Source of the DNA: Mesorhizobium sp. 113-3-3
GTDB taxonomy: Bacteria; Pseudomonadota; Alphaproteobacteria; Rhizobiales; Rhizobiaceae
DNA: 64,000 bases
Assembly: GCF_016756495.1 (NCBI RefSeq)
Contig: NZ_AP023243.1
Location: forward strand, 3,476,501 to 3,540,500
Direction: 5' to 3'
Part shown: one piece after another, positions 1-64,000 of the stretch
How positions within the stretch are numbered: position 1 is the first letter of the stretch
How the letters are laid out: every line of letters begins with the position of its first letter
Notes under the pieces: model-generated
The model's database searches: none
The model's input: the letters and a program-made list of their open reading frames with translations, nothing else
Told to the model about the DNA's origin: nothing
Program-made: the position numbers and the translations under genes

Positions 1-599
1 TCGACATCACCGTCGGCGGCGTGCCACTGACGCTCTATCTCGTGCATTTCAAGTCGATGGGCTCGCCGCGCAACGGGCTCGACGGACGCGAGGCGACGAT
101 GCCGGTGCGCATCGCCGAGGCGCAAGCCGTGCGCCGGATTATCGAGGAGCGCTTCGGCGCGGATCATGCCGCTGACAAGCGCTGGGCGATCTGTGGCGAC
201 ATGAACGATTACCGCCAGCGCGTGAAGATCGCCGGCGATGATGTCGACGGCTACCGTTTCGAGGTGGTCGACGAGGCCCAGTCCTGCATCAACGTGCTGA
301 CGGCGGGCGGCTTCTGCGAGAACGTCATCGAGCGGCGGCCGGAAATGAACCGCTGGACCTTCTACCACACGCGCGGACCCGAAGAGCGGCATCTCTGCCA
401 GCTCGACTACATCCTGCTGTCCAGGGGGCTGGCGGCGAAGAACGCCACCGCCGTTCCCGACATCATCCGCAATGGTCAGCCCTGGCGCACGATCTTTCCG
501 GCTGGCCAGGAAGTCGAGCGCTTTCCGCGCGCGGGCTGGGACCGGCCGAAAGCGTCGGACCATTGCCCGGTGGCGATCACGCTGGATATGGCTCGATAA
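1..599 (+). CDS. Endonuclease/exonuclease/phosphatase family protein, C-terminal part
   Basis: The gene is open to the left edge, so only the last ~200 residues are present. It shows late motifs of the EEP (DNase I-like) fold: HFKSMGSP, the metal-site motif CGDMNDY, and the C-terminal SDHCPVAITLDM, whose Asp-His pair is the conserved catalytic end of the family. The family cleaves phosphodiester or phosphomonoester bonds in nucleic acids, lipids or sugars; the substrate cannot be told from this fragment. The downstream Nudix gene starts 3 bases after its stop, so the two are probably co-transcribed. Confidence 0.85.
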   Translation, partial: DITVGGVPLTLYLVHFKSMGSPRNGLDGREATMPVRIAEAQAVRRIIEERFGADHAADKRWAICGDMNDYRQRVKIAGDDVDGYRFEVVDEAQSCINVLTAGGFCENVIERRPEMNRWTFYHTRGPEERHLCQLDYILLSRGLAAKNATAVPDIIRNGQPWRTIFPAGQEVERFPRAGWDRPKASDHCPVAITLDMAR

Positions 600-601
600 A
601 C

Positions 602-1318
602 ATGAGTTTCGACCTGCCGCGCAATGTCATCCTGCCTGTCGATGCCGTCGACGTCCGGCTCGATCCCGGTCCGCATCCTTTCGCCAGGGATAATGCCGAA
701 GCGATCGCCGAGAACTGGCAGCGGGAGATTGCGGCCAATCCGGCGCTGTTCGACGGCACGGTGGTGCTGCTGTCGCAGCTTGCCTGGCGTGACGACAGCC
801 TGATCGGCCGCTGCCACGCGGTCAATTACTCCACCTTCATGCTCTGGCGGAAGCAGCGCGAGAATTCCGGCGCCGAGCATGCCTATGCCCACGCCATGCT
901 AGTGGCCGGCGACAATGCGCTGGTGGCGATCCGCATGGGACGTCACACGGTGGGTGCCGGCAGTGTCTATTTCGCCGCCGGCTCGTTCGAGCCGATCGAT
1001 TTCCGCGACGGTCTGGTCGATGTCGACTTCAACATGATCCGCGAAGTGCGCGAAGAGACCGGCCTTGACCTGTCGGCCGCCGAACGCGGCAAGCGCTATC
1101 ACGCCCTGTCGACGAGCAGCGGCACGGTGATCTTCCGCCGCTATCACGTCGACGGACCGGCCGACGAGATCGCGCGCCGAATCTCAGCCTTCGTCGCCAG
1201 CGAGACCGATCCGGAGATCGACGGGCCGGTGATCATCCGCCATGCCGGCGACCTGCCGGACGGGCTGGCATCGCATATGAAGCCGCTGATCGAGTGGCAT
1301 TTTTCGGGCGTAGGCTAG
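602..1318 (+). CDS. NUDIX hydrolase domain protein
   Basis: A 238-aa protein. The ATG at 602 was preferred to a start at 563, which would overlap the upstream gene. The centre holds a Nudix-like box ending in REVREETGLDL, the REXXEEXG part that binds the metal and hydrolyses nucleoside-diphosphate linkages. The first half of the box (around GSFEPIDFRDG) is longer than the canonical GX5E, so substrate and even activity are uncertain. The ~90 residues before the box match no domain I recognise. Its stop codon shares a CTAG with the stop of the convergent small membrane protein gene. Confidence 0.8.
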   Translation: MSFDLPRNVILPVDAVDVRLDPGPHPFARDNAEAIAENWQREIAANPALFDGTVVLLSQLAWRDDSLIGRCHAVNYSTFMLWRKQRENSGAEHAYAHAMLVAGDNALVAIRMGRHTVGAGSVYFAAGSFEPIDFRDGLVDVDFNMIREVREETGLDLSAAERGKRYHALSTSSGTVIFRRYHVDGPADEIARRISAFVASETDPEIDGPVIIRHAGDLPDGLASHMKPLIEWHFSGVG

Positions 1319-1557
1319 CGGCGCGCCTTGTCCTGCACCGCCTTGCGGTCGTTGCGGGCCGCGACGAGGAACAAGATAACGCCGATGCCCAGCAACCCAC
1401 CCATGGCCATTCCCATGGTCTGGCCGACGACGGCCTGGAAATCTGACGTGACGCGATCCGGATTGGCCATGCCGTAACGGGCGAGATACCACCAGATGCC
1501 CGCCAGCGCGGCCTCGATGATCACCATTGTCAGGACCAGTCGCGCCTTCTTGCTCAT
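1315..1557 (-). CDS. Small two-helix inner-membrane protein
   Basis: An 80-aa protein with a basic N-terminus (MSKKAR), a hydrophobic segment at about residues 6-26, a short polar loop, a second Gly-rich membrane segment at about residues 48-67 and a basic C-terminus. No enzyme motif is visible, so the function is unknown. It is convergent with the Nudix gene and shares stop-codon bases with it. It lies 125 bp downstream of the efflux operon on the same strand and could be co-transcribed with it. Confidence 0.6.
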   Translation of the reverse strand: MSKKARLVLTMVIIEAALAGIWWYLARYGMANPDRVTSDFQAVVGQTMGMAMGGLLGIGVILFLVAARNDRKAVQDKARR

Positions 1558-1682
1558 ATCTTGTTCCTCGGCCGGAGACGTCTTGCCTTAACATCGTCGA
1601 CCAGCCGGCGACAGTGCCATCGGTGCAGGCAAGCGCCAAGGTTGGGGATAGCCGTCGATTGTGCTGGACCCGGTCCGGCCCT

Positions 1683-2900
1683 TTATTCGTGCCTGAGCGC
1701 GTCGATCGGATCGAGCCTGGCGCCGCGCAGCGCCGGGAAGAAGCCGAACACCATGCCGATGAGCGCAGAGAAGCCGACGGCGAGCAGGATGACGGCCGGA
1801 CTTGGTGCGAAGGGGATGGTCAGCGTCACCGCGGCGAGGCCGGCGAGCGCCAGGCCGGTCAGGATGCCGATGATGCCGCCCAGCAGCGACAGCACCGTCG
1901 CCTCGACCAGGAACTGGATGAGGATGTGCTTTTCATGCGCGCCGATGGCGAGCCTGATGCCGATCTCGCGCGTGCGCTCGGTGACCGAGACCAGCATGAT
2001 GTTCATGATGCCGATGCCGCCGACCAAAAGGCTGACGCCGGCGACCGCGCCGAGCATGCCGGTCATGGTGGTGGTGGCGCTGGCCATGGCGTCGGCGATC
2101 TGTGTCATGTCGCGGATGGCGAAATCGCTCTCGCGGTCGGGCGTGATGCGGCGCGCATCGCGCAAAATATCCTCGACGCGCGGCTGCAACTCGCTGGTCG
2201 GCGTGCGGTCGTCGGCGGCGATGTAGATGTTGTCGATGTCGCGGTTGCCGGCGATGCGGCGCTGATAGGCATGCAGTGGCATCAGGACGACATTGTCCTG
2301 GTCCTGGCCGAAGCCGGTGTAGCCCTTGGGCTCGAGCAGGCCGATGATCTTGCAGGAGGTGCGGTTGACGCGGATGATCTCGCCCTCGGGATCGCCGGCG
2401 CCGAAGAATTGCTGGCGCACCGTCTCGCCGATCAGGCAGACGCCGGTGCCCGAGCGGGTTTCGGAATCGCTGAACGGCCGGCCCGACACCAGCTTCCAGT
2501 CGCGCGCATCGAGATAGGCGCTGTCGGTGCCGGTGACGCCCGAGGTCAGGCTCTCGGTGCCGAAGATGACGCGGACCTGCTTTTGCGAAGCCGGCGAGAT
2601 GGCGCGCGCGCCGGTCAGATGCGTGACAAGTGCTTCAAGGTCCTTTTCGGCCAGCGGTCGCACCACCTGGTCGAGCCCGCCAGGACCACCGGGACCAGCC
2701 GGGCGGCCAGACCGGACGACAAGCAGGTTGCTGCCGAGCTTGGAGATGTCGGCCTTGACCTTCTGCGTGGTGCCGGAGCCGATGGTCAGCATGGCGATGA
2801 CGGCGGCGACACCGATGACGATGCCGAGCAGCGTGAGGAACGAGCGCAGCACATTGCGGCGGATGGAGCGCAGCGACAGGCGGACGGTTTCCCAGATCAT
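1683..2900 (-). CDS. MacB-like ABC transporter permease
   Basis: A 405-aa permease with the MacB/FtsX layout: one membrane helix near residues 18-40, a large periplasmic domain (MacB_PCD, about residues 45-255), then three C-terminal helices with the typical VSVTERTREIGIRLAIGA segment. Such permeases are mechanotransmission exporters acting with a separate ATPase and a periplasmic adaptor; here both lie immediately upstream. The start overlaps the ATPase stop by 4 bp. Unlike E. coli MacB the ATPase is a separate protein. No outer-membrane channel gene is adjacent. The substrate (peptide, macrolide or siderophore-like) cannot be deduced. Confidence 0.88.
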   Translation of the reverse strand: MIWETVRLSLRSIRRNVLRSFLTLLGIVIGVAAVIAMLTIGSGTTQKVKADISKLGSNLLVVRSGRPAGPGGPGGLDQVVRPLAEKDLEALVTHLTGARAISPASQKQVRVIFGTESLTSGVTGTDSAYLDARDWKLVSGRPFSDSETRSGTGVCLIGETVRQQFFGAGDPEGEIIRVNRTSCKIIGLLEPKGYTGFGQDQDNVVLMPLHAYQRRIAGNRDIDNIYIAADDRTPTSELQPRVEDILRDARRITPDRESDFAIRDMTQIADAMASATTTMTGMLGAVAGVSLLVGGIGIMNIMLVSVTERTREIGIRLAIGAHEKHILIQFLVEATVLSLLGGIIGILTGLALAGLAAVTLTIPFAPSPAVILLAVGFSALIGMVFGFFPALRGARLDPIDALRHE

Positions 2901-3604
2901 GCCAGCTCCACCTTCATGGTGTCTGAGGCGACGTGGCCGTCGAGGAAGCGGATGGTGCGCTCGGCATAGTCGGCGACGTCGGCCTCGTGCGTGACCATGG
3001 TGACGGTCAGGCCGAGCTCGGTGTTGAGCTTTGTCAGCAGCTCCATGATCTCATGCGTGCGGGCCGTGTCGAGATTGCCGGTCGGCTCGTCGGCGACAAG
3101 CAGCGTCGGCCGTGTGACGATGGCGCGCGCGATCGCCACGCGCTGCTGCTGGCCGCCGGAGAGCTCCGCTGGCGTGTGATGCTCGCGGCCGACAAGGCCG
3201 ACCTGGGCGAGCGCCTGCATGGCAAGGTCGCGACGCTCGCGGGCCGCCACCCCACGATAGATCAGCGGCAGTTCGACATTCTCGGCCGCCGTGGTGCGCG
3301 CCAGGAGATTGTAGCCCTGGAAAACGAAGCCGACATAGAGGTTGCGCAGCATGGCGCGGCGGTTGCGGTCGAGCCGGCCGGCATCGACGCCCATGAAGGA
3401 ATAGGTTCCGGCGGTCGGCGTGTCGAGGCAGCCGATGATGTTCATCGCCGTCGATTTGCCGGAGCCTGACGGCCCCATGATGGCGACGAATTCGCCCCGC
3501 CTGATGGCAAGGTCGACGCCGGCCAGCGCGTGCACGCGGGCCTCGCCCTGGCCATAGCTCTTCCAGACCTTGTCGAAGGTGATGAGGGGCGCGCCCGCGG
3601 CCAC
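2897..3604 (-). CDS. ABC transporter ATP-binding protein, MacB/LolD class
   Basis: A 235-aa ATPase of the type that powers MacB/FtsX permeases. Walker A (GPSGSGKST) lies near residue 45, the signature [15 protein letters not shown] near 148 and Walker B ([12 protein letters not shown]) near 170, followed by the H-loop (MVTHEADVA). It is the middle gene of a three-gene efflux operon: it starts 4 bp after the adaptor gene and overlaps the permease gene by 4 bp. Confidence 0.9.
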
Positions 3605-3608
3605 GGAA

Positions 3609-4901
3609 TCAGCTCCGCAGCTGCGAGGCCGTGATGACCTGCGCGCCTTCCTCCAGGCCGGACGTGATCTCGGTCAGTTCACCATCGGTCGAGCCGATCT
3701 TGACGTTGACCGCATGCGGCCGGCCGTTTTCCAGGACGTAGAGCGTGCGCGAGCCATCGGTGGGGGCCGTCGCTGGCTGGCGCTGACGATTGCCGCCGGG
3801 ACGGCCCATGCGGCCGGTGAACAGGTCGCTGAAGCTCCACGCACGCGCTGCTTGCTGCGCCGGGCGATAGCGGAACGCGGAGGAGGGGACCGTGAGCACG
3901 CCCTTGGCTTGCCTCGTGACGACAGAAACGGTGGCGGTCATGCCCGGGCGAAGCAACAGCTCGTTGTTGTCGACCTCAAGCCGCGCATTGTAGGTGACGA
4001 CGCCGTCCGTGGTGACCGAGGCATAGGAAATATCGCGGATCTCGGCATCGAACGGACGGTCGGGAAAAGCATCGACCGTGAAACGCGCGTGCTGGCCCGA
4101 CTTGACCGCGCCGATGTCGGCCTCGTCGACAGCCGCCACCAGTTCCATGTTCCTGAGATCCGCGGCGATGATGAACAGCACCGGCGCCTGCAGCGAGGAG
4201 GCGACCGTCTGGCCGGGGTCGACCGAACGCGTCAGCACGATGCCGTCGATCGGCGCGTAGATGGTCGAGTTGGCAAGGTCGGTCTGCTGCGATTTCAAAT
4301 CGGCATTGGCGATGGCGAGATTGGCTTGCGCGCTGTCCAGCGCCGCCTTCGAGCGGTCGCGCGTCGCGGTCGCCGCCTCGAGCGACTGGTCGGTCGCCAT
4401 GCCGCGCTTGGTCAAGGCGGCGGCGCGCACCAGCCCGCTCTCGTTCTCCGCCAGCGTCACCGTGGCATCCTCGACATTGGCGGCCGCGCCCTTGGCGGAA
4501 GCCTCGGCGCGTTCGATCTGCACCTGCAGCTTGGTGGTGTCGAGCGCGGCCAGCACATCGCCCTTCTTCACCTGCTGGTTCTCGTTGACCGAGACCGAGC
4601 GGATGATGCCGGAGAGCTGGCTGGAAATGTCGACCTGGGTGAGGGGCTGCAGCGTACCCGTCGCCGACACCTGGACGGTGAGGTCGGCCTTGGAGGCCGG
4701 AACGGTGGTGTAATCGATCCTGGCGGGCGTGCCCGCGTACCATTGATAGAGGCCAAGACCGGCGGCAAGCACGATCAGGGTCAGCAGAGCATAGAGCCAG
4801 CCACGCCGGCGCGTCTTGCTCCGCCCCTTTTTATCGAGCCCGAGCGCCGTCTCGATGGCGGAATCCGATTCCGTCTTTGGCAGATTGACAATCTGGTCCA
4901 C
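3609..4901 (-). CDS. Periplasmic adaptor (MacA/HlyD family)
   Basis: A 430-aa membrane-fusion protein. A cytoplasmic N-terminus (about 35 residues) precedes one membrane anchor (about residues 36-55), then a biotinyl-lipoyl half, a long alpha-helical hairpin (about residues 110-190) and the second lipoyl half (DLANSTIYAPIDG), ending in beta-barrel and membrane-proximal domains. It should bridge the MacB-like permease to an outer-membrane channel. A Gly/Arg/Gln-rich stretch near residues 350-375 is an unusual flexible insert. It is the first gene of the operon and lies 101 bp from the divergent phzF-like gene. Confidence 0.88.
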   Translation of the reverse strand: MDQIVNLPKTESDSAIETALGLDKKGRSKTRRRGWLYALLTLIVLAAGLGLYQWYAGTPARIDYTTVPASKADLTVQVSATGTLQPLTQVDISSQLSGIIRSVSVNENQQVKKGDVLAALDTTKLQVQIERAEASAKGAAANVEDATVTLAENESGLVRAAALTKRGMATDQSLEAATATRDRSKAALDSAQANLAIANADLKSQQTDLANSTIYAPIDGIVLTRSVDPGQTVASSLQAPVLFIIAADLRNMELVAAVDEADIGAVKSGQHARFTVDAFPDRPFDAEIRDISYASVTTDGVVTYNARLEVDNNELLLRPGMTATVSVVTRQAKGVLTVPSSAFRYRPAQQAARAWSFSDLFTGRMGRPGGNRQRQPATAPTDGSRTLYVLENGRPHAVNVKIGSTDGELTEITSGLEEGAQVITASQLRS

Positions 4902-5002
4902 GTCGGACCCCTATGATGCGTAATGTCCCTATCTGTGCACAGATCAGGCTTGCCGGTTCGAATATCAAATTAAATTTCGCCCATGTTGGGATTGAGGCAG
5001 GA

Positions 5003-5911
5003 ATGCAAACCCGGAATTACTTGCTTTACGATGTGTTTACGACCGAGCGACTGGCCGGCAATCCGCTGGCCGTGGTGTTGGATTGCAAAGGTCTGGACAC
5101 CGCCGCGATGCAGGCCATCGCGCGCGAATTCAACCTGTCCGAGACGGTCTTTGTGCTGCCGCCGGACAATCCCAAGCATAAGAACCGCATCCGCATCTTC
5201 ACGCCGGACTATGAAATGCCGTTCGCCGGCCATCCGACGGTCGGTTCGGCAATCGCGCTGGCGGAACTCTCCGGCGAGGGCGGCGCCGGTATCTTCGTGC
5301 TGGAAGAGAATATCGGCCCGGTGCGCTGCGCCGTCAGCACGCATGATGGCGCCACCTTCGCCGAGTTCGATCTCGCGAAATTGCCGGAGCCTTTGAAGCT
5401 GGAGGCCGATCCGCAGGCGATCGGCGCCGCCCTTGGCCTGGCGCCGCATGAGATCGGCTTCGAGAATCACCGCGTCGCCTTCTGGTCGGCGGGCGTGCCC
5501 TATGTGACCATCCCGGTCGCCAATCTCGAAGCGGCAGGCCGCATCCGGCTGGACAACCAGGCGTGGTCGGAACTGGCGCCGCGCAAGAGCGAGTGGGCCT
5601 TCGCCAGCCCCTATGTCTATTGCCGCGAGACGGTGAACCATGAAAGCGCCTTCCATGTGCGCATGATCGTGCCCGGCACGCCTTCCTACGAAGATCCGGC
5701 GACCGGATCGGCGGCGGCGGCCTTCGCCGGCGCCATCATGCATTTCGATGCTCCGACGGATGGTATTTCGCAGCTGTGGATCGAGCAGGGGCTGGAGATG
5801 GGCCGGCCGTCGCGCATTCGCCTGGAACTGACCGTGCAAGGCGGAAAACTGGCCTCGGCGCGCATTGGCGGCCATGCCGTGAAGGTGGCGGAAGGCAAGC
5901 TTTTCCTCTGA
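5003..5911 (+). CDS. PhzF family isomerase
   Basis: A 302-aa protein of the PhzF/diaminopimelate-epimerase-like fold. The N-terminal half shows YDVFTTERLAGNPLAVV and the family's catalytic-Glu region (EFNLSETVFVLPP), then PFAGHPTVGSA; the C-terminal half repeats the fold with YEDPATGSAAAAFAG. PhzF acts in phenazine synthesis, but most rhizobial relatives are of unknown substrate and no phenazine genes are nearby. The ATG at 5003 was chosen because a GGCAGG ribosome-binding site lies just upstream and the protein then starts like its family; a longer reading from 4913 adds 30 residues unlike the family. Confidence 0.88.
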   Translation: MQTRNYLLYDVFTTERLAGNPLAVVLDCKGLDTAAMQAIAREFNLSETVFVLPPDNPKHKNRIRIFTPDYEMPFAGHPTVGSAIALAELSGEGGAGIFVLEENIGPVRCAVSTHDGATFAEFDLAKLPEPLKLEADPQAIGAALGLAPHEIGFENHRVAFWSAGVPYVTIPVANLEAAGRIRLDNQAWSELAPRKSEWAFASPYVYCRETVNHESAFHVRMIVPGTPSYEDPATGSAAAAFAGAIMHFDAPTDGISQLWIEQGLEMGRPSRIRLELTVQGGKLASARIGGHAVKVAEGKLFL

Positions 5912-6017
5912 TCGCTGAAAGGGTTTGTCGATTTGTCGGGAAATGATTCCGGCAGGGCTAGACATGACCGATGGTGGCGGCTATATGCCCGCCAACGCCG
6001 GTTTTTGCCGGCCGAGT

Positions 6018-6093
<76 letters not shown>

Positions 6094-6263
6094 TTTTTCC
6101 GCTGATATTTCAACATGCTACAGGCGATATGGGGAGCCAGTTTGGCCCCGCCAAATCTCCAAAAAGGTAAAATCCCCGGTAACAGGCCTGCGAGGGCGGG
6201 CAAGACCGCCGTACATGCCGACAACAAGGGCGCGATCCTGCATTGTCCAACGGCAACTCCCAG

Positions 6264-6295
6264 CCTTGGGCTAGGGCTAAAACCCAATCCCAAGG
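6264..6295 (-). terminator. Possible hairpin terminator after the secreted-protein gene
   Basis: CCTTGGG at 6264-6270 pairs with CCCAAGG at 6289-6295. The stem begins directly after the stop codon of the minus-strand gene that ends at 6296. There is no T-tract, so termination efficiency is unclear. The rest of 6094-6263 shows no gene. Confidence 0.35.
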
Positions 6296-6670
6296 TCATT
6301 CATCGCGCCAGTATGGGTGGGAACAGCTGAATTGGCGCGAGCCAACCAGACGACGTTTGGTCCCCGATATCGTTGTTTGGACCTGCGGATCATTCGCGGT
6401 CATGTCGGGTACGACAATGTAACCCTGATCGACAAGCTGCAGTTTCAGCTCTGCCAGGTGGCGCCTAAATCCGTTTTCGACGTAGCTGCGAGGATACCGC
6501 CATCCGTTCCTGCATGCTCGCACGAGGATGTCGGAATACAGTTCAGCGCTGGCAGCTTCCACCGCTTCTTCGGAAATCAGTTTGCCGTTAGTTTGGGTGC
6601 CTTCGGACAAGCATGGCCCCGCCGACACCGACAGCACCAGTATTGCGGTCAAGACAGACAACCTTGTCAT
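6296..6670 (-). CDS. Small secreted protein of unknown function
   Basis: A 124-aa protein with a Sec-type signal peptide: MTRLSV, then a hydrophobic core (TAILVLSVSAG) and likely cleavage near residue 23. The mature part is basic, with two cysteines (RACRN and FSCSH) that could form a disulphide in the periplasm. The ATG at 6670 was chosen because GGAGG lies just upstream and the signal peptide starts there; the frame runs open to a TTG at 6886, but that would bury the signal peptide. I recognise no family. It is divergent from the LuxR-TPR gene 196 bp away, so the two may share a regulatory region. Confidence 0.65.
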   Translation of the reverse strand: MTRLSVLTAILVLSVSAGPCLSEGTQTNGKLISEEAVEAASAELYSDILVRACRNGWRYPRSYVENGFRRHLAELKLQLVDQGYIVVPDMTANDPQVQTTISGTKRRLVGSRQFSCSHPYWRDE

Positions 6671-6866
6671 GGAGGCCCTCCGTGTTCTGAATCGACCAGG
6701 GTCTGCCATGCGACCAGACCCTGCCGACCTGCGGAGGCTAGGATGCTGACCCGTCGGATGGAATCGTGCAAATGCAGTGTTTTCGATGTCGCATCTGTAG
6801 TATTTCACTAAGGCAAGGCCATCGGTTCTTAGCCACGGGTCGGCAGCGGATGGGGAGTTCGAAACA

Positions 6867-8309
6867 ATGCTTCGCGCCGTAGGCAATCCTCTCGCCGGCT
6901 TGTCGGATCGGGAGTTGGTGATCGCGGCAAAGTTCGCGGAGGGAATGACCTATCGCGAAATCGGTGAAACGCTGTTCATAGCGCCGACCACGGTCCGGAC
7001 CCATCTCTCGGCCGTTTATCGGAAGCTCGATGTTCGCAGCAAAGTGACGCTTGCTGCGTTCCTTGCCGATCACCGCCAGCAGGACCTCAGCCAGGCACTA
7101 CCCGGAAGCCTTTCGACGGACGAGTCAGGCCCGCCAGTCGTCGCGGTTCTCCCGTTCGACAATCTAAGTGGAGAAGAACGCTGGACCCGTATCGCCGATG
7201 GTTTGTCGGCGGACCTCATAGTTGATCTCGCCCGTTACCGCGACCTTGCGGTGATCGCCCGTCAGACAATGCTTTCCTACAAGGGACGGCATGTTGACGT
7301 GCGAGACCTCGGACGAGAGTTGAATGCTGACTATGTGATCGAGGGAAGTTTTCAAGTGGACGGGCAGAGGGTGCGCATCCGCGTCCAACTCGTCGACGCC
7401 CACACAGGGGTCGATGTCTGGACCGTGCGTTACGATCGGTCCGCGAACAACCTGTTTGCGATGCTGGACAGCGTGACCGAGAACGTCATCAATGTCCTTG
7501 CAACTTGTCACGGTCAGCTCGCAAATCTGCGACGCGATGCGGCTCGGCGGAAGCCACCAGCAAGTTTGCAGGCTTATGATTGCTACCTGCTTGGGCTCGA
7601 GCAGAAACACCTTTTCACCCGTGAGTCGAACAAGGAGGCGATACGACTGCTGGCGCGCGCAATCGAACTCGATCCGGGTCTTGCAAGAGCCTGGACCGCG
7701 TTGGCACTTGCGCATGCTGTGGACGCCATCAACGGGTTTACCGACGACGTTTCCGGCTCGATCGAGAGCTGGAGCAAATGTGTCAAGCAAGCGCTGGCGC
7801 TCGATCCGGCCGATGTTTACGCCCGCATTATGCTTGCCGATCTTCGGGCATTGCAGGGCGATGTCGAAGCTGCTGTCGAAGAACATGACCGAGTGTTGGC
7901 GGCTGCTCCAAATGACGCTGACTCGCTTGCCCTTCTTGCGGGTAGCCTTGCTCTTGTTGGTAGCGACCCGAAGCGTGGCTACGAACTGGCCAAGCGAGCG
8001 GTCCAGCTAAATCCATATGTGCCCTGGTATTACGGAATGCTTGCGCGATGCAGCTACGTTCTAGGCCTTTATCGGGAATCGCTGCTCGCGCTACGTCAAT
8101 CTGCGCCAGATTCGCCCGCCACACTTCTGTTTCTGGCAATGGCTCATGCGATGCTCAATGAAACGCCTCAGGTCGCTAAGATCAATTCACGACTGAAGGA
8201 CGAGTTCCCGGACTTCACGCCCGAAGTGTTCATCAGAACCTATCCGGTTACCAATCCTCTCGCCATTGCTGCGATCAGAGAAGGCGCCCGTTGTGCGGGT
8301 TTGGCATAG
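6867..8309 (+). CDS. LuxR-type HTH regulator with TolB-like and TPR domains
   Basis: A 480-aa predicted regulator. Residues ~8-65 form a LuxR/GerE helix-turn-helix (LSDRELVIAAKFAEGMTYREIGE, then TTVRTHLSAVYRKLDV). Residues ~90-200 match the TolB-like domain found in adenylate-cyclase/TPR proteins (AVLPFDNLSGEERWTRIADG, ADYVIEGSFQVDGQRVRI). Residues ~230-440 hold TPR-like helices, for example AIELDPGLARAWTALALAHA. The layout suggests DNA binding driven by a protein or ligand interaction rather than phosphorylation. No cyclase or membrane domain is present. Base composition is lower in G+C than the flanking cob and efflux genes, consistent with acquisition. The target is unknown; the divergent secreted-protein gene is a candidate. 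Confidence 0.82.
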   Translation: MLRAVGNPLAGLSDRELVIAAKFAEGMTYREIGETLFIAPTTVRTHLSAVYRKLDVRSKVTLAAFLADHRQQDLSQALPGSLSTDESGPPVVAVLPFDNLSGEERWTRIADGLSADLIVDLARYRDLAVIARQTMLSYKGRHVDVRDLGRELNADYVIEGSFQVDGQRVRIRVQLVDAHTGVDVWTVRYDRSANNLFAMLDSVTENVINVLATCHGQLANLRRDAARRKPPASLQAYDCYLLGLEQKHLFTRESNKEAIRLLARAIELDPGLARAWTALALAHAVDAINGFTDDVSGSIESWSKCVKQALALDPADVYARIMLADLRALQGDVEAAVEEHDRVLAAAPNDADSLALLAGSLALVGSDPKRGYELAKRAVQLNPYVPWYYGMLARCSYVLGLYRESLLALRQSAPDSPATLLFLAMAHAMLNETPQVAKINSRLKDEFPDFTPEVFIRTYPVTNPLAIAAIREGARCAGLA

Positions 8310-8341
8310 CCTCGAATAATCAAGATGACGTTATTTCGATG

Positions 8342-8358
8342 TTTCAACAGTGTTGAAA
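8342..8358. terminator. Palindrome between convergent genes, possible bidirectional terminator
   Basis: TTTCAACA-G-TGTTGAAA is a perfect 8-bp inverted repeat. It is flanked on both sides by a direct repeat ATTTCGATG (8333-8341 and 8358-8366). It lies in the 61-bp gap between the 3' ends of the LuxR-TPR gene and cobT, which suits a bidirectional terminator, although the loop is only one base, so a protein-binding site is also possible. Confidence 0.4.
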
Positions 8359-8370
8359 TTTCGATGGAGT

Positions 8371-9381
8371 TTAATTCTCCGACACCCCAGCCTCGGCAAA
8401 GCTTGCCATTCTTGCATGGCACTCCAGCGCCGAGCGGACGATGTTGACGGCGAGGCAGGCGCCGGAGCCTTCGCCGAGCCGCATGCCGAGGTCGAGCAGC
8501 GGCGGCAGGCCGAGCGCCTCGAGCAGGCCGCGATGGCCCGATTCGGCAGAGACATGGGCCGCGATGGTGTGGGCGAGGCCGGTCGGGTGCAGCCTGGCCA
8601 GTGGGGCCGCGGCGGCGGTGCAGACGAAACCGTCGAGCAGCACGGGTATGCCGAGATGGCGGGCGGCCAGCGTGGCGCCGAAGATGGCGGCGAGTTCGCG
8701 GCCGCCAAGGGCCGCGGCAATGCCCAGCGGGTCGGCAAGAGCGGCGGCATGGCGCCTGAGGCCTGCTTCGATGGCGACCACCTTGCGCTTCAGGCCGGCA
8801 TCGTCGACGCCGGTGCCGCGCCCGGTCCATTTTTCCGCGCCGCCGCCGAAGAGCGCCGCCGAAATGGCAGCGGCCGGCGTGGTGTTGCCTATGCCCATTT
8901 CGCCGAAGCAGACCAGGTCGAGATCATTAGTCACGGCATCATAGCCTGCCGAGACCGCGGCGAGGAAGGCTCTCTCGTCCATTGCCGGCACTTGCGTGAA
9001 GTCGCCGGTCGGATGGTCGAGATCGAGCGGGATGACATCGAGTTCGGCGCCGGCGATGCGGGCGAGCTGGTTGATGGCAGCACCCCCGCCGGCGAAGTTC
9101 GCCACCATCTGCACGGTGACCTCCGAGGGGAAGGCCGACACGCCCTGCGCGGTGACACCGTGATTGCCGGCGAAGACAAACACTTTTACCCGGTCAAGCT
9201 TGGGCATGTCGCGGCCCTGCCAGCGCGCCAGCCAGGCGGCGATGGTCTCCAGCCGGCCGAGGCTGCCTTGCGGCTTGGTCAGCGTGTCCTGGCGGCTGGC
9301 AACGGCCTTGGCGGCGGTATCGCTGCCGGCGGGCAGGTCGAGGCAGGCGGCGCGCAATTCATCGAGGGATTTGAAGGGCAT
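8371..9381 (-). CDS. cobT: Nicotinate-nucleotide--dimethylbenzimidazole phosphoribosyltransferase
   Basis: A 336-aa enzyme (CobU in Pseudomonas denitrificans naming) that makes alpha-ribazole phosphate from nicotinate mononucleotide and 5,6-dimethylbenzimidazole, the lower ligand of B12. Visible family motifs are TKPQGSLGRLE near residue 35, FAGNHGVTAQGVSAFP, GEMGIGNTTPAAA and the C-terminal GMRLGEGSGACLA with the catalytic-base Glu. It is the last gene of the cobalamin series, 39 bp after cobS. Confidence 0.95.
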   Translation of the reverse strand: MPFKSLDELRAACLDLPAGSDTAAKAVASRQDTLTKPQGSLGRLETIAAWLARWQGRDMPKLDRVKVFVFAGNHGVTAQGVSAFPSEVTVQMVANFAGGGAAINQLARIAGAELDVIPLDLDHPTGDFTQVPAMDERAFLAAVSAGYDAVTNDLDLVCFGEMGIGNTTPAAAISAALFGGGAEKWTGRGTGVDDAGLKRKVVAIEAGLRRHAAALADPLGIAAALGGRELAAIFGATLAARHLGIPVLLDGFVCTAAAAPLARLHPTGLAHTIAAHVSAESGHRGLLEALGLPPLLDLGMRLGEGSGACLAVNIVRSALECHARMASFAEAGVSEN

Positions 9382-9420
9382 GGGGGCAAGGTCTCCGGAA
9401 AGGAATCAAGTCGAATGGGA

Positions 9421-10197
9421 TCAGGAAAGCGCGACGGAAGCGACGAGAAGCACTGATATTTCGCTCACCTGCTGCAAGGCGCCGATCGTGTCGCCGGTCT
9501 GGCCACCAATCTGGTTGAGGCAAAGCGCATGGAAGGCGGCAAAGAACAGGCCGAGCAGGATCAGCGCGGCAATGGCGCCGCCGACCCCGAGCAGGAGAAG
9601 CGGGATCGCGCCGAGCACGGCGCCGGCGATCGCGGTTTCCAGCGAGACGGTGCCGGCGCCGGCCGAGAGGCCGTCGGAGCGCGCCGGCGGCAAGAGGTGC
9701 ATGAAGACGCCCAGCACACCGCGCGAGGCCGCGTGGGCGGCAACAAGGGCAAAGAGAGCCTGGGTGGGATCCACCAGTTCAGAAAGCACGTTCCAGCGGA
9801 TCAGCAGCGACAGGGCCAGCGCCATGGCGCCATAGGCGCCGATGCGGCTGTCACGCATGATGTCGAGTTTGCGGCCGCGCGACTTGCCGCCGCCAAAGCC
9901 GTCCGCGACATCGGACAGCCCGTCCTCGTGCAGGCAGCCGGTGGTCAGTACCGTCGCCACAAGGGCAATGGCGGCCGCCGGTCCCATGGCGAGGCCGAAC
10001 CGTTCCGCCGTGGCAAAGACGATGGCGCCGATCAGCCCAACGAGAAGGCCGGCGACCGGTGCGGCCCAGATCGCGGCGGCGAGGCTGCGGCCGCGAAAGT
10101 CGAGGTCGGGCAAGGGCAGGCGGGTGAAGAAGACCAGGCAAAGCGCGACGTCGTCGAGGATTTGCCGGGGTGAAAGGGTCAAATTCGGGAACTTCAT
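9421..10197 (-). CDS. cobS: Adenosylcobinamide-GDP ribazoletransferase (cobalamin synthase)
   Basis: A 258-aa polytopic membrane enzyme (CobV in P. denitrificans naming) that joins alpha-ribazole to adenosylcobinamide-GDP in the last step of B12 synthesis. It shows the family metal-binding region GCLHEDGLSDVADGFGGG near residue 85, followed by SRIGAYGAMALAL and several hydrophobic helices. Its start overlaps the cobB stop by 4 bp, which indicates translational coupling. Confidence 0.94.
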   Translation of the reverse strand: MKFPNLTLSPRQILDDVALCLVFFTRLPLPDLDFRGRSLAAAIWAAPVAGLLVGLIGAIVFATAERFGLAMGPAAAIALVATVLTTGCLHEDGLSDVADGFGGGKSRGRKLDIMRDSRIGAYGAMALALSLLIRWNVLSELVDPTQALFALVAAHAASRGVLGVFMHLLPPARSDGLSAGAGTVSLETAIAGAVLGAIPLLLLGVGGAIAALILLGLFFAAFHALCLNQIGGQTGDTIGALQQVSEISVLLVASVALS

Positions 10198-11513
10198 GCG
10201 CTGGCCCTCGCTATCGCGTGGAAGAAGGTACCGCTGACCTGACCACGCCGGTAGCCGGAAGCGCCGATCGGATTGCCCTGGCCATCGGCGAGGTCGGCCA
10301 ACGGCTCGTCATTGCCGGTGGCCGTCATCTGCGCATAGTGGAATTCGTGGCCGCGGATCAGCGCGCCTTGCGCCCCCAACGGGCAGTCGGCGCGCAGCCG
10401 CGCCTCGCGGTAGCCGAGATTCATTTTTCTCTTGGCGAAGCTGGTGGCGTGGCCGAGCAGGCCGAGCATGCGATGCGTTTCGCCGGCGGCATCCTCCAGC
10501 GCTTCGCCAAGCACCATGAAGCCACCGCACTCGCCATGGATCGGCTTCATCGCCGCAAATCTTGACATGCCGGCTTTGAAGGTCCCGGCGGCGGCGAGCT
10601 TGCCGGCGTGAAGCTCGGGATAGCCGCCGGGCAGCCAGCAGACGTCGCAGCTGTCGTCGGGCGCCTCGTCGGCGAGCGGCGAGAACGGAACGATCTCCGC
10701 GCCGGCTTTGCGCCAGTAGGCGGCGACATGCGGGTACAGGAAGGTGAAGGCGGCATCTTCGGCCAGCGCGATGCGTTGGCCGGGCGGTTCCAGCGCGTCG
10801 GTGAAGTCGCCAACCGCCGGGGCGAGGGGCGTCGCCAGCCTCATCACGGCATCGAGGTCGAGCGATTTCTCCGCCATGTCGGCCAGCCGGTCGAGATGCG
10901 CCATCAGATCATCATATTCGCCGGCCTGGACGAGGCCGAGATGCCGCTCGGGCAGATTGAGCGTGGGGTCGCGCAAGATGGCGCCGACGACGGGCAGGCC
11001 GATCGCCTCGATGGCGTCGCCGGACAGGCGCCGGTGGCGCTCGCTGCCCAGCCGGTTGAGCACGACGCCGGCCATGCGCACATCGGGATCGTAGGTGGCA
11101 AAACCTTTGGCGACGGCGGCCGCCGTGGTCGACTGGCCCGACACGTCTAGCACCAGCAGCACCGGCAGGCCGTAGAGCCGGGCAAGGTCGGCGGCAGAGC
11201 CCGTTCGGCCTGGCGCGGCCGGAATGCCGTCGAACAGGCCCATGGCGCTTTCGAGGATGACGAAATCGGTGTCGTCGGCCTGTTGCGCCGCCAGCGCGTT
11301 GAGCAGCGAGGGCGGCATCGCCCAGCTGTCGAGGTTGACGCCGGACAGGCCGGTGGCGGCGGTGTGGAAACCGGGGTCGATATAGTCGGGGCCGGATTTG
11401 GCGCCGCGCACTTTCAAGCCACGCCGGGTCAGCGCGCGCAAAATGCCGATGGTGACGCTGGTCTTGCCCGAGCCGGAGCGCGGCGCGCCGATGATGATGG
11501 CGCGGGCCGTCAT
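10194..11513 (-). CDS. cobB: Cobyrinate/hydrogenobyrinate a,c-diamide synthase
   Basis: A 439-aa two-domain amidotransferase that amidates the a and c side chains of the corrin ring using ATP and glutamine. The N-terminal ATPase domain has the nucleotide loop GAPRSGSGKTSVTIG, and the C-terminal class I-like glutaminase domain has the nucleophile Cys in GECGGFMVLGE near residue 330. In the aerobic pathway its product is the substrate of the CobNST chelatase, whose CobN subunit is encoded in this locus. It has 4-bp overlaps with both neighbours. Confidence 0.95.
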   Translation of the reverse strand: MTARAIIIGAPRSGSGKTSVTIGILRALTRRGLKVRGAKSGPDYIDPGFHTAATGLSGVNLDSWAMPPSLLNALAAQQADDTDFVILESAMGLFDGIPAAPGRTGSAADLARLYGLPVLLVLDVSGQSTTAAAVAKGFATYDPDVRMAGVVLNRLGSERHRRLSGDAIEAIGLPVVGAILRDPTLNLPERHLGLVQAGEYDDLMAHLDRLADMAEKSLDLDAVMRLATPLAPAVGDFTDALEPPGQRIALAEDAAFTFLYPHVAAYWRKAGAEIVPFSPLADEAPDDSCDVCWLPGGYPELHAGKLAAAGTFKAGMSRFAAMKPIHGECGGFMVLGEALEDAAGETHRMLGLLGHATSFAKRKMNLGYREARLRADCPLGAQGALIRGHEFHYAQMTATGNDEPLADLADGQGNPIGASGYRRGQVSGTFFHAIARASA

Positions 11514-12328
11514 GCCTGCCCCGTCAATGCCGCGCGCATGGCGACGATGCCGCCGACAACGATCAGCGCCGGCGAGGCCAGCCCTGCGGCAGCCGCTTCC
11601 TCGGCAATGGTGGCGAGCGTGGCGACGACGGTCCGCTCCTGTGGCGTGGTGGCGGCGACGATCACCGCCGCTGGCGTCGACGGCGCCAGTCCGCCGTCGA
11701 GCAGAGCGGCCGCGATCAGCGGCAGATTGGCCATGCCCATATAGACCACGACCGGCTGGCCGGTGCGGGCGATCGCAGCCCAGTCGATGTCGTCGTCGGT
11801 GCCGGCGGCGTGGCCGGTCGCCAGGATCACCGCCTTGTTGATGCCGCGCATGGTGGCCGGGATGCCGGTGGCGGCCAGCGCGCTGAGGCCTGACGTCAGG
11901 CCCGGCAGGACCCGGAACGGGATGTTTTCGCGCGCCAATGCCAAAGCTTCCTCGCCGCCGCGGCCGAAAATATAGGGGTCGCCGCCCTTCAGCCTGACGA
12001 CGCGGCGGCCGTCCCGCGCCAGCCGAACCAGCAGGGCGGTAATGTCGTCCTGCTTCATCGAGGGTTTTCCGCCGCGCTTGCCGGCAAAGAAAAGCTCGGC
12101 GTTTGCGGCAACGGCCACGACATCAGGCGAGACCAGCGCATCATAGACCAGCGCGTCGGCCTCGGCCAAAGCCGCCAGCACTTCCAGGGTCAGGCAGCCG
12201 GGATCGCCGGGGCCGGCGCCGGCCAGCCAGACATGGCCCGGCTCCAGCGGGCGCGGCTTGAAATTCAGCCGCGCGAGCGCCTGTTCGAGCGGGGCGTTTT
12301 CGCCCTGTTTTTTGCTGCTGCCGCTCAC
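11510..12328 (-). CDS. cobA: Uroporphyrinogen-III C-methyltransferase
   Basis: A 272-aa SAM-dependent methyltransferase making precorrin-2 from uroporphyrinogen III, the committed step to corrins and sirohaem. The tetrapyrrole methylase signature [22 protein letters not shown] lies near residue 33 and [19 protein letters not shown] near residue 110. It has no CysG-type dehydrogenase/ferrochelatase part, so it is the monofunctional form. It overlaps cobM and cobB by 4 bp each. Confidence 0.95.
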
Positions 12329-13089
12329 AATCCGTCCCGTCCGCGAAAACGCCGCTGATAGTGGGCGTCGTACAATGAACTCTCGCCAAACCCTTCCGCC
12401 GCCAGCGAGCGGCCGACGAAGATGATCGCCGTGCGCTCCATCGGATCGGTGGCAAGCTGTGCCTCGATGGTTTCCAGCGTGCCGGTCAGCACCCGCTCAT
12501 CCGGCCAGGAAGCGCGAAAAACGATCGCCACCGGGCAATCGCCGCCATAATGCGGCGTCAGTTCGGCGACGACGCGGTCGATGGCGTGGATGGCAAGATG
12601 AATGGCCAGCGTGGCGCCGGTGCGGCCGAAGCCGGCCAGTGTCTCGCCAGGCGGCATCTTTGAGGCGCGGCCGGAGACGCGGGTCAGCACTAGGCTCTGC
12701 GCGACTTCCGGAATGGTCAACTCGCGCCGAAGTGCGGCGGCTGCCGCTGCGAAAGAAGGCACGCCCGGCGTCAGCGTGTAAGGAATGCCGTGCTTTTCCA
12801 GCCGGCGGATCTGCTCGGCAACCGCGCTCCATACCGACAGGTCGCCGGAATGCAGGCGGGCGACATCATGGCCGTCCCTGTGAGCCTCGAGATACGCCGC
12901 CTCGATCTCGTCGAGCGACATCGGCGCGGTGTCGATGAGTTTCGTCCCCGGCGCGCAATGCTGCAGCAATTCGGGCGCGACGATCGAGCCGGCGTGCAGG
13001 CAGACCGGGCAGCTTGCCAGGAGTTTTGCGCCGCGCAGCGTGATGAGGTCGGCGGCACCCGGACCGGCGCCGATGAAGTGGACAGTCAT
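12325..13089 (-). CDS. cobM: Precorrin-4 C11-methyltransferase
   Basis: A 254-aa SAM-dependent tetrapyrrole methylase that methylates C-11 of precorrin-4 to give precorrin-5. The N-terminal signature [22 protein letters not shown] and the second motif [21 protein letters not shown] match the family, and the usual length is kept. It overlaps cobE upstream and cobA downstream by 4 bp each. Confidence 0.94.
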
Positions 13090-13634
13090 GGCGCGTCTCC
13101 GCTGATGGCGATGGCGCAGGTGACCGGGCCAAGCACAATTCGGGGGCCAAGCAGTTTCGCGCCGGCGCCGGCAACGGCGAGGGCCGACGCTTCGGAAATC
13201 GAGGGCGTGCCGGCGAGTTCTTGCGAAAGATCGGAATGACTGAGCAGAGACGCCCCCTCATCCGGCCGCTTTGCGGCCACCTTTGCCGGGGCGAGTCGCT
13301 GGCCTCGCCCGTCCTTCGGACCCCCGGAGGGGAGAAGAGATTGGCGCCGGCGCTGAACGTCTCCTCTCCCCACCGGGGAGAGGTCAGCCGAGCGAAGCGG
13401 AGGCTGGGTGAGGGGGAGCGACGGTTCGGAACCAGCAACATCCACCACTATCACCGGGAGGTTGAGCTCACGGCCGGCAGCAAAAATGGCTTCTTCGTTG
13501 CGTTTGAACTCGGTCGTTGCCAGGGCCGAAAGTGCCGTCATGGCCAGCCCATGCGCTTCGAGAGCGGTTTCAATCGCCGCAAGCACGTCTTCAACGCCAA
13601 CGCCTTTGCGACTGCCGATGCCCGCGATCATCAT
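13086..13634 (-). CDS. cobE: Cobalamin biosynthesis protein CobE/CbiG-C, with in-frame repeat insertion
   Basis: A 182-aa protein related to the CbiG C-terminal domain, required in the aerobic pathway around the CobM step. The N-terminus [22 protein letters not shown] and a C-terminal block ([20 protein letters not shown]) are typical. Residues ~74-127 do not belong to the family: they are encoded by the palindromic repeat at 13254-13415, read in frame. Without it the protein would be ~128 aa, close to the usual CobE size. The ATG at 13634 was chosen because it forms a 4-bp ATGA overlap with the cobL stop; a longer start at 13652 also exists. Confidence 0.88.
13254..13415. repeat. Palindromic repeat element inside cobE (family A)
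   Basis: About 162 bp bounded by CCCCTCATCCGGC and GCTGGGTGAGGGG in inverted orientation, with an internal hairpin CTCTCCCCACCGGGGAGAG. The length is a multiple of three, so cobE stays open. The ends match the element at 14862-14987. It resembles the REP/MITE-like intergenic repeats common in rhizobia; the naming as family A is mine. Confidence 0.85.
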
Positions 13635-14857
13635 GGCTTCACCCAGCTCCATTGGGTGACCGGCATGGCCGGCCGCCAGGCCTGCATCGAGCCGACCGGC
13701 GAGGCGCGCGAAATATCTATGCGGGTGAGGTCACCACCGAGCTTTGTGTGCTGGGCGAGGAGTAAGGCTTCCATCTCGAGCGTCACCGCGTTGGCGACGA
13801 GCCGGCCGCCGGGGCGCAGCGCCTTGATGGCCGCGCTGAGCACGCCAGTGTCGCTGCCGCCGCCGCCAATAAAGATCGCGTCCGGCGTGTCCAGCCTGGC
13901 TAGTGCCTTGGGAGCGCTGCCTTCGACCACGACGAGGCCGGGAACGCCGCAGGCCGCGGCGTTGCGGTGGATGCGGGCGGCGCGACCCGGGTCGGCCTCG
14001 ATGGCAATCGCGCGCATCAGGGGGTGGGCGAGCATCCATTCGATGCCGATGGAGCCAGAACCCGCGCCGATATCCCACAGCAATTCGCCGCGCCTTGGCG
14101 CCAGCGATGACAAGGTGATGGCGCGGATTTCACGTTTGGTGATCTGCCCGTCATGGTCGAACAGATGATCGGCGAGGCCAACCGTGAGGGGCAGGATTCG
14201 GGCTTGCGGATCGGAATCAATCTCGATGGCCAGCACGTTGAGCGGATTGATGTTTGCGATATCGAAGGCATCGGCGCGGGCGGTGCGCTGGCTCTCTTTG
14301 GGACCGCCCAAAGCTTCCAGGACCGTCAGTAGCGATGCGCCGAAGTCGAGTTCGGTGAGCAGGCCGGCAATTGCCGCCGGCGCTTCGGCATCCGAGGTCA
14401 GCGCCAGGATGCGCGCATTGGGCTGCAGCAACGGCCGGATGAGGTCGAGCGGCCGGCCATGCAGCGAGACGGTCTCGATGTCCTGCAGCGCCCAGCCAAG
14501 GCGGGCGGCCGCCAAAGAAACGGCCGACGGCGCGGGAATGACATGCATCTCTCGCGGCTTGACCTTGCGGGCGAGCGTGGCGCCGACGCCGTGGAAGAAG
14601 GGATCGCCGGAGGCGAGCACGCAGACGTTTCTGCCGGCGAGCGCCAGCACATCAGCCATCCCGGCATCGAATGGCACCGGCCAGGGATGCGCCTCGCCCT
14701 TGGCGAATGACGCGACCAGCGCCAGGTGCCGCTTGCCGCCGAAGATGAATTCGGCCTTGGCAATCCGCTGCTTGGCCTCGTCGCCGAGACCCGCTAAACC
14801 GTCCTCGCCGATGCCGACGATGGTGAGCCATTTTGGCGTTGGCTGTTGTTTTGACAT
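13631..14857 (-). CDS. cobL: Precorrin-6Y C5,15-methyltransferase (decarboxylating)
   Basis: A 408-aa bifunctional enzyme that methylates C-5 and C-15 and decarboxylates the C-12 acetate of precorrin-6Y. The N-terminal half is a CbiE-type tetrapyrrole methylase (WLTIVGIGEDGLAGLG, VLASGDPFFHGVG); the C-terminal half is a CbiT-type SAM methylase (LLWDIGAGSGSIGIEWML). The ATG at 14857 was chosen because the longer reading frame upstream runs through the palindromic repeat at 14862-14987. It is the first gene of the second minus-strand block and is divergent from cobK. Confidence 0.94.
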   Translation of the reverse strand: MSKQQPTPKWLTIVGIGEDGLAGLGDEAKQRIAKAEFIFGGKRHLALVASFAKGEAHPWPVPFDAGMADVLALAGRNVCVLASGDPFFHGVGATLARKVKPREMHVIPAPSAVSLAAARLGWALQDIETVSLHGRPLDLIRPLLQPNARILALTSDAEAPAAIAGLLTELDFGASLLTVLEALGGPKESQRTARADAFDIANINPLNVLAIEIDSDPQARILPLTVGLADHLFDHDGQITKREIRAITLSSLAPRRGELLWDIGAGSGSIGIEWMLAHPLMRAIAIEADPGRAARIHRNAAACGVPGLVVVEGSAPKALARLDTPDAIFIGGGGSDTGVLSAAIKALRPGGRLVANAVTLEMEALLLAQHTKLGGDLTRIDISRASPVGSMQAWRPAMPVTQWSWVKP

Positions 14858-14861
14858 GTCG

Positions 14862-14987
14862 CGCTGCCCCTCATCCGCCTGCCGGCACCTTCTCCCCGTA
14901 TAGTGACGGGGAGAAGGGAGAAGCTCCGACGCTGACGCCTCCCTCTCCCCGTTCTTCACGGGGAGAGGGTAAGGGTGAGGGGCAGCG
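14862..14987. repeat. Palindromic repeat between cobL and cobK (family A)
   Basis: A 126-bp element with perfect 12-bp terminal inverted repeats, CGCTGCCCCTCA at 14862-14873 and TGAGGGGCAGCG at 14976-14987. Two internal hairpins are built on CTCCCCG/CGGGGAG. It fills nearly all of the 154-bp divergent gap, so the cobL and cobK promoters must lie in or beside it. Confidence 0.88.
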
Positions 14988-15011
14988 CCGACGCTGTTCA
15001 ATATGGTGCCC

Positions 15012-15785
15012 ATGAAGAAAATTCTGATCCTCGGCGGAACGACCGAAGCTCGGCAATTGGCAGGAAAACTGGTGGCGGAATTTTCGGTCACGCTGTCCCT
15101 GGCCGGGCGCACCGAAAGCCCGGTCGCGCAAGGCGTGCCCGTGCGAAGCGGAGGCTTTGGCGGCGCCGAGGGTCTGGCCGCCTATCTCAGGGAGACGGGC
15201 ACCGATCTGCTGATCGACGCCACGCATCCCTATGCGGCGCGAATCTCCGCCAATGCCGCGCAAGCGGCGCGGCTGACCGGCGTGCCGATCCTCGCCTTGC
15301 GCCGTCCCGGCTGGGAGCCTGTCGAAGGCGACCGCTGGACTGAGGTTGATACGGTTGCCAGTGCCGCTCACGTGCTTGGAATCGCGCCGCGCCGTGTCTT
15401 CCTGGCGCTTGGCCGGCAAGAGGTTGCTGCCTTCGAAGCAACACCGCAGCACCACTATCTCATCCGCAGCGTCGATCCGGTCGAGCCGAAGCTGGCCGTG
15501 CCGGATGCGAGCTATCTGCTGGCGCGCGGGCCGTTTGGCGAGGGGGAAGAACGCGCGCTGCTCGAAAACCATCGCATCGACGTCGTCGTGTCCAAGAACA
15601 GCGGCGGCGCTGCCACCTATGGCAAGATCGTCGCGGCACGGGCACTTGGCATCGAGGTGGTCATGGTGCGCAGGCCTGATCTGCCGGAGGTGCCTTCGGC
15701 TGAAACCGTCGATGAGCTCGCCGCGATTGTTGACCAATTTGGGGTCGATCATTTTGTCGAGCCCGCTGCCGAACGCGGCGTGTAG
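15012..15785 (+). CDS. cobK: Precorrin-6A reductase
   Basis: A 257-aa NADPH-dependent enzyme reducing precorrin-6A to dihydro-precorrin-6 (6B). The N-terminal MKKILILGGTTEARQLA is the family nucleotide-binding start, followed by LLIDATHPYAARISANAAQAA and, near the C-terminus, VVSKNSGGAATYGKIVAARAL. The ATG at 15012 fits family starts; an in-frame ATG three codons upstream (15003) is also possible. It is the only cob gene here on the plus strand, lies head-to-head with cobL, and its last 37 bp overlap the 3' end of cobJ. Confidence 0.92.
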   Translation: MKKILILGGTTEARQLAGKLVAEFSVTLSLAGRTESPVAQGVPVRSGGFGGAEGLAAYLRETGTDLLIDATHPYAARISANAAQAARLTGVPILALRRPGWEPVEGDRWTEVDTVASAAHVLGIAPRRVFLALGRQEVAAFEATPQHHYLIRSVDPVEPKLAVPDASYLLARGPFGEGEERALLENHRIDVVVSKNSGGAATYGKIVAARALGIEVVMVRRPDLPEVPSAETVDELAAIVDQFGVDHFVEPAAERGV

Positions 15786-16513
15786 ACCAGCGCCGGCCTG
15801 TCGACGCGCTTGATGATCCGGGTTTCCGGCGAACCGATGATGATGCAGGTCGCCATGTCGGCCTTCTGCGCGTCGACATCGGCCAGCAGGTAGACCTCGA
15901 TGCGTTCGTCCGGCCGGCCGGCGGCGCGGCCGAAGATGACAGGCGTGGTGCCCGGCAGGATCGCCGTCAGGCATTCGAAGGCGCGGCCAAGCTGCCAGGG
16001 GCGCGCCTTGCTGATCGGGTTGTAGAGCGCGACGACGAAGCCGGCGCCGGCCGCCGCCAGCAGCCGCAGTTCGATCAGTTCCCACGGCTTCAGATTGTCG
16101 GACAGCGAAATGGCGCAGAAATCATGGCCGAGCGGCGCGCCGATGCGGGCGGCGACGGCGAGCATGGCGGTGATGCCGGGCACGACCGCGACATCGATCG
16201 CGCGCCATTCCACCGGTCCGGCCTCGATCGCCTCGCAGACGGCCGCCGCCATGGCGAACACGCCGGGGTCACCGCCGGAAACGACGGCGACATCATGGCC
16301 CTCGGCGGCCTTGATCAAGGCATCCTTGGAGCGGGCGAGTTCCTCGCGATTGTCCGAGGCGACGCGAGTCTGGTCCGGGCGCAACTCCAGCCGGTCGAGA
16401 TAGGGCTTGTAACCATAGAAGAACTTCGCCTCGGCGACGGCGCGGCTGGCTTCAGGGGTGACCTGATCGGCATTGCCGGGCCCAAGGCCGATGACGGTGA
16501 GACGGCCGCTCAT
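15749..16513 (-). CDS. cobJ: Precorrin-3B C17-methyltransferase
   Basis: A 254-aa SAM-dependent tetrapyrrole methylase that methylates C-17 and drives ring contraction to precorrin-4. It shows the N-terminal LTVIGLGPGNADQVTPEASRAV, the central VAVVSGGDPGVFAMAAAVCEAI and the family segment FVVALYNPISKARPWQL. It overlaps cobI by 4 bp at its start and ends antisense inside the end of cobK, so transcription of the first cob block runs against cobK. Confidence 0.95.
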   Translation of the reverse strand: MSGRLTVIGLGPGNADQVTPEASRAVAEAKFFYGYKPYLDRLELRPDQTRVASDNREELARSKDALIKAAEGHDVAVVSGGDPGVFAMAAAVCEAIEAGPVEWRAIDVAVVPGITAMLAVAARIGAPLGHDFCAISLSDNLKPWELIELRLLAAAGAGFVVALYNPISKARPWQLGRAFECLTAILPGTTPVIFGRAAGRPDERIEVYLLADVDAQKADMATCIIIGSPETRIIKRVDRPALVYTPRSAAGSTK

Positions 16514-17268
16514 GCCTGTGCTTCCAACGCACCGGGGCGGGCGGACCAGCCGGCGACCAATATGATGGCGAAGTAGGGCGCCTTGTCGTCCTGTTTGTCG
16601 GCGAGCTTCATCGAGACGCTGCCGGCCATGGTGCCGCGCTCGACATAGACAGCGCGCGTCAGCTTGCCGGTAGCCTCCAGCGCGCGCCTGATCTTGGGCA
16701 GGTTGCGGCCGACCTTCATGATGACGGCGGCATCGGTGTCGGCCAGCCTCCGCGTCAGCTCGAATTCGCTCATTGTGCCGGGCAGCACGGTCAGCACGTC
16801 GTCGCCCTGCACGATCGGCACGCCGGTCTGCGACCAGCAGCCGGACATTGCGGTGACGCCGGGAATGACTTCCGTGGGGAAGCGATGGGCGAGGCGTACA
16901 TGCAGATGCATGTAGGAGCCGTAGAACAGCGGATCGCCTTCGGACAGGACGGCAACCATCCTGCCGGCTTCGAGGTGTTCGGCGACCTTCTCGGCCGACT
17001 CCTCGTAGAAACCGGTGATCTGCGAGCGGTAGTCGTCGTGATCCTTGTCGATCTCCGTGGTGACGGGATAGAGCAGCGGCAGTTCCAGCATATCGGGCCG
17101 GAAGCGCGCCTCGACGATGGCCCGCGCATTGCTGTTGTTGCCGCGCTTGGCGAAATAGGCGACGACATCGGCCTCGGCCAGGGCGCGCGCGGCCTTCAGC
17201 GTCAACAGTTCGGGGTCGCCGGGACCGGTGCCGACGCCGACGAGCTTGCCTTTGGAGAGCGCGTTCAC
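16510..17268 (-). CDS. cobI: Precorrin-2 C20-methyltransferase
   Basis: A 252-aa SAM-dependent enzyme making precorrin-3A. It shows the signature GKLVGVGTGPGDPELLTLKAARAL near the N-terminus, MVAVLSEGDPLFYGSYMHLHVRL near residue 95 and VIPGVTAMSGCWSQTG. The start is a GTG at 17268 overlapping the cobH stop (GTGA); the same frame is open further upstream, but that part is antisense-like sequence of cobH with no family resemblance. Confidence 0.94.
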   Translation of the reverse strand: MNALSKGKLVGVGTGPGDPELLTLKAARALAEADVVAYFAKRGNNSNARAIVEARFRPDMLELPLLYPVTTEIDKDHDDYRSQITGFYEESAEKVAEHLEAGRMVAVLSEGDPLFYGSYMHLHVRLAHRFPTEVIPGVTAMSGCWSQTGVPIVQGDDVLTVLPGTMSEFELTRRLADTDAAVIMKVGRNLPKIRRALEATGKLTRAVYVERGTMAGSVSMKLADKQDDKAPYFAIILVAGWSARPGALEAQA

Positions 17269-17903
17269 AGGCCGGGCCTCGCCAGGGAATTGAGCGCGGC
17301 GGCGGTCATGGCGCTGCCGCCAAGCCGGCCACGCACAATGGCATAGGGCACGCCATAGGAATTCTCGGCCAGCGCATCTTTCGATTCGGCCGCACCGACG
17401 AAGCCGACCGGCATGCCGATGATGGCCGCCGGCTTCGGCGCGCCGTCGCGCAATTTCTCCAGGAGATAGAACAGTGCGGTCGGCGCATTGCCGATGGCGA
17501 CGACGGAACCCGCCATGCGCTCGCCCCACAGGTCGATCGCGGCAGCCGAACGGGTGTTGCAGATCTCCTTGGCGATCTCATGCGTGCGCGGGTCGCGCAG
17601 CGTGCAGATCACCTCGTTGCCGGCCGGCAGCCGGGCGCGAGTGACGCCATGCGAGACCATTTCCGCGTCGCAGAAGATCGGCGCGCCGGCGGCAAGGGCC
17701 TTGCGCGCCGCGGCGACGAAGTCAGTGGAGAAAACGAAGTGGCTCGATGCTTCGACCTGGCCGCAGGCATGGATCATGCGGATGGCGACATCGGCCTCGG
17801 CTTCGGAGAAGCGAGACAGGTCCGCCTCGGCGCGGATGATGGCGAAGGAGCGCTCGTAGATCGCCGTGCCGTCGTGGATGTAGTCGTAGGCGGCCATGCT
17901 CAT
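17265..17903 (-). CDS. cobH: Precorrin-8X methylmutase
   Basis: A 212-aa enzyme moving the C-11 methyl to C-12 to give hydrogenobyrinate. Family features are SFAIIRAEADLSRF, RMIHACGQVEASSHFVFS with the catalytic-His region near residue 45, and the C-terminal PAAIIGMPVGFVGAAESKDAL. The ATG at 17903 overlaps the cobG stop by 4 bp and is preferred to a start 17 codons upstream. Confidence 0.95.
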   Translation of the reverse strand: MSMAAYDYIHDGTAIYERSFAIIRAEADLSRFSEAEADVAIRMIHACGQVEASSHFVFSTDFVAAARKALAAGAPIFCDAEMVSHGVTRARLPAGNEVICTLRDPRTHEIAKEICNTRSAAAIDLWGERMAGSVVAIGNAPTALFYLLEKLRDGAPKPAAIIGMPVGFVGAAESKDALAENSYGVPYAIVRGRLGGSAMTAAALNSLARPGL

Positions 17904-19393
17904 TCCTGTTGGTAGGTCTCGGCGATTGCTGCCGGCCCGAGCCTTGTCAGGCAAGCGGCGGCGGTCTCGCCCTGAAATCGTGCGCTGCGGATTGCCGCTG
18001 CGACGCGACCGATGCCGCGCGCGGCGTCATAGCCCGGCCTGTAGCCGGCAGGAAGGGCCTTTGCCGTCGCGTTCACGACAAGTCCGGCTCCATTTTCGCC
18101 GCCGACGATCGTGAGCGCCGCCGGGCCGGGATGCGCGCAGCCCTTGGCGCAGCCGGAAACGTGCAGCGTGAAGTCGAGGATGTCGGCGTTTTCCGCGGCG
18201 ATCGTCTCTGCGATCTCGCGCGTGGCGATCCGGCCGGAGGCGCAGGCGGGCATGCCGGGGCAAGCGGCGATGCGGGTGCGCGGGTCGGTGGCGGCGGTGA
18301 CGAGGCCGAGGGTGGCGGCGGTGGCTTGCAGGGGCTGATTGGCGTTAGCCGGTTGGCCGAGGAAAAGCAGGGCGCGGCCTTGGGCGAGGCGGATTTGGTT
18401 GGTGCCGAGGGTGAGGGCGCTTTGGGCGAGGGCAATGATTTTGTCCGCGGGCATGCTGCCGTAGGGCAGGGCAACGCCGAGGGCGATGGCATTGTCCAGA
18501 TCGAAGAGGCCGATTGACGAGGGATTGCGCCCTACGGCGCCCCCCTCCGTCCTGCCGGACATCTCCCCCACAGGTGGGGAGATTGGCAGCCCGGCCGGCG
18601 GCGCCGTTCTAGCGAAGGTGGAAATGTGCTCAGCCGTTTCGGCGTCAGAAATTGGCAAAGGCGAGCGTGAAAGAGCATTCTCCCCCCTCGTGGGGGAGAT
18701 GTCCGGCAGGACAGAGGGGGGCGCCACAGAGTGCCACCCTGCGAGAGAGGCCCACTGCCGCTCCGACAAATCCCTTGCGTGAGCCTCACGGCCTTTTTCA
18801 GCGACCATTCTGAGTGCAGCGACGGCAATGTCGCGCGCAGCGGCGTCTTCCGCCTCGACCAGCAATCGTGCGCTCTGCCCATCACCTGCGACAGACACCT
18901 GCCACTGAACTCCGGCATTAACCCGCACCGCCTTCAGCCTGATATCCGCCGTCACCGCATCCATTGCCAATTGCCCGCCGCCGTCGACAATCACCGAAAC
19001 CTTCGGCCCCAGCCTCGGCGTCAGCCCGGCCTCTTCAATCGCTACCCTGATCCGCTCAGCCAGCGGTCGCGGATCGGCGATCTCCTGCGGGTCGATGCCC
19101 GCCAGCGGGCCAGTCTCGACCGGCACGCCGGTCCGCACCGCAATGCCCAGTGCGTCCACCTCAGCTGCCAGCAGTGCAGCACTTTCCGTTGTCAGACCGC
19201 GTATCTGCAAACTACCCCGTGCGGTGACTTCCATGATGCCGTTGCCATGCCGCAAGGCGGATTCGGCCAGTCCGATCAGAAGCTTCGGCGACAATGCTCC
19301 AGCAACCGGGTTGAGCCGCACCAAGAGCCCATCGCCGGTCTGCATCGGCGCCGACAAAGCCGGGCAGGCGCCGCGGCGCGAGAAGGCGTTCAT
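17900..19393 (-). CDS. cobG: Precorrin-3B synthase, with in-frame repeat insertion
   Basis: A 497-aa sirohaem/4Fe-4S monooxygenase that hydroxylates precorrin-3A using O2, the step that marks the aerobic B12 route. It has two nitrite/sulphite-reductase half-domains. The C-terminal iron-sulphur Cys motifs are visible as ACPGMPACASG and VSGCAKGCAHPG. Residues ~223-286 come from the palindromic repeat at 18536-18725 and are Pro/Gly-rich and unlike the family; they fall between the two halves, where an insertion may be tolerated. It overlaps cobN and cobH by 4 bp. Confidence 0.9.
   Translation of the reverse strand: MNAFSRRGACPALSAPMQTGDGLLVRLNPVAGALSPKLLIGLAESALRHGNGIMEVTARGSLQIRGLTTESAALLAAEVDALGIAVRTGVPVETGPLAGIDPQEIADPRPLAERIRVAIEEAGLTPRLGPKVSVIVDGGGQLAMDAVTADIRLKAVRVNAGVQWQVSVAGDGQSARLLVEAEDAAARDIAVAALRMVAEKGREAHARDLSERQWASLAGWHSVAPPSVLPDISPTRGENALSRSPLPISDAETAEHISTFARTAPPAGLPISPPVGEMSGRTEGGAVGRNPSSIGLFDLDNAIALGVALPYGSMPADKIIALAQSALTLGTNQIRLAQGRALLFLGQPANANQPLQATAATLGLVTAATDPRTRIAACPGMPACASGRIATREIAETIAAENADILDFTLHVSGCAKGCAHPGPAALTIVGGENGAGLVVNATAKALPAGYRPGYDAARGIGRVAAAIRSARFQGETAAACLTRLGPAAIAETYQQE
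18536..18725. repeat. Palindromic repeat element inside cobG (family B)
   Basis: About 190 bp bounded by GGCGCCCCCCTC and GAGGGGGGCGCC, with the inner arms GTCCTGCCGGACATCTCCCC and GGGGAGATGTCCGGCAGGAC repeated in inverted order at the two ends. A non-palindromic centre of ~100 bp separates the arms. The end sequences recur almost identically at 21350-21591. The reading frame of cobG passes through without a stop. Confidence 0.88.
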
Positions 19394-22300
19394 GCCGCCA
19401 CTCCCAGCGCCTCGGCCTCGGCAATCAGCGCGGCGAGATCATCGTCGATCGAATTGCGCAAGGGATGCCACAGGCCACGCCGGCGCGCCGACAGGAAACG
19501 CTCGGCGATGACTTTCGCGGCCGCCGGGTTTTCGCGCAGGATGAAGGCGCGGACTTCCGCGTCGCCGACATAGGCGTCGTGCACGGCCTCGATCAGCGCG
19601 CCCGAAATGGCATTTGTGGTTTCGGCAAAGCCGACAAGCCGGTCGACCGTCTCGGCGAATTCCGAGGCGCCGCGCGGGCCGTGCCGCATCTGGCCCGATA
19701 TGAAGCGGGCATTGACGGCGCGGGCGCGCACCACCCGCGACACGGCCTCACTGATCGAGCGCGGCTTCGGCTTTTGCGGGTCCGTGGTGTCGAGCACGAT
19801 GACGTCGGCATTCCGGCCAAGCGCGGCAAGGGCGGCCGAAAACCCGCCGATGAAGGCGACGTCGGCGGAGCCTTCGAGAATGTCGCGGCCAGGGTCGTCG
19901 CCGGTGTGCACGAGCAGGTCGGCCTCGGCGATGCGGGTCTCGAAGGCGCCGGGGGCGGAGATGCCTTCGCCGCCGGCGCCGCCATAGGCATGCGAGGTGG
20001 CGTCGAGATAGGCGCGGCCGATTTCTTCGCGCGCACCCCAGTCGCCGCTCGACAACAAATCTTCCACGCCGGCGCCGTAAGTGCCGGGCGAGGTGCCGAA
20101 AATGCGCGGGCTGATCTTGCCGTCGGCGCGTGTCCTGGCCGCGAGCGGGTTTTCCGAATCCTCTTCGTCGCGCGCGGCAACGGCGTTGGCGGCGGCGTCG
20201 ATCAGCGCGATCTGGGTCGGGAACATGTCGCGGAACAGGCCCGATATGCGCCAGGTGACGTCGACGCGCGGGCGGCCGAGCGTGGCCGGCGGCAGCACCT
20301 CGATGCCGGTGATGCGGCCTGTGGCGGCATCCCATTGTGGCCGACAGCCCATCAGCGCCAGGCCTTGGGCGATCTCCTCTCCGCCGGTACGCAGCGAGGC
20401 CGAACCCCAGAGGTCGATGACCAGCGAGTGCGGCCAGTCGCCATGCGATTGCAGATAGCCGCGCACCACTTCTTCCGCCGCCGCCTTGCCCAGATCATAG
20501 GCGGTCGGCGTCGGCATTGTGCGTGGATCCGATGTGAACAGATTGCGGCCGGTGGGGAGCACGTCTGAGCGGCCACGCGCCGGTGCGCCGGCCGGACCGG
20601 CCTTGACGTGGCGGCCATCGAGCGCGGCAAGCAGCGCCGATCTTTCAGCCTCGGCACTCTGGCGGCGCATGGCATCGGGCTCGTCCTCAGCCGCACGGCC
20701 GTAAATATGCAGGCCGTCCTTGATGGCGAAATCCTTGAGGTCGCAGAGCCAGGAATCGATGCGGCGCAGCGCCTCGTCGGGCGCGTCGGTCCCGGCGACG
20801 CCGGCTTCGGCGGCAAGGCCGGTCTTTTGGGCGGTGTCGACGATCAGCTTGGCCAAGCGATCGCGGCGGCGGCGGTCGAGGCCGTCGGCCTGGGCGTATT
20901 CGTCGACCAGGCGCTCGAGTTTGTGCTGCTCCTCATCCAGTCCGGCGCCGGTCAGCCGCGGCGGCAGATGGCCAAGGGTGACGGCGGCGATGCGCCGCTT
21001 GGCCTGCGCCGCTTCGCCGGGGTTGGAGACGATGAAGGGATAGATGACGGGCAGCGAGCCGGTGACGATCTCGGGGAAGCAGCTTTGCGACAGCGCGACC
21101 GTCTTGCCGGGCAACCATTCCAGCGTGCCGTGGGCGCCGACATGGACCAGGGCGTGGACGCCGAGCGATTTGCGCAGCCAGAGACCGAAGGCGATCAGGG
21201 CGTGGCGCGGCGGCAGCGTCGGGTCGTGGTAGTCGGCGCGGCGATCCTCGGAGCGGCCGCGATCGGGAGCCAGCGCCACGGTGATGTTGCCGAAGGTCGC
21301 GGCGCGGAAGGGGAAGTGCTGTTTGCCTGATGGTGAAGGCTGGCGCGACGCGCCCCCCTCTGTCCTGCCGGACCCGGCCCTTCGCTGTCGCTCCGGGCGT
21401 TGGTCGCTCGGAAGGCCAAGCAATTGGCTTTCCGTCCGCTGCGCGGACCACTCCTCACCCCCCTCAAGGGAGGAGATTGCTCCTTCACGCCCGCTTTCAC
21501 CAATTTCCACGGGTGAAGAGGGAAGGCCGCCGCTGGAACTGCCAATCTCCCCCCTAGTGGGGGAGATGTCCGGCAGGACAGAGGGGGGCGCATTGACGTG
21601 AGCTTCGTCATTGGTGTTGCCCCACGCACCCTCGACTGCATCGTATGCGGCCTTGGGCAACTCCGTGGACAAGCGAAGGTAGTCGTCCAGACTCAACCCC
21701 CGATCGCCCCGCTCCAGTAAACCCAACAGCTCACGCGCCGTTTGCGGAATCCCCCCAACCACATAACCCTGCTCCTTTAGGTCATGCAGCATGGCCAGCA
21801 CGCTCGACGGGACATCCAGGCCGACCGCATAGCCAGTCCTGCCCGGCGCGCTCGGGTAGTCCGGGATCAGGATGGCCAGTTTTCGCTCGGTGCGGGGTGT
21901 CGCCTGCAGCTTGATGTAGGCCGCCACACGGTCGGCCACCTGCGCCACGCGATCCGGTTCCGGCCGATTGGCGAAGGCGCGGTGGCCAAGTGCGGGATCG
22001 ACATCGCTTTCGCCCTTGAAGGAAATGGCGCCGGCGAGGATGCGGCCGTCCAGTTCGGGCAGCACGACATGCATGGCGAGGTCGGCGGGTGCCAGGCCGC
22101 GCTGGTTGTTCTCCCAGACGTCGCGGCGGGTGGTGGCGACGATGACCTGGAAGACGGGCACGCCGGCGCGGTCGAAAAGGGTTTCCACGCCGGGTTCGGC
22201 GCCGGAGGCGAAGGCGGTCGCGGTGATGATGGCGGCGGGTTTGAGCGCGGCGAGGGCCGTTTCGACGAAGGCCAGGGAGGCCGGGTCTTTCAGGCTGGAG

Positions 22301-23118
22301 ACGAAGATGGGAACAGGCGCCATGCCGCGCTGGCGCAGCGCTTCAAAAAGGGCGTCGATGGGCGCGACGTCGGCGGCCAGCAGCATCGAGCGGTAGAAGA
22401 GGATCGGCACGACCTTTCCCTCCCCCTCGAGGGGAGGGTGGCCCGCAGGGCCGGGTGGGGTCGGTACGACCGGACGCGACGTTTCTTTGCGTTGGCGCGC
22501 TTCGGAGAGGACCCCACCCCCGGCCTGCGGCCGGACCCTCCCCTCGAGGGGGAGGGGGACGACGCCGCGGTTCGGCTCGTAGTAGCCCGCTTTCGGCACG
22601 CTGACCGGCTCAGTCACATAAGCATCCTGCCCAGCCAACCCCGCCAGCCGCTGCACCAGTGCGCCCATATTGGCCGGGCCGCCCTCGCGGAAATAGCCGA
22701 GCAGCGCGTCCAATTCCTGGCGCGGCAGCGTCGAGGCTTCGATCAGCCTGAGATCCTCGTCGTGGCTTTCGCCGGGAAGCAGCGCCAGTTTTATGCCGCG
22801 CTCGCGTGCGGTCGAGGCCAACTGGTCACAGCCATAGCGCCACCAGTCGTAGCCGCCGAGGATGCGCACCAGTATGATCTTGGCGTGGCGCGCGACACTG
22901 TCGATCCAGAGATCGACGGACATCGGATGGCGAAGGTCGCGCAGTGCCGCCAGCCGCATCGAGGGCAGGCGGCCGGCATCCGCCTTCCACGCGGTAGCAA
23001 GTCCGGCGAGATCGCTGTCGGTGAAGGACAGGGCCACGATATCCGCTGGCGTCTGCCGCAGATCGACCGGCTCGGCGAGATCGTCGAGCGAGGCGGAGGT
23101 CGTGGTGAGGATATGCAT
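19390..23118 (-). CDS. cobN: Cobaltochelatase subunit CobN, with two in-frame repeat insertions
   Basis: A 1242-aa large subunit of the ATP-dependent aerobic cobalt chelatase (with CobS/CobT chelatase subunits encoded elsewhere), which inserts Co2+ into hydrogenobyrinate a,c-diamide. Recognisable CobN/BchH blocks include VHVGAHGTLEWLPGKTVAL near residue 640, VIDLWGSASLRTGGEEIAQ near 905, and the C-terminal FIGGFSAALAALG and ARFISGQMRHGPRGASEF. Residues ~187-234 and ~510-590 are repeat-encoded, low-complexity and not part of the family. It starts 19 bp after cobW and overlaps cobG by 4 bp. Confidence 0.93.
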   Translation of the reverse strand: MHILTTTSASLDDLAEPVDLRQTPADIVALSFTDSDLAGLATAWKADAGRLPSMRLAALRDLRHPMSVDLWIDSVARHAKIILVRILGGYDWWRYGCDQLASTARERGIKLALLPGESHDEDLRLIEASTLPRQELDALLGYFREGGPANMGALVQRLAGLAGQDAYVTEPVSVPKAGYYEPNRGVVPLPLEGRVRPQAGGGVLSEARQRKETSRPVVPTPPGPAGHPPLEGEGKVVPILFYRSMLLAADVAPIDALFEALRQRGMAPVPIFVSSLKDPASLAFVETALAALKPAAIITATAFASGAEPGVETLFDRAGVPVFQVIVATTRRDVWENNQRGLAPADLAMHVVLPELDGRILAGAISFKGESDVDPALGHRAFANRPEPDRVAQVADRVAAYIKLQATPRTERKLAILIPDYPSAPGRTGYAVGLDVPSSVLAMLHDLKEQGYVVGGIPQTARELLGLLERGDRGLSLDDYLRLSTELPKAAYDAVEGAWGNTNDEAHVNAPPSVLPDISPTRGEIGSSSGGLPSSPVEIGESGREGAISSLEGGEEWSAQRTESQLLGLPSDQRPERQRRAGSGRTEGGASRQPSPSGKQHFPFRAATFGNITVALAPDRGRSEDRRADYHDPTLPPRHALIAFGLWLRKSLGVHALVHVGAHGTLEWLPGKTVALSQSCFPEIVTGSLPVIYPFIVSNPGEAAQAKRRIAAVTLGHLPPRLTGAGLDEEQHKLERLVDEYAQADGLDRRRRDRLAKLIVDTAQKTGLAAEAGVAGTDAPDEALRRIDSWLCDLKDFAIKDGLHIYGRAAEDEPDAMRRQSAEAERSALLAALDGRHVKAGPAGAPARGRSDVLPTGRNLFTSDPRTMPTPTAYDLGKAAAEEVVRGYLQSHGDWPHSLVIDLWGSASLRTGGEEIAQGLALMGCRPQWDAATGRITGIEVLPPATLGRPRVDVTWRISGLFRDMFPTQIALIDAAANAVAARDEEDSENPLAARTRADGKISPRIFGTSPGTYGAGVEDLLSSGDWGAREEIGRAYLDATSHAYGGAGGEGISAPGAFETRIAEADLLVHTGDDPGRDILEGSADVAFIGGFSAALAALGRNADVIVLDTTDPQKPKPRSISEAVSRVVRARAVNARFISGQMRHGPRGASEFAETVDRLVGFAETTNAISGALIEAVHDAYVGDAEVRAFILRENPAAAKVIAERFLSARRRGLWHPLRNSIDDDLAALIAEAEALGVAA
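21350..21591. repeat. Composite palindromic repeat inside cobN (family B ends)
   Basis: About 242 bp. The outer ends GCGCCCCCCTCTGTCCTGCC and GGCAGGACAGAGGGGGGCGC are inverted copies and match the element in cobG. The interior contains further repeat-like pieces: a segment around 21390-21450 rich in CGCTCGG/GTCCGC and a hairpin near 21460-21475 (CCCCCCTCAAGGGAGGAG). This suggests an element that has itself been invaded. The cobN frame remains open. Confidence 0.85.
22418..22559. repeat. Palindromic repeat inside cobN (family C)
   Basis: About 142 bp. The left arm CCCTCCCCCTCGAGGGGAGG and the right arm CCTCCCCTCGAGGGGGAGGG are inverted copies, each with its own CCCCTCGAGGGG palindrome. The next tier GGGTGGGGTC/GACCCCACCC is also inverted. 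It differs from families A and B. It is read in frame as a Pro/Gly/Arg-rich stretch of CobN. Confidence 0.87.
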
Positions 23119-23137
23119 CGCGGCCCGTGTCTGAAAA

Positions 23138-24175
23138 TCAGCCGGCGAGTATACGCTCGATTGCCGGGCGGTTCAGCCCCTTGAGGCCGATGACGACGAG
23201 GCGCGAGCGGCGGTCGTCCTCGGCGGTCCAGGCGCGGTCATAGTAATGATTGACGCGCGGGCCGACGGCCTGCAGCAGGAGCCGCATCGGCTTGCCGCCG
23301 ACTTCGACGAAGCCTTTCACGCGCAGCACGTTTTCCTGTTCGGCCGCGGTGGCGACGCGCTTGGCCAGTTCGTCCGGATTGGCGATCGACGGGATGTCGA
23401 CGATGAAGGTGTCGAAATCGTCATGCTCGTGGTCGAAGGCGCCGTCATGGTGGGATTTGCGGTTCTCGATGTCGTCCTCGACGGCGAGACCGAGCCCGAG
23501 CAGCACCGAGGGATCGACCTTGCCGTGCGAGGTCGGCACGATCTTCACGGCGCGGGCGGAGTGTTCGCCAATGATGGCGTTGGCGCGGGCCGAACCGGCG
23601 GCGTCCATCAGGTCACTCTTCGACAGGATGATCAGGTCGGCGCAGGCGATCTGGTCCTCGAACAATTCCTCGACCGGGTCGTCATGGTCGAGGGAGTCGT
23701 CAGCAGTCCTCTGCGCCTGCAGGGCGTCCATGTCGTTGGCGACGCGGCCTTCGGCAAGTGCGGGGCCGTCGACCACGGCGATGACGCCATCGACGGTGAC
23801 GCGGCTCTTCACCGTCGGCCACTGGAACGCCTGGACCAGCGGCTTGGGCAGAGCGAGGCCGGAGGTTTCGATCAGGATGTGGTCGACCTTGGGGTTGAGC
23901 GACAGGATCTGGTCGAGCGCCGGTACGAAATCGTCGGCCACGGTGCAGCAGATGCAGCCATTGGCCAGTTCGACGATGTTTTCCTCCGGACAGGTGTCGA
24001 TGCCGCACCCCTTCAAAATCTCGCCGTCGATGCCGATGTCGCCGAACTCGTTGACGATGATGGCAATGCGCTTGCCGCCGGCGTTTTCCAGGAGATGGCG
24101 GACCAGCGTCGTCTTGCCGGCGCCGAGGAAGCCGGTGACGACGGTACAGGGGACGCGGGATACGGAAGCGCTCAT
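23138..24175 (-). CDS. cobW: CobW family GTP-binding metallochaperone
   Basis: A 345-aa G3E-family GTPase associated with cobalt delivery for B12 synthesis. The P-loop GFLGAGKTTLVRHLL lies near residue 17, the metal-binding GCICCTVADDF (CXCC) near 75, and the guanine-specificity motif SKSDLMD near 165. A His/Asp-rich stretch (SHHDGAFDHEHDD, near residue 225) fits metal binding. The ATG at 24175 lies 2 bp after the stop of the DUF1636 gene; CobN follows. Confidence 0.94.
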   Translation of the reverse strand: MSASVSRVPCTVVTGFLGAGKTTLVRHLLENAGGKRIAIIVNEFGDIGIDGEILKGCGIDTCPEENIVELANGCICCTVADDFVPALDQILSLNPKVDHILIETSGLALPKPLVQAFQWPTVKSRVTVDGVIAVVDGPALAEGRVANDMDALQAQRTADDSLDHDDPVEELFEDQIACADLIILSKSDLMDAAGSARANAIIGEHSARAVKIVPTSHGKVDPSVLLGLGLAVEDDIENRKSHHDGAFDHEHDDFDTFIVDIPSIANPDELAKRVATAAEQENVLRVKGFVEVGGKPMRLLLQAVGPRVNHYYDRAWTAEDDRRSRLVVIGLKGLNRPAIERILAG

Positions 24176-24177
24176 GA

Positions 24178-24606
24178 TCAATCCTTCAACAGGCCGAGGG
24201 GAGGAATACGGGCAACGAGGCCGCGCTTGAGGGAATCGGGCCGGCCACGCCAGGGGATGAGGCCGTCCGTCGAGATGGCGAAGAGCTTCGCGCCGGTGAC
24301 GAGGTCGGCGCCGCTGGCCACGGTCAGGTCGCCGAAGACATAGCTCCAGCAGCCGTCGCGCAGGATGGCGGCGCTCAGCCGGCGCTTGCAATTGCCGAGG
24401 CATTCGACCGTGCGGATGCGGATGTTTTCATCCGATGCGGCGCGTCGCGTGTCGTCAGCCAACAGTTCGCCGGCGCGGGGGTGGGCGTCGGAGCCGGTCT
24501 CGTCGCGACAGGACGCGCAGACGATGACGGTGACGCCGGCCAAGGCTTCGCTGTCGGCGGATGAGATATCCGCTGTGCCAGCCGAAAAACTGCCGTTCTG
24601 GTCCAA
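24178..24606 (-). CDS. DUF1636 family metal-binding protein, first gene of the cob operon
   Basis: A 142-aa protein of the DUF1636 type, often found with cobalamin genes. It has a thioredoxin-like ferredoxin look: TVIVCASCRDETGSDAHPR with a CXXC near residue 35, and VECLGNCKRRLSAAI with a second Cys pair. The frame is open back to an ATG at 24744, but that lies inside the B12 riboswitch. I prefer the TTG at 24606, which has AAGGAG nine bases upstream (24621-24616). The biochemical role is unknown; its position just behind the riboswitch and before cobW suggests cobalt handling. Confidence 0.75.
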   Translation of the reverse strand: MDQNGSFSAGTADISSADSEALAGVTVIVCASCRDETGSDAHPRAGELLADDTRRAASDENIRIRTVECLGNCKRRLSAAILRDGCWSYVFGDLTVASGADLVTGAKLFAISTDGLIPWRGRPDSLKRGLVARIPPLGLLKD

Positions 24607-24627
24607 AAAACCGGGCTCCTTGCCCGG
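24605..24627 (-). terminator. Intrinsic terminator of the B12 riboswitch, with SD in the loop
   Basis: On the minus strand CCGGGC (24627-24622) and GCCCGG (24616-24611) form a GC stem, followed directly by TTTTTT (24610-24605). The loop AAGGA plus the first stem G spells AAGGAG, a Shine-Dalgarno sequence for the TTG start at 24606. One hairpin could therefore both stop transcription and hide the ribosome site. Confidence 0.82.
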
Positions 24628-24658
24628 AAACCCGCCGGGCGATCGGATTCTTTTGTCG

Positions 24659-24839
24659 CAGACGGCAGGTCTCCTGGCTCGCGGGTCATCGCCTTGGGTG
24701 CCGCCTTCCCGGGAAACTCCCAGTGGCTTTCGGCCTTGGCTCATCGCTTACAGTTGCGGGGACAGCCGCGGATTTGAGATTTTTCACCCCGCACCGCATT
24801 CCCTCTTAGCCCCTGCCGTTGCGGGCAGGGGACCGTCTG
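24659..24839 (-). promoter_or_regulatory. Cobalamin (AdoCbl-type) riboswitch
   Basis: On the minus strand P1 is formed by CAGACGG (24839-24833) and CCGTCTG (24665-24659). The core contains the conserved CCCCGCAACTGTAAGCG, a GGGAAGGC segment, GATGACCCGCGAGCC and the B12 box AGCCAGGAGACCTGCC (24679-24664). It precedes DUF1636-cobW-cobN and should repress the operon when adenosylcobalamin is plentiful. The terminator hairpin at 24605-24627 is the likely expression platform. Confidence 0.96.
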
Positions 24840-24881
24840 GACCGGATTTAGGCTTTTGCGGGTAGCGGTGTCAACGCGGGC

Positions 24882-26081
24882 TTACGACACCGTCATGTCG
24901 GCCAGCGCCGGACCCAGATCGCCGGCGGACGTCACGTCCATGCGTTCAAGGCCGAGCCAGCCCTGCATCTGTTTCAATTCCTCGAACAGTTGCGCGGCGG
25001 TTTCGGGCGGCGCGCCGGGCTCGGCGTAGGCGGCGTGGACGCGCAGCACGCTGGCCGGCCGGTCCGCCTTGAGGTCGACGCGGGCGACGATCCGGTCGCC
25101 GAGCAGGAAGGGGAGGACGTAGTAGCCGTATTGGCGCTTTTCGACCGGCGTGTAGATCTCGATGCGGTAGTGGAAATCGAACAGCCGCTCCGAGCGCGAG
25201 CGCTCGAAGACGACCGGATCGAATGGCGCGAGCAAAGCGCGCGCCTCGATTTTCCGGGGCAGGCGGGCATCCTTGTGAAGGTAAGCCGGCTTGTCCCAAC
25301 CCTCGACTCGCACCTGCAGCAGTTCTCCAGTCTCGACCAGTTCCTCCAGCCGGCCCTTCATGTCGGCCGGCGACAGCCGAAAGTAGTCGCGCAAATCGCC
25401 TGATGTCGCGATGCCATGGGCGCGGGCGGAAATGCGCAGCAATTCGCGGTGCGCGTCCTCCGGGGTGGGCACCGGCAGGTCGAGGATCGCCTGCGGCAGC
25501 ACGCGCTCGGGCAGGTCGTAGAAGCGCTCGAAGCCGCGGCGGTGCGCCGTCGTGATACGCCCGGCCCAGAACAGCCACTCGAAGGCATGCTTGGCATGGC
25601 TCCAGCCCCACCAGCCGCCGGAGCCTTTCTGGCCTTCCAGTGCCGAAGCGGCGATCGGACCGCGCTCGGCGACCGCGCGGTAGATCTCTTCTATATAGGC
25701 GGCGTGCTCGCGGCCCCATTTGGCCAGGCCCAGATACATCTCGTCGCCCCGTTCGGCGCGCTGCATGCGCCAGCGCATCAGCGGATAGGTCTCGACCGGC
25801 AGGAAGGAGGCCTCGTGCGCCCAGTATTCGAAGACCGTGCGCTTGCGCGTCACGGCGGCATTGTCGAGCAGAGCGAGCGGGTAGGGGCCAAGCCGCGAAT
25901 AGAGCGGCATGTAGTGCGCGCGCACCACCGCGCTGACGGAATCGATCTGCAGCAGGCCGGTGCGAGAGAGCACGCGGGCGAAGTGGCGGCGGTCGGGCGT
26001 TCCGCCGGGACGAGGGTCGAGAAACCCTTGAGCGGCCAGCGCGATGCGGCGGGCCATGGGAAGCGAGATCTTTTCCTTCAT
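24882..26081 (-). CDS. YcaQ/AlkX-type winged-helix DNA glycosylase
   Basis: A 399-aa protein of the HTH_42 family, whose E. coli member YcaQ (AlkX) unhooks interstrand DNA crosslinks by N-glycosylase action. The catalytic QxD signature is visible in LLQIDSVSAVVRAHYMPLYSRLG near residue 44. Tandem winged-helix segments follow, with the conserved KRTVFEYWAHEASFLP near residue 80 and ALLAPFDPVVFERSRSERLFDF near 285. The length is typical. It is a single gene, upstream of the cob riboswitch on the same strand but separated from it. Confidence 0.88.
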   Translation of the reverse strand: MKEKISLPMARRIALAAQGFLDPRPGGTPDRRHFARVLSRTGLLQIDSVSAVVRAHYMPLYSRLGPYPLALLDNAAVTRKRTVFEYWAHEASFLPVETYPLMRWRMQRAERGDEMYLGLAKWGREHAAYIEEIYRAVAERGPIAASALEGQKGSGGWWGWSHAKHAFEWLFWAGRITTAHRRGFERFYDLPERVLPQAILDLPVPTPEDAHRELLRISARAHGIATSGDLRDYFRLSPADMKGRLEELVETGELLQVRVEGWDKPAYLHKDARLPRKIEARALLAPFDPVVFERSRSERLFDFHYRIEIYTPVEKRQYGYYVLPFLLGDRIVARVDLKADRPASVLRVHAAYAEPGAPPETAAQLFEELKQMQGWLGLERMDVTSAGDLGPALADMTVS

Positions 26082-26414
26082 GCAGGCATCACTCTGAGGG
26101 GGCTTGGCTGTGCGTCTGACCGGTGATTCCGGCCCATGCTAGCAGGGTTTTGGCGGCAATCCTGTCAGGAGAGAAAAGTGGAGTAAAAAACGAAGGAAAT
26201 CAAACAGGAGCGGATCGGACCAGTTTCTTCGGATATGCCGTCCAGGTCGGTGTTTTGAACAAGGTTTGACTTGCTTCGCTGGAAGTGCTGCGCTAACCCT
26301 CGCCGCGTTGCAGCATAGGCCCCTTAAAACGGTTCAGCGGTTAATCTGTCACGCTTCCGCATTAAGGTCCGGTGCTGTAATCAAAGTGGATTGGCGCCAA
26401 CGGAAAGCCGCTGC
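26082..26414. other. Intergenic region upstream of the nuo operon
   Basis: This 333-bp divergent gap between the ycaQ-like gene and nuoA has no convincing ORF. It is more A/T-rich than its neighbours. A TTGACT at 26266-26271 could be a -35 element of the nuo promoter, but no good -10 sequence follows at standard spacing. It must carry the promoters of both divergent genes. Confidence 0.5.
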
Positions 26415-26780
26415 ATGAACGCACTCCTCAGTTCATACCTGCCCATCGTCCTGTTCATCGGCGTGGCGCTGGTCGTCGGCCTGGCGCTGCTGGCCGCACC
26501 GTTCCTGGTGGCCTACCGCAATCCCGACCCCGAAAAGCTTTCCGCCTACGAGTGCGGTTTCAACTCGTTCGACGACGCCCGCATGAAATTCGACATCCGT
26601 TTCTACCTGGTGTCGATCCTGTTCATCATCTTCGACCTCGAAGTGGCCTTCCTGTTTCCCTGGGCGGTGTCCTTCACGAAGATCGGCATGCTGGGTTTCT
26701 GGTCGATGATGGTGTTTTTGGCAGTGCTGACCATCGGCTTTGCCTATGAATGGAAAAAAGGAGCGCTGGAATGGGATTGA
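26415..26780 (+). CDS. nuoA: NADH-quinone oxidoreductase subunit A
   Basis: A 121-aa membrane subunit (ND3 homologue) of complex I with three transmembrane helices. Conserved blocks are ENPDPEKL-like [15 protein letters not shown] with the loop Cys, then [23 protein letters not shown]. The ATG at 26415 was chosen over an in-frame TTG at 26391. It is the first gene of the operon and overlaps nuoB by 10 bp. Confidence 0.96.
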
Positions 26781-27352
26781 ACGACAGTTCAGGCACCCTC
26801 GTCGCGCCGAAGCCGAAGGGCATTATCGATCCCAACACCGGAAGGCCGGTGGGGGAGGACGATCCCTTCTTCCTCGAAATCAACAATGAGCTCGCCGACA
26901 AGGGGTTCCTGGTCACCTCGACCGAGGCGCTGATCACCTGGGCGCGCTCGGGCTCGCTGATGTTCATGACCTTCGGTCTGGCGTGCTGCGCGGTGGAGAT
27001 GATCCACACCTCGATGCCGCGCTACGACTCGGAGCGTTTCGGCGTCGCGCCGCGCGCCTCGCCGCGCCAGTCTGACATCATGATCGTCGCCGGCACGCTG
27101 ACCAACAAGATGGCGCCGGCGCTGCGCAAGGTCTACGACCAGATGCCGGAGCCGCGCTACGTCATCTCGATGGGCTCCTGCGCCAATGGCGGCGGCTACT
27201 ACCACTATTCCTATTCGGTGGTGCGCGGCTGCGACCGCGTCGTGCCGGTCGACATCTATGTGCCCGGCTGCCCGCCGAGCGCCGAAGCTTTGCTCTACGG
27301 CATTCTTCTCCTGCAGAAGAAAATCCGCCGCACCGGCACGATCGAACGGTAA
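26771..27352 (+). CDS. nuoB: NADH-quinone oxidoreductase subunit B
   Basis: A 193-aa peripheral-arm subunit (PSST homologue) carrying the terminal 4Fe-4S cluster N2, which reduces quinone. Cluster cysteines are visible as the tandem pair in [10 protein letters not shown], in [11 protein letters not shown] and in [12 protein letters not shown]. The ATG at 26771 overlaps the end of nuoA; the start agrees with the family. Confidence 0.97.
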
Positions 27353-27356
27353 ATCC

Positions 27357-27962
27357 ATGGCCGCATCCCTTAGCGAACTGTCGACCTATCTCGGCGAAAA
27401 GCTGATTGGTCGCGCCAATGGCGCTGACATCGCCTATGGCGAGCTCACCATTCATGTCGAGCCGCGCGATCTGGTCGAGGTAATGACCTTCCTGCGCGAT
27501 GATCCGCGGTGCCAGTTCATCTCGATCATCGATGTCTGCGGCGCCGACTATCCGTCGCGCGCCAAGCGCTTCGACGTCGTCTATCACCTGCTTTCGCCGA
27601 AACAGAATGTCCGCATCCGTGTGAAAGTGCAGGCCGACGAAGAGACGATGGTGCCGTCGATCACCGGCGTTTTCCCGGGTGCCGACTGGTTCGAGCGCGA
27701 GACCTACGATCTCTATGGCGTGCTGTTCTCGGGTCATCCCGACCTGCGCCGGCTTTTGACCGACTACGGTTTCGAAGGCCATCCGTTGCGCAAGGATTTC
27801 CCGCTGACCGGCTTCGTCGAGGTGCGCTACGACGACGAAGCCAAGCGCGTCATCTACGAGCCTGTGGAATTGAAGCAGGAATTCAGGAACTTCGACTTTT
27901 TGAGCCCGTGGGAAGGAACAGACTACGTTCTTCCCGGGGACGAAAAAGCCAAGACGAATTGA
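27357..27962 (+). CDS. nuoC: NADH-quinone oxidoreductase subunit C
   Basis: A 201-aa peripheral-arm subunit (30-kDa homologue). The family signature is visible as [20 protein letters not shown] followed by [22 protein letters not shown]. It is separate from NuoD, unlike the fused E. coli NuoCD. The ATG at 27357 is 4 bases after the nuoB stop. Confidence 0.96.
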
Positions 27963-27971
27963 GGCGCCACA

Positions 27972-29162
27972 ATGGCTGAAACCTCCGTCCGCAATTTCAA
28001 CATCAATTTCGGCCCGCAACACCCTGCGGCGCACGGCGTTTTGCGCCTCGTGCTGGAGCTGGATGGCGAAGTCGTCGATCGTGTCGATCCGCATATCGGG
28101 CTCTTGCATCGCGGCACGGAAAAGCTGATCGAAGCAAAAACCTATCTGCAGGCGGTGCCTTATCTCGACCGGCTCGACTATTGCGCGCCGATGAACCAGG
28201 AACATGCTTTCGCGCTGGCCGCCGAGCGCCTGCTCGGCATCGAAGTGCCGAGGCGAGGCCAGCTGATCCGCGTGCTCTATTGCGAAATCGGTCGCATCAT
28301 GTCGCACATCCTCAATGTGACGACGCAAGCCATGGACGTCGGCGCGCTGACGCCGCCGCTGTGGGGTTTCGTCGAGCGCGAAAAGCTGATGGTGTTCTAT
28401 GAGCGCGCCTCCGGCTCGCGCATGCATGCCGCTTATTTCCGCCCCGGCGGCGTCCATCAGGACCTGCCACGCCAGCTGGTCGAGGACATCGGCAAGTGGA
28501 TCGACCCGTTCCTGAAGTCGATCGACGACCTCGACAAGCTCTTGACCGGCAACCGCATCTTCAAGCAGCGCAATGTCGATATCGGCATCGTTTCGCTGGC
28601 CGATGCTTGGGCCTGGGGCTTTTCCGGCGTCATGGTGCGCGGTTCGGGCGCGGCATGGGACCTGCGCAAGTCGCAGCCCTATGAATGCTATTCGGAAATG
28701 GATTTCGATATTCCGATCGGCAAGAACGGCGACTGCTACGACCGTTACCTCGTGCGCATGGAAGAGATGCGCCAGTCGGCGCGGATCATGCGCCAGTGCG
28801 TCGACCTGCTGCTCGGCAAGGAAAGCACCGGCCCGGTGTCGAACCTCGACGGCAAGGTCGTTCCGCCCAAGCGCCAGGCGATGAAGCGGTCGATGGAAGC
28901 GCTGATCCATCACTTCAAGCTCTACACCGAGGGCTATCGCGTGCCGGCCGGCGAGGTCTACGCGGCCGTCGAGGCGCCGAAGGGCGAGTTCGGCGTCTAT
29001 CTGGTCTCCGACGGCACCAACAAGCCGTACCGCTGCAAGCTGCGCGCGCCGGGTTTCGCGCATCTGCAAGCCATGGATTTCCTCTGCCGCGGCCACATGC
29101 TGGCCGACGTCACCGCCGTCCTCGGCTCCCTCGACATCGTGTTTGGTGAGGTCGATCGCTAA
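27972..29162 (+). CDS. nuoD: NADH-quinone oxidoreductase subunit D
   Basis: A 396-aa subunit (49-kDa homologue) that with NuoB forms the quinone-binding site. The N-terminus shows [21 protein letters not shown] with the conserved His residues of the quinone pocket, and [14 protein letters not shown] follows. The C-terminus ends in the typical DIVFGEVDR. It is directly abutted by nuoE. Confidence 0.97.
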
Positions 29163-30443
29163 ATGTCAGTCCGCCGTCTCGCAGAAGCCAGCGTCCAGCC
29201 AGCATCCTTCGCCTTCAACCGGGCGAACGCGGCCGCGGCGAAGCAATGGATCAAGAAGTACCCGAAGGGCCGCGAGCAGTCGGCGATCATTCCCTTGCTG
29301 ATGATCGCGCAGGAGCAGGAAGGCTGGGTCACCAAGGCGGCGATCGAGACAATCTCGGACATGCTCGGCATGCCCAGGATTCGCGGGCTCGAGGTCGCGA
29401 CCTTCTACACGCAGTACCAGCTCAATCCCGTCGGCACCCGCGCGCACATCCAGGTCTGCGGCACCACGCCCTGCATGCTGCGCGGCTCGGAAGCGCTGAT
29501 GGATGTCTGCCGTTCGAAAATCCATCACGACCAGTTCCACACCAACGACAAGGGCACCTTGTCGTGGGAAGAGGTCGAGTGCCTCGGCGCCTGCGTCAAC
29601 GCACCGATGGTCATGGTGTTCAAGGACACGTTCGAGGATCTGACGCCGGAACGGCTGGCTGAAATCATCGATCTCTACGACGCGGGCAAGGGCGCTTCGG
29701 TGGCGCCGGGACCGCAGAATGGCCGTACCGGTTCGGAGCCGGCCTCCGGCCTGACGACGCTGAAGAGTGAAAAGGCGATCCTGAAGTCGACCCGCGACCG
29801 GGAGGCGAGGGAAGCAGCCAAGGCCGCCAAGGCGGCACCCGACGCGATCATCGCCGCGCCCGTTCCGGCGCCCGCCGCCGCTCCTGTAGCGCCGTCCAAT
29901 GCTGGCAAGCCGAAGACCGACGCGCCTGAGACCAGCCCGGCGTTGAAGACACCTTCTAAGACCAAGGTGGCGCCGGCGGCGGAGAAGGCCGCGAGCGTTT
30001 CGGCGCCGCCGCATTCGGCCGCCAATGCCAACAAGGCATCGCCGGAAGTCGAGAAGGTCTCTAAGCAGCGCAATGGGCCCAAGTCCAATGCCGAACCGGC
30101 CGCTGCCTTCAAGGCGCCGGAAGCCAGGGCGCCGGCCGCCAAGTCGGCGAAACCGTCGCTGGAAGACAAGAACCGCCCAGCCGGGATCGACAGGCCGGCG
30201 GCGGTCGACGATCTCAAGCTGATCTCCGGCGTCGGCCCGAAGATCGAGGGCGTCCTGCACACGCTGGGCATCTTCACCTTCGCGCAGGTCGCTTCCTGGA
30301 AGAAGGCCGAGCGCGAGTGGGTGGACGGTTATCTCTCCTTCCACGGCCGCATCGAGCGCGACGACTGGGTCAAGCAGGCCAAGGCGCTCGCCAAGGGCGG
30401 CGTCGCCGAATACATCCGCGTTTTCGGCAAGAAGCCGGTCTGA
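29163..30443 (+). CDS. nuoE: NADH-quinone oxidoreductase subunit E with C-terminal helix-hairpin-helix extension
   Basis: A 426-aa protein, about twice the usual NuoE length. Residues 1-175 are the thioredoxin-like 24-kDa domain with the 2Fe-2S ligands C99, C104, C140 and C144 ([12 protein letters not shown] and [10 protein letters not shown]). Residues ~180-345 are a disordered Ala/Pro/Lys-rich linker. Residues ~349-426 form a helix-hairpin-helix-like domain ([33 protein letters not shown]) that recurs at the end of the gene between nuoF and nuoG. I know of similar tails on ribosomal protein L21 of rhizobia; the role in complex I is unknown. Confidence 0.95.
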
Positions 30444-30453
30444 GGGACGAAAA

Positions 30454-31758
<1,305 letters not shown>

Positions 31759-31837
31759 TAGAAATCGTGAGTGCGGGCGAAAGCCCGAAGCTGGAATAAC
31801 GGGGCGGGGCGAACGAAGAAACGACCAGGAGAACTCT

Positions 31838-32533
31838 ATGGCGCCGTATTCGACACCCTACCCATTGATGCCCAATTTGGACCAGATCGAAAAGATGAAC
31901 CAGGACCTGACCAGGATGATGCCGAAGGAGATGGCCAGCGCCGTCAACCTTTTCGTGCACCCTGTCGCGGGTGCGGCGGCGATGTCTGCGCTTGGCATCG
32001 GGCTCGCCAACCATGCGTTCGGCGTCTGGATGGGCGCGCTTTCGGGCGCCGTCGAGGCATCTCAGCGCCTGATGCAGCCGCTGATGGAGGATTTCGAGGC
32101 CCGCGTCGAGCAATTCGAGGACGCGAACGCGTCGTCCATCAAGGCGCGGGCGACGGCCAAGAGCATGATCGCCGAGGCGCAGTCCTTCGCGCAGGAGGTC
32201 ACCGACATCGCCGCCAAGGAAGCCGCCACCACGGCACCGGCGGTGAATGCGGCTCCGGCGGCCGGCGAGGCCGCCGATGTGCTGCTGCCCGAGGATTTCA
32301 GGCAGCCCAGGGCGATCGACAAGCCGGCGAAGCCGTCCGACCTCAAGGCGATATCGGGAATCGGCCCGAAGCTGGAAAAGGTGCTGAACGGACTTGGCAT
32401 CTGGACCTATGCCCAGATCGCCGCCTGGTCGCCGCAGGAGATCGCCTGGGTCGACGATTATCTGTCGTTCAACGGCCGCATCGGGCGTGACGACTGGACT
32501 GCGCAGGCGGCTGTGCTGGCCGCCAAGAAGTGA
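31838..32533 (+). CDS. Complex I operon protein with phasin-like N-terminus and helix-hairpin-helix tail
   Basis: A 231-aa protein encoded between nuoF and nuoG, with a clear AGGAG ribosome-binding site. Residues ~10-115 are predicted helical and phasin-like (NLDQIEKMNQDLTRMMPKEM, then a hydrophobic Ala/Gly stretch AGAAAMSALGIGLANHAFGV that may touch the membrane). An Ala/Pro linker precedes residues 167-231, which closely resemble the NuoE tail (DLKAISGIGPKLEKVLNGLG, YLSFNGRIGRDDW). It is not one of the 14 core Nuo subunits. An accessory or assembly role in complex I is an inference from position and the shared domain. Confidence 0.85.
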   Translation: MAPYSTPYPLMPNLDQIEKMNQDLTRMMPKEMASAVNLFVHPVAGAAAMSALGIGLANHAFGVWMGALSGAVEASQRLMQPLMEDFEARVEQFEDANASSIKARATAKSMIAEAQSFAQEVTDIAAKEAATTAPAVNAAPAAGEAADVLLPEDFRQPRAIDKPAKPSDLKAISGIGPKLEKVLNGLGIWTYAQIAAWSPQEIAWVDDYLSFNGRIGRDDWTAQAAVLAAKK

Positions 32534-32606
32534 ATGAAATGCCGGGCGCCGCGTCTGCCGCGCCCGGGAAATGAGATTGCGGGAAATCCGCAGGGGTTTG
32601 AAGCGA

Positions 32607-34688
32607 ATGGCAAAGCTCAAGGTCGACGGGAAAGAGATCACTGTACCCGACCACTACACGCTGCTGCAGGCGGCGGAAGACGCGGGCGCGGAAGTGCCGC
32701 GCTTCTGCTTCCATGAGCGGCTGTCGATCGCCGGCAATTGCCGCATGTGCCTGATCGAGGTGAAGGGCGGGCCGCCCAAGCCGCAGGCCTCGTGCGCCAT
32801 GGGCGTGCGCGATCTGCGCCCCGGGCCCAATGGCGAGCCGCCGGAAATCTTCACCAACACGCCTATGGTCAAGAAGGCCCGCGAAGGCGTGATGGAATTC
32901 CTGCTGATCAACCATCCGCTGGATTGCCCGATCTGCGACCAGGGCGGCGAGTGCGACCTGCAGGACCAGGCGATGGCCTTCGGCGTCGATTCCTCGCGCT
33001 ATCACGAGAACAAGCGCGCCGTCGAAGACAAATATATCGGCCCGCTGGTCAAGACGGTGATGAACCGCTGCATCCATTGCACGCGCTGCGTCCGCTTCAC
33101 CACGGAAGTCGCCGGCATTTCCGAGCTTGGCCTGATCGGCCGCGGCGAGGATGCCGAGATCACCACCTATCTCGAACAGGCGATGACCTCGGAGCTGCAG
33201 GGCAACGTTATCGACCTCTGCCCGGTCGGCGCGCTGACCTCCAAGCCCTTCGCCTTCCAGGCGCGGCCGTGGGAACTGACCAAGACCGAATCCATCGACG
33301 TGATGGACGCTGTCGGCTCGGCGATCCGCATCGACAGCCGCGGCCGCGAAGTGATGCGCATCCTGCCGCGCGTCAACGAGCAGGTGAACGAAGAGTGGAT
33401 CTCCGACAAGACCCGCTTCATCTGGGACGGATTGCGCACGCAGCGCCTCGACCGCCCCTATGTGCGCAAGGACGGCAAGCTGGTCCCGGCGAGCTGGGCC
33501 GAAGCTTTCACCGCCATCAAGGACGCGGTGTCGAAGACCACGCCCGAGAAGATCGGCGCCATCGCTGGCGATCTCGCGGCGGTCGAGGAAATCTACGCGC
33601 TGAAGCTTTTGATGGCTTCGCTTGGCTCCAAGAATGTCGACTGCCGCCAGGATGGCGCAGCACTTGATCCGGCGCTGGGCCGCGCCAGCTACATCTTCAA
33701 CCCGACCATCGAAGGTATCGAGCAGGCCGACGCGGTGCTGATCATCGGCGCCAATCCGCGCTTCGAGGCCTCGGTGCTCAACGCCCGCATCCGCAAGCGC
33801 TGGCGGGTCGGCAATCTGCCGGTCGGCGTCATCGGTGATATCGGCGACACGCGCTACGAGTATGAATTGCTCGGCGCCGGGCCGGATTCGCTGAAGGATC
33901 TGGCCGACGGCAATGGCAAGTTCTTCCAGACGCTGAAGAAGGCGACGCATCCGCTGATCATCGTCGGCCAGGGCGCACTGGCGCGCGCCGACGGCGCGGC
34001 CGTGCTCGGCCAGGCGGCGAAGCTTAGCACGGCCGTCAACGCCGCTCGCGCCGACTGGAACGGCTTTGCCGTGCTGCACAATGCGGCGGGCAGGGTCGGC
34101 GGCCTCGATCTCGGCTTCGTACCGGGCGAGGGCGGCAAGGATGTCGCCGGCATGCTGGGCGAAACGGACTTGCTGTTCCTGCTCGGTGCCGACGAGATCG
34201 ACATGGGCAAGACCGGCGGCGCCTTCGTCGTCTATATCGGCACCCATGGCGACCATGGCGCGCATCGCGCCAATGTCATCCTGCCGGCGGCCGCCTACAC
34301 GGAAAAGTCGGGCACCTACGTCAACACCGAAGGGCGCGTGCAGCAGACCAACCGCGCCGGCTTTGCGCCTGGCGATGCGCGCGAGGACTGGGCGATTCTG
34401 AGGGCCCTGTCGGACGTTCTGGCCAAGAAGCTGCCATTCGATTCGCTGCCGCAGCTGCGCGCGAAACTCTATGGCGAGTACCCGCATCTGGCCCGCATCG
34501 ATCAGGTCGCGGCCGGCAATGCCGAGGATATCGCTGGCGTGGCGAAGCTCGGCGGGCGGCTGAACAAGGGCACCTTCACCTCGCCGGTCAAGGATTTCTA
34601 CCTGACCAACCCGATTGCGCGGGCGTCCGCCGTGATGGCGGAATGCTCGGCACTGGCCAAGAGCGGCTTCAAGCAGGCGGCGGAATAA
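32607..34688 (+). CDS. nuoG: NADH-quinone oxidoreductase subunit G
   Basis: A 693-aa subunit (75-kDa homologue) with the N-terminal ferredoxin region: 2Fe-2S ligands ([12 protein letters not shown]), the His/Cys motif [16 protein letters not shown] and the CxxCxxC cluster [12 protein letters not shown] molybdopterin-oxidoreductase-like domain without visible cofactor motifs follows. The ATG at 32607 was chosen because the protein then starts [14 protein letters not shown] as expected. It ends 2 bp before nuoH. Confidence 0.96.
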
Positions 34689-34690
34689 GC

Positions 34691-35734
34691 ATGGACACCT
34701 TCTTCTCCTTCTACGTGCTGCCGGCGCTGCTGATTCTTCTGAAGTCAGTCGTGCTGATCGTGGTGCTGCTTATCTTCGTCGCCTACATACTCTATGCCGA
34801 CCGCAAGATCTGGGCGGCGGTGCAGTTGCGCCGCGGCCCGAACGTCGTCGGCCCGTGGGGCACGCTGCAGGCTTTCGCCGATCTGCTGAAATTCGTCTTC
34901 AAGGAACCGGTCATCCCGTCAGGCGCCAACAAGGGCGTGTTCCTCCTGGCGCCGCTGGTGTCGGCGGTGCTGGCGATTTCGGCCTGGGCGGTCATTCCGG
35001 TCAACCAGGGCTGGGCGATCGCCAACGTCAATGTCGGCATCCTCTATGTCTTCGCCATCTCTTCGCTCGAGGTCTATGGCGTGATCATGGGCGGCTGGGC
35101 TTCCAACTCGAAGTACCCGTTCCTCGGCGCGCTGCGTTCGGCCGCGCAGATGGTTTCCTACGAAGTCTCGATCGGCTTCGTCATCGTCACCGTGCTGCTC
35201 ACCGCCGGCTCGCTCAACCTCAGCGATATCGTGCTGTCGCAGCAGGGTGGGCTTGGCACGCGGCTTGGCCTGCCCAACACCTTCCTCGACTGGAACTGGC
35301 TGGCACTGTTCCCGATGTTCATCATCTTCTTCATCTCGGCGCTGGCCGAGACGAACAGGCCGCCCTTCGACCTGGTCGAAGCCGAATCGGAACTGGTCGC
35401 CGGCCACATGGTCGAATATTCGTCGACGCCGTTCCTGCTGTTCTTCCTCGGCGAGTATGTCGCCATCGTCCTGATGTGCGCGCTGGCCACCATCCTGTTC
35501 CTTGGCGGATGGCTGCCGCCGTTCGACTTCGCGCCCTTCACCTGGGTGCCCGGCGTCATCTGGTTCGTGCTGAAGGTCTGCTTCGTGTTCTTCGGCATCT
35601 CGATGGTGAAGGCCTTCGTGCCGCGCTACCGGTACGACCAGCTGATGCGGCTGGGCTGGAAAGTGTTCCTGCCGATCTCGCTGTTCATGGTGGTCGCCAC
35701 CGCAGCCTTCCTCAAGATCATGGGGTTTGCGTGA
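34691..35734 (+). CDS. nuoH: NADH-quinone oxidoreductase subunit H
   Basis: A 347-aa membrane subunit (ND1 homologue) at the junction with the peripheral arm, lining the quinone chamber. Conserved blocks are [22 protein letters not shown] and [20 protein letters not shown]. About eight membrane helices are visible. Its stop shares one base with the nuoI start. Confidence 0.97.
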
Positions 35735-36225
35735 TGTCCGCTCTCGGCCAAGCCGCCAAATCGCTGCTGCTGCAGGATTTCGTCAGCGCCTTCTTCCTGT
35801 CGATGCGCCAGTTCTTCGCGCCGAAGGAGACGATCAACTATCCGCACGAGAAGGGGCCGACCAGCCCGCGCTTCCGTGGAGAGCATGCGCTGCGCCGCTA
35901 TCCCAACGGCGAGGAACGCTGCATTGCCTGCAAATTGTGCGAGGCGATCTGCCCGGCGCAGGCCATCACCATCGAGGCGGGCCCGCGCCGTAACGACGGC
36001 ACGCGCCGCACGGTGCGTTACGACATCGACATGGTGAAGTGCATCTATTGCGGCTTCTGCCAGGAAGCCTGCCCGGTCGACGCCATTGTCGAGGGGCCGA
36101 ATTTCGAGTTCGCGACGGAGACGCGCGAGGAGCTCTACTACGACAAGGACAAGCTGCTGGCGAATGGCGACCGGTGGGAGCGCGAACTGGCGCGCAACAT
36201 CTCGCTGGACTCGCCCTACCGCTGA
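35734..36225 (+). CDS. nuoI: NADH-quinone oxidoreductase subunit I
   Basis: A 163-aa peripheral subunit (TYKY homologue) holding clusters N6a and N6b. Two ferredoxin motifs are present: [15 protein letters not shown] and [15 protein letters not shown]. The ATG at 35734 overlaps the nuoH stop by one base. A 234-bp gap with two palindromes follows before nuoJ. Confidence 0.97.
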
Positions 36226-36261
36226 TATTTGACGCATGGACGGGGCGAGGGGCCTCGTCCA

Positions 36262-36308
36262 GAGGATGATCCCGAAAAGTTGCAGACTTTTCGGACCAGA
36301 TCATCCTC
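36262..36308. repeat. RIME-like palindrome downstream of nuoI
   Basis: GAGGATGATC (36262-36271) pairs with GATCATCCTC-type sequence ending at 36308, with an inner CGAAAAGT/ACTTTTCG stem. The arrangement matches the element between mtkB and mtkA at 59167-59219 in layout and inner sequence (CCGAAAAG/TTTTCGG), so both belong to one repeat family typical of rhizobial intergenic regions. Confidence 0.8.
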
Positions 36309-36323
36309 CGGATGAAAAGAGTG

Positions 36324-36371
36324 TCGCATGTTTCTTTCGATCGGGTCTTTCAACCCGATCGGAACATGCGA
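36324..36371. repeat. Two-tier inverted repeat upstream of nuoJ
   Basis: The outer arms TCGCATGTT (36324-36332) and AACATGCGA (36363-36371) and the inner arms GATCGGGT (36339-36346) and ACCCGATC (36353-36360) can form one long interrupted hairpin. It sits 89 bp upstream of nuoJ inside the nuo transcript, where it could affect mRNA processing or stability. No T-tract follows, so it is not a standard terminator. Confidence 0.75.
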
Positions 36372-36459
36372 TAGGAACACGCAACTTGACGACCGGAGGC
36401 GGTCGCAGAGAACAAACAGGACGAGCGTCCTGTTTGGACAGGAACCCGGGGGAACCCCA

Positions 36460-37080
36460 ATGCTGAGTGGACTAGAGGCGGCCTTTTTCTACCTCTTCGC
36501 CTTTGTCGCCGTGGCCTCGGCGTTCATGGTCATTTCGTCGCGCAACCCCGTGCATTCGGTGCTGTTCCTGATCCTGACCTTCTTCAACGCCGCCGGCCTG
36601 TTCATGCTGACCGGCGCCGAATTCCTGGCGATGATCCTGCTCGTCGTCTATGTCGGCGCGGTCATGGTGCTGTTCCTGTTCGTCGTCATGATGCTGGATG
36701 TCGACTTCGCCGAAATGAAAGAGGGCGCGCTGCAATACGCGCCGATCGGCGCGCTGGTCGGGCTGATCCTGGCGGCGGAGCTGATCGTCGTACTCGGCGG
36801 CTACACATTCGCGCCGAAGCTGGCTGCGACGGTGTCGAAGCCCATTCCCGATCTCGCCACGCGCTCGAACACGGCCGCACTCGGCGACATCCTCTATACC
36901 GACTACCTCTACTACTTCCAGATTTCGGGCCTCATCCTGCTGGTTGCCATGATCGGCGCCATCGTGCTGACGCTGCGCCACAAGGAAGGGGTCAAGCGGC
37001 AGTCGATCGCAGCCCAGGTCGGCCGCACGCCGGCTACCGGCATGGAAATCCGCAAGGTCAAGTCGGGCGAAGGAGTCTGA
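36460..37080 (+). CDS. nuoJ: NADH-quinone oxidoreductase subunit J
   Basis: A 206-aa membrane subunit (ND6 homologue) with five hydrophobic helices; the family block [22 protein letters not shown] is visible near residue 52. The ATG at 36460 was chosen because the upstream part of the frame covers the palindromic region and is not membrane-like. It is the first gene after the repeat-filled gap, with nuoK 1 bp downstream. Confidence 0.95.
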
Positions 37081-37081
37081 G

Positions 37082-37390
37082 ATGGTCGTCGGCATCGCAC
37101 ATTATCTGACCGTATCGGCGATCCTGTTCACGCTCGGCGTGTTCGGCATCTTCCTGAACCGCAAGAACGTCATCGTCATCCTGATGTCGGTCGAGCTGAT
37201 CCTGCTTGCGGTCAACATCAACTTCGTCGCCTTTTCGGCGGCGCTCGGCGATCTGGTCGGCCAGGTGTTCGCGCTGTTCGTGCTGACGGTCGCGGCGGCC
37301 GAGGCTGCCATCGGACTTGCCATTCTCGTCGTCTTCTTCCGCAACCGCGGCTCGATCGCGGTCGAAGACGTGAACATGATGAAGGGTTGA
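37082..37390 (+). CDS. nuoK: NADH-quinone oxidoreductase subunit K
   Basis: A 102-aa membrane subunit (ND4L homologue) with three helices. The proton-path glutamates are visible in [17 protein letters not shown] and in [20 protein letters not shown]. The length is normal. It lies between nuoJ and nuoL with minimal gaps. Confidence 0.97.
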
Positions 37391-37400
37391 CGGAACCACC

Positions 37401-39374
37401 ATGTATCAGGCCATCGTCTTCCTTCCCCTGCTCGGCTTCCTGATCGTCGGCCTGTTCGGCACGTCGCTCGGCGCCAAGGCGTCCGAATACATCACCTCCG
37501 GTTTCCTGGTGATTTCGGCTGTTCTGTCATGGGTCGCCTTCTTCAGCGTCGGCTTCGGCCATGGCGAGGTGTTCACCGTGCCGGTGCTGCACTGGATCCA
37601 GTCCGGCGGGCTGGACGTCTCCTGGGCGCTGCGCATCGACACGCTGACGGTGGTGATGCTGGTGGTGGTCAACACCGTGTCGGCGCTGGTTCACATCTAT
37701 TCGATCGGCTACATGCACCACGATCCGAACCGGCCGCGCTTCTTCGCCTATCTGTCGCTGTTCACCTTCGCCATGCTGATGCTGGTGACGGCTGACAACC
37801 TCGTGCAGATGTTCTTCGGCTGGGAAGGGGTCGGTCTCGCCTCCTACCTGCTGATCGGTTTCTGGTACAAGAAGCCGTCGGCCAACGCCGCAGCCATCAA
37901 GGCCTTCGTCGTCAACCGCGTCGGCGATTTCGGCTTCGCGCTCGGCATTTTCGGCGTGTTCGTGCTGTTCGGCTCGGTCAATCTCGGCACCATCTTCGCC
38001 AATGCGGCGACGTTCATCCTGGCCGAAGGCGCGCCGCATGGCGCCGCCGTGCTGACCTTCCTCGGCTATGCGCTGGACAAGCAGGCGGCCATGACGGTCG
38101 TCTGCCTGCTCCTGTTCATGGGCGCCATGGGCAAGTCGGCGCAGGTGCCGCTGCACACCTGGCTGCCGGACGCCATGGAAGGCCCGACGCCGGTCTCCGC
38201 GCTCATCCATGCCGCCACCATGGTGACGGCGGGCGTGTTCATGCTGGCGCGGCTGTCCCCGCTGTTCGAACTGTCGCATTCGGCGCTGACCGTGGTGACC
38301 TTCATCGGCGCCTTCACCGCCTTCTTCGGGGCCACCGTCGGTCTGGTGCAGAACGACATCAAGCGCGTCATCGCCTATTCGACCTGCTCGCAGCTGGGCT
38401 ACATGTTCGTGGCGCTCGGCGTCGGCGCCTATGGCGCGGCGATCTTCCACCTGTTCACGCATGCCTTCTTCAAGGCGCTGCTGTTCCTCGGTTCGGGCTC
38501 GGTCATCCATGCCGTCTCCGACGAGCAGGACATGCGCAAGATGGGTGGCTTGAGAAAGCTGATCCCGACCACCTACTGGATGATGGTGATCGGCACGCTG
38601 GCGCTGACCGGCGTCGGCATTCCGGTGACCGTGATCGGCACCGCCGGCTTCTTCTCCAAGGACGCCATCATCGAGAGCGCCTTTGCCGGGCACAATTCGG
38701 TCGCCGGCATTGCCTTCATCCTGCTGGTCATCGCCGCCTGCTTCACCTCGTTCTACTCCTGGCGCCTGATCTTCATGACCTTCCACGGCAAGCCGCGGGC
38801 GAGCCATGAGGTGATGCACCATGTGCATGAATCGCCGCCGGTGATGCTGGTGCCGCTGTTCGTGCTGGCCGCCGGCGCGCTGTTTGCCGGCATCATCTTC
38901 CACAATTCCTTCATCGGCGAGGGCTATGCCGAGTTCTGGAAGGCGTCGCTGTTCACGCTGCCGGACAATCACATCCTGCACGAAATCCACGAACTGCCGC
39001 TGTGGGTCGAGCTGTCGCCCTTCATCGCCATGCTGATCGGCTTCGCGCTGGCCTGGAAGTTCTACATCCGCTCGCCGGAAATGCCCGTCAATCTCGCCGC
39101 GCAGCATCGCGGGCTCTACGCCTTCCTGCTCAACAAGTGGTATTTCGACGAGCTCTACGACTTCCTGTTCGTGCGGCCCGCCAAGCGCCTTGGCCATTTC
39201 CTTTGGAAGACCGGGGATGGCACCATCATTGACGGGCTCGGGCCGGATGGCATTTCGGCGCGCGTCGTCGATGTCACCAACCGCGTCGTCAAGCTGCAGA
39301 CCGGCTACCTCTACCACTACGCCTTCGCCATGCTGATCGGCGTTGCCGCACTCGTCACCTGGATGATGCTCTGA
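37401..39374 (+). CDS. nuoL: NADH-quinone oxidoreductase subunit L
   Basis: A 657-aa antiporter-like proton-pumping subunit (ND5 homologue). The conserved glutamate segment [19 protein letters not shown] lies near residue 140 and the lysine segment [25 protein letters not shown] near 250. The C-terminal part should include the lateral helix. Its last base overlaps the nuoM start. Confidence 0.97.
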
Positions 39375-40879
39375 TGACCGCCTGGCCAATCCTCTCGCTG
39401 GTCACCTTCCTGCCGCTGGTTGGTGCGCTGCTGATCCTGTTCATCAGGGATGACAGCGAAAACGCGCGCCGCAACATCCGCGCCATCGCGCTGTTGACGA
39501 CGACGTTCACCTTCATCGTCTCGCTGTTCATCTGGACAGGGTTCGACAATTCGCAGGCTGGCTTCCAGTTCGTCGAAAAGGTTGCCTGGCTCGACTCCGG
39601 CATTTCCTACCATATGGGCGTCGACGGCATTTCGATGCTGTTCGTCATCCTGACGACCTTCCTGATGCCGCTCTGCATCCTGGCGTCGTGGGAAGCGATC
39701 GACAAGCGCGTCAAGGCCTACATGATCGCCTTCCTGCTGCTCGAGACGCTGATGATCGGCGTGTTCTGCGCGCTGGATATCGTGCTGTTCTACGTCTTCT
39801 TCGAAGCCGGCCTGATCCCGATGTTCATCATCATCGGTGTCTGGGGCGGCAAGCGGCGCGTCTACGCCTCGTTCAAGTTCTTCCTCTATACGCTCGCCGG
39901 TTCGGTGCTGATGCTGCTCGCCATCATGGCGATGTTCTTCCAGTCCGGCACGACCGACATTCCGACGCTGTTGACGCACAGCTTCCCGGCCAACATGCAG
40001 ACCTGGCTGTGGCTTGCCTTCTTCGCTTCCTTCGCGGTGAAGATGCCGATGTGGCCGGTTCACACCTGGCTGCCAGACGCGCACGTCGAGGCGCCGACGG
40101 CGGGTTCGGTGATCCTGGCCGGCATCCTGCTGAAGATGGGCGGATACGGCTTCCTGCGCTTCTCCTTGCCGATGTTCCCGCTGGCGTCGGAAATGTTCGC
40201 GCCGCTGGTGTTCACGCTGTCGGTCGTCGCCATCATCTACACCTCGCTGGTGGCGCTGATGCAGGAGGACATGAAGAAGCTGATCGCCTATTCGTCGGTC
40301 GCCCATATGGGCTTCGTCACCATGGGCATCTTCGCCATGAACCAGGAAGGCGTGCAGGGCGCGATCTTCCAGATGCTCAGCCACGGCCTTGTCTCAGGCG
40401 CGCTGTTCCTGTGCGTCGGCGTCATCTATGACCGCATGCACACGCGTGAGATCGCGGCCTATGGCGGCCTGGTCAAAAACATGCCGAAATACGCCACCGT
40501 GTTCCTGATCTTCACCATGGCCAATGTCGGCCTGCCGGGCACGTCGGGCTTCATCGGCGAATTCCTGACCATGCTCGGCGTGTTCCGGGTCAACACCTGG
40601 GTGGCGTTCTTCGCCGCCACCGGCGTCATCCTGTCGGCTGCCTACGCGCTCTGGCTCTATCGTCGGGTGATCTTCGGCGCGCTGACCAAGGACAGCCTCA
40701 AGGGGCTGCTCGACCTGTCGCTGCGCGAGAAGGTGATCATCTACCCGCTGGTCCTGCTGGTCATCTTCTTCGGCGTCTATCCCGCTCCCGTCTTCGACGC
40801 GACGGCCCAGTCGGTCAAGTCGCTCGTCACCAATGTCACCGCATCCATCGGCGCCGCGCAGACCGCGGCGGCGAACTGA
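39374..40879 (+). CDS. nuoM: NADH-quinone oxidoreductase subunit M
   Basis: A 501-aa antiporter-like subunit (ND4 homologue). The key blocks are [23 protein letters not shown] with the conserved Glu near residue 140 and [31 protein letters not shown] with the conserved Lys near 240. It overlaps nuoL by one base. Confidence 0.97.
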
Positions 40880-40898
40880 CCCAGGGGTTTTGCGAACC

Positions 40899-42335
40899 AT
40901 GACGCCGGACCTTCTCTCCAGCCTGTCGCTCTCGACGCCCGAGCTGATCCTTGCCATCGGCGCGCTCGCGTTGCTGATGGTCGGGGCCTATTCGCGCGCC
41001 AACACCGCCAATACGGTGACAGGCCTTGCCGTCGCCGTGCTGGTGGTCGCCGGCGCCTGGCTGATCTTTTCCACAGGGCAGGGCAGTGCCTACGGCAACG
41101 CCTTCATCCAGGATCCCTTCGCCCGCTTCATGAAGGTGCTGGCGCTGGTCGGCTCGGCGGTGACGCTCGTCATGTCGATGCGCTTTGCCAAGGCGGAGCG
41201 TTTCGACAAGTTCGAATATCCGGTGCTGATCCTGCTGTGCACGCTCGGCATGATGCTGATGATCTCGGCCAACGGCATGATCGGGCTCTATCTCGGCCTC
41301 GAACTGCAGTCGCTGGCGATCTACGTGCTGGCGGCGATCAACCGCGATAACCTGCGTTCGACAGAGGCCGGCCTGAAGTACTTCGTCCTCGGCGCGCTGT
41401 CGTCGGGCATGCTGCTCTACGGCATCAGCCTGGTCTACGGCTACACCGGCAACACCGGCTTCCAGGAAATCGCCTCGGCCCTCGGCAGCGGCGAGCGCCA
41501 GCTCGGCCTCGTTTTCGGTCTGGTCTTCGTGCTGGCCGGCCTTGCCTTCAAGATCTCGGCGGTGCCGTTCCACATGTGGACGCCCGACGTCTATGAAGGC
41601 GCGCCGACGCCGGTGACGGCGTTCCTCGCGGCCGCCCCCAAGATGGCGGCGATGGCGCTGATCGTGCGCGTTACCATGGGCGCGTTCAAGCCGATCGCCG
41701 CCGACTGGCAGCAGATCATCGTCTTCATCTCGATCGCCTCGATGGCGCTTGGCGCCTTTGCCGCGATCGGCCAGACCAACATCAAGCGGCTGATGGCCTA
41801 TTCCTCGATCGGCCACATGGGCTACGCGCTGGTCGGCCTTGCCGCCAACAGCCAGGCCGGCGTGCGCGGCGTCGCCATCTACATGCTCATCTACCTGGTG
41901 ATGACGCTCGGCACCTTCGCGTTCATCCTCGCCATGCGGCGCAAGGAAGGCAATGTCGAGCAGATCAGCGACCTGGCCGGGCTCTCCTCGACCAATCCGA
42001 TCATGGCCACGATCCTCACCATCCTGATGTTCTCGCTGGCCGGCATTCCGCCGCTCGCCGGCTTCTGGGGGAAGTGGTACGTCTTCCTCGCCGCCATCAA
42101 CGCCAACCTCTATGCGCTGGCGATAATCGGCGTGCTGGCTTCGGTGGTGGGTGCGTATTACTATCTGCGCATCATCAAGATCATGTGGTTCGACGAACCG
42201 GTCGGCGGCTTCGTGCCGATGGCCACCGAATTGCGTGTCGTGCTTGGCGTCTGCGGCGCCTTCGTGCTGTTCTATGTGCTGATCGGCGGACCGATCGGCA
42301 CCTATGCCGAAGCCGCCGCCAAGACATTTTTCTGA
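40899..42335 (+). CDS. nuoN: NADH-quinone oxidoreductase subunit N
   Basis: A 478-aa antiporter-like subunit (ND2 homologue), the last core gene of the operon. It shows [18 protein letters not shown] near residue 130, [22 protein letters not shown] near 230 and [17 protein letters not shown] near 300. The ATG at 40899 was chosen to avoid a long overlap with nuoM. birA begins 4 bp after its stop. Confidence 0.96.
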
Positions 42336-42339
42336 CGGG

Positions 42340-43161
42340 ATGGCATTTCGGCTGGCCCCAACCTCGGCGTCGGAAGGGTTCCGGCTTGAGGCCCATGACA
42401 GCGTCGGCTCCACCAATACGGTGGCGCTCGACCATGCAAGGGCAGGTGACCCGGGCAAGCTGTGGGTCGTTTCCAAGAAGCAGGAAAGCGGACGCGGCAG
42501 GCGCGGCCGCGCCTGGGTGTCGCCCGAAGGCAATCTCGCGGCGACCTTGCTTGTCATCACCGGCGGTGAACTGCGCCTTTCCGCGACGCTGGGTTTCGTT
42601 GCCGGCCTGTCGCTTGCCGACGCACTGGATGCCGTGGTGCCGAAGGGCCGGATATCAGTCGGGCTGGATGGGGCGAGCCAGGGACAAAACCGTTTCGAGC
42701 TGAAATGGCCGAACGACGTGCTGGCCTCCGGCGCCAAGCTCGCCGGCATCCTGCTGGAGTCGGCGATACTGGAGGGCGGCCGTTTCGCGGTGGCGGTCGG
42801 CATCGGCGTCAATGTGGTGGCGCATCCGCCCGATTTGCCTTATCCCGCGACATCGCTGCAAGCTCTGGGCGCGACTTGCGATGCCGAAACGCTGTTCCTG
42901 GCGCTGTCGGATGCCTGGAGCGAGAACGCCCGGCTGTGGGATGAAGGCCGCGGCCTTGCCGCCGTCAGGCGGCGCTGGCTGGCGCGCGCGGCGGGGCTCG
43001 GCGGCGAGGTTGCCGTCAGAATTGACGGTAATGTGGTGCGTGGAGTGTTCGAAACCATTGACGAGGATTGCCGTTTCGTGATCCGCGACGATGAGGGGAC
43101 TGTCCTGACGATCGCGGCAGGCGACGTGCATTTCGGCGCAGTGGCGTCGGCTCGGGTATAA
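42340..43161 (+). CDS. birA: Biotin--[acetyl-CoA-carboxylase] ligase
   Basis: A 273-aa biotin protein ligase without the DNA-binding domain of E. coli BirA, so it is not expected to be a repressor. The biotinyl-AMP site is visible as SKKQESGRGRRGRAWVSPEGNL near residue 45, and the catalytic-lysine segment as ELKWPNDVLASGAKLAGILLES near 125. Its place immediately behind nuoN is common in alphaproteobacteria. Confidence 0.94.
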   Translation: MAFRLAPTSASEGFRLEAHDSVGSTNTVALDHARAGDPGKLWVVSKKQESGRGRRGRAWVSPEGNLAATLLVITGGELRLSATLGFVAGLSLADALDAVVPKGRISVGLDGASQGQNRFELKWPNDVLASGAKLAGILLESAILEGGRFAVAVGIGVNVVAHPPDLPYPATSLQALGATCDAETLFLALSDAWSENARLWDEGRGLAAVRRRWLARAAGLGGEVAVRIDGNVVRGVFETIDEDCRFVIRDDEGTVLTIAAGDVHFGAVASARV

Positions 43162-43195
43162 TGGGCTTGGCCTGAGGGTCAGGAAGGGAAAAATC

Positions 43196-44866
43196 ATGGC
43201 GAAAGCGGAAAACGCTGAACTCGTCTTCGTGCCGCTCGGCGGCGTCGGCGAGATCGGCATGAACTTCGCCCTCTACGGCTACGGCCCGCCGAGCGCGCGC
43301 GAATGGATCGTCATCGATGTCGGCGTCACCTTTCCCGACGCGGCGCATCCGGGCGTCGACCTGATCCTGCCCGACACGCGCTTCATCGAGGAAAACCTCG
43401 CCAATCTGCGCGGCATCATCATCACCCACGCGCATGAGGACCATTACGGCGCGCTGCTCGACACCTGGCCGAAGCTGAAGGCGCCGGTGTGGATGACGCC
43501 GTTCAGCGCCGGGCTGCTGGAAGCCAAGCGGCAGGGCGAGCAGGGGGCACCGAAAATCCCGCTGACGATCTACCGGGCAGGCGAGAAGTTCACCGTCGGC
43601 CCGTTCGAGATCGAAGCCATTCCGGTGGCGCATTCGATCCCCGAGCCGATGTCGCTTGCCATCACCACGCCGGCGGGCACCGTCATCCATACGGGCGACT
43701 GGAAGATCGATCCGGAACCGACGATCGGGCCGAAGACCGACGAGGCGCGGTTTCGTGCCTATGGCGACAAGGGCGTGCTGGCGCTGATCTGCGATTCGAC
43801 CAATGCGCTGCGCGAAGGCGAATCGCCGTCGGAAGTTGCCGTCGGTGAAGGGCTCAAGGGCGTCATCCAGGCCGCCAAGGGCCGGGTCGCCGTCACCACC
43901 TTCTCCTCCAATGTCGGACGCATCGTCTCCATCGCCAGGGCGGCGCGCGATGCCGGCCGCCAGTGCCTGGTGCTCGGCCGCTCGCTGAAGCGCGTCATCG
44001 ACGTCGCCGACGAGCTTGGCTACATGGACGGCCTGCCGGAATTCATCGCCGAGGAGGATTTCGGCTTCATCCCGCGCGAAAACCTGGTCATCATCTGCAC
44101 CGGCAGCCAGGGCGAACCGCTGGCGGCACTGGCGAAACTGTCGCGCGACGAGATGAAATCGGTGTCGCTGACGGCGGGCGACACGGTGGTGTTTTCCTCG
44201 CGCACCATCCCCGGCAACGAGAAGGCAATCCTCGAGATCAAGAACCGCCTGATCGATCTCGGCATCAAGATCATCGAGGACGGCGACGCGCTGGTGCATG
44301 TCTCCGGCCACCCGCGCCGCAGCGAGTTGCGCAAGATGTATGAATGGGTGCGCCCGCAGATCGGCGTTCCCGTGCATGGCGAGGCGGCGCATCTGGTGGC
44401 GCAGGGTTCGCTGATGTCGACCTCCGGCATCGGCCAGGTGGCGCAGGTGCGCGACGGCGACATGCTGAGGCTTGCTCCCGGCCCCGCCACCATCATCGAC
44501 CAGGTGCCGTTCGGCCGCATCTACAAGGACGGCAATCTGATCGGCACCGACCAGGCGATGGGCATTCGCGACCGGCGCAAGCTTTCCTTTGCCGGCCATG
44601 TCGCGGTCAATGTCGTGCTTGACGACAAATACGAACTGGCCGGCGATCCCGACCTCGTCGCCATCGGCGTCGCGGAAGCCGACGCCAGCGGCGAGGCGCT
44701 GGAAGATTTGATGATCGATGCGGCCGTCGGCGCGGTCGATTCGATTCCGCGCCAGCGGCGCAAGGACCTCGATCTGGTGCAGGAAGCGGTGCGGCGCGCG
44801 GTGCGCGGCGCCGCCAACGAAGCCTGGGGCAAGAAGCCGCTGGTGACTGTCTTCGTCACGCGGTGA
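43196..44866 (+). CDS. rnj: Ribonuclease J
   Basis: A 556-aa metallo-beta-lactamase/beta-CASP ribonuclease, acting as an endo- and 5'-3' exonuclease in rRNA maturation and mRNA decay. The zinc motif THAHEDHYGAL (HXHXDH) lies near residue 78, and the beta-CASP blocks VTTFSSNVGRI and GHPRRSELRKMYEWVRPQIGVPVHGE follow. An AGGAAGGG ribosome site precedes the ATG. Confidence 0.94.
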   Translation: MAKAENAELVFVPLGGVGEIGMNFALYGYGPPSAREWIVIDVGVTFPDAAHPGVDLILPDTRFIEENLANLRGIIITHAHEDHYGALLDTWPKLKAPVWMTPFSAGLLEAKRQGEQGAPKIPLTIYRAGEKFTVGPFEIEAIPVAHSIPEPMSLAITTPAGTVIHTGDWKIDPEPTIGPKTDEARFRAYGDKGVLALICDSTNALREGESPSEVAVGEGLKGVIQAAKGRVAVTTFSSNVGRIVSIARAARDAGRQCLVLGRSLKRVIDVADELGYMDGLPEFIAEEDFGFIPRENLVIICTGSQGEPLAALAKLSRDEMKSVSLTAGDTVVFSSRTIPGNEKAILEIKNRLIDLGIKIIEDGDALVHVSGHPRRSELRKMYEWVRPQIGVPVHGEAAHLVAQGSLMSTSGIGQVAQVRDGDMLRLAPGPATIIDQVPFGRIYKDGNLIGTDQAMGIRDRRKLSFAGHVAVNVVLDDKYELAGDPDLVAIGVAEADASGEALEDLMIDAAVGAVDSIPRQRRKDLDLVQEAVRRAVRGAANEAWGKKPLVTVFVTR

Positions 44867-44884
44867 CGAATAGGGGAATAAGGG

Positions 44885-44966
44885 GGTAGGGCAGTAGGAA
44901 TGCGCTCACTTCTAGCCCTGTCTTTCCCTATTGCCGTACTGCCTTATTGCCATACTGCCCTGATAC
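44885..44966. repeat. Degenerate short tandem/inverted repeat between rnj and mce
   Basis: The right part contains two near-copies of a ~17-bp unit (TATTGCCGTACTGCC and TTATTGCCATACTGCC), and the left part holds related sequence in inverse orientation (TAGGGCAGTAGG). No gene is visible. It looks like a decayed intergenic repeat. Confidence 0.45.
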
Positions 44967-44976
44967 GGAGCATTCC

Positions 44977-45381
44977 ATGCTTGGACGCCTCAACCATGTC
45001 GCGCTGGCGGTGCCGGATCTGGCTGCTGCCGTTGCCGCCTATCGCAACACGCTTGGCGCCGAAGTGACGGAGCCGCAGGCTTTGCCGGAGCACGGTGTCA
45101 CTGTGGTGTTCGTCAATGTCGGCAACACCAAGATCGAATTGCTGGAACCGCTGGGCGAGGGCTCGCCGATCGCCGCGTTCCTGGCGAAGAACCCGTCGGG
45201 CGGCATGCATCATCTCTGCTACGAGGTCGACGACATCCTGGTCGCACGCGACCAGCTCAAGGCCGCCGGCGCGCGCGTGCTGGGCGACGGCAATCCGAAG
45301 ACCGGCGCGCATGGCAAGCCGGTGCTGTTCCTGCATCCGAAGGATTTCTTCGGCACGCTGATCGAACTGGAGCAATCATGA
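44977..45381 (+). CDS. mce: Methylmalonyl-CoA epimerase
   Basis: A 134-aa glyoxalase/VOC-fold metalloenzyme interconverting (2S)- and (2R)-methylmalonyl-CoA, so that propionyl-CoA carbon can enter the B12-dependent mutase. It starts MLGRLNHVALAVPDL and has the metal-ligand regions SGGMHHLCYEVDDI and the C-terminal FGTLIELEQ. The ATG at 44977 follows a GGAG site. It overlaps the DUF1467 gene by 4 bp. Confidence 0.95.
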   Translation: MLGRLNHVALAVPDLAAAVAAYRNTLGAEVTEPQALPEHGVTVVFVNVGNTKIELLEPLGEGSPIAAFLAKNPSGGMHHLCYEVDDILVARDQLKAAGARVLGDGNPKTGAHGKPVLFLHPKDFFGTLIELEQS

Positions 45382-45662
45382 GCTGGGTTTCGTTCACCGC
45401 CCTGTTTTTCGCGACCTGGTGGGTGGTGCTGTTTGCCGTGCTGCCGTTCAGCGTCAGGACGCAGGACGACGATCATGACGTGACGCTGGGCACGGTTCCA
45501 AGCGCGCCACGCGGGCCGCACATGCTTCGCGCGGTGATCCGCACCACCATCGCCACCGCGATCCTGATGGGCATTTTCTATGGGCTGACGCACGGGCTGG
45601 GCTACAGCCTCAACGACATCCCGCATATCGTGCCGGATTTCGGCCAGACCCCGGCGAAATAG
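45378..45662 (+). CDS. DUF1467 family membrane protein
   Basis: A 94-aa protein with two membrane helices (about residues 5-25 and 52-70) separated by an acidic loop (RTQDDDHDVTLG). The sequence pattern (WWVVLFAVLPFSVRTQ) is typical of DUF1467, an alphaproteobacterial family of unknown role regularly found between mce and proS. Translational coupling to mce is suggested by the 4-bp overlap. Confidence 0.88.
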   Translation: MSWVSFTALFFATWWVVLFAVLPFSVRTQDDDHDVTLGTVPSAPRGPHMLRAVIRTTIATAILMGIFYGLTHGLGYSLNDIPHIVPDFGQTPAK

Positions 45663-45800
45663 ACCGCCCGGCAAGACTGCTCTTACGGCAGTGGTACGCT
45701 GCGGACGGGGGGTGAGACGCTGCCGTGCCGCGCAGCCGCATGCCTGCTGACGCAACGTCATGTGAGTTGGCAGCACGCCGCGCTAACCAGATGATTGCAC

Positions 45801-45829
45801 AAAAAAAATGCAAGGCACGAGGCCTTGCA
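45801..45829 (-). terminator. Rho-independent terminator, minus strand
   Basis: On the minus strand TGCAAGGC-CTCGT-GCCTTGCA is followed directly by eight T residues (45808-45801). It is a textbook intrinsic terminator pointing away from proS and marks the 3' end of the minus-strand candidate sRNA. Confidence 0.9.
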
Positions 45830-45948
45830 ATTAAACGCGTCCGATCTGTTTCCGGTTTCCGGCGGCAGCGAGTAACCGCGCCTAGATCGCATCCTCCCAA
45901 GACTTTGACCGCGTAGGAGAGCAGATTTTTCTCCGCCCTCTCGGTTAT
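45801..45948 (-). ncRNA. Candidate alpha-r9 (Smr9C-like) small RNA
   Basis: A minus-strand transcript of about 148 nt is inferred between a sigma-70-like promoter and a strong terminator. From memory of the rhizobial sRNA literature, the alpha-r9 family (Smr9C in Sinorhizobium meliloti) is about 144-158 nt and lies between proS and the gene preceding it; strand, size and neighbours all fit here. No protein-coding frame of quality covers it. The rest of the 654-bp gap (45663-46316) shows nothing else that I can support. Confidence 0.75.
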
Positions 45949-45954
45949 CGCGGC

Positions 45955-45984
45955 ACACTAGCCTAAGCCGAATGAAAATGTCAC
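45955..45984 (-). promoter_or_regulatory. Sigma-70-like promoter of the candidate sRNA
   Basis: On the minus strand GTGACA (45984-45979) and TAGTGT (45960-45955) are spaced by 18 bp. Transcription would start near 45948. The elements are imperfect but placed correctly relative to the terminator to give an RNA of family size. Confidence 0.5.
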
Positions 45985-46316
45985 GAAGAATTTTGCCTCG
46001 AAACAGGCATTCTCGTGCTGCACTGCACAATAGTATGGCATGCTTTGCTTGGGAAACGACCAGCAAGGCTCGACTGAGCCTTTGCGGCATGTTCTGGATT
46101 GACGCGCGCAAAGAATTGGCGGCCAAAACCGAAGAGGTTCGGCACGCTCGATGCCAGCACGGCCTGGTCCGGAAACCGGAGGATTCCGGGCCGTAGCGCG
46201 CTGATGTGCCACCATGCCCGGGTTTCCATTCGGTCATGAAATGGCTATGAAGCCGGGGCAAGCAAGCCTGCGTCGCGCCGATTCTGGCGTGGCCGTTCTC
46301 ATTCACGGACCAGTCC

Positions 46317-47645
46317 ATGCGTTTGTCGCGCTATTTCCTGCCCATCCTGAAAGAAAATCCGCGCGAGGCCGAGATTGTCTCGCATCGGCTGATGCTGCGT
46401 GCCGGCATGATCCGCCAGCAGGGGCAGGGCAGTTTTTCCTGGCTGCCACTCGGCAAGCGGGTGCTGGACAAGGTTTGCCAGATCATCCGCGAGGAGCAGA
46501 ACCGCGCCGGCGCGCTGGAAATCCTGATGCCGACCATCCAGTCGGCCGATCTGTGGCGCGAAAGCGGCCGCTATGACGACTACGGCAAGGAGATGCTGCG
46601 CATCAAGGACCGGCAGGACCGCGACATGCTCTACGGTCCGACCAATGAGGAAGTGGTCACCGAAATCGTCCGCGCTTACGTCAAGTCCTACAAGGATCTG
46701 CCGCTCAATCTCTACCACATCCAGTGGAAGTTCCGAGACGAGGTGCGGCCGCGCTTTGGCGTCATGCGCTCACGCGAATTCCTGATGAAGGACGCCTATT
46801 CCTTCGACCTCGACTTCGAGGGCGCGAGGGCTGCCTATAACAGGATGTTCGTGTCCTATCTCAGGACCTTCACGCGCATGGGCCTGCAAGCGATTCCGAT
46901 GCGGGCCGATACTGGGCCGATCGGCGGCGACCTCAGCCACGAATTCATCATCCTGGCCGATACCGGCGAGAGCCAGGTCTATTGCGACCGCGAGTATCTG
47001 TCGCTCCAGGTGCCCGGGGAAAACACCGACTTCGCCAACGACGCTGAGATATCAGACATCGTCAAGACGTGGACGACGCCCTACGCCGCCACCGACGAGA
47101 TGCATGATGAGGTGGCGTGGGACAAGCTCGGCGAAGCCGACCGGGTCTCGGCTCGGGGCATCGAGGTTGGCCACATCTTCCATTTCGGCGACAAATATTC
47201 CAAGCCCATGGGCGCCAAGGTGACCGGGCCCGACGGCAAGGATCACTTCGTCTCCGGCGGCTCCTACGGCATCGGCCCGTCGCGCCTGGTCGCGGCGATC
47301 ATCGAAGCCAGCCATGACGAGAACGGCATCATCTGGCCCGACGCCGTGGCGCCGTTCGACATCTGCCTGATCAACATGAAGGTGGGTGACGCCGATTGCG
47401 ACCGCGTCAGCGAAGAGCTGAATGCCGCCTTCACCGCCGCCGGCAAGGATGTGCTTTACGACGACAGCGACCAGCGGCCGGGCGGCAAGTTCGCCACCGC
47501 CGACCTGATCGGCCTGCCCTGGCAGGTAATCGTCGGACCGCGCGGCGTGGCCGCCGGCGAGGTCGAGATCAAGAATCGCAGGACCGGCGAGCGCGAAACG
47601 CTGCCTATCGCCGATGCGAAAAATCGCTTCGGTGTCGTCGCATGA
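46317..47645 (+). CDS. proS: Proline--tRNA ligase, short alphaproteobacterial type
   Basis: A 442-aa class II aminoacyl-tRNA synthetase charging tRNA-Pro. It starts [20 protein letters not shown] and shows the class II segments [16 protein letters not shown] and [28 protein letters not shown], then the C-terminal anticodon-binding domain. It lacks the long editing insertion of the E. coli enzyme, as usual for this lineage. The lolC start overlaps its stop (ATGA). Confidence 0.96.
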
Positions 47646-48928
47646 GCGAGGCGGCGGCGGCAAGATCGGCGGGCGCCGGCCCGTTCTCCTTCTTCGAGCG
47701 CACGGTTGCGTGGCGCTATTTGCGCTCGCGGCGCAAGGAGACGGTGATCTCGGTCATCGCCTCCATCTCCTTCCTCGGCATCATGCTGGGGGTGGCGACG
47801 CTGATCGTCGTCATGGCCGTGATGAACGGGTTCCGCGCCGAGCTTTTGACGCGCATCCTCGGCGTCAACGGCCATCTGATCGTGCAGCCGCTCGATTCGC
47901 CGCTTGAGGACTACGCCCAGGTCGCCGGCCGAATCAACGGCGTGCCCGGCGTCAAATACGCCATCCCGCTGATCGACGGCCAGGTGCTGGCGCAAGGCAA
48001 TGTCGGCGGCGGCACCGGCGCGTTGGTGCGCGGTATCAGGGGCGAGGATCTCGGCAAGATCGCCATCGTCGCCAACAACATCAAGCAGGGTTCGCTCACC
48101 GGTTTCGATTCGGGCGAGGGCGTCGCCATCGGCAAGCGCATGGCCGAGAATCTCGGGCTGACGCTGGGCGACACCATCACGCTCATCTCGCCCGATGGCG
48201 ACGTGACGCCGATCGGCACGACGCCGCGGATGAAAGGCTACAAGATCGCGGCGATCTTCGAAGTCGGCATGTCGGAATATGATACGTCCATCGTCTACAT
48301 GCCGTTCTCCGAAGCACAGCTGTATTTCAACATGGATGGCCGCGCGCAGACGATCGAGATCTACGTCGACAATCCCGACAATGTCGACGCGCTGAAGCCG
48401 AAGGTGGAAGAGGCGGCGCAGCGGCCCATCGACATGGTCGACTGGCGCCAGCGCAACGAGACCTTCTTTTCCGCCCTGCAGGTCGAGCGCAACGTCATGT
48501 TCATGATCCTGACGCTGATCGTGCTGGTGGCGGCGCTCAACATCATTTCGGGACTGATCATGCTGGTGAAGGACAAGGGGCACGACATCGCCATCCTGCG
48601 CACCATGGGCGCCTCGCGCGGCGCCATCCTGCGCATCTTCCTGATGACGGGTGCAGCGATCGGCGTCACCGGCACGCTCGCCGGCGTGCTGCTCGGCGTC
48701 GTCATCTGCACCAACATCGAATCGATCCGCCAGTTCTTCTCCTGGATGACGGGCAAGGTGCTGTTCAACCCGGAACTCTATTTCCTCAGCCAGCTGCCGG
48801 CGAAGATGGATCCGCGCGAGACGACCTATGTCATCATCATGGCGCTTGGGCTGTCCTTCCTGGCAACGGTGTTTCCGGCATGGCGGGCCGCCCGCCTCGA
48901 TCCGGTCGAAGCCTTGAGGTACGAGTAG
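47642..48928 (+). CDS. lolC: Lipoprotein-releasing ABC transporter permease
   Basis: A 428-aa inner-membrane permease of the LolC/E family, which extracts outer-membrane lipoproteins for LolA. The N-terminus [29 protein letters not shown] precedes the first membrane helix; a large periplasmic domain and three C-terminal helices follow, with [25 protein letters not shown] single permease gene next to lolD suggests a LolF-type homodimer. It overlaps both proS and lolD. Confidence 0.93.
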
Positions 48929-49608
48929 TGGCCGAGGTCATTATCGAACTGAAGAGCGTCGAGCGGCACTATGTCCAGGGGCCGCGCAAGCTTACCATTC
49001 TGAACGGTGCCGATTTCTCGTTGAAGCGCGGCGAGATGGTGGCGCTGGTGGCGCCGTCGGGCACCGGCAAGTCGACGCTGCTACACACAGCGGGCCTGCT
49101 GGAGCGCCCCGACGCCGGCGACGTGATCCTGGCCGGCCGGGCCTGCGGGCGGCTCTCCGATGACGAGCGCACGTCGATCCGCCGCAACGATGTCGGCTTC
49201 GTCTACCAGTTCCACCATCTGCTCCCGGAGTTTTCCGCGCTGGAAAACATCATGATGCCGCAGCTGATCAAGGGGCTGCCGCGCAAGGAAGCGGCCGAGC
49301 GCGCCGCGCAGCTGCTGGATTACATGCAGATCGGCAAGCGCGCCTCGCACCGGCCGTCCGAACTCTCCGGCGGCGAACAGCAGCGCGTCGCCATTGCCCG
49401 CGCAGTGGCCAATGCCCCGCTGGTGTTGCTGGCCGACGAGCCGACCGGCAATCTCGACCCGGTCACCGCCTCCTATGTCTTCGAGGCGCTGGGCGCGCTG
49501 GTCAAGCAATCGGGCCTCGCGGCACTGATCGCCACCCACAATCACGAGCTGGCATCGCGCATGGACCGGCGCGTCACGCTGGCCGACGGCAAGGTTGTGC
49601 CGCTTTAG
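48928..49608 (+). CDS. lolD: Lipoprotein-releasing ABC transporter ATP-binding protein
   Basis: A 226-aa ATPase partner of LolC. Walker A ([18 protein letters not shown]) lies near residue 38, the signature [15 protein letters not shown] near 147 and Walker B ([11 protein letters not shown]) near 168. The Ala in [10 protein letters not shown], where Gly is usual, is common in LolD. The start is a GTG at 48928 overlapping the TAG stop of lolC by one base. Confidence 0.94.
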
Positions 49609-49652
49609 GGCACGGAGTTTCGCCTTACGAGTATCACACGTGCGACTCTGCC

Positions 49653-49823
49653 TCAGAACCGCCAGTAAGTATTCAGTGCGATCAGGGTGGAAGAGATCAC
49701 GATCATCACCAGGATAATCAGCCAAGTTACAACGTTGCGGGAGAGGCGCCACCGGCGGCCTTGTCTCATGCGCTTTCGCCAGCGATCAGCTTGATTGGCG
49801 CCTTCGTGTTGCCCCACGTCCAT
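49653..49823 (-). CDS. Possible small single-helix membrane protein
   Basis: A possible 56-aa protein whose C-terminal half is a convincing membrane helix preceded by a basic stretch (RRWRLSRNVVTWLIILVMIV). The N-terminal half is unremarkable and no ribosome-binding site is obvious at the ATG at 49823; a shorter start at 49769 or a longer frame to 49928 are alternatives. The rest of 49609-50024 holds nothing clear. Confidence 0.4.
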   Translation of the reverse strand: MDVGQHEGANQADRWRKRMRQGRRWRLSRNVVTWLIILVMIVISSTLIALNTYWRF

Positions 49824-50024
49824 CACTCGGTGGTCGTACGGCTTACCACTATTGTCTCGACTAAGATTGAGTGCAAGGAGCCACAAAGGGCTCATCCGTA
49901 CGCTGCGGGAAGATGGCCCGCCCGACATCTTCCTGACCTGTTGATAGGCGCCGCGCCGTCAACCTTTCCTTAACCCTGCCGATTTGATCGCCCGGAGATT
50001 CTGGGCGAGGCCGGATTCTGCGCG

Positions 50025-50059
50025 TTGACTTTGAAACAAAATTAGAACAAATTGCGAAC
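50025..50059 (+). promoter_or_regulatory. LexA-controlled (SOS) promoter
   Basis: GAAC-AAATTGC-GAAC at 50045-50059 is an exact match to the alphaproteobacterial LexA box (GAAC-N7-GAAC). It overlaps the predicted -10 region (50048-50053), 17 bp after a TTGACT -35 at 50025-50030. LexA bound here should block RNA polymerase until DNA damage. The start codon of the 28-aa peptide is 23 bp downstream. Confidence 0.85.
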
Positions 50060-50081
50060 ATATCAACAACAGGAGAGAGTT

Positions 50082-50168
50082 ATGACCGATCTGGTTCAGG
50101 ATGTCATCTCACTGGTTTGCATGAGCACCTTCCTCATTTCCATGGCGATCTGGATCGGCGCCATGTGA
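50082..50168 (+). CDS. 28-aa SOS-controlled membrane peptide
   Basis: A complete ORF of 28 residues (begins MTDLVQDVISLVCM, ends AIWIGAM). A strong AGGAGAG ribosome-binding site lies at 50071-50077, and a LexA box overlaps the promoter. Apart from Asp3 and Asp7 the peptide is hydrophobic and should form one transmembrane helix, with a small-residue/aromatic C-terminus. I recognise no named family. Size, topology and LexA control resemble SidA, the 29-aa SOS-induced division inhibitor of Caulobacter crescentus, which acts on the FtsW/FtsN divisome; homology is not claimed. The next gene starts 112 bp downstream on the same strand. Confidence 0.8.
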   Translation: MTDLVQDVISLVCMSTFLISMAIWIGAM

Positions 50169-50280
50169 TCTGGCGGCTCTCGCCGCCGTCGTTCCTGGCG
50201 GGTGAAACCCGCTTCCCCGTTAAGCCTTTCTTGCCGCCGCGACGCTAGGGTGCGTCTCTCAGGCAGGGAGCAACATCCAG

Positions 50281-51531
50281 GTGTCGCCCATCGTCACGGC
50301 CATTCTGGTGGCCAGCAATCTCGGGCTGATCTTTCTCTTGATGACCGTGCCGCTCGGTTCGCGCACGGTCAGGGTCAGCCGCGTGATTGCGATGGACCGC
50401 CAGCGCCTCTGGGAGGCGCTGTGGCCGCTTGGCAGCGACGCCGGCTGGTCCGGTGAGATCCTGTCGGCCGAACCGCTGGACGGGGAGGGTGTGTCGCGCA
50501 TCATGCTGTCGTGGGAAGGCCGCGACGGCAAGCCGATCGAGCGCCGGGCGCGGTTTGACGATGTCGTCGAGGGCAGCCGCTTCTCGATGCGTGTGCTCGA
50601 GGATACCGCGCTCGATGCCTCGTTCTGGAAAGATTATTGCGAAACCGCAGAGCTGGCTTCCGAAGGCGGCGGCACGCGCGTGACGCTCGGCCGGACGGAT
50701 CGCTACCGTGGCGTTGCCTTTCTGGTGTTCCGTTACTTCGCCATGCGCCGCGAGCTGTCCAAGCTGCAGCGCTGGGCGGTGACGGGGCAGTACCGCAAGG
50801 GCGGCTGGTTCGAGCACCCGCTGAGCCAGGTCGGCTTTGCCGTGCTGTCGGCACTGATCCTGTGGCCGTTCTTCGGCCTCCATCTCGGTGGGCTGGCGCT
50901 GGCCGCGATCCTGACGTCGGTTGTCGCCCTGCACGAGCTCGGCCACATGGCGGCGTTCCGGCTGATGGGCCATCGCAAGGCGCGGATGATCTTCATCCCG
51001 CTGCTCGGCGGCATCGCCATTGGCGGCCGGCCCTATAACAGCCGTTTCGAAGTGGCCTTCGTGGCGCTGATGGGGGCGGGGTTTTCCGCCTTCCTGGTGC
51101 CGATCGTGATTGCCGCGAGCACGTTTGCGGGCAGCGAGGGGCACAAGGCCGCAGCCGCGCTGCTGGCGGCGCTGGCGGGCTGTGCGGCCCTGTTCAACAT
51201 CGCCAATCTGGTGCCGGTGTGGAAGTTTGACGGCGGCCAGGTGCTGCGCCAGATCTGCCCGGGGCCGGTCGCGCTGGCACTAGCCTCGTTCTTCCTGCTT
51301 TCCGTCTTCCTGGCACTCGGCCGACAGGCTGGCTTCTCGTCAGGCTTTCTAATCGTGACGGGAGCGGTCTTTTCGATCCTCAGCCTGCTCACTGTCGGCA
51401 GCGGCGTGAAGCCACGCCACGAGCTGGAGCCGATCCGCACCGCTGACCGCTTCGCCATCGCCGGCGCGCTGCTGGCGGTGTTCACCATTCATGGCTGCGG
51501 CGTTCTGTGGGCGTCGGCGCAATTGCTTTGA
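50281..51531 (+). CDS. SRPBCC-domain / site-2-protease-like (M50) fusion protein
   Basis: A 416-aa protein. After an N-terminal membrane helix (residues ~5-22), residues ~30-160 resemble a START/SRPBCC ligand-binding domain. Residues ~183-415 are polytopic and carry the metalloprotease motif HELGH at 218-222 and the distal VPVWKFDGGQ with Asp317, the two zinc-site parts of M50 site-2 proteases. It could act in regulated intramembrane proteolysis, with the SRPBCC part sensing a hydrophobic ligand; this is inference. The start is a GTG with an AGGGAG site upstream. The SOS peptide precedes it; lipB is convergent. Confidence 0.8.
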   Translation: MSPIVTAILVASNLGLIFLLMTVPLGSRTVRVSRVIAMDRQRLWEALWPLGSDAGWSGEILSAEPLDGEGVSRIMLSWEGRDGKPIERRARFDDVVEGSRFSMRVLEDTALDASFWKDYCETAELASEGGGTRVTLGRTDRYRGVAFLVFRYFAMRRELSKLQRWAVTGQYRKGGWFEHPLSQVGFAVLSALILWPFFGLHLGGLALAAILTSVVALHELGHMAAFRLMGHRKARMIFIPLLGGIAIGGRPYNSRFEVAFVALMGAGFSAFLVPIVIAASTFAGSEGHKAAAALLAALAGCAALFNIANLVPVWKFDGGQVLRQICPGPVALALASFFLLSVFLALGRQAGFSSGFLIVTGAVFSILSLLTVGSGVKPRHELEPIRTADRFAIAGALLAVFTIHGCGVLWASAQLL

Positions 51532-51551
51532 GCTGGTTGGGCCCGAAAGGG

Positions 51552-52295
51552 TCAGCCCGCCTTGCGGGCGGCCTCGGCGGGCAAAGCCGCCACGGGACCG
51601 AATACCCCCTCGAAGGCTGATTTCAACGCCAGGTCGAGGTCGGCCATGCCGACGGGCAGGCCAAGGTCGACGAGGCTGGTGACGCCGTGGTCCTGCACGC
51701 CGCACGGTACGATGCCGCCGAAATGCTCTAGTTCCGGCTCGACATTGATGGCGATGCCGTGAAAGCTCACCCAGCGCCGCAGCCGGATCCCGATGGCCGC
51801 GATCTTGTCCTCCGCCGGCGAACCGTCCGGCAGGCGAGGGCGATCGGGCCGCACCACCCAGACGCCAACCCGGTCCTCGCGGCGCTCACCGCGCACATTG
51901 AAGGCGGCGAGCGTGCCGATGATCCACTGTTCGAGCGCGGCGACGAAAGCGCGGACATCCTCGCGCCGCCGTTTCAGGTCGAGCATGACATAGGCGACCC
52001 GCTGGCCGGGGCCATGATAGGTGTATTCGCCGCCACGCCCGGCGGCAAAGACCGGAAAGCGATCGGGATCGATCAGGTCCTCGATGCGGGCGCTGGTGCC
52101 GGCGGTGTAGAGCGGGGGATGTTCGACCAGCCAGACCATTTCGCCGGCGGCCCCGCTGCGGATCGCTTCGGCGCGGGCTTCCATGAAGGCCAGCGCATCG
52201 GGATAGGCGGTGAGGCCAGGCTCGATGCGCCACTCGACGGGTGCCGAACCGGGGAGCGGCAGGAACGACGTGGCGATCTGGCTGCGTTCTGTCAT
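51552..52295 (-). CDS. lipB: Octanoyltransferase LipB
   Basis: A 247-aa enzyme moving octanoyl groups from acyl carrier protein to lipoyl domains, the first step of lipoate synthesis. Family motifs are [15 protein letters not shown] near residue 60, [23 protein letters not shown] near 90 and the catalytic Cys in [17 protein letters not shown] near 190. The ATG at 52295 was preferred over a start 24 codons upstream. It is convergent with the protease-like gene. Confidence 0.95.
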
Positions 52296-52483
52296 GGTTT
52301 TTCGTTTTTTCGCTTGTGCACACCATATGGCGATATCGGGTGCAAACGTCCAGTTCCGCATGCTCATTCCGATCCTGTGGACCGATATGCCAATCGGTTG
52401 AGATTATTGCTCATCGCGCACTTGTTTCGCCGGAAACGATTTGCTACACGCCGCGAGCCGGTCGGTTCCGGCTCCTACCACGT

Positions 52484-52568
52484 GCGGTCGTGGCGGAATT
52501 GGTAGACGCGCAGCGTTGAGGTCGCTGTGGGGCAACCCGTGGAAGTTCGAGTCTTCTCGACCGCACCA
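52484..52568 (+). tRNA. tRNA-Leu (anticodon GAG)
   Basis: An 85-nt class II tRNA. The acceptor GCGGTCG pairs with CGACCGC, the anticodon stem CAGCG/CGCTG encloses the loop TTGAGGT with GAG, the long variable arm GTGGGGCAACCCGT is present, and the T loop is GTTCGAGTC. The CCA is encoded. An accessory module with lower G+C begins within 100 bp downstream. Confidence 0.97.
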
Positions 52569-52661
52569 TTCTCCCCTCGATCCGTGGTTGTAGTGGTACT
52601 CGATCGAGGCTTAAGCGATCAGGCCGCGAAACATTCGCAGCGCCATGCTTTCTGGCGCATC

Positions 52662-54443
52662 TCAGTAGCGCCTCATATACCCGGCTAGGCGCTTTAGATT
52701 TTTCATTTGCAGTTCCAACACCGATGTTCGACCGCCCGCAAAACCGGCTTCAATTAACGTGTCCCGCATTGGATTGGTGAGAATCTCATCCTCCAGAGCA
52801 CGGAACGATTGAGTTCTCCAAAGAATTCGCCCCATCGGCGGGTGTATAAAGTCGTTTTGATCTGCTAGCGCCTCGGTAAGAGCTGCCTCTGAGGTGCTAT
52901 CCAGATGTGCCAAAGATCCAAGAGTTTCAAAGCGGTCGAACAAAAGTTCAAAATCAGATGATAGTCCGATGAACGGCCGACTCCAATCGGTGAAAATATC
53001 TAGAAGGTGATCGCTCAGTGGCGTTTTCCGACCTTCAAAACCTTCGATATTGCGCCAGGCATCTCGGTCATGCCCTTCCCACTCCCAGAGAAACAGCGTC
53101 TCCACAAGTCGCTTGGACTTATTCCCATTGCTATCCGGAAAGTTGAGTGAAAATAGATTGTGCAGTTCTCTCCATCTTTGTGAGCGGCATAGTCCTAGGC
53201 CATAAGCGGTGAATATGAGAACTGCCGGGTACTCCCGCAGTCCCAATAAAAATGTGTTGCCGCTCCTCACTTTGTTGGCCCGTGTTACCAACGTTCGGAT
53301 CAGATCTGCTACCAACGGAGCCTCATTCCCTTCCCCCCACCGACCCATCGCGCCAGCTGCCTTGGCTAAAGCTTCCGACATCGACTCGTACCTGGCGACG
53401 CGTGTCCGAAAATTGTCCGCGGACCAACTTGCGTTGGCAGAAAATTCTTCTGCTGCAGATTCCTTCGCCACCCGCTCTGCTTCGCGTGAGACGAGGTCAT
53501 CAAGCTGGATGCGATGCTCCGCACGGGCGAGGTATCGCTTAGCTGTACTTACGAAAAGGTCGACGCTGAGAGGGTTTTGCTTCCGAGTGGTCGCCAATGT
53601 TTCTATGCGTTGGCCGGTGGATGTGAAGAACGTGTCGGCGTCGGCAATCCTAACTATTTGAGCTTTTTTGCTCCGGATGATTTCCTCGGCGCCGGTGCCT
53701 GGATCGCCACGCAGCGTCCAGAAGATTGGATATCGGCGATTGGGTGCCCTTAACAGGGCTGCTCGTAATGCGTGATCCCACTCACCCGACCAACCGCATA
53801 TTACTAGTCCATGCTCGTCGAAAATCCTGTTTAGAAGCGCGTCGTACGGTGCAGGATAGCCACCCAGTTCTTCATCGGTGTTAAGGATGCGGGCGTCTTT
53901 ATAATCGCCGTGCAATTTCAGCACATAGCAGGCGCTGTGGGTCAACGGCTCTGCTCCGGAGAGTGCATCGACAGAGGACACCACAGTCGGTTCAATTCCA
54001 GCCTCGCGGAGAGCGTTTTCTAGCAATCGATCAAAATTTGTGGTGACGATGACTCGGACATAGCCGTCACGGACTAGCCTCGCGATGGCGTGATGCGCGG
54101 CGGTCGGCAACTTCTTGCCTTCTGAGCGTTCCTCTTCGTCAGGCTCGATATAGGAATGCAAGATTGATCTGCGTTCGGCTGGAGAGGCTGCCAATTCCTC
54201 CAAGAGCGTCGAATAGTCAGGCGCGCCGCCGATCTCGTCGCGATACCATGTTGCCCAATCCGAACGATCCTCCACTCCCTTGGCAAGGGCGACGCGCCGC
54301 ACCAGATCAAGAGTGATTTCCCAGCCTGTTGGAATTCCGGCTGCACGGGATAGTCCAGAACCAAGAAGCAGGGCATATATGCCTCTGTTCTCGAACATAG
54401 AGAATGCGAGTTGCGTTGTCAGATCGCCTGCGAGAAGGCTCAT
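52662..54443 (-). CDS. SIR2-domain protein, probable defence NADase
   Basis: A 593-aa protein. Residues ~20-260 form a SIR2-like NAD-binding domain: LLLGSGLSRAAGIPTGW near residue 25, VTTNFDRLLENAL with Asn136, LKLHGDYKD with His178, and VICGWSGEWDHALRAAL. These Asn and His positions are the catalytic pair in bacterial SIR2 defence NADases. Residues ~290-593 are a helical region I do not recognise, perhaps a sensor. The ATG overlaps the stop of the nuclease-like gene (ATGA), so the two are coupled. G+C and codon use are lower than in flanking genes, fitting horizontal gain beside tRNA-Leu. Anti-phage NAD depletion is inferred. Confidence 0.82.
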   Translation of the reverse strand: MSLLAGDLTTQLAFSMFENRGIYALLLGSGLSRAAGIPTGWEITLDLVRRVALAKGVEDRSDWATWYRDEIGGAPDYSTLLEELAASPAERRSILHSYIEPDEEERSEGKKLPTAAHHAIARLVRDGYVRVIVTTNFDRLLENALREAGIEPTVVSSVDALSGAEPLTHSACYVLKLHGDYKDARILNTDEELGGYPAPYDALLNRIFDEHGLVICGWSGEWDHALRAALLRAPNRRYPIFWTLRGDPGTGAEEIIRSKKAQIVRIADADTFFTSTGQRIETLATTRKQNPLSVDLFVSTAKRYLARAEHRIQLDDLVSREAERVAKESAAEEFSANASWSADNFRTRVARYESMSEALAKAAGAMGRWGEGNEAPLVADLIRTLVTRANKVRSGNTFLLGLREYPAVLIFTAYGLGLCRSQRWRELHNLFSLNFPDSNGNKSKRLVETLFLWEWEGHDRDAWRNIEGFEGRKTPLSDHLLDIFTDWSRPFIGLSSDFELLFDRFETLGSLAHLDSTSEAALTEALADQNDFIHPPMGRILWRTQSFRALEDEILTNPMRDTLIEAGFAGGRTSVLELQMKNLKRLAGYMRRY

Positions 54444-55036
54444 GCTGTAATCTTTCCGAGCAGAGCGACCTGGAATGCAGAGGCACTCGGTTTGGGATGA
54501 AACCAAATCTCAACCGGGATATCTTTCGACGCGACTTTGGAAGCCCCTTCGATCCGAGCCAGCAACGCATCGTTCACTTCGTTGCCGAACAGCAGGTATA
54601 TGGCTCGTTTGTAACCAACCTTGGTTCGAAAAAGTGCGAGTGTTTCCAAATCTTTCCGAATTCCACTAAGCGGTGGCCGGGCTGACTTCACTTCGATAAT
54701 GGCATAGTTGCCAACCATGTAGCCCGGCTGATGAACCAGAAGGTCGGGTTTGGCATAAGCGGCTCCTAACTCGACCAATATCGGATGCGCGGCCTTGTCG
54801 ATTTCTCCATTCAAGTAAAACGGCGTGCCAGCCGGCCAGATGGAACGCATCTGATGATAAAGCTCATAGCAATAAACCCGCTCGCGGTAGATAGGGTCGC
54901 CTCCGTCGATCTGGAGGTGAATGTACTCAGGCGGAATGGCGGCAGTTGCGTGTTCAAGGATTGCCGTCAAAGCTTCCAAGTCTGTTCCCCCGAGTCGTCT
55001 GCCAGAAATAGTAATCCGGAAATTTGTGCGCGACAC
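54440..55036 (-). CDS. PD-(D/E)XK nuclease-like protein paired with the SIR2 gene
   Basis: A 198-aa protein with a likely PD-(D/E)XK active site: Glu58 in YCYELYHQ, Glu78 in NGEIDKAAHP, Asp98 in KPDLLVHQPG and Glu115-X-Lys117 in YAIIEVKSARP. The family includes restriction, repair and phage-defence nucleases. The start is a GTG at 55036 without a clear ribosome-binding site. It is the first gene of a two-gene operon overlapping the SIR2 gene by 4 bp, and its base composition matches that gene. Whether it cuts DNA or only recognises a phage product is unknown. Confidence 0.75.
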   Translation of the reverse strand: MSRTNFRITISGRRLGGTDLEALTAILEHATAAIPPEYIHLQIDGGDPIYRERVYCYELYHQMRSIWPAGTPFYLNGEIDKAAHPILVELGAAYAKPDLLVHQPGYMVGNYAIIEVKSARPPLSGIRKDLETLALFRTKVGYKRAIYLLFGNEVNDALLARIEGASKVASKDIPVEIWFHPKPSASAFQVALLGKITA

Positions 55037-55147
55037 CCCTTCGAACGCCGTGGTGCCTCCGTAACCAGAGTTCTTAACTACATTCCATGGCAGGGAGGAT
55101 CTCCAAGGAGGAACGTGCCAGGCGGCTAGGACTTCGATGCATAACGG

Positions 55148-55183
55148 AAGCGGCGGCGCGTCATGGAGACCGCGCCGCCGCTT
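55148..55183. terminator. Strong GC hairpin downstream of ppc/mtkB remnant
   Basis: AAGCGGCGGCGCG at 55148-55160 and CGCGCCGCCGCTT at 55171-55183 form a perfect 13-bp inverted repeat with a 10-nt loop. It lies just beyond the mtkB-like fragment and could end the ppc transcript. No T-tract is present on either side, so termination would be imperfect or Rho-assisted. Confidence 0.55.
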
Positions 55184-55210
55184 CTGCCCTTACTCGCAGA
55201 ATCGCTGATC

Positions 55211-55395
55211 CACGCCGCCTTCTTCATCCGCGCCAGCGTATCGGCCACCACCTCGCCGAACGACGACGGTGTCGGCACGATGATGACGCCTGCCTGCTTC
55301 AGGATATCGACCTTCTCTTGAGCCGACTCGCCCAAAAGCCGGAATGGCGGCGCCGGCATGGTCCATGTGGCGACCAGCCCTTTGCCGCCGAAAGC
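55211..55395 (-). pseudogene. Fragment of mtkB (malate thiokinase alpha) 3' end
   Basis: The segment repeats the last ~45-60 codons of the intact mtkB at 58253-58440. The translation ESAQEKVDILKQAGVIIVPT followed by PSSFGEVVADTLARMKKAA is nearly identical to the MtkB C-terminus, while the part before it (near 55345-55395) is degenerate and has lost the active-site GHAGAIISAFGES His context. No start signal is visible. It is in the same orientation as mtkB, so ppc is flanked by direct repeats of ~150 bp. The rest of 55037-55443 holds only the hairpin. Confidence 0.85.
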
Positions 55396-55443
55396 CATGC
55401 GCTTCAAGTGCCTTGGACAACCACGGCTTGCCAGAAACCGAGC

Positions 55444-58218
55444 CTATCCCGTCCACCCAAGGCCGGCCGAGATGCAATTGATCGATACGAGCAGAGCGTC
55501 GGTGGCCCGCTTTTGATCCACTGTCCCGGTATTTGTCCGAACTTCACGCAACAGGTCGACCTGCAGCCGGTGAATGTCATCCATCTGTCGCCGCAGATTG
55601 TCGAAGCGCCGCTTGAACATCGGAAAGCGCGCGGAGAGATCGCCTCCGGTGAGGTCACCAATCAGGCGCCGCGTCAGCTCGTATTCGGCAGCGATGCGGG
55701 CGTAGATCCGTCGGGCCGCATCGCTGTCGGACACCAGGCGGGCGTAGAGCCGGGCGATCTCCATGTCGGACTGGTAAAGCGTCTTCTCCGCCTCGTCGAC
55801 GATCAGGCGGAAAAAGCGCGAGTGCTCGAACATGCGAGCCAGAAGCTCGCGCCCGGCCTCGCCGCGCACCGTGACGAAAGCGCTGAGCGCGCTGCCGATA
55901 CCATACCAGCCGGTCAACAGATGACGGTTCTGGCTCCAGGCGAACACCCATGGAATGGCGCGCAGGTCGGCAATACCGCTGGCGCCGAAACGGCGCTCCG
56001 GCCGTGAACCCATTTTCAGGAGCGCCAGTTCCGCGACCGGGCTCGCCTGGTTGAAATAGTCGAGGAAGCCAGGCTCGGCCATCAGCCCGGCATAGGATGC
56101 CTGCGACATGCCTGCCAGCGCTTCCAGCGCTTCATTGAACTCCGGCGTTTCCTTTGCCTCGACATCACCGGGCGATCCGGCGCTGTGGGCCAGCACGCCT
56201 GCGGCGAGAATCTCGAGCTGGTTGAGTCCGGTGCCGCGATTGGCGAATTTCGACGATACGACCTCGCCCTGCTCGGTCACCCGCATGGCTCCAGCGACAG
56301 TGCCTTCGGGCTGCGCCGCGATCGCCCGGCCGGTCGGCGCGCCGCCACGGCTGACAGAGCCGCCGCGACCGTGGAAGAAACCGATCCTGACCTTGTGCTT
56401 GTGCCCGACGACAGCGAGGCGCTTTTGCGCTTTTGCCAGTTCCCAGTTGGACGCGAGGAAACCGCCGTCCTTGTTGGAATCGGAATAGCCAAGCATGATT
56501 TCCTGGCGCGCGCCGAAATCGCGCACCGTCCGTCTCACCAGCGAAACGCCGAGCAAATCATTCAGGATGCCGGGGGCGGCCTGTAGATCAGCGATGGTCT
56601 CGAACAATGGCACGATGCGCAGCCTGATCGTGCCGCCACCACCGGGCGAGGTTGAAAGTCCGCAATATTGCGCCAGCAGATAGACCGCCAGGAGATCGTC
56701 GGCCGAGCGGGTCATGCTGAGGACGAAAGCGCCGACTGCGTCGGCGTCCAAGCCGGAAGTATGGTCGCGGATGACAGAGAATGTCGAAAGCAGTTCAGCT
56801 GCTTCAGGCGAGAGCCGGCCTGCGTCGATCTCCAGCCGCTCGCCCTGGCCGACGGCCGCGCGAATGCGCGCCGACCATTGCGGCGTGCCGGCTGCGACCG
56901 GATCGGCGGGATTTGTCAGCGCAAACAGCTCGGCCAGCACCCGGTTGACCACCGTGGAGTTCTGCCGGATGTCGAGCGAGACCGTACGCAAGCCGAAGCT
57001 TCCGACTTGCCAGAGCAGGGGTTGGACAAAACGCCTGGCTACCGCGCGTCCTCCGATCGCTTCAAGAACACGAGACAGGCTGTCCAGATCAGCGCGAAAC
57101 GCCTCTGCCGAGTGGTACGCCGCCATGCCGCCGTTTCGCGTGGCCTCCAGCCGGGCAAGCAAGGCCGAAGCGAACTGGCGAAGCGGTTCATCAGGATTGC
57201 GGGCGGCGATCATGTGCGCCTGTCCGCTTTTATCAAGCGCGGTTTGCAGCACCGGTTCGAAGCTTGCCGGCAGAGCGACGACATTCGAGCTGGCGCTGAG
57301 CACCGTCACCAGCCGCTGCACCTGCGTCAGATACCAGACTATGGCGGTATCGCGGTATTCGGTCATGGCATGGGCGGTGACTGCGGCCGTCACATTGGGA
57401 TTGCCATCGCGATCGCCGCCGATCCACGAGGCATAGCGCATGAAGGAGGGAATGCTGATCGGCTCTCCCGGATAGTGACGCGCGAAGGCGCCTTGAAGCT
57501 TGCCGTAGAGCTGCGGCGTTGCCTCGAAGATGACTTCGCGAAAGAAATGCAGTCCCCAGGCGATCTCGCGTTCGACGGTCGGACGCTCAAGTCGCAACTC
57601 GCCCGTCATCCACAGAAGCTCGATCTCGCTTTCCAGATCGGCGATCAACAGGTCGCGTTCGCGCGGCGCCCAGCGCGGCTGATCGAGTTCGGTCAGCTTG
57701 CGATAGATACGGCGGTGGATCTCCAGCACCGTGACGCGTTTGGCCTCGGTCGGGTGCGCGGTCATGGTCGGGCCGACGCAAAGCTCATTGAGCGTCGCCT
57801 GGACTTCCTGCGCTGAGTGGCCGTTGGCTGCCATCTGCGCGATGACGCTGGCGAAGGAGCCTGGCACTTCGTCGACACCCGCGCCTTGTTCGAGTTCGCG
57901 ACGCGCCCGCATGGCAAACAACTCGTCTGCAATCGCCAGCAACTGGAACCATACGCCGCTCGCCTGAAGCGCCGGGATGCGCTGCTCGGCGGCGAGGGAG
58001 ACAAGCGACCTGCGTCCGGTCAGGACGGCGGCGATCTCGGGCTCTCGCGCGCTTGCGACCTGCAGCAGCAGACGCAACAAAAGGCTGCGCTCGTCCTCGC
58101 GAAAGTTGATGCGTCTGCTCTGTTCCAACTGCTTTCCTGATCCGTCCGCATCGATTGCTGCTATAGCCGTGCCCTGGACGTCCTCCAGCGGCTTCAGCGC
58201 CGCTGGAACAGACTTCAC
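55444..58218 (-). CDS. ppc: Phosphoenolpyruvate carboxylase
   Basis: A 924-aa enzyme fixing bicarbonate onto PEP to make oxaloacetate. Catalytic segments are VGPTMTAHPTEAKR with the catalytic His near residue 155, WIGGDRDGNPNVT near 270, GYSDSNKDGGFLASNWELAKA near 575 and FFHGRGGSVSRGGAP near 610. The C-terminus ends AGLGWTG. The start used is a GTG at 58218, 34 bp after mtkB; later starts cannot be excluded. In this cluster it supplies C4 units for malate thiokinase in the serine cycle. Confidence 0.96.
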   Translation of the reverse strand: MKSVPAALKPLEDVQGTAIAAIDADGSGKQLEQSRRINFREDERSLLLRLLLQVASAREPEIAAVLTGRRSLVSLAAEQRIPALQASGVWFQLLAIADELFAMRARRELEQGAGVDEVPGSFASVIAQMAANGHSAQEVQATLNELCVGPTMTAHPTEAKRVTVLEIHRRIYRKLTELDQPRWAPRERDLLIADLESEIELLWMTGELRLERPTVEREIAWGLHFFREVIFEATPQLYGKLQGAFARHYPGEPISIPSFMRYASWIGGDRDGNPNVTAAVTAHAMTEYRDTAIVWYLTQVQRLVTVLSASSNVVALPASFEPVLQTALDKSGQAHMIAARNPDEPLRQFASALLARLEATRNGGMAAYHSAEAFRADLDSLSRVLEAIGGRAVARRFVQPLLWQVGSFGLRTVSLDIRQNSTVVNRVLAELFALTNPADPVAAGTPQWSARIRAAVGQGERLEIDAGRLSPEAAELLSTFSVIRDHTSGLDADAVGAFVLSMTRSADDLLAVYLLAQYCGLSTSPGGGGTIRLRIVPLFETIADLQAAPGILNDLLGVSLVRRTVRDFGARQEIMLGYSDSNKDGGFLASNWELAKAQKRLAVVGHKHKVRIGFFHGRGGSVSRGGAPTGRAIAAQPEGTVAGAMRVTEQGEVVSSKFANRGTGLNQLEILAAGVLAHSAGSPGDVEAKETPEFNEALEALAGMSQASYAGLMAEPGFLDYFNQASPVAELALLKMGSRPERRFGASGIADLRAIPWVFAWSQNRHLLTGWYGIGSALSAFVTVRGEAGRELLARMFEHSRFFRLIVDEAEKTLYQSDMEIARLYARLVSDSDAARRIYARIAAEYELTRRLIGDLTGGDLSARFPMFKRRFDNLRRQMDDIHRLQVDLLREVRTNTGTVDQKRATDALLVSINCISAGLGWTG

Positions 58219-58252
58219 GTCTTGCGCTATGCGGCCTTGGCCCGGTCTGCCG

Positions 58253-59152
58253 TCACGCCGCCTTCTTCATCCGCGCCAGCGTATCGGCCACCACCTCGCC
58301 AAAGGACGACGGCGTCGGCACGATGATGACGCCTGCCTCCTTCAGGATCTCGACCTTCTCCTGCGCCGACTCGCCGAAGGCCGAGATGATGGCGCCGGCG
58401 TGGCCCATGCGGCGGCCTTTCGGGGCGGAGAGGCCGGCGATGTAGGCGATCAGCGGCTTGCGCATGTTGTCGCGCGCCCAGATCGCGGCTTCGGCCTCCT
58501 GCGGTCCGCCGATCTCGCCGATCATCACCACGGCGTCGGTCTCGTCGTCCTGCTCGAACAGTTTCAGCATGTCCTTGAACGAGGAGCCGTTGATCGGGTC
58601 GCCGCCGATGCCGACGCTGGTCGACACACCGATGCCGAGCGCCTTCATCTGCGAGGCGGCCTCGTAGCCGAGCGTGCCGGATCGGCCGACGATGCCGACG
58701 CGGCCGGGCAGGTAGATGCTGCCCGGCATGATACCCATCAGCGCCTGTCCCGGGGTGATCATGCCGGCACAGTTCGGGCCGATCAGCCGCATGCGGTCTT
58801 CGTAGCGGTAGCGCAGCATGTAGCGTTTGACCTGCATCATGTCCTGGGAGGGGATGCCGTCGGTGATGCAGACGCACAGTTTGATGCCGGCGTCCGCGGC
58901 CTCCATGATGGAATCGGCGGCAAAGGGCGGCGGCACGAAGACGATGCTCGCCTCGGCGCGAGTCTCGCGCACAGCGCCCTTGACCGTGTTGAAGACGGGC
59001 AGGCCGAGATGCTTCTGGCCGCCCTTGCCGGGGGTGACGCCGCCGACCAGCTTGGTGCCGTAGCGTTTCATGTCCTCGGCGTGGAAGCTGCCGATCTTGC
59101 CGGTGAAACCCTGGACGATGACCCGGGTGCTGCGGTTGAGCAGAATTGCCAT
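58253..59152 (-). CDS. mtkB: Malate--CoA ligase (malate thiokinase) alpha subunit
   Basis: A 299-aa protein of the succinyl-CoA synthetase alpha family. The N-terminus shows RVIVQGFTGKIGSFHAEDMKRYG for CoA binding, and the phospho-His segment is GHAGAIISAFGESAQEK near residue 250. Context between mcl/mtkA and ppc argues for malate thiokinase (malate + CoA + ATP to malyl-CoA) rather than the TCA enzyme. A repeat-filled 128-bp gap separates it from mtkA. Confidence 0.9.
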   Translation of the reverse strand: MAILLNRSTRVIVQGFTGKIGSFHAEDMKRYGTKLVGGVTPGKGGQKHLGLPVFNTVKGAVRETRAEASIVFVPPPFAADSIMEAADAGIKLCVCITDGIPSQDMMQVKRYMLRYRYEDRMRLIGPNCAGMITPGQALMGIMPGSIYLPGRVGIVGRSGTLGYEAASQMKALGIGVSTSVGIGGDPINGSSFKDMLKLFEQDDETDAVVMIGEIGGPQEAEAAIWARDNMRKPLIAYIAGLSAPKGRRMGHAGAIISAFGESAQEKVEILKEAGVIIVPTPSSFGEVVADTLARMKKAA

Positions 59153-59166
59153 TTTTTCGACCTCCC

Positions 59167-59219
59167 TAGAGCATGATGCCGAAAAGTGTGAAGCGGTTTT
59201 CGGACGACATCATGCTCTA
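59167..59219. repeat. RIME-like palindrome between mtkA and mtkB
   Basis: TAGAGCATGATG (59167-59178) and CATCATGCTCTA (59208-59219) are perfect inverted repeats with the inner pair CCGAAAA/TTTTCGG. It is of the same family as the element at 36262-36308. It separates two subunit genes that are usually tightly linked. Confidence 0.85.
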
Positions 59220-59246
59220 TCTGTTTGATTTTAGAGACGGATTCAG

Positions 59247-59271
59247 ATTTCAGGTCGATTCGACCTGAAAT
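59247..59271. repeat. Short hairpin between mtkA and mtkB
   Basis: ATTTCAGGTCG and CGACCTGAAAT form a perfect 11-bp inverted repeat with the loop ATT, ten bases after the mtkA stop codon on the transcribed strand. It may protect the mtkA mRNA 3' end or be part of the same mosaic element as 59167-59219. Confidence 0.7.
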
Positions 59272-59280
59272 TATCCGGCT

Positions 59281-60468
59281 CTAGGCTGCTTTTTTCTTCT
59301 TGGCGGCCGCGCGCCAGGCGGCGACGGCTTTTTCGGCGGCTTCGGCCAGCGTGTCGGCAACGGTCACCGCCTCGCCGGAATCGGCGAGGATGCGGCGGCC
59401 TTCCTCGGCCTTGGTGCCGGATAGGCGCACCACCAGCGGTAAGTTGACGCCGACTTCGCGTATCGCCTTGATCACGCCTTCGGCGACCCAGTCGCAGCGG
59501 TTGATGCCGGCGAAGATGTTGACAAGGATGGTCTCGACATTCTTGTCGCCGAGCACGGCGCGGAAGGATTTCGCCACCCGCTCGGGCGAGGCGCCGCCGC
59601 CGATGTCGAGGAAGTTGGCCGGCTCGCCGCCGGCGATCTTGATCATGTCCATGGTCGCCATGGCCAGACCCGCGCCATTGATGATGCAGCCAATATTGCC
59701 GTCGAGGCCGACATAGGAGAGGCCTCGGTCGCTGGCGAAGGTTTCGCGCGGGTCTTCCTGGCTCTTGTCGCGCAGTTCGGAGATTTCCGGCCGCCGGAAC
59801 AGCGCGTTCTCGTCGAACGACATTTTTGCGTCGAGCGCGATCAGATTGCCGTCGCGCGTCACCACCAGCGGGTTGATCTCCAGCATCGAGGCGTCGTAGT
59901 CGCGGAACACCTGGTAGCAGCTGAAGATGGTTTCGGTGGCCTTGCCGATCAGGTTGTGGTCGAGGCCGAGCCCGAAGGCGATCTCGCGCGCCTGGAAGCG
60001 CTGCATGCCGACACCGGGATCGACCGATGTGCGCAGGATGGAATTGGGTTCCTTCTCGACAATGTCCTCGATCTCCATGCCGCCGGCGGCCGAGGCCACG
60101 ATCATGACGCGCTCTTCCTTGCGGTCGAGCACGAAGCCGACATAGAGCTCCTGGGCGATGTCGACGGCTTCCTCCAGGTAGAGCCTGGAGATCAGCTTGC
60201 CGCGCGGTCCGGTCTGCTGGGTCACCAGCTTGCGGCCGAGCATGGCTTCGGCGGCGTTGGAGATTTCCTCGTCATTGGCGCAGAGCTTGATGCCGCCGGC
60301 CTTGCCGCGGGCGCCGGAGTGCACCTGCGCCTTCAAGACCCATTTGCTGCCGCCGATCTCGCGCGCCCTGTAGGTGGCCTGTTCTGGGCTGTAGGCCAGC
60401 CCACCGCGCGGCACATGCACGCCATGGCGGGCAAGCAGTTCCTTGGCCTGATATTCGTGGATGTCCAT
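59281..60468 (-). CDS. mtkA: Malate--CoA ligase (malate thiokinase) beta subunit
   Basis: A 395-aa ATP-grasp protein of the succinyl-CoA synthetase beta family. It starts [17 protein letters not shown], has the ATP-grasp block [20 protein letters not shown], and ends with the power-helix region [22 protein letters not shown] and a Lys/Ala-rich tail. The ATG at 60468 has a GGGAGG site upstream. It pairs with MtkB; mcl ends 19 bp upstream. Confidence 0.92.
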
Positions 60469-60487
60469 TTTTGTCCTCCCTGAACAG

Positions 60488-61444
60488 TCAATGCGTGGCG
60501 GTTTGGCCGGCGCGTTCGATGGCTTCGTTGACCACCAGAACATTGCGCGCCATGCGTTCCGACGCGGCGTCGATCATCTTGCCGTCGAGGGCAGCGGCTC
60601 CCTTGCCCTGAGCCTCGGCTTCCCTGAGCACTTCGAGAATCCGCCTGGCGCGCGTGACCTCTTTTTCGGGCGGCGAAAACACGTCGTTGGCGAGCGCGAT
60701 CTGCGAGGGATGGATCGCCCATTTGCCTTCGATGCCGAGCGCCGCGGCGCGCCTGGCGCCGGCGATATAACCTTCCGGGTCGGAGAAATCGCCGAACGGG
60801 CCGTCAATGGCGCGCAGGCCATAGGCGCGGCAGGCAACCGTCATGCGCGACAGGGCGAAATGCCACTGGTCGCCGGGATAGTCGGGGTTTAGGCCACCAA
60901 TGTTGACGGTGCGCGCCTTGCAACTCGCCGCGTAGTCGGCGACACCGAAATGCATGGCCTCCAGCCGGCCTGGCGTGGCGGCGATCGCCTCGACATTGGC
61001 CATACCGAGCGCTGTCTCGATCAGCGCTTCGAGGCCGACACGGGTTTTGAAACCCTTGGCCATCTCGATCTGGTTGACCATGGCCTCGACCATGTAGAGA
61101 TCGGCCGGCACGCCGACTTTCGGCACCAGGATGGTGTCCAGCCGGTCGCCTGCCTGTTCCATCACGTCGACCACGTCGCGGTACATGTAATGGGTGTCCA
61201 GGCCGTTGATGCGCACCGAGACAGTCTTGCCCTTGGCTCGCCAGTCAATGTCGTTCAGCGCCTGGATGATGTTCTTGCGGGCGCGTTCCTTGTCGGGCGG
61301 GGCGACCGCGTCCTCTATGTCGAGGAAGACGAAGTCGGCGGCGCTGTTGGCCGCCTTTTCGATCATCTCCGGGCTGGAGCCGGGAACCGCCAGCTCGCTG
61401 CGCTGCAGCCGCAATTTCTTCAAATGGTTGATGGTGTGGCTCAT
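60488..61444 (-). CDS. mcl: Malyl-CoA lyase (HpcH/HpaI family)
   Basis: A 318-aa lyase cleaving malyl-CoA to acetyl-CoA and glyoxylate. Motifs include [20 protein letters not shown] near residue 18, [19 protein letters not shown] with the metal-binding acidic residues, and [16 protein letters not shown]. It may also act on beta-methylmalyl-CoA. The ATG at 61444 follows a GGGAG site 11 bp after sgaA; the longer open frame upstream is a shadow of sgaA. Confidence 0.93.
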
Positions 61445-61455
61445 CGTGCGCTCCC

Positions 61456-62646
61456 TCAAGCGGCTTCGGCGACTGGCACGGCGGCCGAGGCGCGGAAATG
61501 CTGGATGGCGGCGCCGACGCCGGAACCCGGCGACAGCCGCACGCCGCAATCGAGCAGCGCCATTTCGGCCGCTGACAGCGAGGAGAGCACCATCACCTCG
61601 TTCAGCCAGCCGAGATGGCCGATGCGGAAGACCTTGCCCATCACCTTGTTGAGGCCGCCGCCCAGCGAGGTCTGGTAGGTGCGGTAGGCGCGCTTGACGA
61701 TGTCGCCACTGTCGATGCCTTCCGGCACCAGAATGGCGCTGACCGTATCGGAGTGCCATTTCGGCGCTTTCGCACAGAGCTTCAGGCCCCAGGCATCGAC
61801 CGCCTTGCGCACGCCTTCGGCCAGGCGATGGTGGCGGGCGAAGATGTTGTCCAGCCCTTCCTCCGCGATCAGGTCGAGCGAGGCGCGCAGGCCGCGCAAC
61901 AGCTGCGTCGCCGGCGTATAAGGAAAATAGCCGGCATCGTTGGCGCGGATCATGTCCTCGAAGGAGAAGAAGCAGCGCCGGTGGGTGGAGGTCCGCGAAG
62001 CCACGAGCGCCTTCTTGCTGACGGAGAGGAAGCCGAGGCCGGCGGGCAGCATGAAGCCCTTCTGCGAGCCGCTGACGGCGCAGTCGACGCCCCATTCCTC
62101 CTGGCGGAAATCGATCGAGCCGATCGACGACACGCCGTCGACGAAGAGCAGGGCAGGGTGGTTGGCATCGTCGAGCGCGGCGCGGCAGCCGGCGACATCG
62201 CTGGTCACGCCTGTCGCCGTCTCGTTCTGCGTGCAGAACACGGCCTTGATGCGGTGCGCCTTGTCCGCCTTAAGCCGCTCGGCATAGAGCTCGAGTGGCA
62301 CGCCGGTGCCCCATTCGCAGTCGATGACATCGACCTCGAGGCCGAGGCGTTCGGCCATGTCGACCCACAGATGCGAGAACTGGCCGAAGCGCGACATCAG
62401 CACGCGGTCGCCGGGGCTGAGCACATTGGTCATCGCCGCTTCCCAGGCGCCGGTGCCCGAGGACGGGTAGATGAAGACGCGGCCGGTCTCGTTCTTGAAG
62501 ACGCGTTTGATGTCCTGGAACAGCGGCAAGGTGAGATCCGGGAAGGACGCGGCGCGCATGTCCTCCATCGGCAGGTTCATCGCCTGCCGAACCTGCTCGG
62601 GGATGTTGGTCGGCCCGGGAATGAAAAGATGGGTGAAACCGGCCAT
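61456..62646 (-). CDS. sgaA: Serine--glyoxylate aminotransferase
   Basis: A 396-aa class V PLP aminotransferase converting serine and glyoxylate to hydroxypyruvate and glycine. It starts MAGFTHLFIPGPTNIPEQVRQAM, and the PLP lysine is visible in AVSGSQKGFMLPAGLGFLS near residue 195. It is the first enzyme gene of the serine-cycle block, consuming the glyoxylate released by Mcl. The regulator gene ends 123 bp upstream on the same strand. Confidence 0.94.
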   Translation of the reverse strand: MAGFTHLFIPGPTNIPEQVRQAMNLPMEDMRAASFPDLTLPLFQDIKRVFKNETGRVFIYPSSGTGAWEAAMTNVLSPGDRVLMSRFGQFSHLWVDMAERLGLEVDVIDCEWGTGVPLELYAERLKADKAHRIKAVFCTQNETATGVTSDVAGCRAALDDANHPALLFVDGVSSIGSIDFRQEEWGVDCAVSGSQKGFMLPAGLGFLSVSKKALVASRTSTHRRCFFSFEDMIRANDAGYFPYTPATQLLRGLRASLDLIAEEGLDNIFARHHRLAEGVRKAVDAWGLKLCAKAPKWHSDTVSAILVPEGIDSGDIVKRAYRTYQTSLGGGLNKVMGKVFRIGHLGWLNEVMVLSSLSAAEMALLDCGVRLSPGSGVGAAIQHFRASAAVPVAEAA

Positions 62647-62769
62647 GATGCGAACTCCTCCTGATCCAGCAAAGCGGTGGGGGGAGTTTCGTTTCGACGG
62701 CTAAAGCCAGCAACACCTTGGCGGGTAAGATCTCGCCGCGCGCGGGTGGGGCGGGACTACCCGGTTGGC

Positions 62770-63390
62770 CTACCCGAAAGGCTGCTTCTGGGTGCGCCTT
62801 TCGCGCGCATAGAGCGCGACAGCCATCGCCCGGTTGCGGACGTCGAGCTTGTCGTAGAGATTCTTCAGGTGGTACTTCACCGTGTTCTCGGAAATGCCGG
62901 TCCGCGTGGCGATCTGCAGATTTGTCCAGCCGTCGGAAAGCACCGCCAGCAGCTCGCGTTCACGCACCGTGAGCTGCGCGAGCGGCGTGTCATTGACCTT
63001 GTTGATGTCGATATAGGGGATGCAGATGCGGCCGTGCGCGACCGCCAGGATCGTGTCGAAGATGATGGCCGGATCGTCGAACTGGAAACAGTAGCCCTGG
63101 GCGCCGAGCCGCACGCATTGCTTCAGGATGCCGATGTCGTGGTCGTTGGAAAAGACGGTGATGCGCACGTCGAGCTTGCGGCTCTGGACCTCGGCCAGCA
63201 CATCCGCGCCGTCCATGTCGGCGAGCTTCCAGCCGATGATTGCGACGTCGAACCCGCCCTTGGCAGCAAGATCGAGGAATTGCTTGCCGCTGTGCACACT
63301 GCCCAGCAATTCGAAGCGGCCGTCGCATTCGAGCATTTCGCGCAGCGCCGATATGACGAATGGATTGCGCTCGGCGACGACAATGCGCAT
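62770..63390 (-). CDS. LuxR-family regulator with a degenerate receiver domain
   Basis: A 206-aa NarL/FixJ-type protein. Residues ~1-120 look like a receiver domain, but the phospho-acceptor Asp is replaced by Gly53 (AIIGWKLADMDG) and the conserved Lys near the fifth strand by Gln (GYCFQFDDP). The output HTH at ~140-195 is intact (LTVRERELLAVLSDG, ISENTVKYHLKNLYDKLDV). It is therefore probably not switched by phosphorylation. The ATG at 63390 starts the fold exactly; a TTG at 63438 without an SD is an alternative. It precedes sgaA in the same direction, so it is a candidate serine-cycle regulator. No kinase gene is nearby. Confidence 0.85.
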   Translation of the reverse strand: MRIVVAERNPFVISALREMLECDGRFELLGSVHSGKQFLDLAAKGGFDVAIIGWKLADMDGADVLAEVQSRKLDVRITVFSNDHDIGILKQCVRLGAQGYCFQFDDPAIIFDTILAVAHGRICIPYIDINKVNDTPLAQLTVRERELLAVLSDGWTNLQIATRTGISENTVKYHLKNLYDKLDVRNRAMAVALYARERRTQKQPFG

Positions 63391-63813
63391 CCGCCGGTCG
63401 CCAATTGCCTTGCTCGTTTTCCCGGGCTTGCTGTTCAAGGGCCGTTTTTGTCCTGGGCTGATCGTGCCGCACTCCGAGGCCAGGCTTCAGGCCTGGACCC
63501 GTATCATGACAATTCTGCCCCAATCGCGCCGGGGTGCTCTTTCCCCAGCGACATCGGCTGTCGCGCCGTCTGAAGCCGGGATGCGCCGGTTCCTGATGGA
63601 GCAGGCAGTGCCGGGTCAAGCATGCGCGATGCGCGTACCGGGTGGCGTGGAGCCAGCGTTTCGTTTGATATTCCGTGCCTTAGGGCGATAAGTTCTCAAA
63701 TCGAATCGTGTCCGCGGGCGAGATGTATCGGATTTCCGCGAAACCGGTTTCCGCTTTAAGGTCCGATGCTCTAGACCTGAGACACAATTTGTCCGGGATG
63801 GCGGGAGGCGCTG
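63391..63813. other. Intergenic region upstream of the LuxR regulator and mgtE-like gene
   Basis: No convincing gene was seen in this 423-bp divergent gap. The right part (about 63730-63775) contains rhizobial repeat-like text (CGAAACCGGTTTCCG, GATGCTCTAGACC), of which ACCGGT is a palindromic centre. Promoters for both divergent genes must lie here. Confidence 0.45.
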
Positions 63814-64000
63814 GTGGAGGACAAGCAGACGATCTCCGCCAAGGCGGCTGACGAGGCCCACGCCGATATCTACGGCGAGGGCGGTGCGGTCCTGCCGTCC
63901 TTCCTTGCCCAGATCGGGGCCGCGATCGCCGACCGCGATACGCTCACCCTCAAGCATGAAGTCGACATCTGCACCAGTCGGAACTGGGCGACCTGATCGA
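63814..64000 (+). pseudogene. mgtE-like magnesium transporter, 5' part with apparent frameshift
   Basis: The GTG at 63814 follows a GGGAGG site. The first ~50 codons read MEDKQTISAKAADEAHADIY and continue to LKHEVD, like the cytoplasmic N-domain of MgtE-type Mg2+ transporters. Just after that the frame reaches a stop at 63994-63996. If one C is added near 63966, the text becomes HLHQSELGDLI, the expected continuation. So the copy is either frameshifted or the base is a sequencing error; the window ends before this can be settled. Confidence 0.6.

Follow-up and report, generated by a model that had tools for sequence, protein, structure and literature searches.

The window, that is, the whole stretch of 64,000 nucleotides analyzed here, carries at 50082..50168 on the forward strand a 28-codon gene (ATG at 50082, stop codon at 50166-50168) for a candidate orthologue of the cell division inhibitor SidA. 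The peptide, MTDLVQDVISLVCMSTFLISMAIWIGAM, is predicted to form one hydrophobic helix, the hydropathy of its best 19-residue stretch being 2.13. Upstream on the same strand lie a ribosome-binding site, AGGAGAG, at 50071..50077 (AGGAG-like motifs also precede the start in many relatives); a predicted LexA operator, an exact box of the form GAAC-N7-GAAC, GAACAAATTGCGAAC, at 50045..50059; and a -35 element, TTGACT, at 50025..50030, the first and last of these read from the sequence. The frame of 28 codons, AGGAGAG, TTGACT, and the exact box had all been pointed out in the first-pass annotation, and all are present. A degenerate first half-site, AAAC, with one mismatch, stands at 50034..50037 (forward strand), 11 bp before the next half-site; CAAATT at 50048..50053 (forward strand) is, from its position within the operator and its 17-nt spacer from TTGACT, the probable, weak -10 element. 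A consensus scan of 49600-50500 for promoters and terminators found neither.

The conserved upstream neighbor is lolD at 48928..49608 on the forward strand (ABC_tran, 2.3e-30). Downstream are a gene of the M50 peptidase family at 50281..51531 on the forward strand (PF02163, 2.6e-11), which is not a conserved partner, and the convergent lipB at 51552..52367 on the reverse strand (LplA-B_cat, 2.9e-35). The names LolC, LolD, and ProS follow gene order. Further along, near a tRNA-Leu (52484-52568), a SIR2-type protein of 614 residues is encoded at 52662-54506 on the reverse strand, with PADLOC family PDC-S65 as best match (1.1e-219).

Conservation of the peptide gene and its operator

Taken alone, the open reading frame is unremarkable, with many frames of similar size nearby, and a gene of this kind is easily missed. 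The box alone is within chance: it occurs once in the 64-kb window against 1.46 expected, and the genome of 7.7 Mb has 189 copies, fewer than the 206 of the reversed pattern. As there is no excess in either, the box by itself was rejected as evidence. What raises frame and box above chance is conservation, namely the exact box in relatives and the dN/dS, rather than either feature alone. Across 10 genomes (the window's own and nine relatives; pairs not independent) dN/dS was 0.068, with differences by codon position of 116/25/442; the ratio implies selection on the amino-acid sequence of the peptide, and on these comparisons the gene is almost certainly real.

The family of the window, presumably Rhizobiaceae in the order Rhizobiales as judged from named relatives, was represented by 151 genomes from 109 genera. 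A search with the single peptide gave matches in 81 of the 151 genomes at E<=1, and a family profile matched 124 genomes and 92 genera at E<=0.01; this profile had 50 rows drawn largely from the same genomes, which makes the result partly circular, and some of its matches are of a box-less kind. From 141 listed match places 131 were examined, and 110 of these were syntenic, with LolD, DnaE, or LipB within the fetched stretch. The peptide has 28 residues in 98 of the 110 syntenic copies; among these 98, Phe17 and Ser/Ala10 are present in all, residue 7 is Asp in 96 and Glu in two, and the net charge is -2 or -1 in 87.

Of the syntenic family copies, 109 have all 110 nt of upstream sequence, and 101 of these carry the exact box, where dinucleotide shuffling predicts 0.64; with the exact box of the window, these copies present the predicted LexA operator over the promoter that is a feature of SidA genes. 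The remaining eight comprise six with a one-mismatch site and two (L074, L077) with neither. The consensus of the box across the syntenic copies is GAACAAAAATAGAAC. The TTGAC spacing recurs as well: the first exact box stands most commonly 9 nt after the TTGAC start (54 of the 82 syntenic loci in which box and TTGAC were found). At the place of the window's AAAC, relatives often have GAAC. Over all 110 syntenic loci, the longest run of exact GAAC at an 11-bp period had three half-sites in 18 loci, two in 83, and a single one in 8, with no exact half-site in 1.

Elsewhere in the same genome, an exact box is found before lexA (86 nt ahead of the family match), 24 nt before an ImuA-like gene (NCBIfam ImuA, 5e-14, below its cut-off), and, in the opposite orientation, 32 nt before a DNA polymerase IV gene; recA has a one-mismatch box, GAACAAAAAAGGTAC. 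Fourteen genome boxes were chosen by eye for an A+T-rich spacer and three of them precede recognized SOS-type genes; being hand-picked, with an SOS-type gene at few, they serve as illustration and not as a regulon. At L334 (G000:C1:3899819-3899833) an exact box of the A+T-rich type lies about 31 nt before a second DNA polymerase IV family match, the open reading frame of which extends upstream of the match, so that the box is inside a longer open frame. A box at an efflux-type gene (L335) was taken as a chance site. By analogy with Caulobacter, the conserved operator makes it very probable that the peptide gene is under LexA control.

An order-wide profile search gave matches in 67 of 297 genomes at E<=0.1, and 24 of the 28 loci read had an exact box within 120 nt (several belong to the window's own genus or family). 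The first-pass annotation would have been contradicted by loss of the frame where the flanking DNA is kept, and this was looked at in 78 named dnaE loci (80 taken from a longer list of DnaE matches, two dropped at contig ends). For the greater part its expectation stood, 68 loci retaining the peptide and 64 of them the exact box; it failed at 10 loci below score, eight without match and two low-scoring, one of which (L391) has the box. Conservation thus extends over a large part of the order. A peptide gene precedes dnaE in Ensifer oleiphilus, Sinorhizobium saheli, Rhizobium, Agrobacterium, Brucella gallinifaecis, Bradyrhizobium, Stappia, Kaistia, and others; the Sinorhizobium copy at L343 reads MTDFVRDLAAFASMSLFIASISVIALGL. 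The failing loci include four from Bartonella and those of Mesorhizobium sp. J18, Aquibium, Chelativorans, and Nitratireductor; the last four may have the gene next to lolD at a distance from dnaE, which is also the arrangement in the window. The Bartonella dnaE loci without the peptide are L382, L383, L385, and L418, and Bartonella tamiae (L377) keeps both peptide and box; loss of the peptide inside this genus is possible.

Twenty of the 27 family genomes without a profile match were searched again, with boxed candidates in nine and none in 11. LexA was over cut-off in 16 of these 20 genomes, so the peptide can be absent where LexA persists, and the idea that only genomes without LexA lose the peptide was not supported.

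Relationship to SidA and the lolD slot

In Caulobacter, SidA has 29 residues, resides in the inner membrane, and acts on FtsW (PMC4211646), and deletion of lexA leads to filamentation because of sidA (PMC12700426). The window peptide, at 28 residues against 29 for SidA, likewise has one membrane helix, and SidA as described in part in PMC4211646 and modeled in NF033228 has in common with it the GAAC-N7-GAAC box and the slot 3' of proS-lolC-lolD. In the rhizobial genomes this slot is fixed as proS-lolC-lolD-peptide, followed by dnaE, a convergent lipB, or M50; lolD is upstream and on the same strand in all 83 of the 110 syntenic loci where it was found.

The only NCBIfam family found for 28 members of the wider profile was NF033228, "cell division inhibitor SidA", which matched one of them (E 0.067, 13.2 bits, below the cut-off of 35). 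The window peptide itself had no match to NF033228 and stays outside membership by the curated 35-bit cut-off; Pfam gave only weak, unrelated matches on the same 28 members (best E 0.033). In a class-wide sample NF033228 was over cut-off in one of 385 genomes (G794). In the family of that genome, f115, which we take to be the Caulobacteraceae or Caulobacter group from named relatives and from the matching of the SidA model, 67 of 80 genomes matched, 49 of them over cut-off. Among 14 named controls, in both searches, NF033228 also matched Escherichia coli, Bacillus subtilis, and Caulobacter vibrioides, one control being over cut-off; given the E. coli and B. subtilis matches, weak scores of this model mean little.

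G794 has the gene order proS-lolC-lolD-SidA and a box 40 nt ahead of the SidA start, and in two f115 genomes below cut-off LolD is 0.9 and 2.5 kb upstream. For the best 30 f115 loci, 28 of which were readable, an exact box was present within 120 nt in 21 and absent in seven, and LolD was upstream within 1.5 kb in 14 of the 30. The rhizobial peptide thus occupies the same slot as SidA recognized by NCBIfam.

Homology was examined by profile comparison. The rhizobial peptide and SidA align without gaps from Met1, with matching positions D/E7, A/S10, L/F11, and F17; the rhizobial copies do not conserve W19-M20, invariant in 21 aligned SidA sequences, or the basic residue at position 3 of the SidA set. 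Against the SidA profile hhalign gave 58.5% for the family profile, a modest match, and 90.4% for the order-wide profile; none of 150 column-shuffled SidA profiles did as well in either comparison, and in a fixed-register test, 24 of 20,000 column permutations scored at least as high. With slot, operator, length, and sequence all in agreement, it is highly probable that the window peptide is the rhizobial orthologue of SidA. The first-pass annotation had proposed just such a rhizobial counterpart under LexA, and it is strongly supported by the homology, the location syntenic with Caulobacter-group SidA, and the conserved operator.

A class-wide profile search gave matches in 30 of 385 genomes at E<=0.1; among six loci read, three were boxed, namely G761 and two loci of the window's order, and the others were box-less. 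Because of this outcome synteny was used to probe distant genomes. Of 25 genomes outside Rhizobiales, 23 had LolC, and 22 lolC-lolD loci were read: in three, a box lies 130-161 nt past the LolD match with a small hydrophobic frame behind it, in two the box is at a distance of 620-789 nt, and in 17 there is no box. As candidates for SidA these distant boxed frames are suggestive only. Boxed small hydrophobic frames 3' of lolD were seen at L184, L543, L548, and L554 (the Caulobacter group and three other families of the class); they suggest that the lolD-sidA slot is old in the class.

Neither a rhizobial SidA nor a rhizobial SOS division inhibitor was found in titles or abstract openings among the open-licence literature matches listed. 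The locus offers a precise candidate for an SOS division-inhibitor gene in Ensifer, Sinorhizobium, Rhizobium, Bradyrhizobium, and others, and would carry SidA beyond the Caulobacter group into an order with, as parts of the literature have it, many pole-growing members.

Proposed action of the peptide and alternatives

Built on the gene, the selection on its protein, the operator, the synteny, and the homology presented above, the following course is proposed; LexA binding, induction, the division block, and the FtsW target are carried over in it from Caulobacter. LexA on the tandem GAAC half-sites would cover the promoter and keep the peptide gene off; DNA damage would activate RecA and LexA would cleave itself; a short independent transcript would then allow rapid synthesis of the 28-residue single-helix peptide, which would enter the inner membrane and halt septal wall synthesis at the FtsW/FtsI/FtsN step, and cells would elongate undivided until LexA returns. 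As a whole, this explanation, a LexA-repressed single-helix orthologue of SidA that halts division, is judged probable. That the peptide is a division inhibitor is likely on the same analogy, and FtsW is the favored candidate for its target, with somewhat less assurance. The invariant Phe17 and the acidic residue 7, in about a hundred diverged copies, point to a surface in contact with the divisome.

Several known systems are comparable. DidA of Caulobacter is also a small DNA-damage-induced membrane division inhibitor; it differs in its 71 residues, its independence of SOS, and its interaction with FtsN (according to a part of PMC4211646). YneA of B. subtilis and SosA of Staphylococcus aureus are SOS-induced membrane division inhibitors and differ by a LysM domain and an extended helix, respectively; no homology between them and the peptide is claimed. 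In low-confidence AlphaFold 3 models, SosA and SidA, like YneA, are placed at TM7 of FtsW, SidA on the opposite side (excerpt of PMC13396833).

A peptide of this size, with a single hydrophobic helix and a LexA-type box, would fit equally well an SOS peptide that disturbs the membrane potential and slows growth while sparing the divisome. TisB of E. coli is a LexA-controlled hydrophobic peptide that targets the membrane itself. DinQ of E. coli, according to a part of PMC3567139, is a toxic single-transmembrane SOS peptide, alike in being hydrophobic and LexA-controlled and unlike in its antisense small RNAs. The homology and chromosomal slot common to SidA speak against such a depolarizing role, as does the preservation of F17 and acidic residue 7, which is what a protein-protein contact would be expected to keep; furthermore, no Rfam family was found in 49600-50400, a search that an undescribed antisense RNA would escape. 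Depolarization is therefore considered improbable, and division inhibition by a SidA orthologue is preferred.

The genes downstream bear on the question whether the frame acts in its own right. Over the 110 syntenic loci, a same-strand dnaE follows in 68, a convergent lipB in 35 (35 of 35 where found), and M50 in nine (some loci have two). In 16 loci a convergent lipB ends less than 400 nt from the peptide, and no M50 or DnaE was found. From this variation the peptide gene would be its own short unit, with M50 as an occasional neighbor. A leader or upstream open reading frame that, following damage, governs how the next gene (dnaE1 or M50) is transcribed or translated would suit the loci with dnaE next, and the Sinorhizobium meliloti sORF25, in the dnaE1 5'-UTR, is listed as a possible upstream frame in a part of PMC10117765. 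Such a role is very improbable: the next gene varies, and the 16 loci with convergent lipB leave nothing to lead; the dN/dS reflects selection on amino acids; and the 121 nt that follow show no exceptional folding (z -1.28). The same part of PMC10117765 describes sORF25 as translated; it is probably the same gene as the SidA candidate studied here (S. meliloti is outside the set of named loci).

Coupling to the M50 protease gene, which the first-pass annotation had held possible and by which the protease would clear the peptide after repair, is hardly tenable and was rejected: a dual protease mechanism does promote recovery from such a checkpoint in B. subtilis (PMC6051672, in part) and the M50 match starts 154-226 nt past the peptide start codon in the nine loci that have it, against no M50 match in 101 of the 110 syntenic loci (a few stretches being short).

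SidA-like peptides without a box and on viral contigs

The 21 examined matches without the usual neighbors (of 131) comprise five with an exact box and 16 without. Among these 16, L242 has one-mismatch sites at three places, which leaves 15 that are both box-less and non-syntenic (L083, L084, L090, L093, L094, L060, L096, L239, L260, L277, L285, L287, L293, L294, L295). When neighbors were tested against PHROGs, at least one match was obtained at 10 of 13 box-less loci (L293 and L294 left out), some of the matched families occurring also in hosts: exonuclease VIII and RecT at L083; RecT at L084; exonuclease and SSB at L295; exonuclease VIII at L093; exonuclease and a tail-fibre-like or unknown family at L239; repressors at L285 and L287; and unknown phage families at L260, L277, and L096. 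Neighbors of L060, L090, and L094 had no PHROGs match.

IMG/VR was searched with six neighbors from box-less loci, giving 129 loci; one query, the L277 neighbor, found nothing. With a profile built excluding the box-less copies, SidA-like peptides were found on nine of the 129 IMG/VR stretches at E<=1.3e-3, none of them boxed, and independent cases are fewer than nine, as L296 and L448 match their query locus at 100% and L297 and L298 have the same peptide. Reversed open reading frames of these stretches gave no match to the same profile. Searches by tblastn with the 28 residues against phages and plasmids, and with two prophage copies against phages, gave no match, queries this short having little power.

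From the box-less copies near phage-type genes and the SidA-like peptides on IMG/VR stretches, rhizobial prophages seem to carry LexA-independent SidA-like peptides. Chances are about even that rhizobial temperate phages carry them in early recombination modules (exonuclease VIII, RecT, exonuclease, SSB) and that they halt host division under control of the phage and not of the host; that prophage copies block division is put forward as a hypothesis. Kil of phage lambda and Gp0.4 of T7 are phage proteins likewise tied to host division; they concern FtsZ, according to parts of PMC3961180 and PMC13423816, and the prophage copies here resemble the SOS peptide of the host. No report of a prophage-borne SidA was among the open-licence literature matches listed. 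If the proposal holds, the SOS checkpoint peptide of the host and an anti-division peptide of phages would be one family, with the alphaproteobacterial lolD-sidA locus as its cellular branch, and use of the same peptide by prophages would connect the SOS checkpoint with the control that phages exert over division of the host. The viral contigs with SidA-like peptides are L296-L299, L422, L425, L426, L446, and L448; a typical peptide among them reads MRDLLHDIASFVAVSTFIATFAVWAGYLAEKV.
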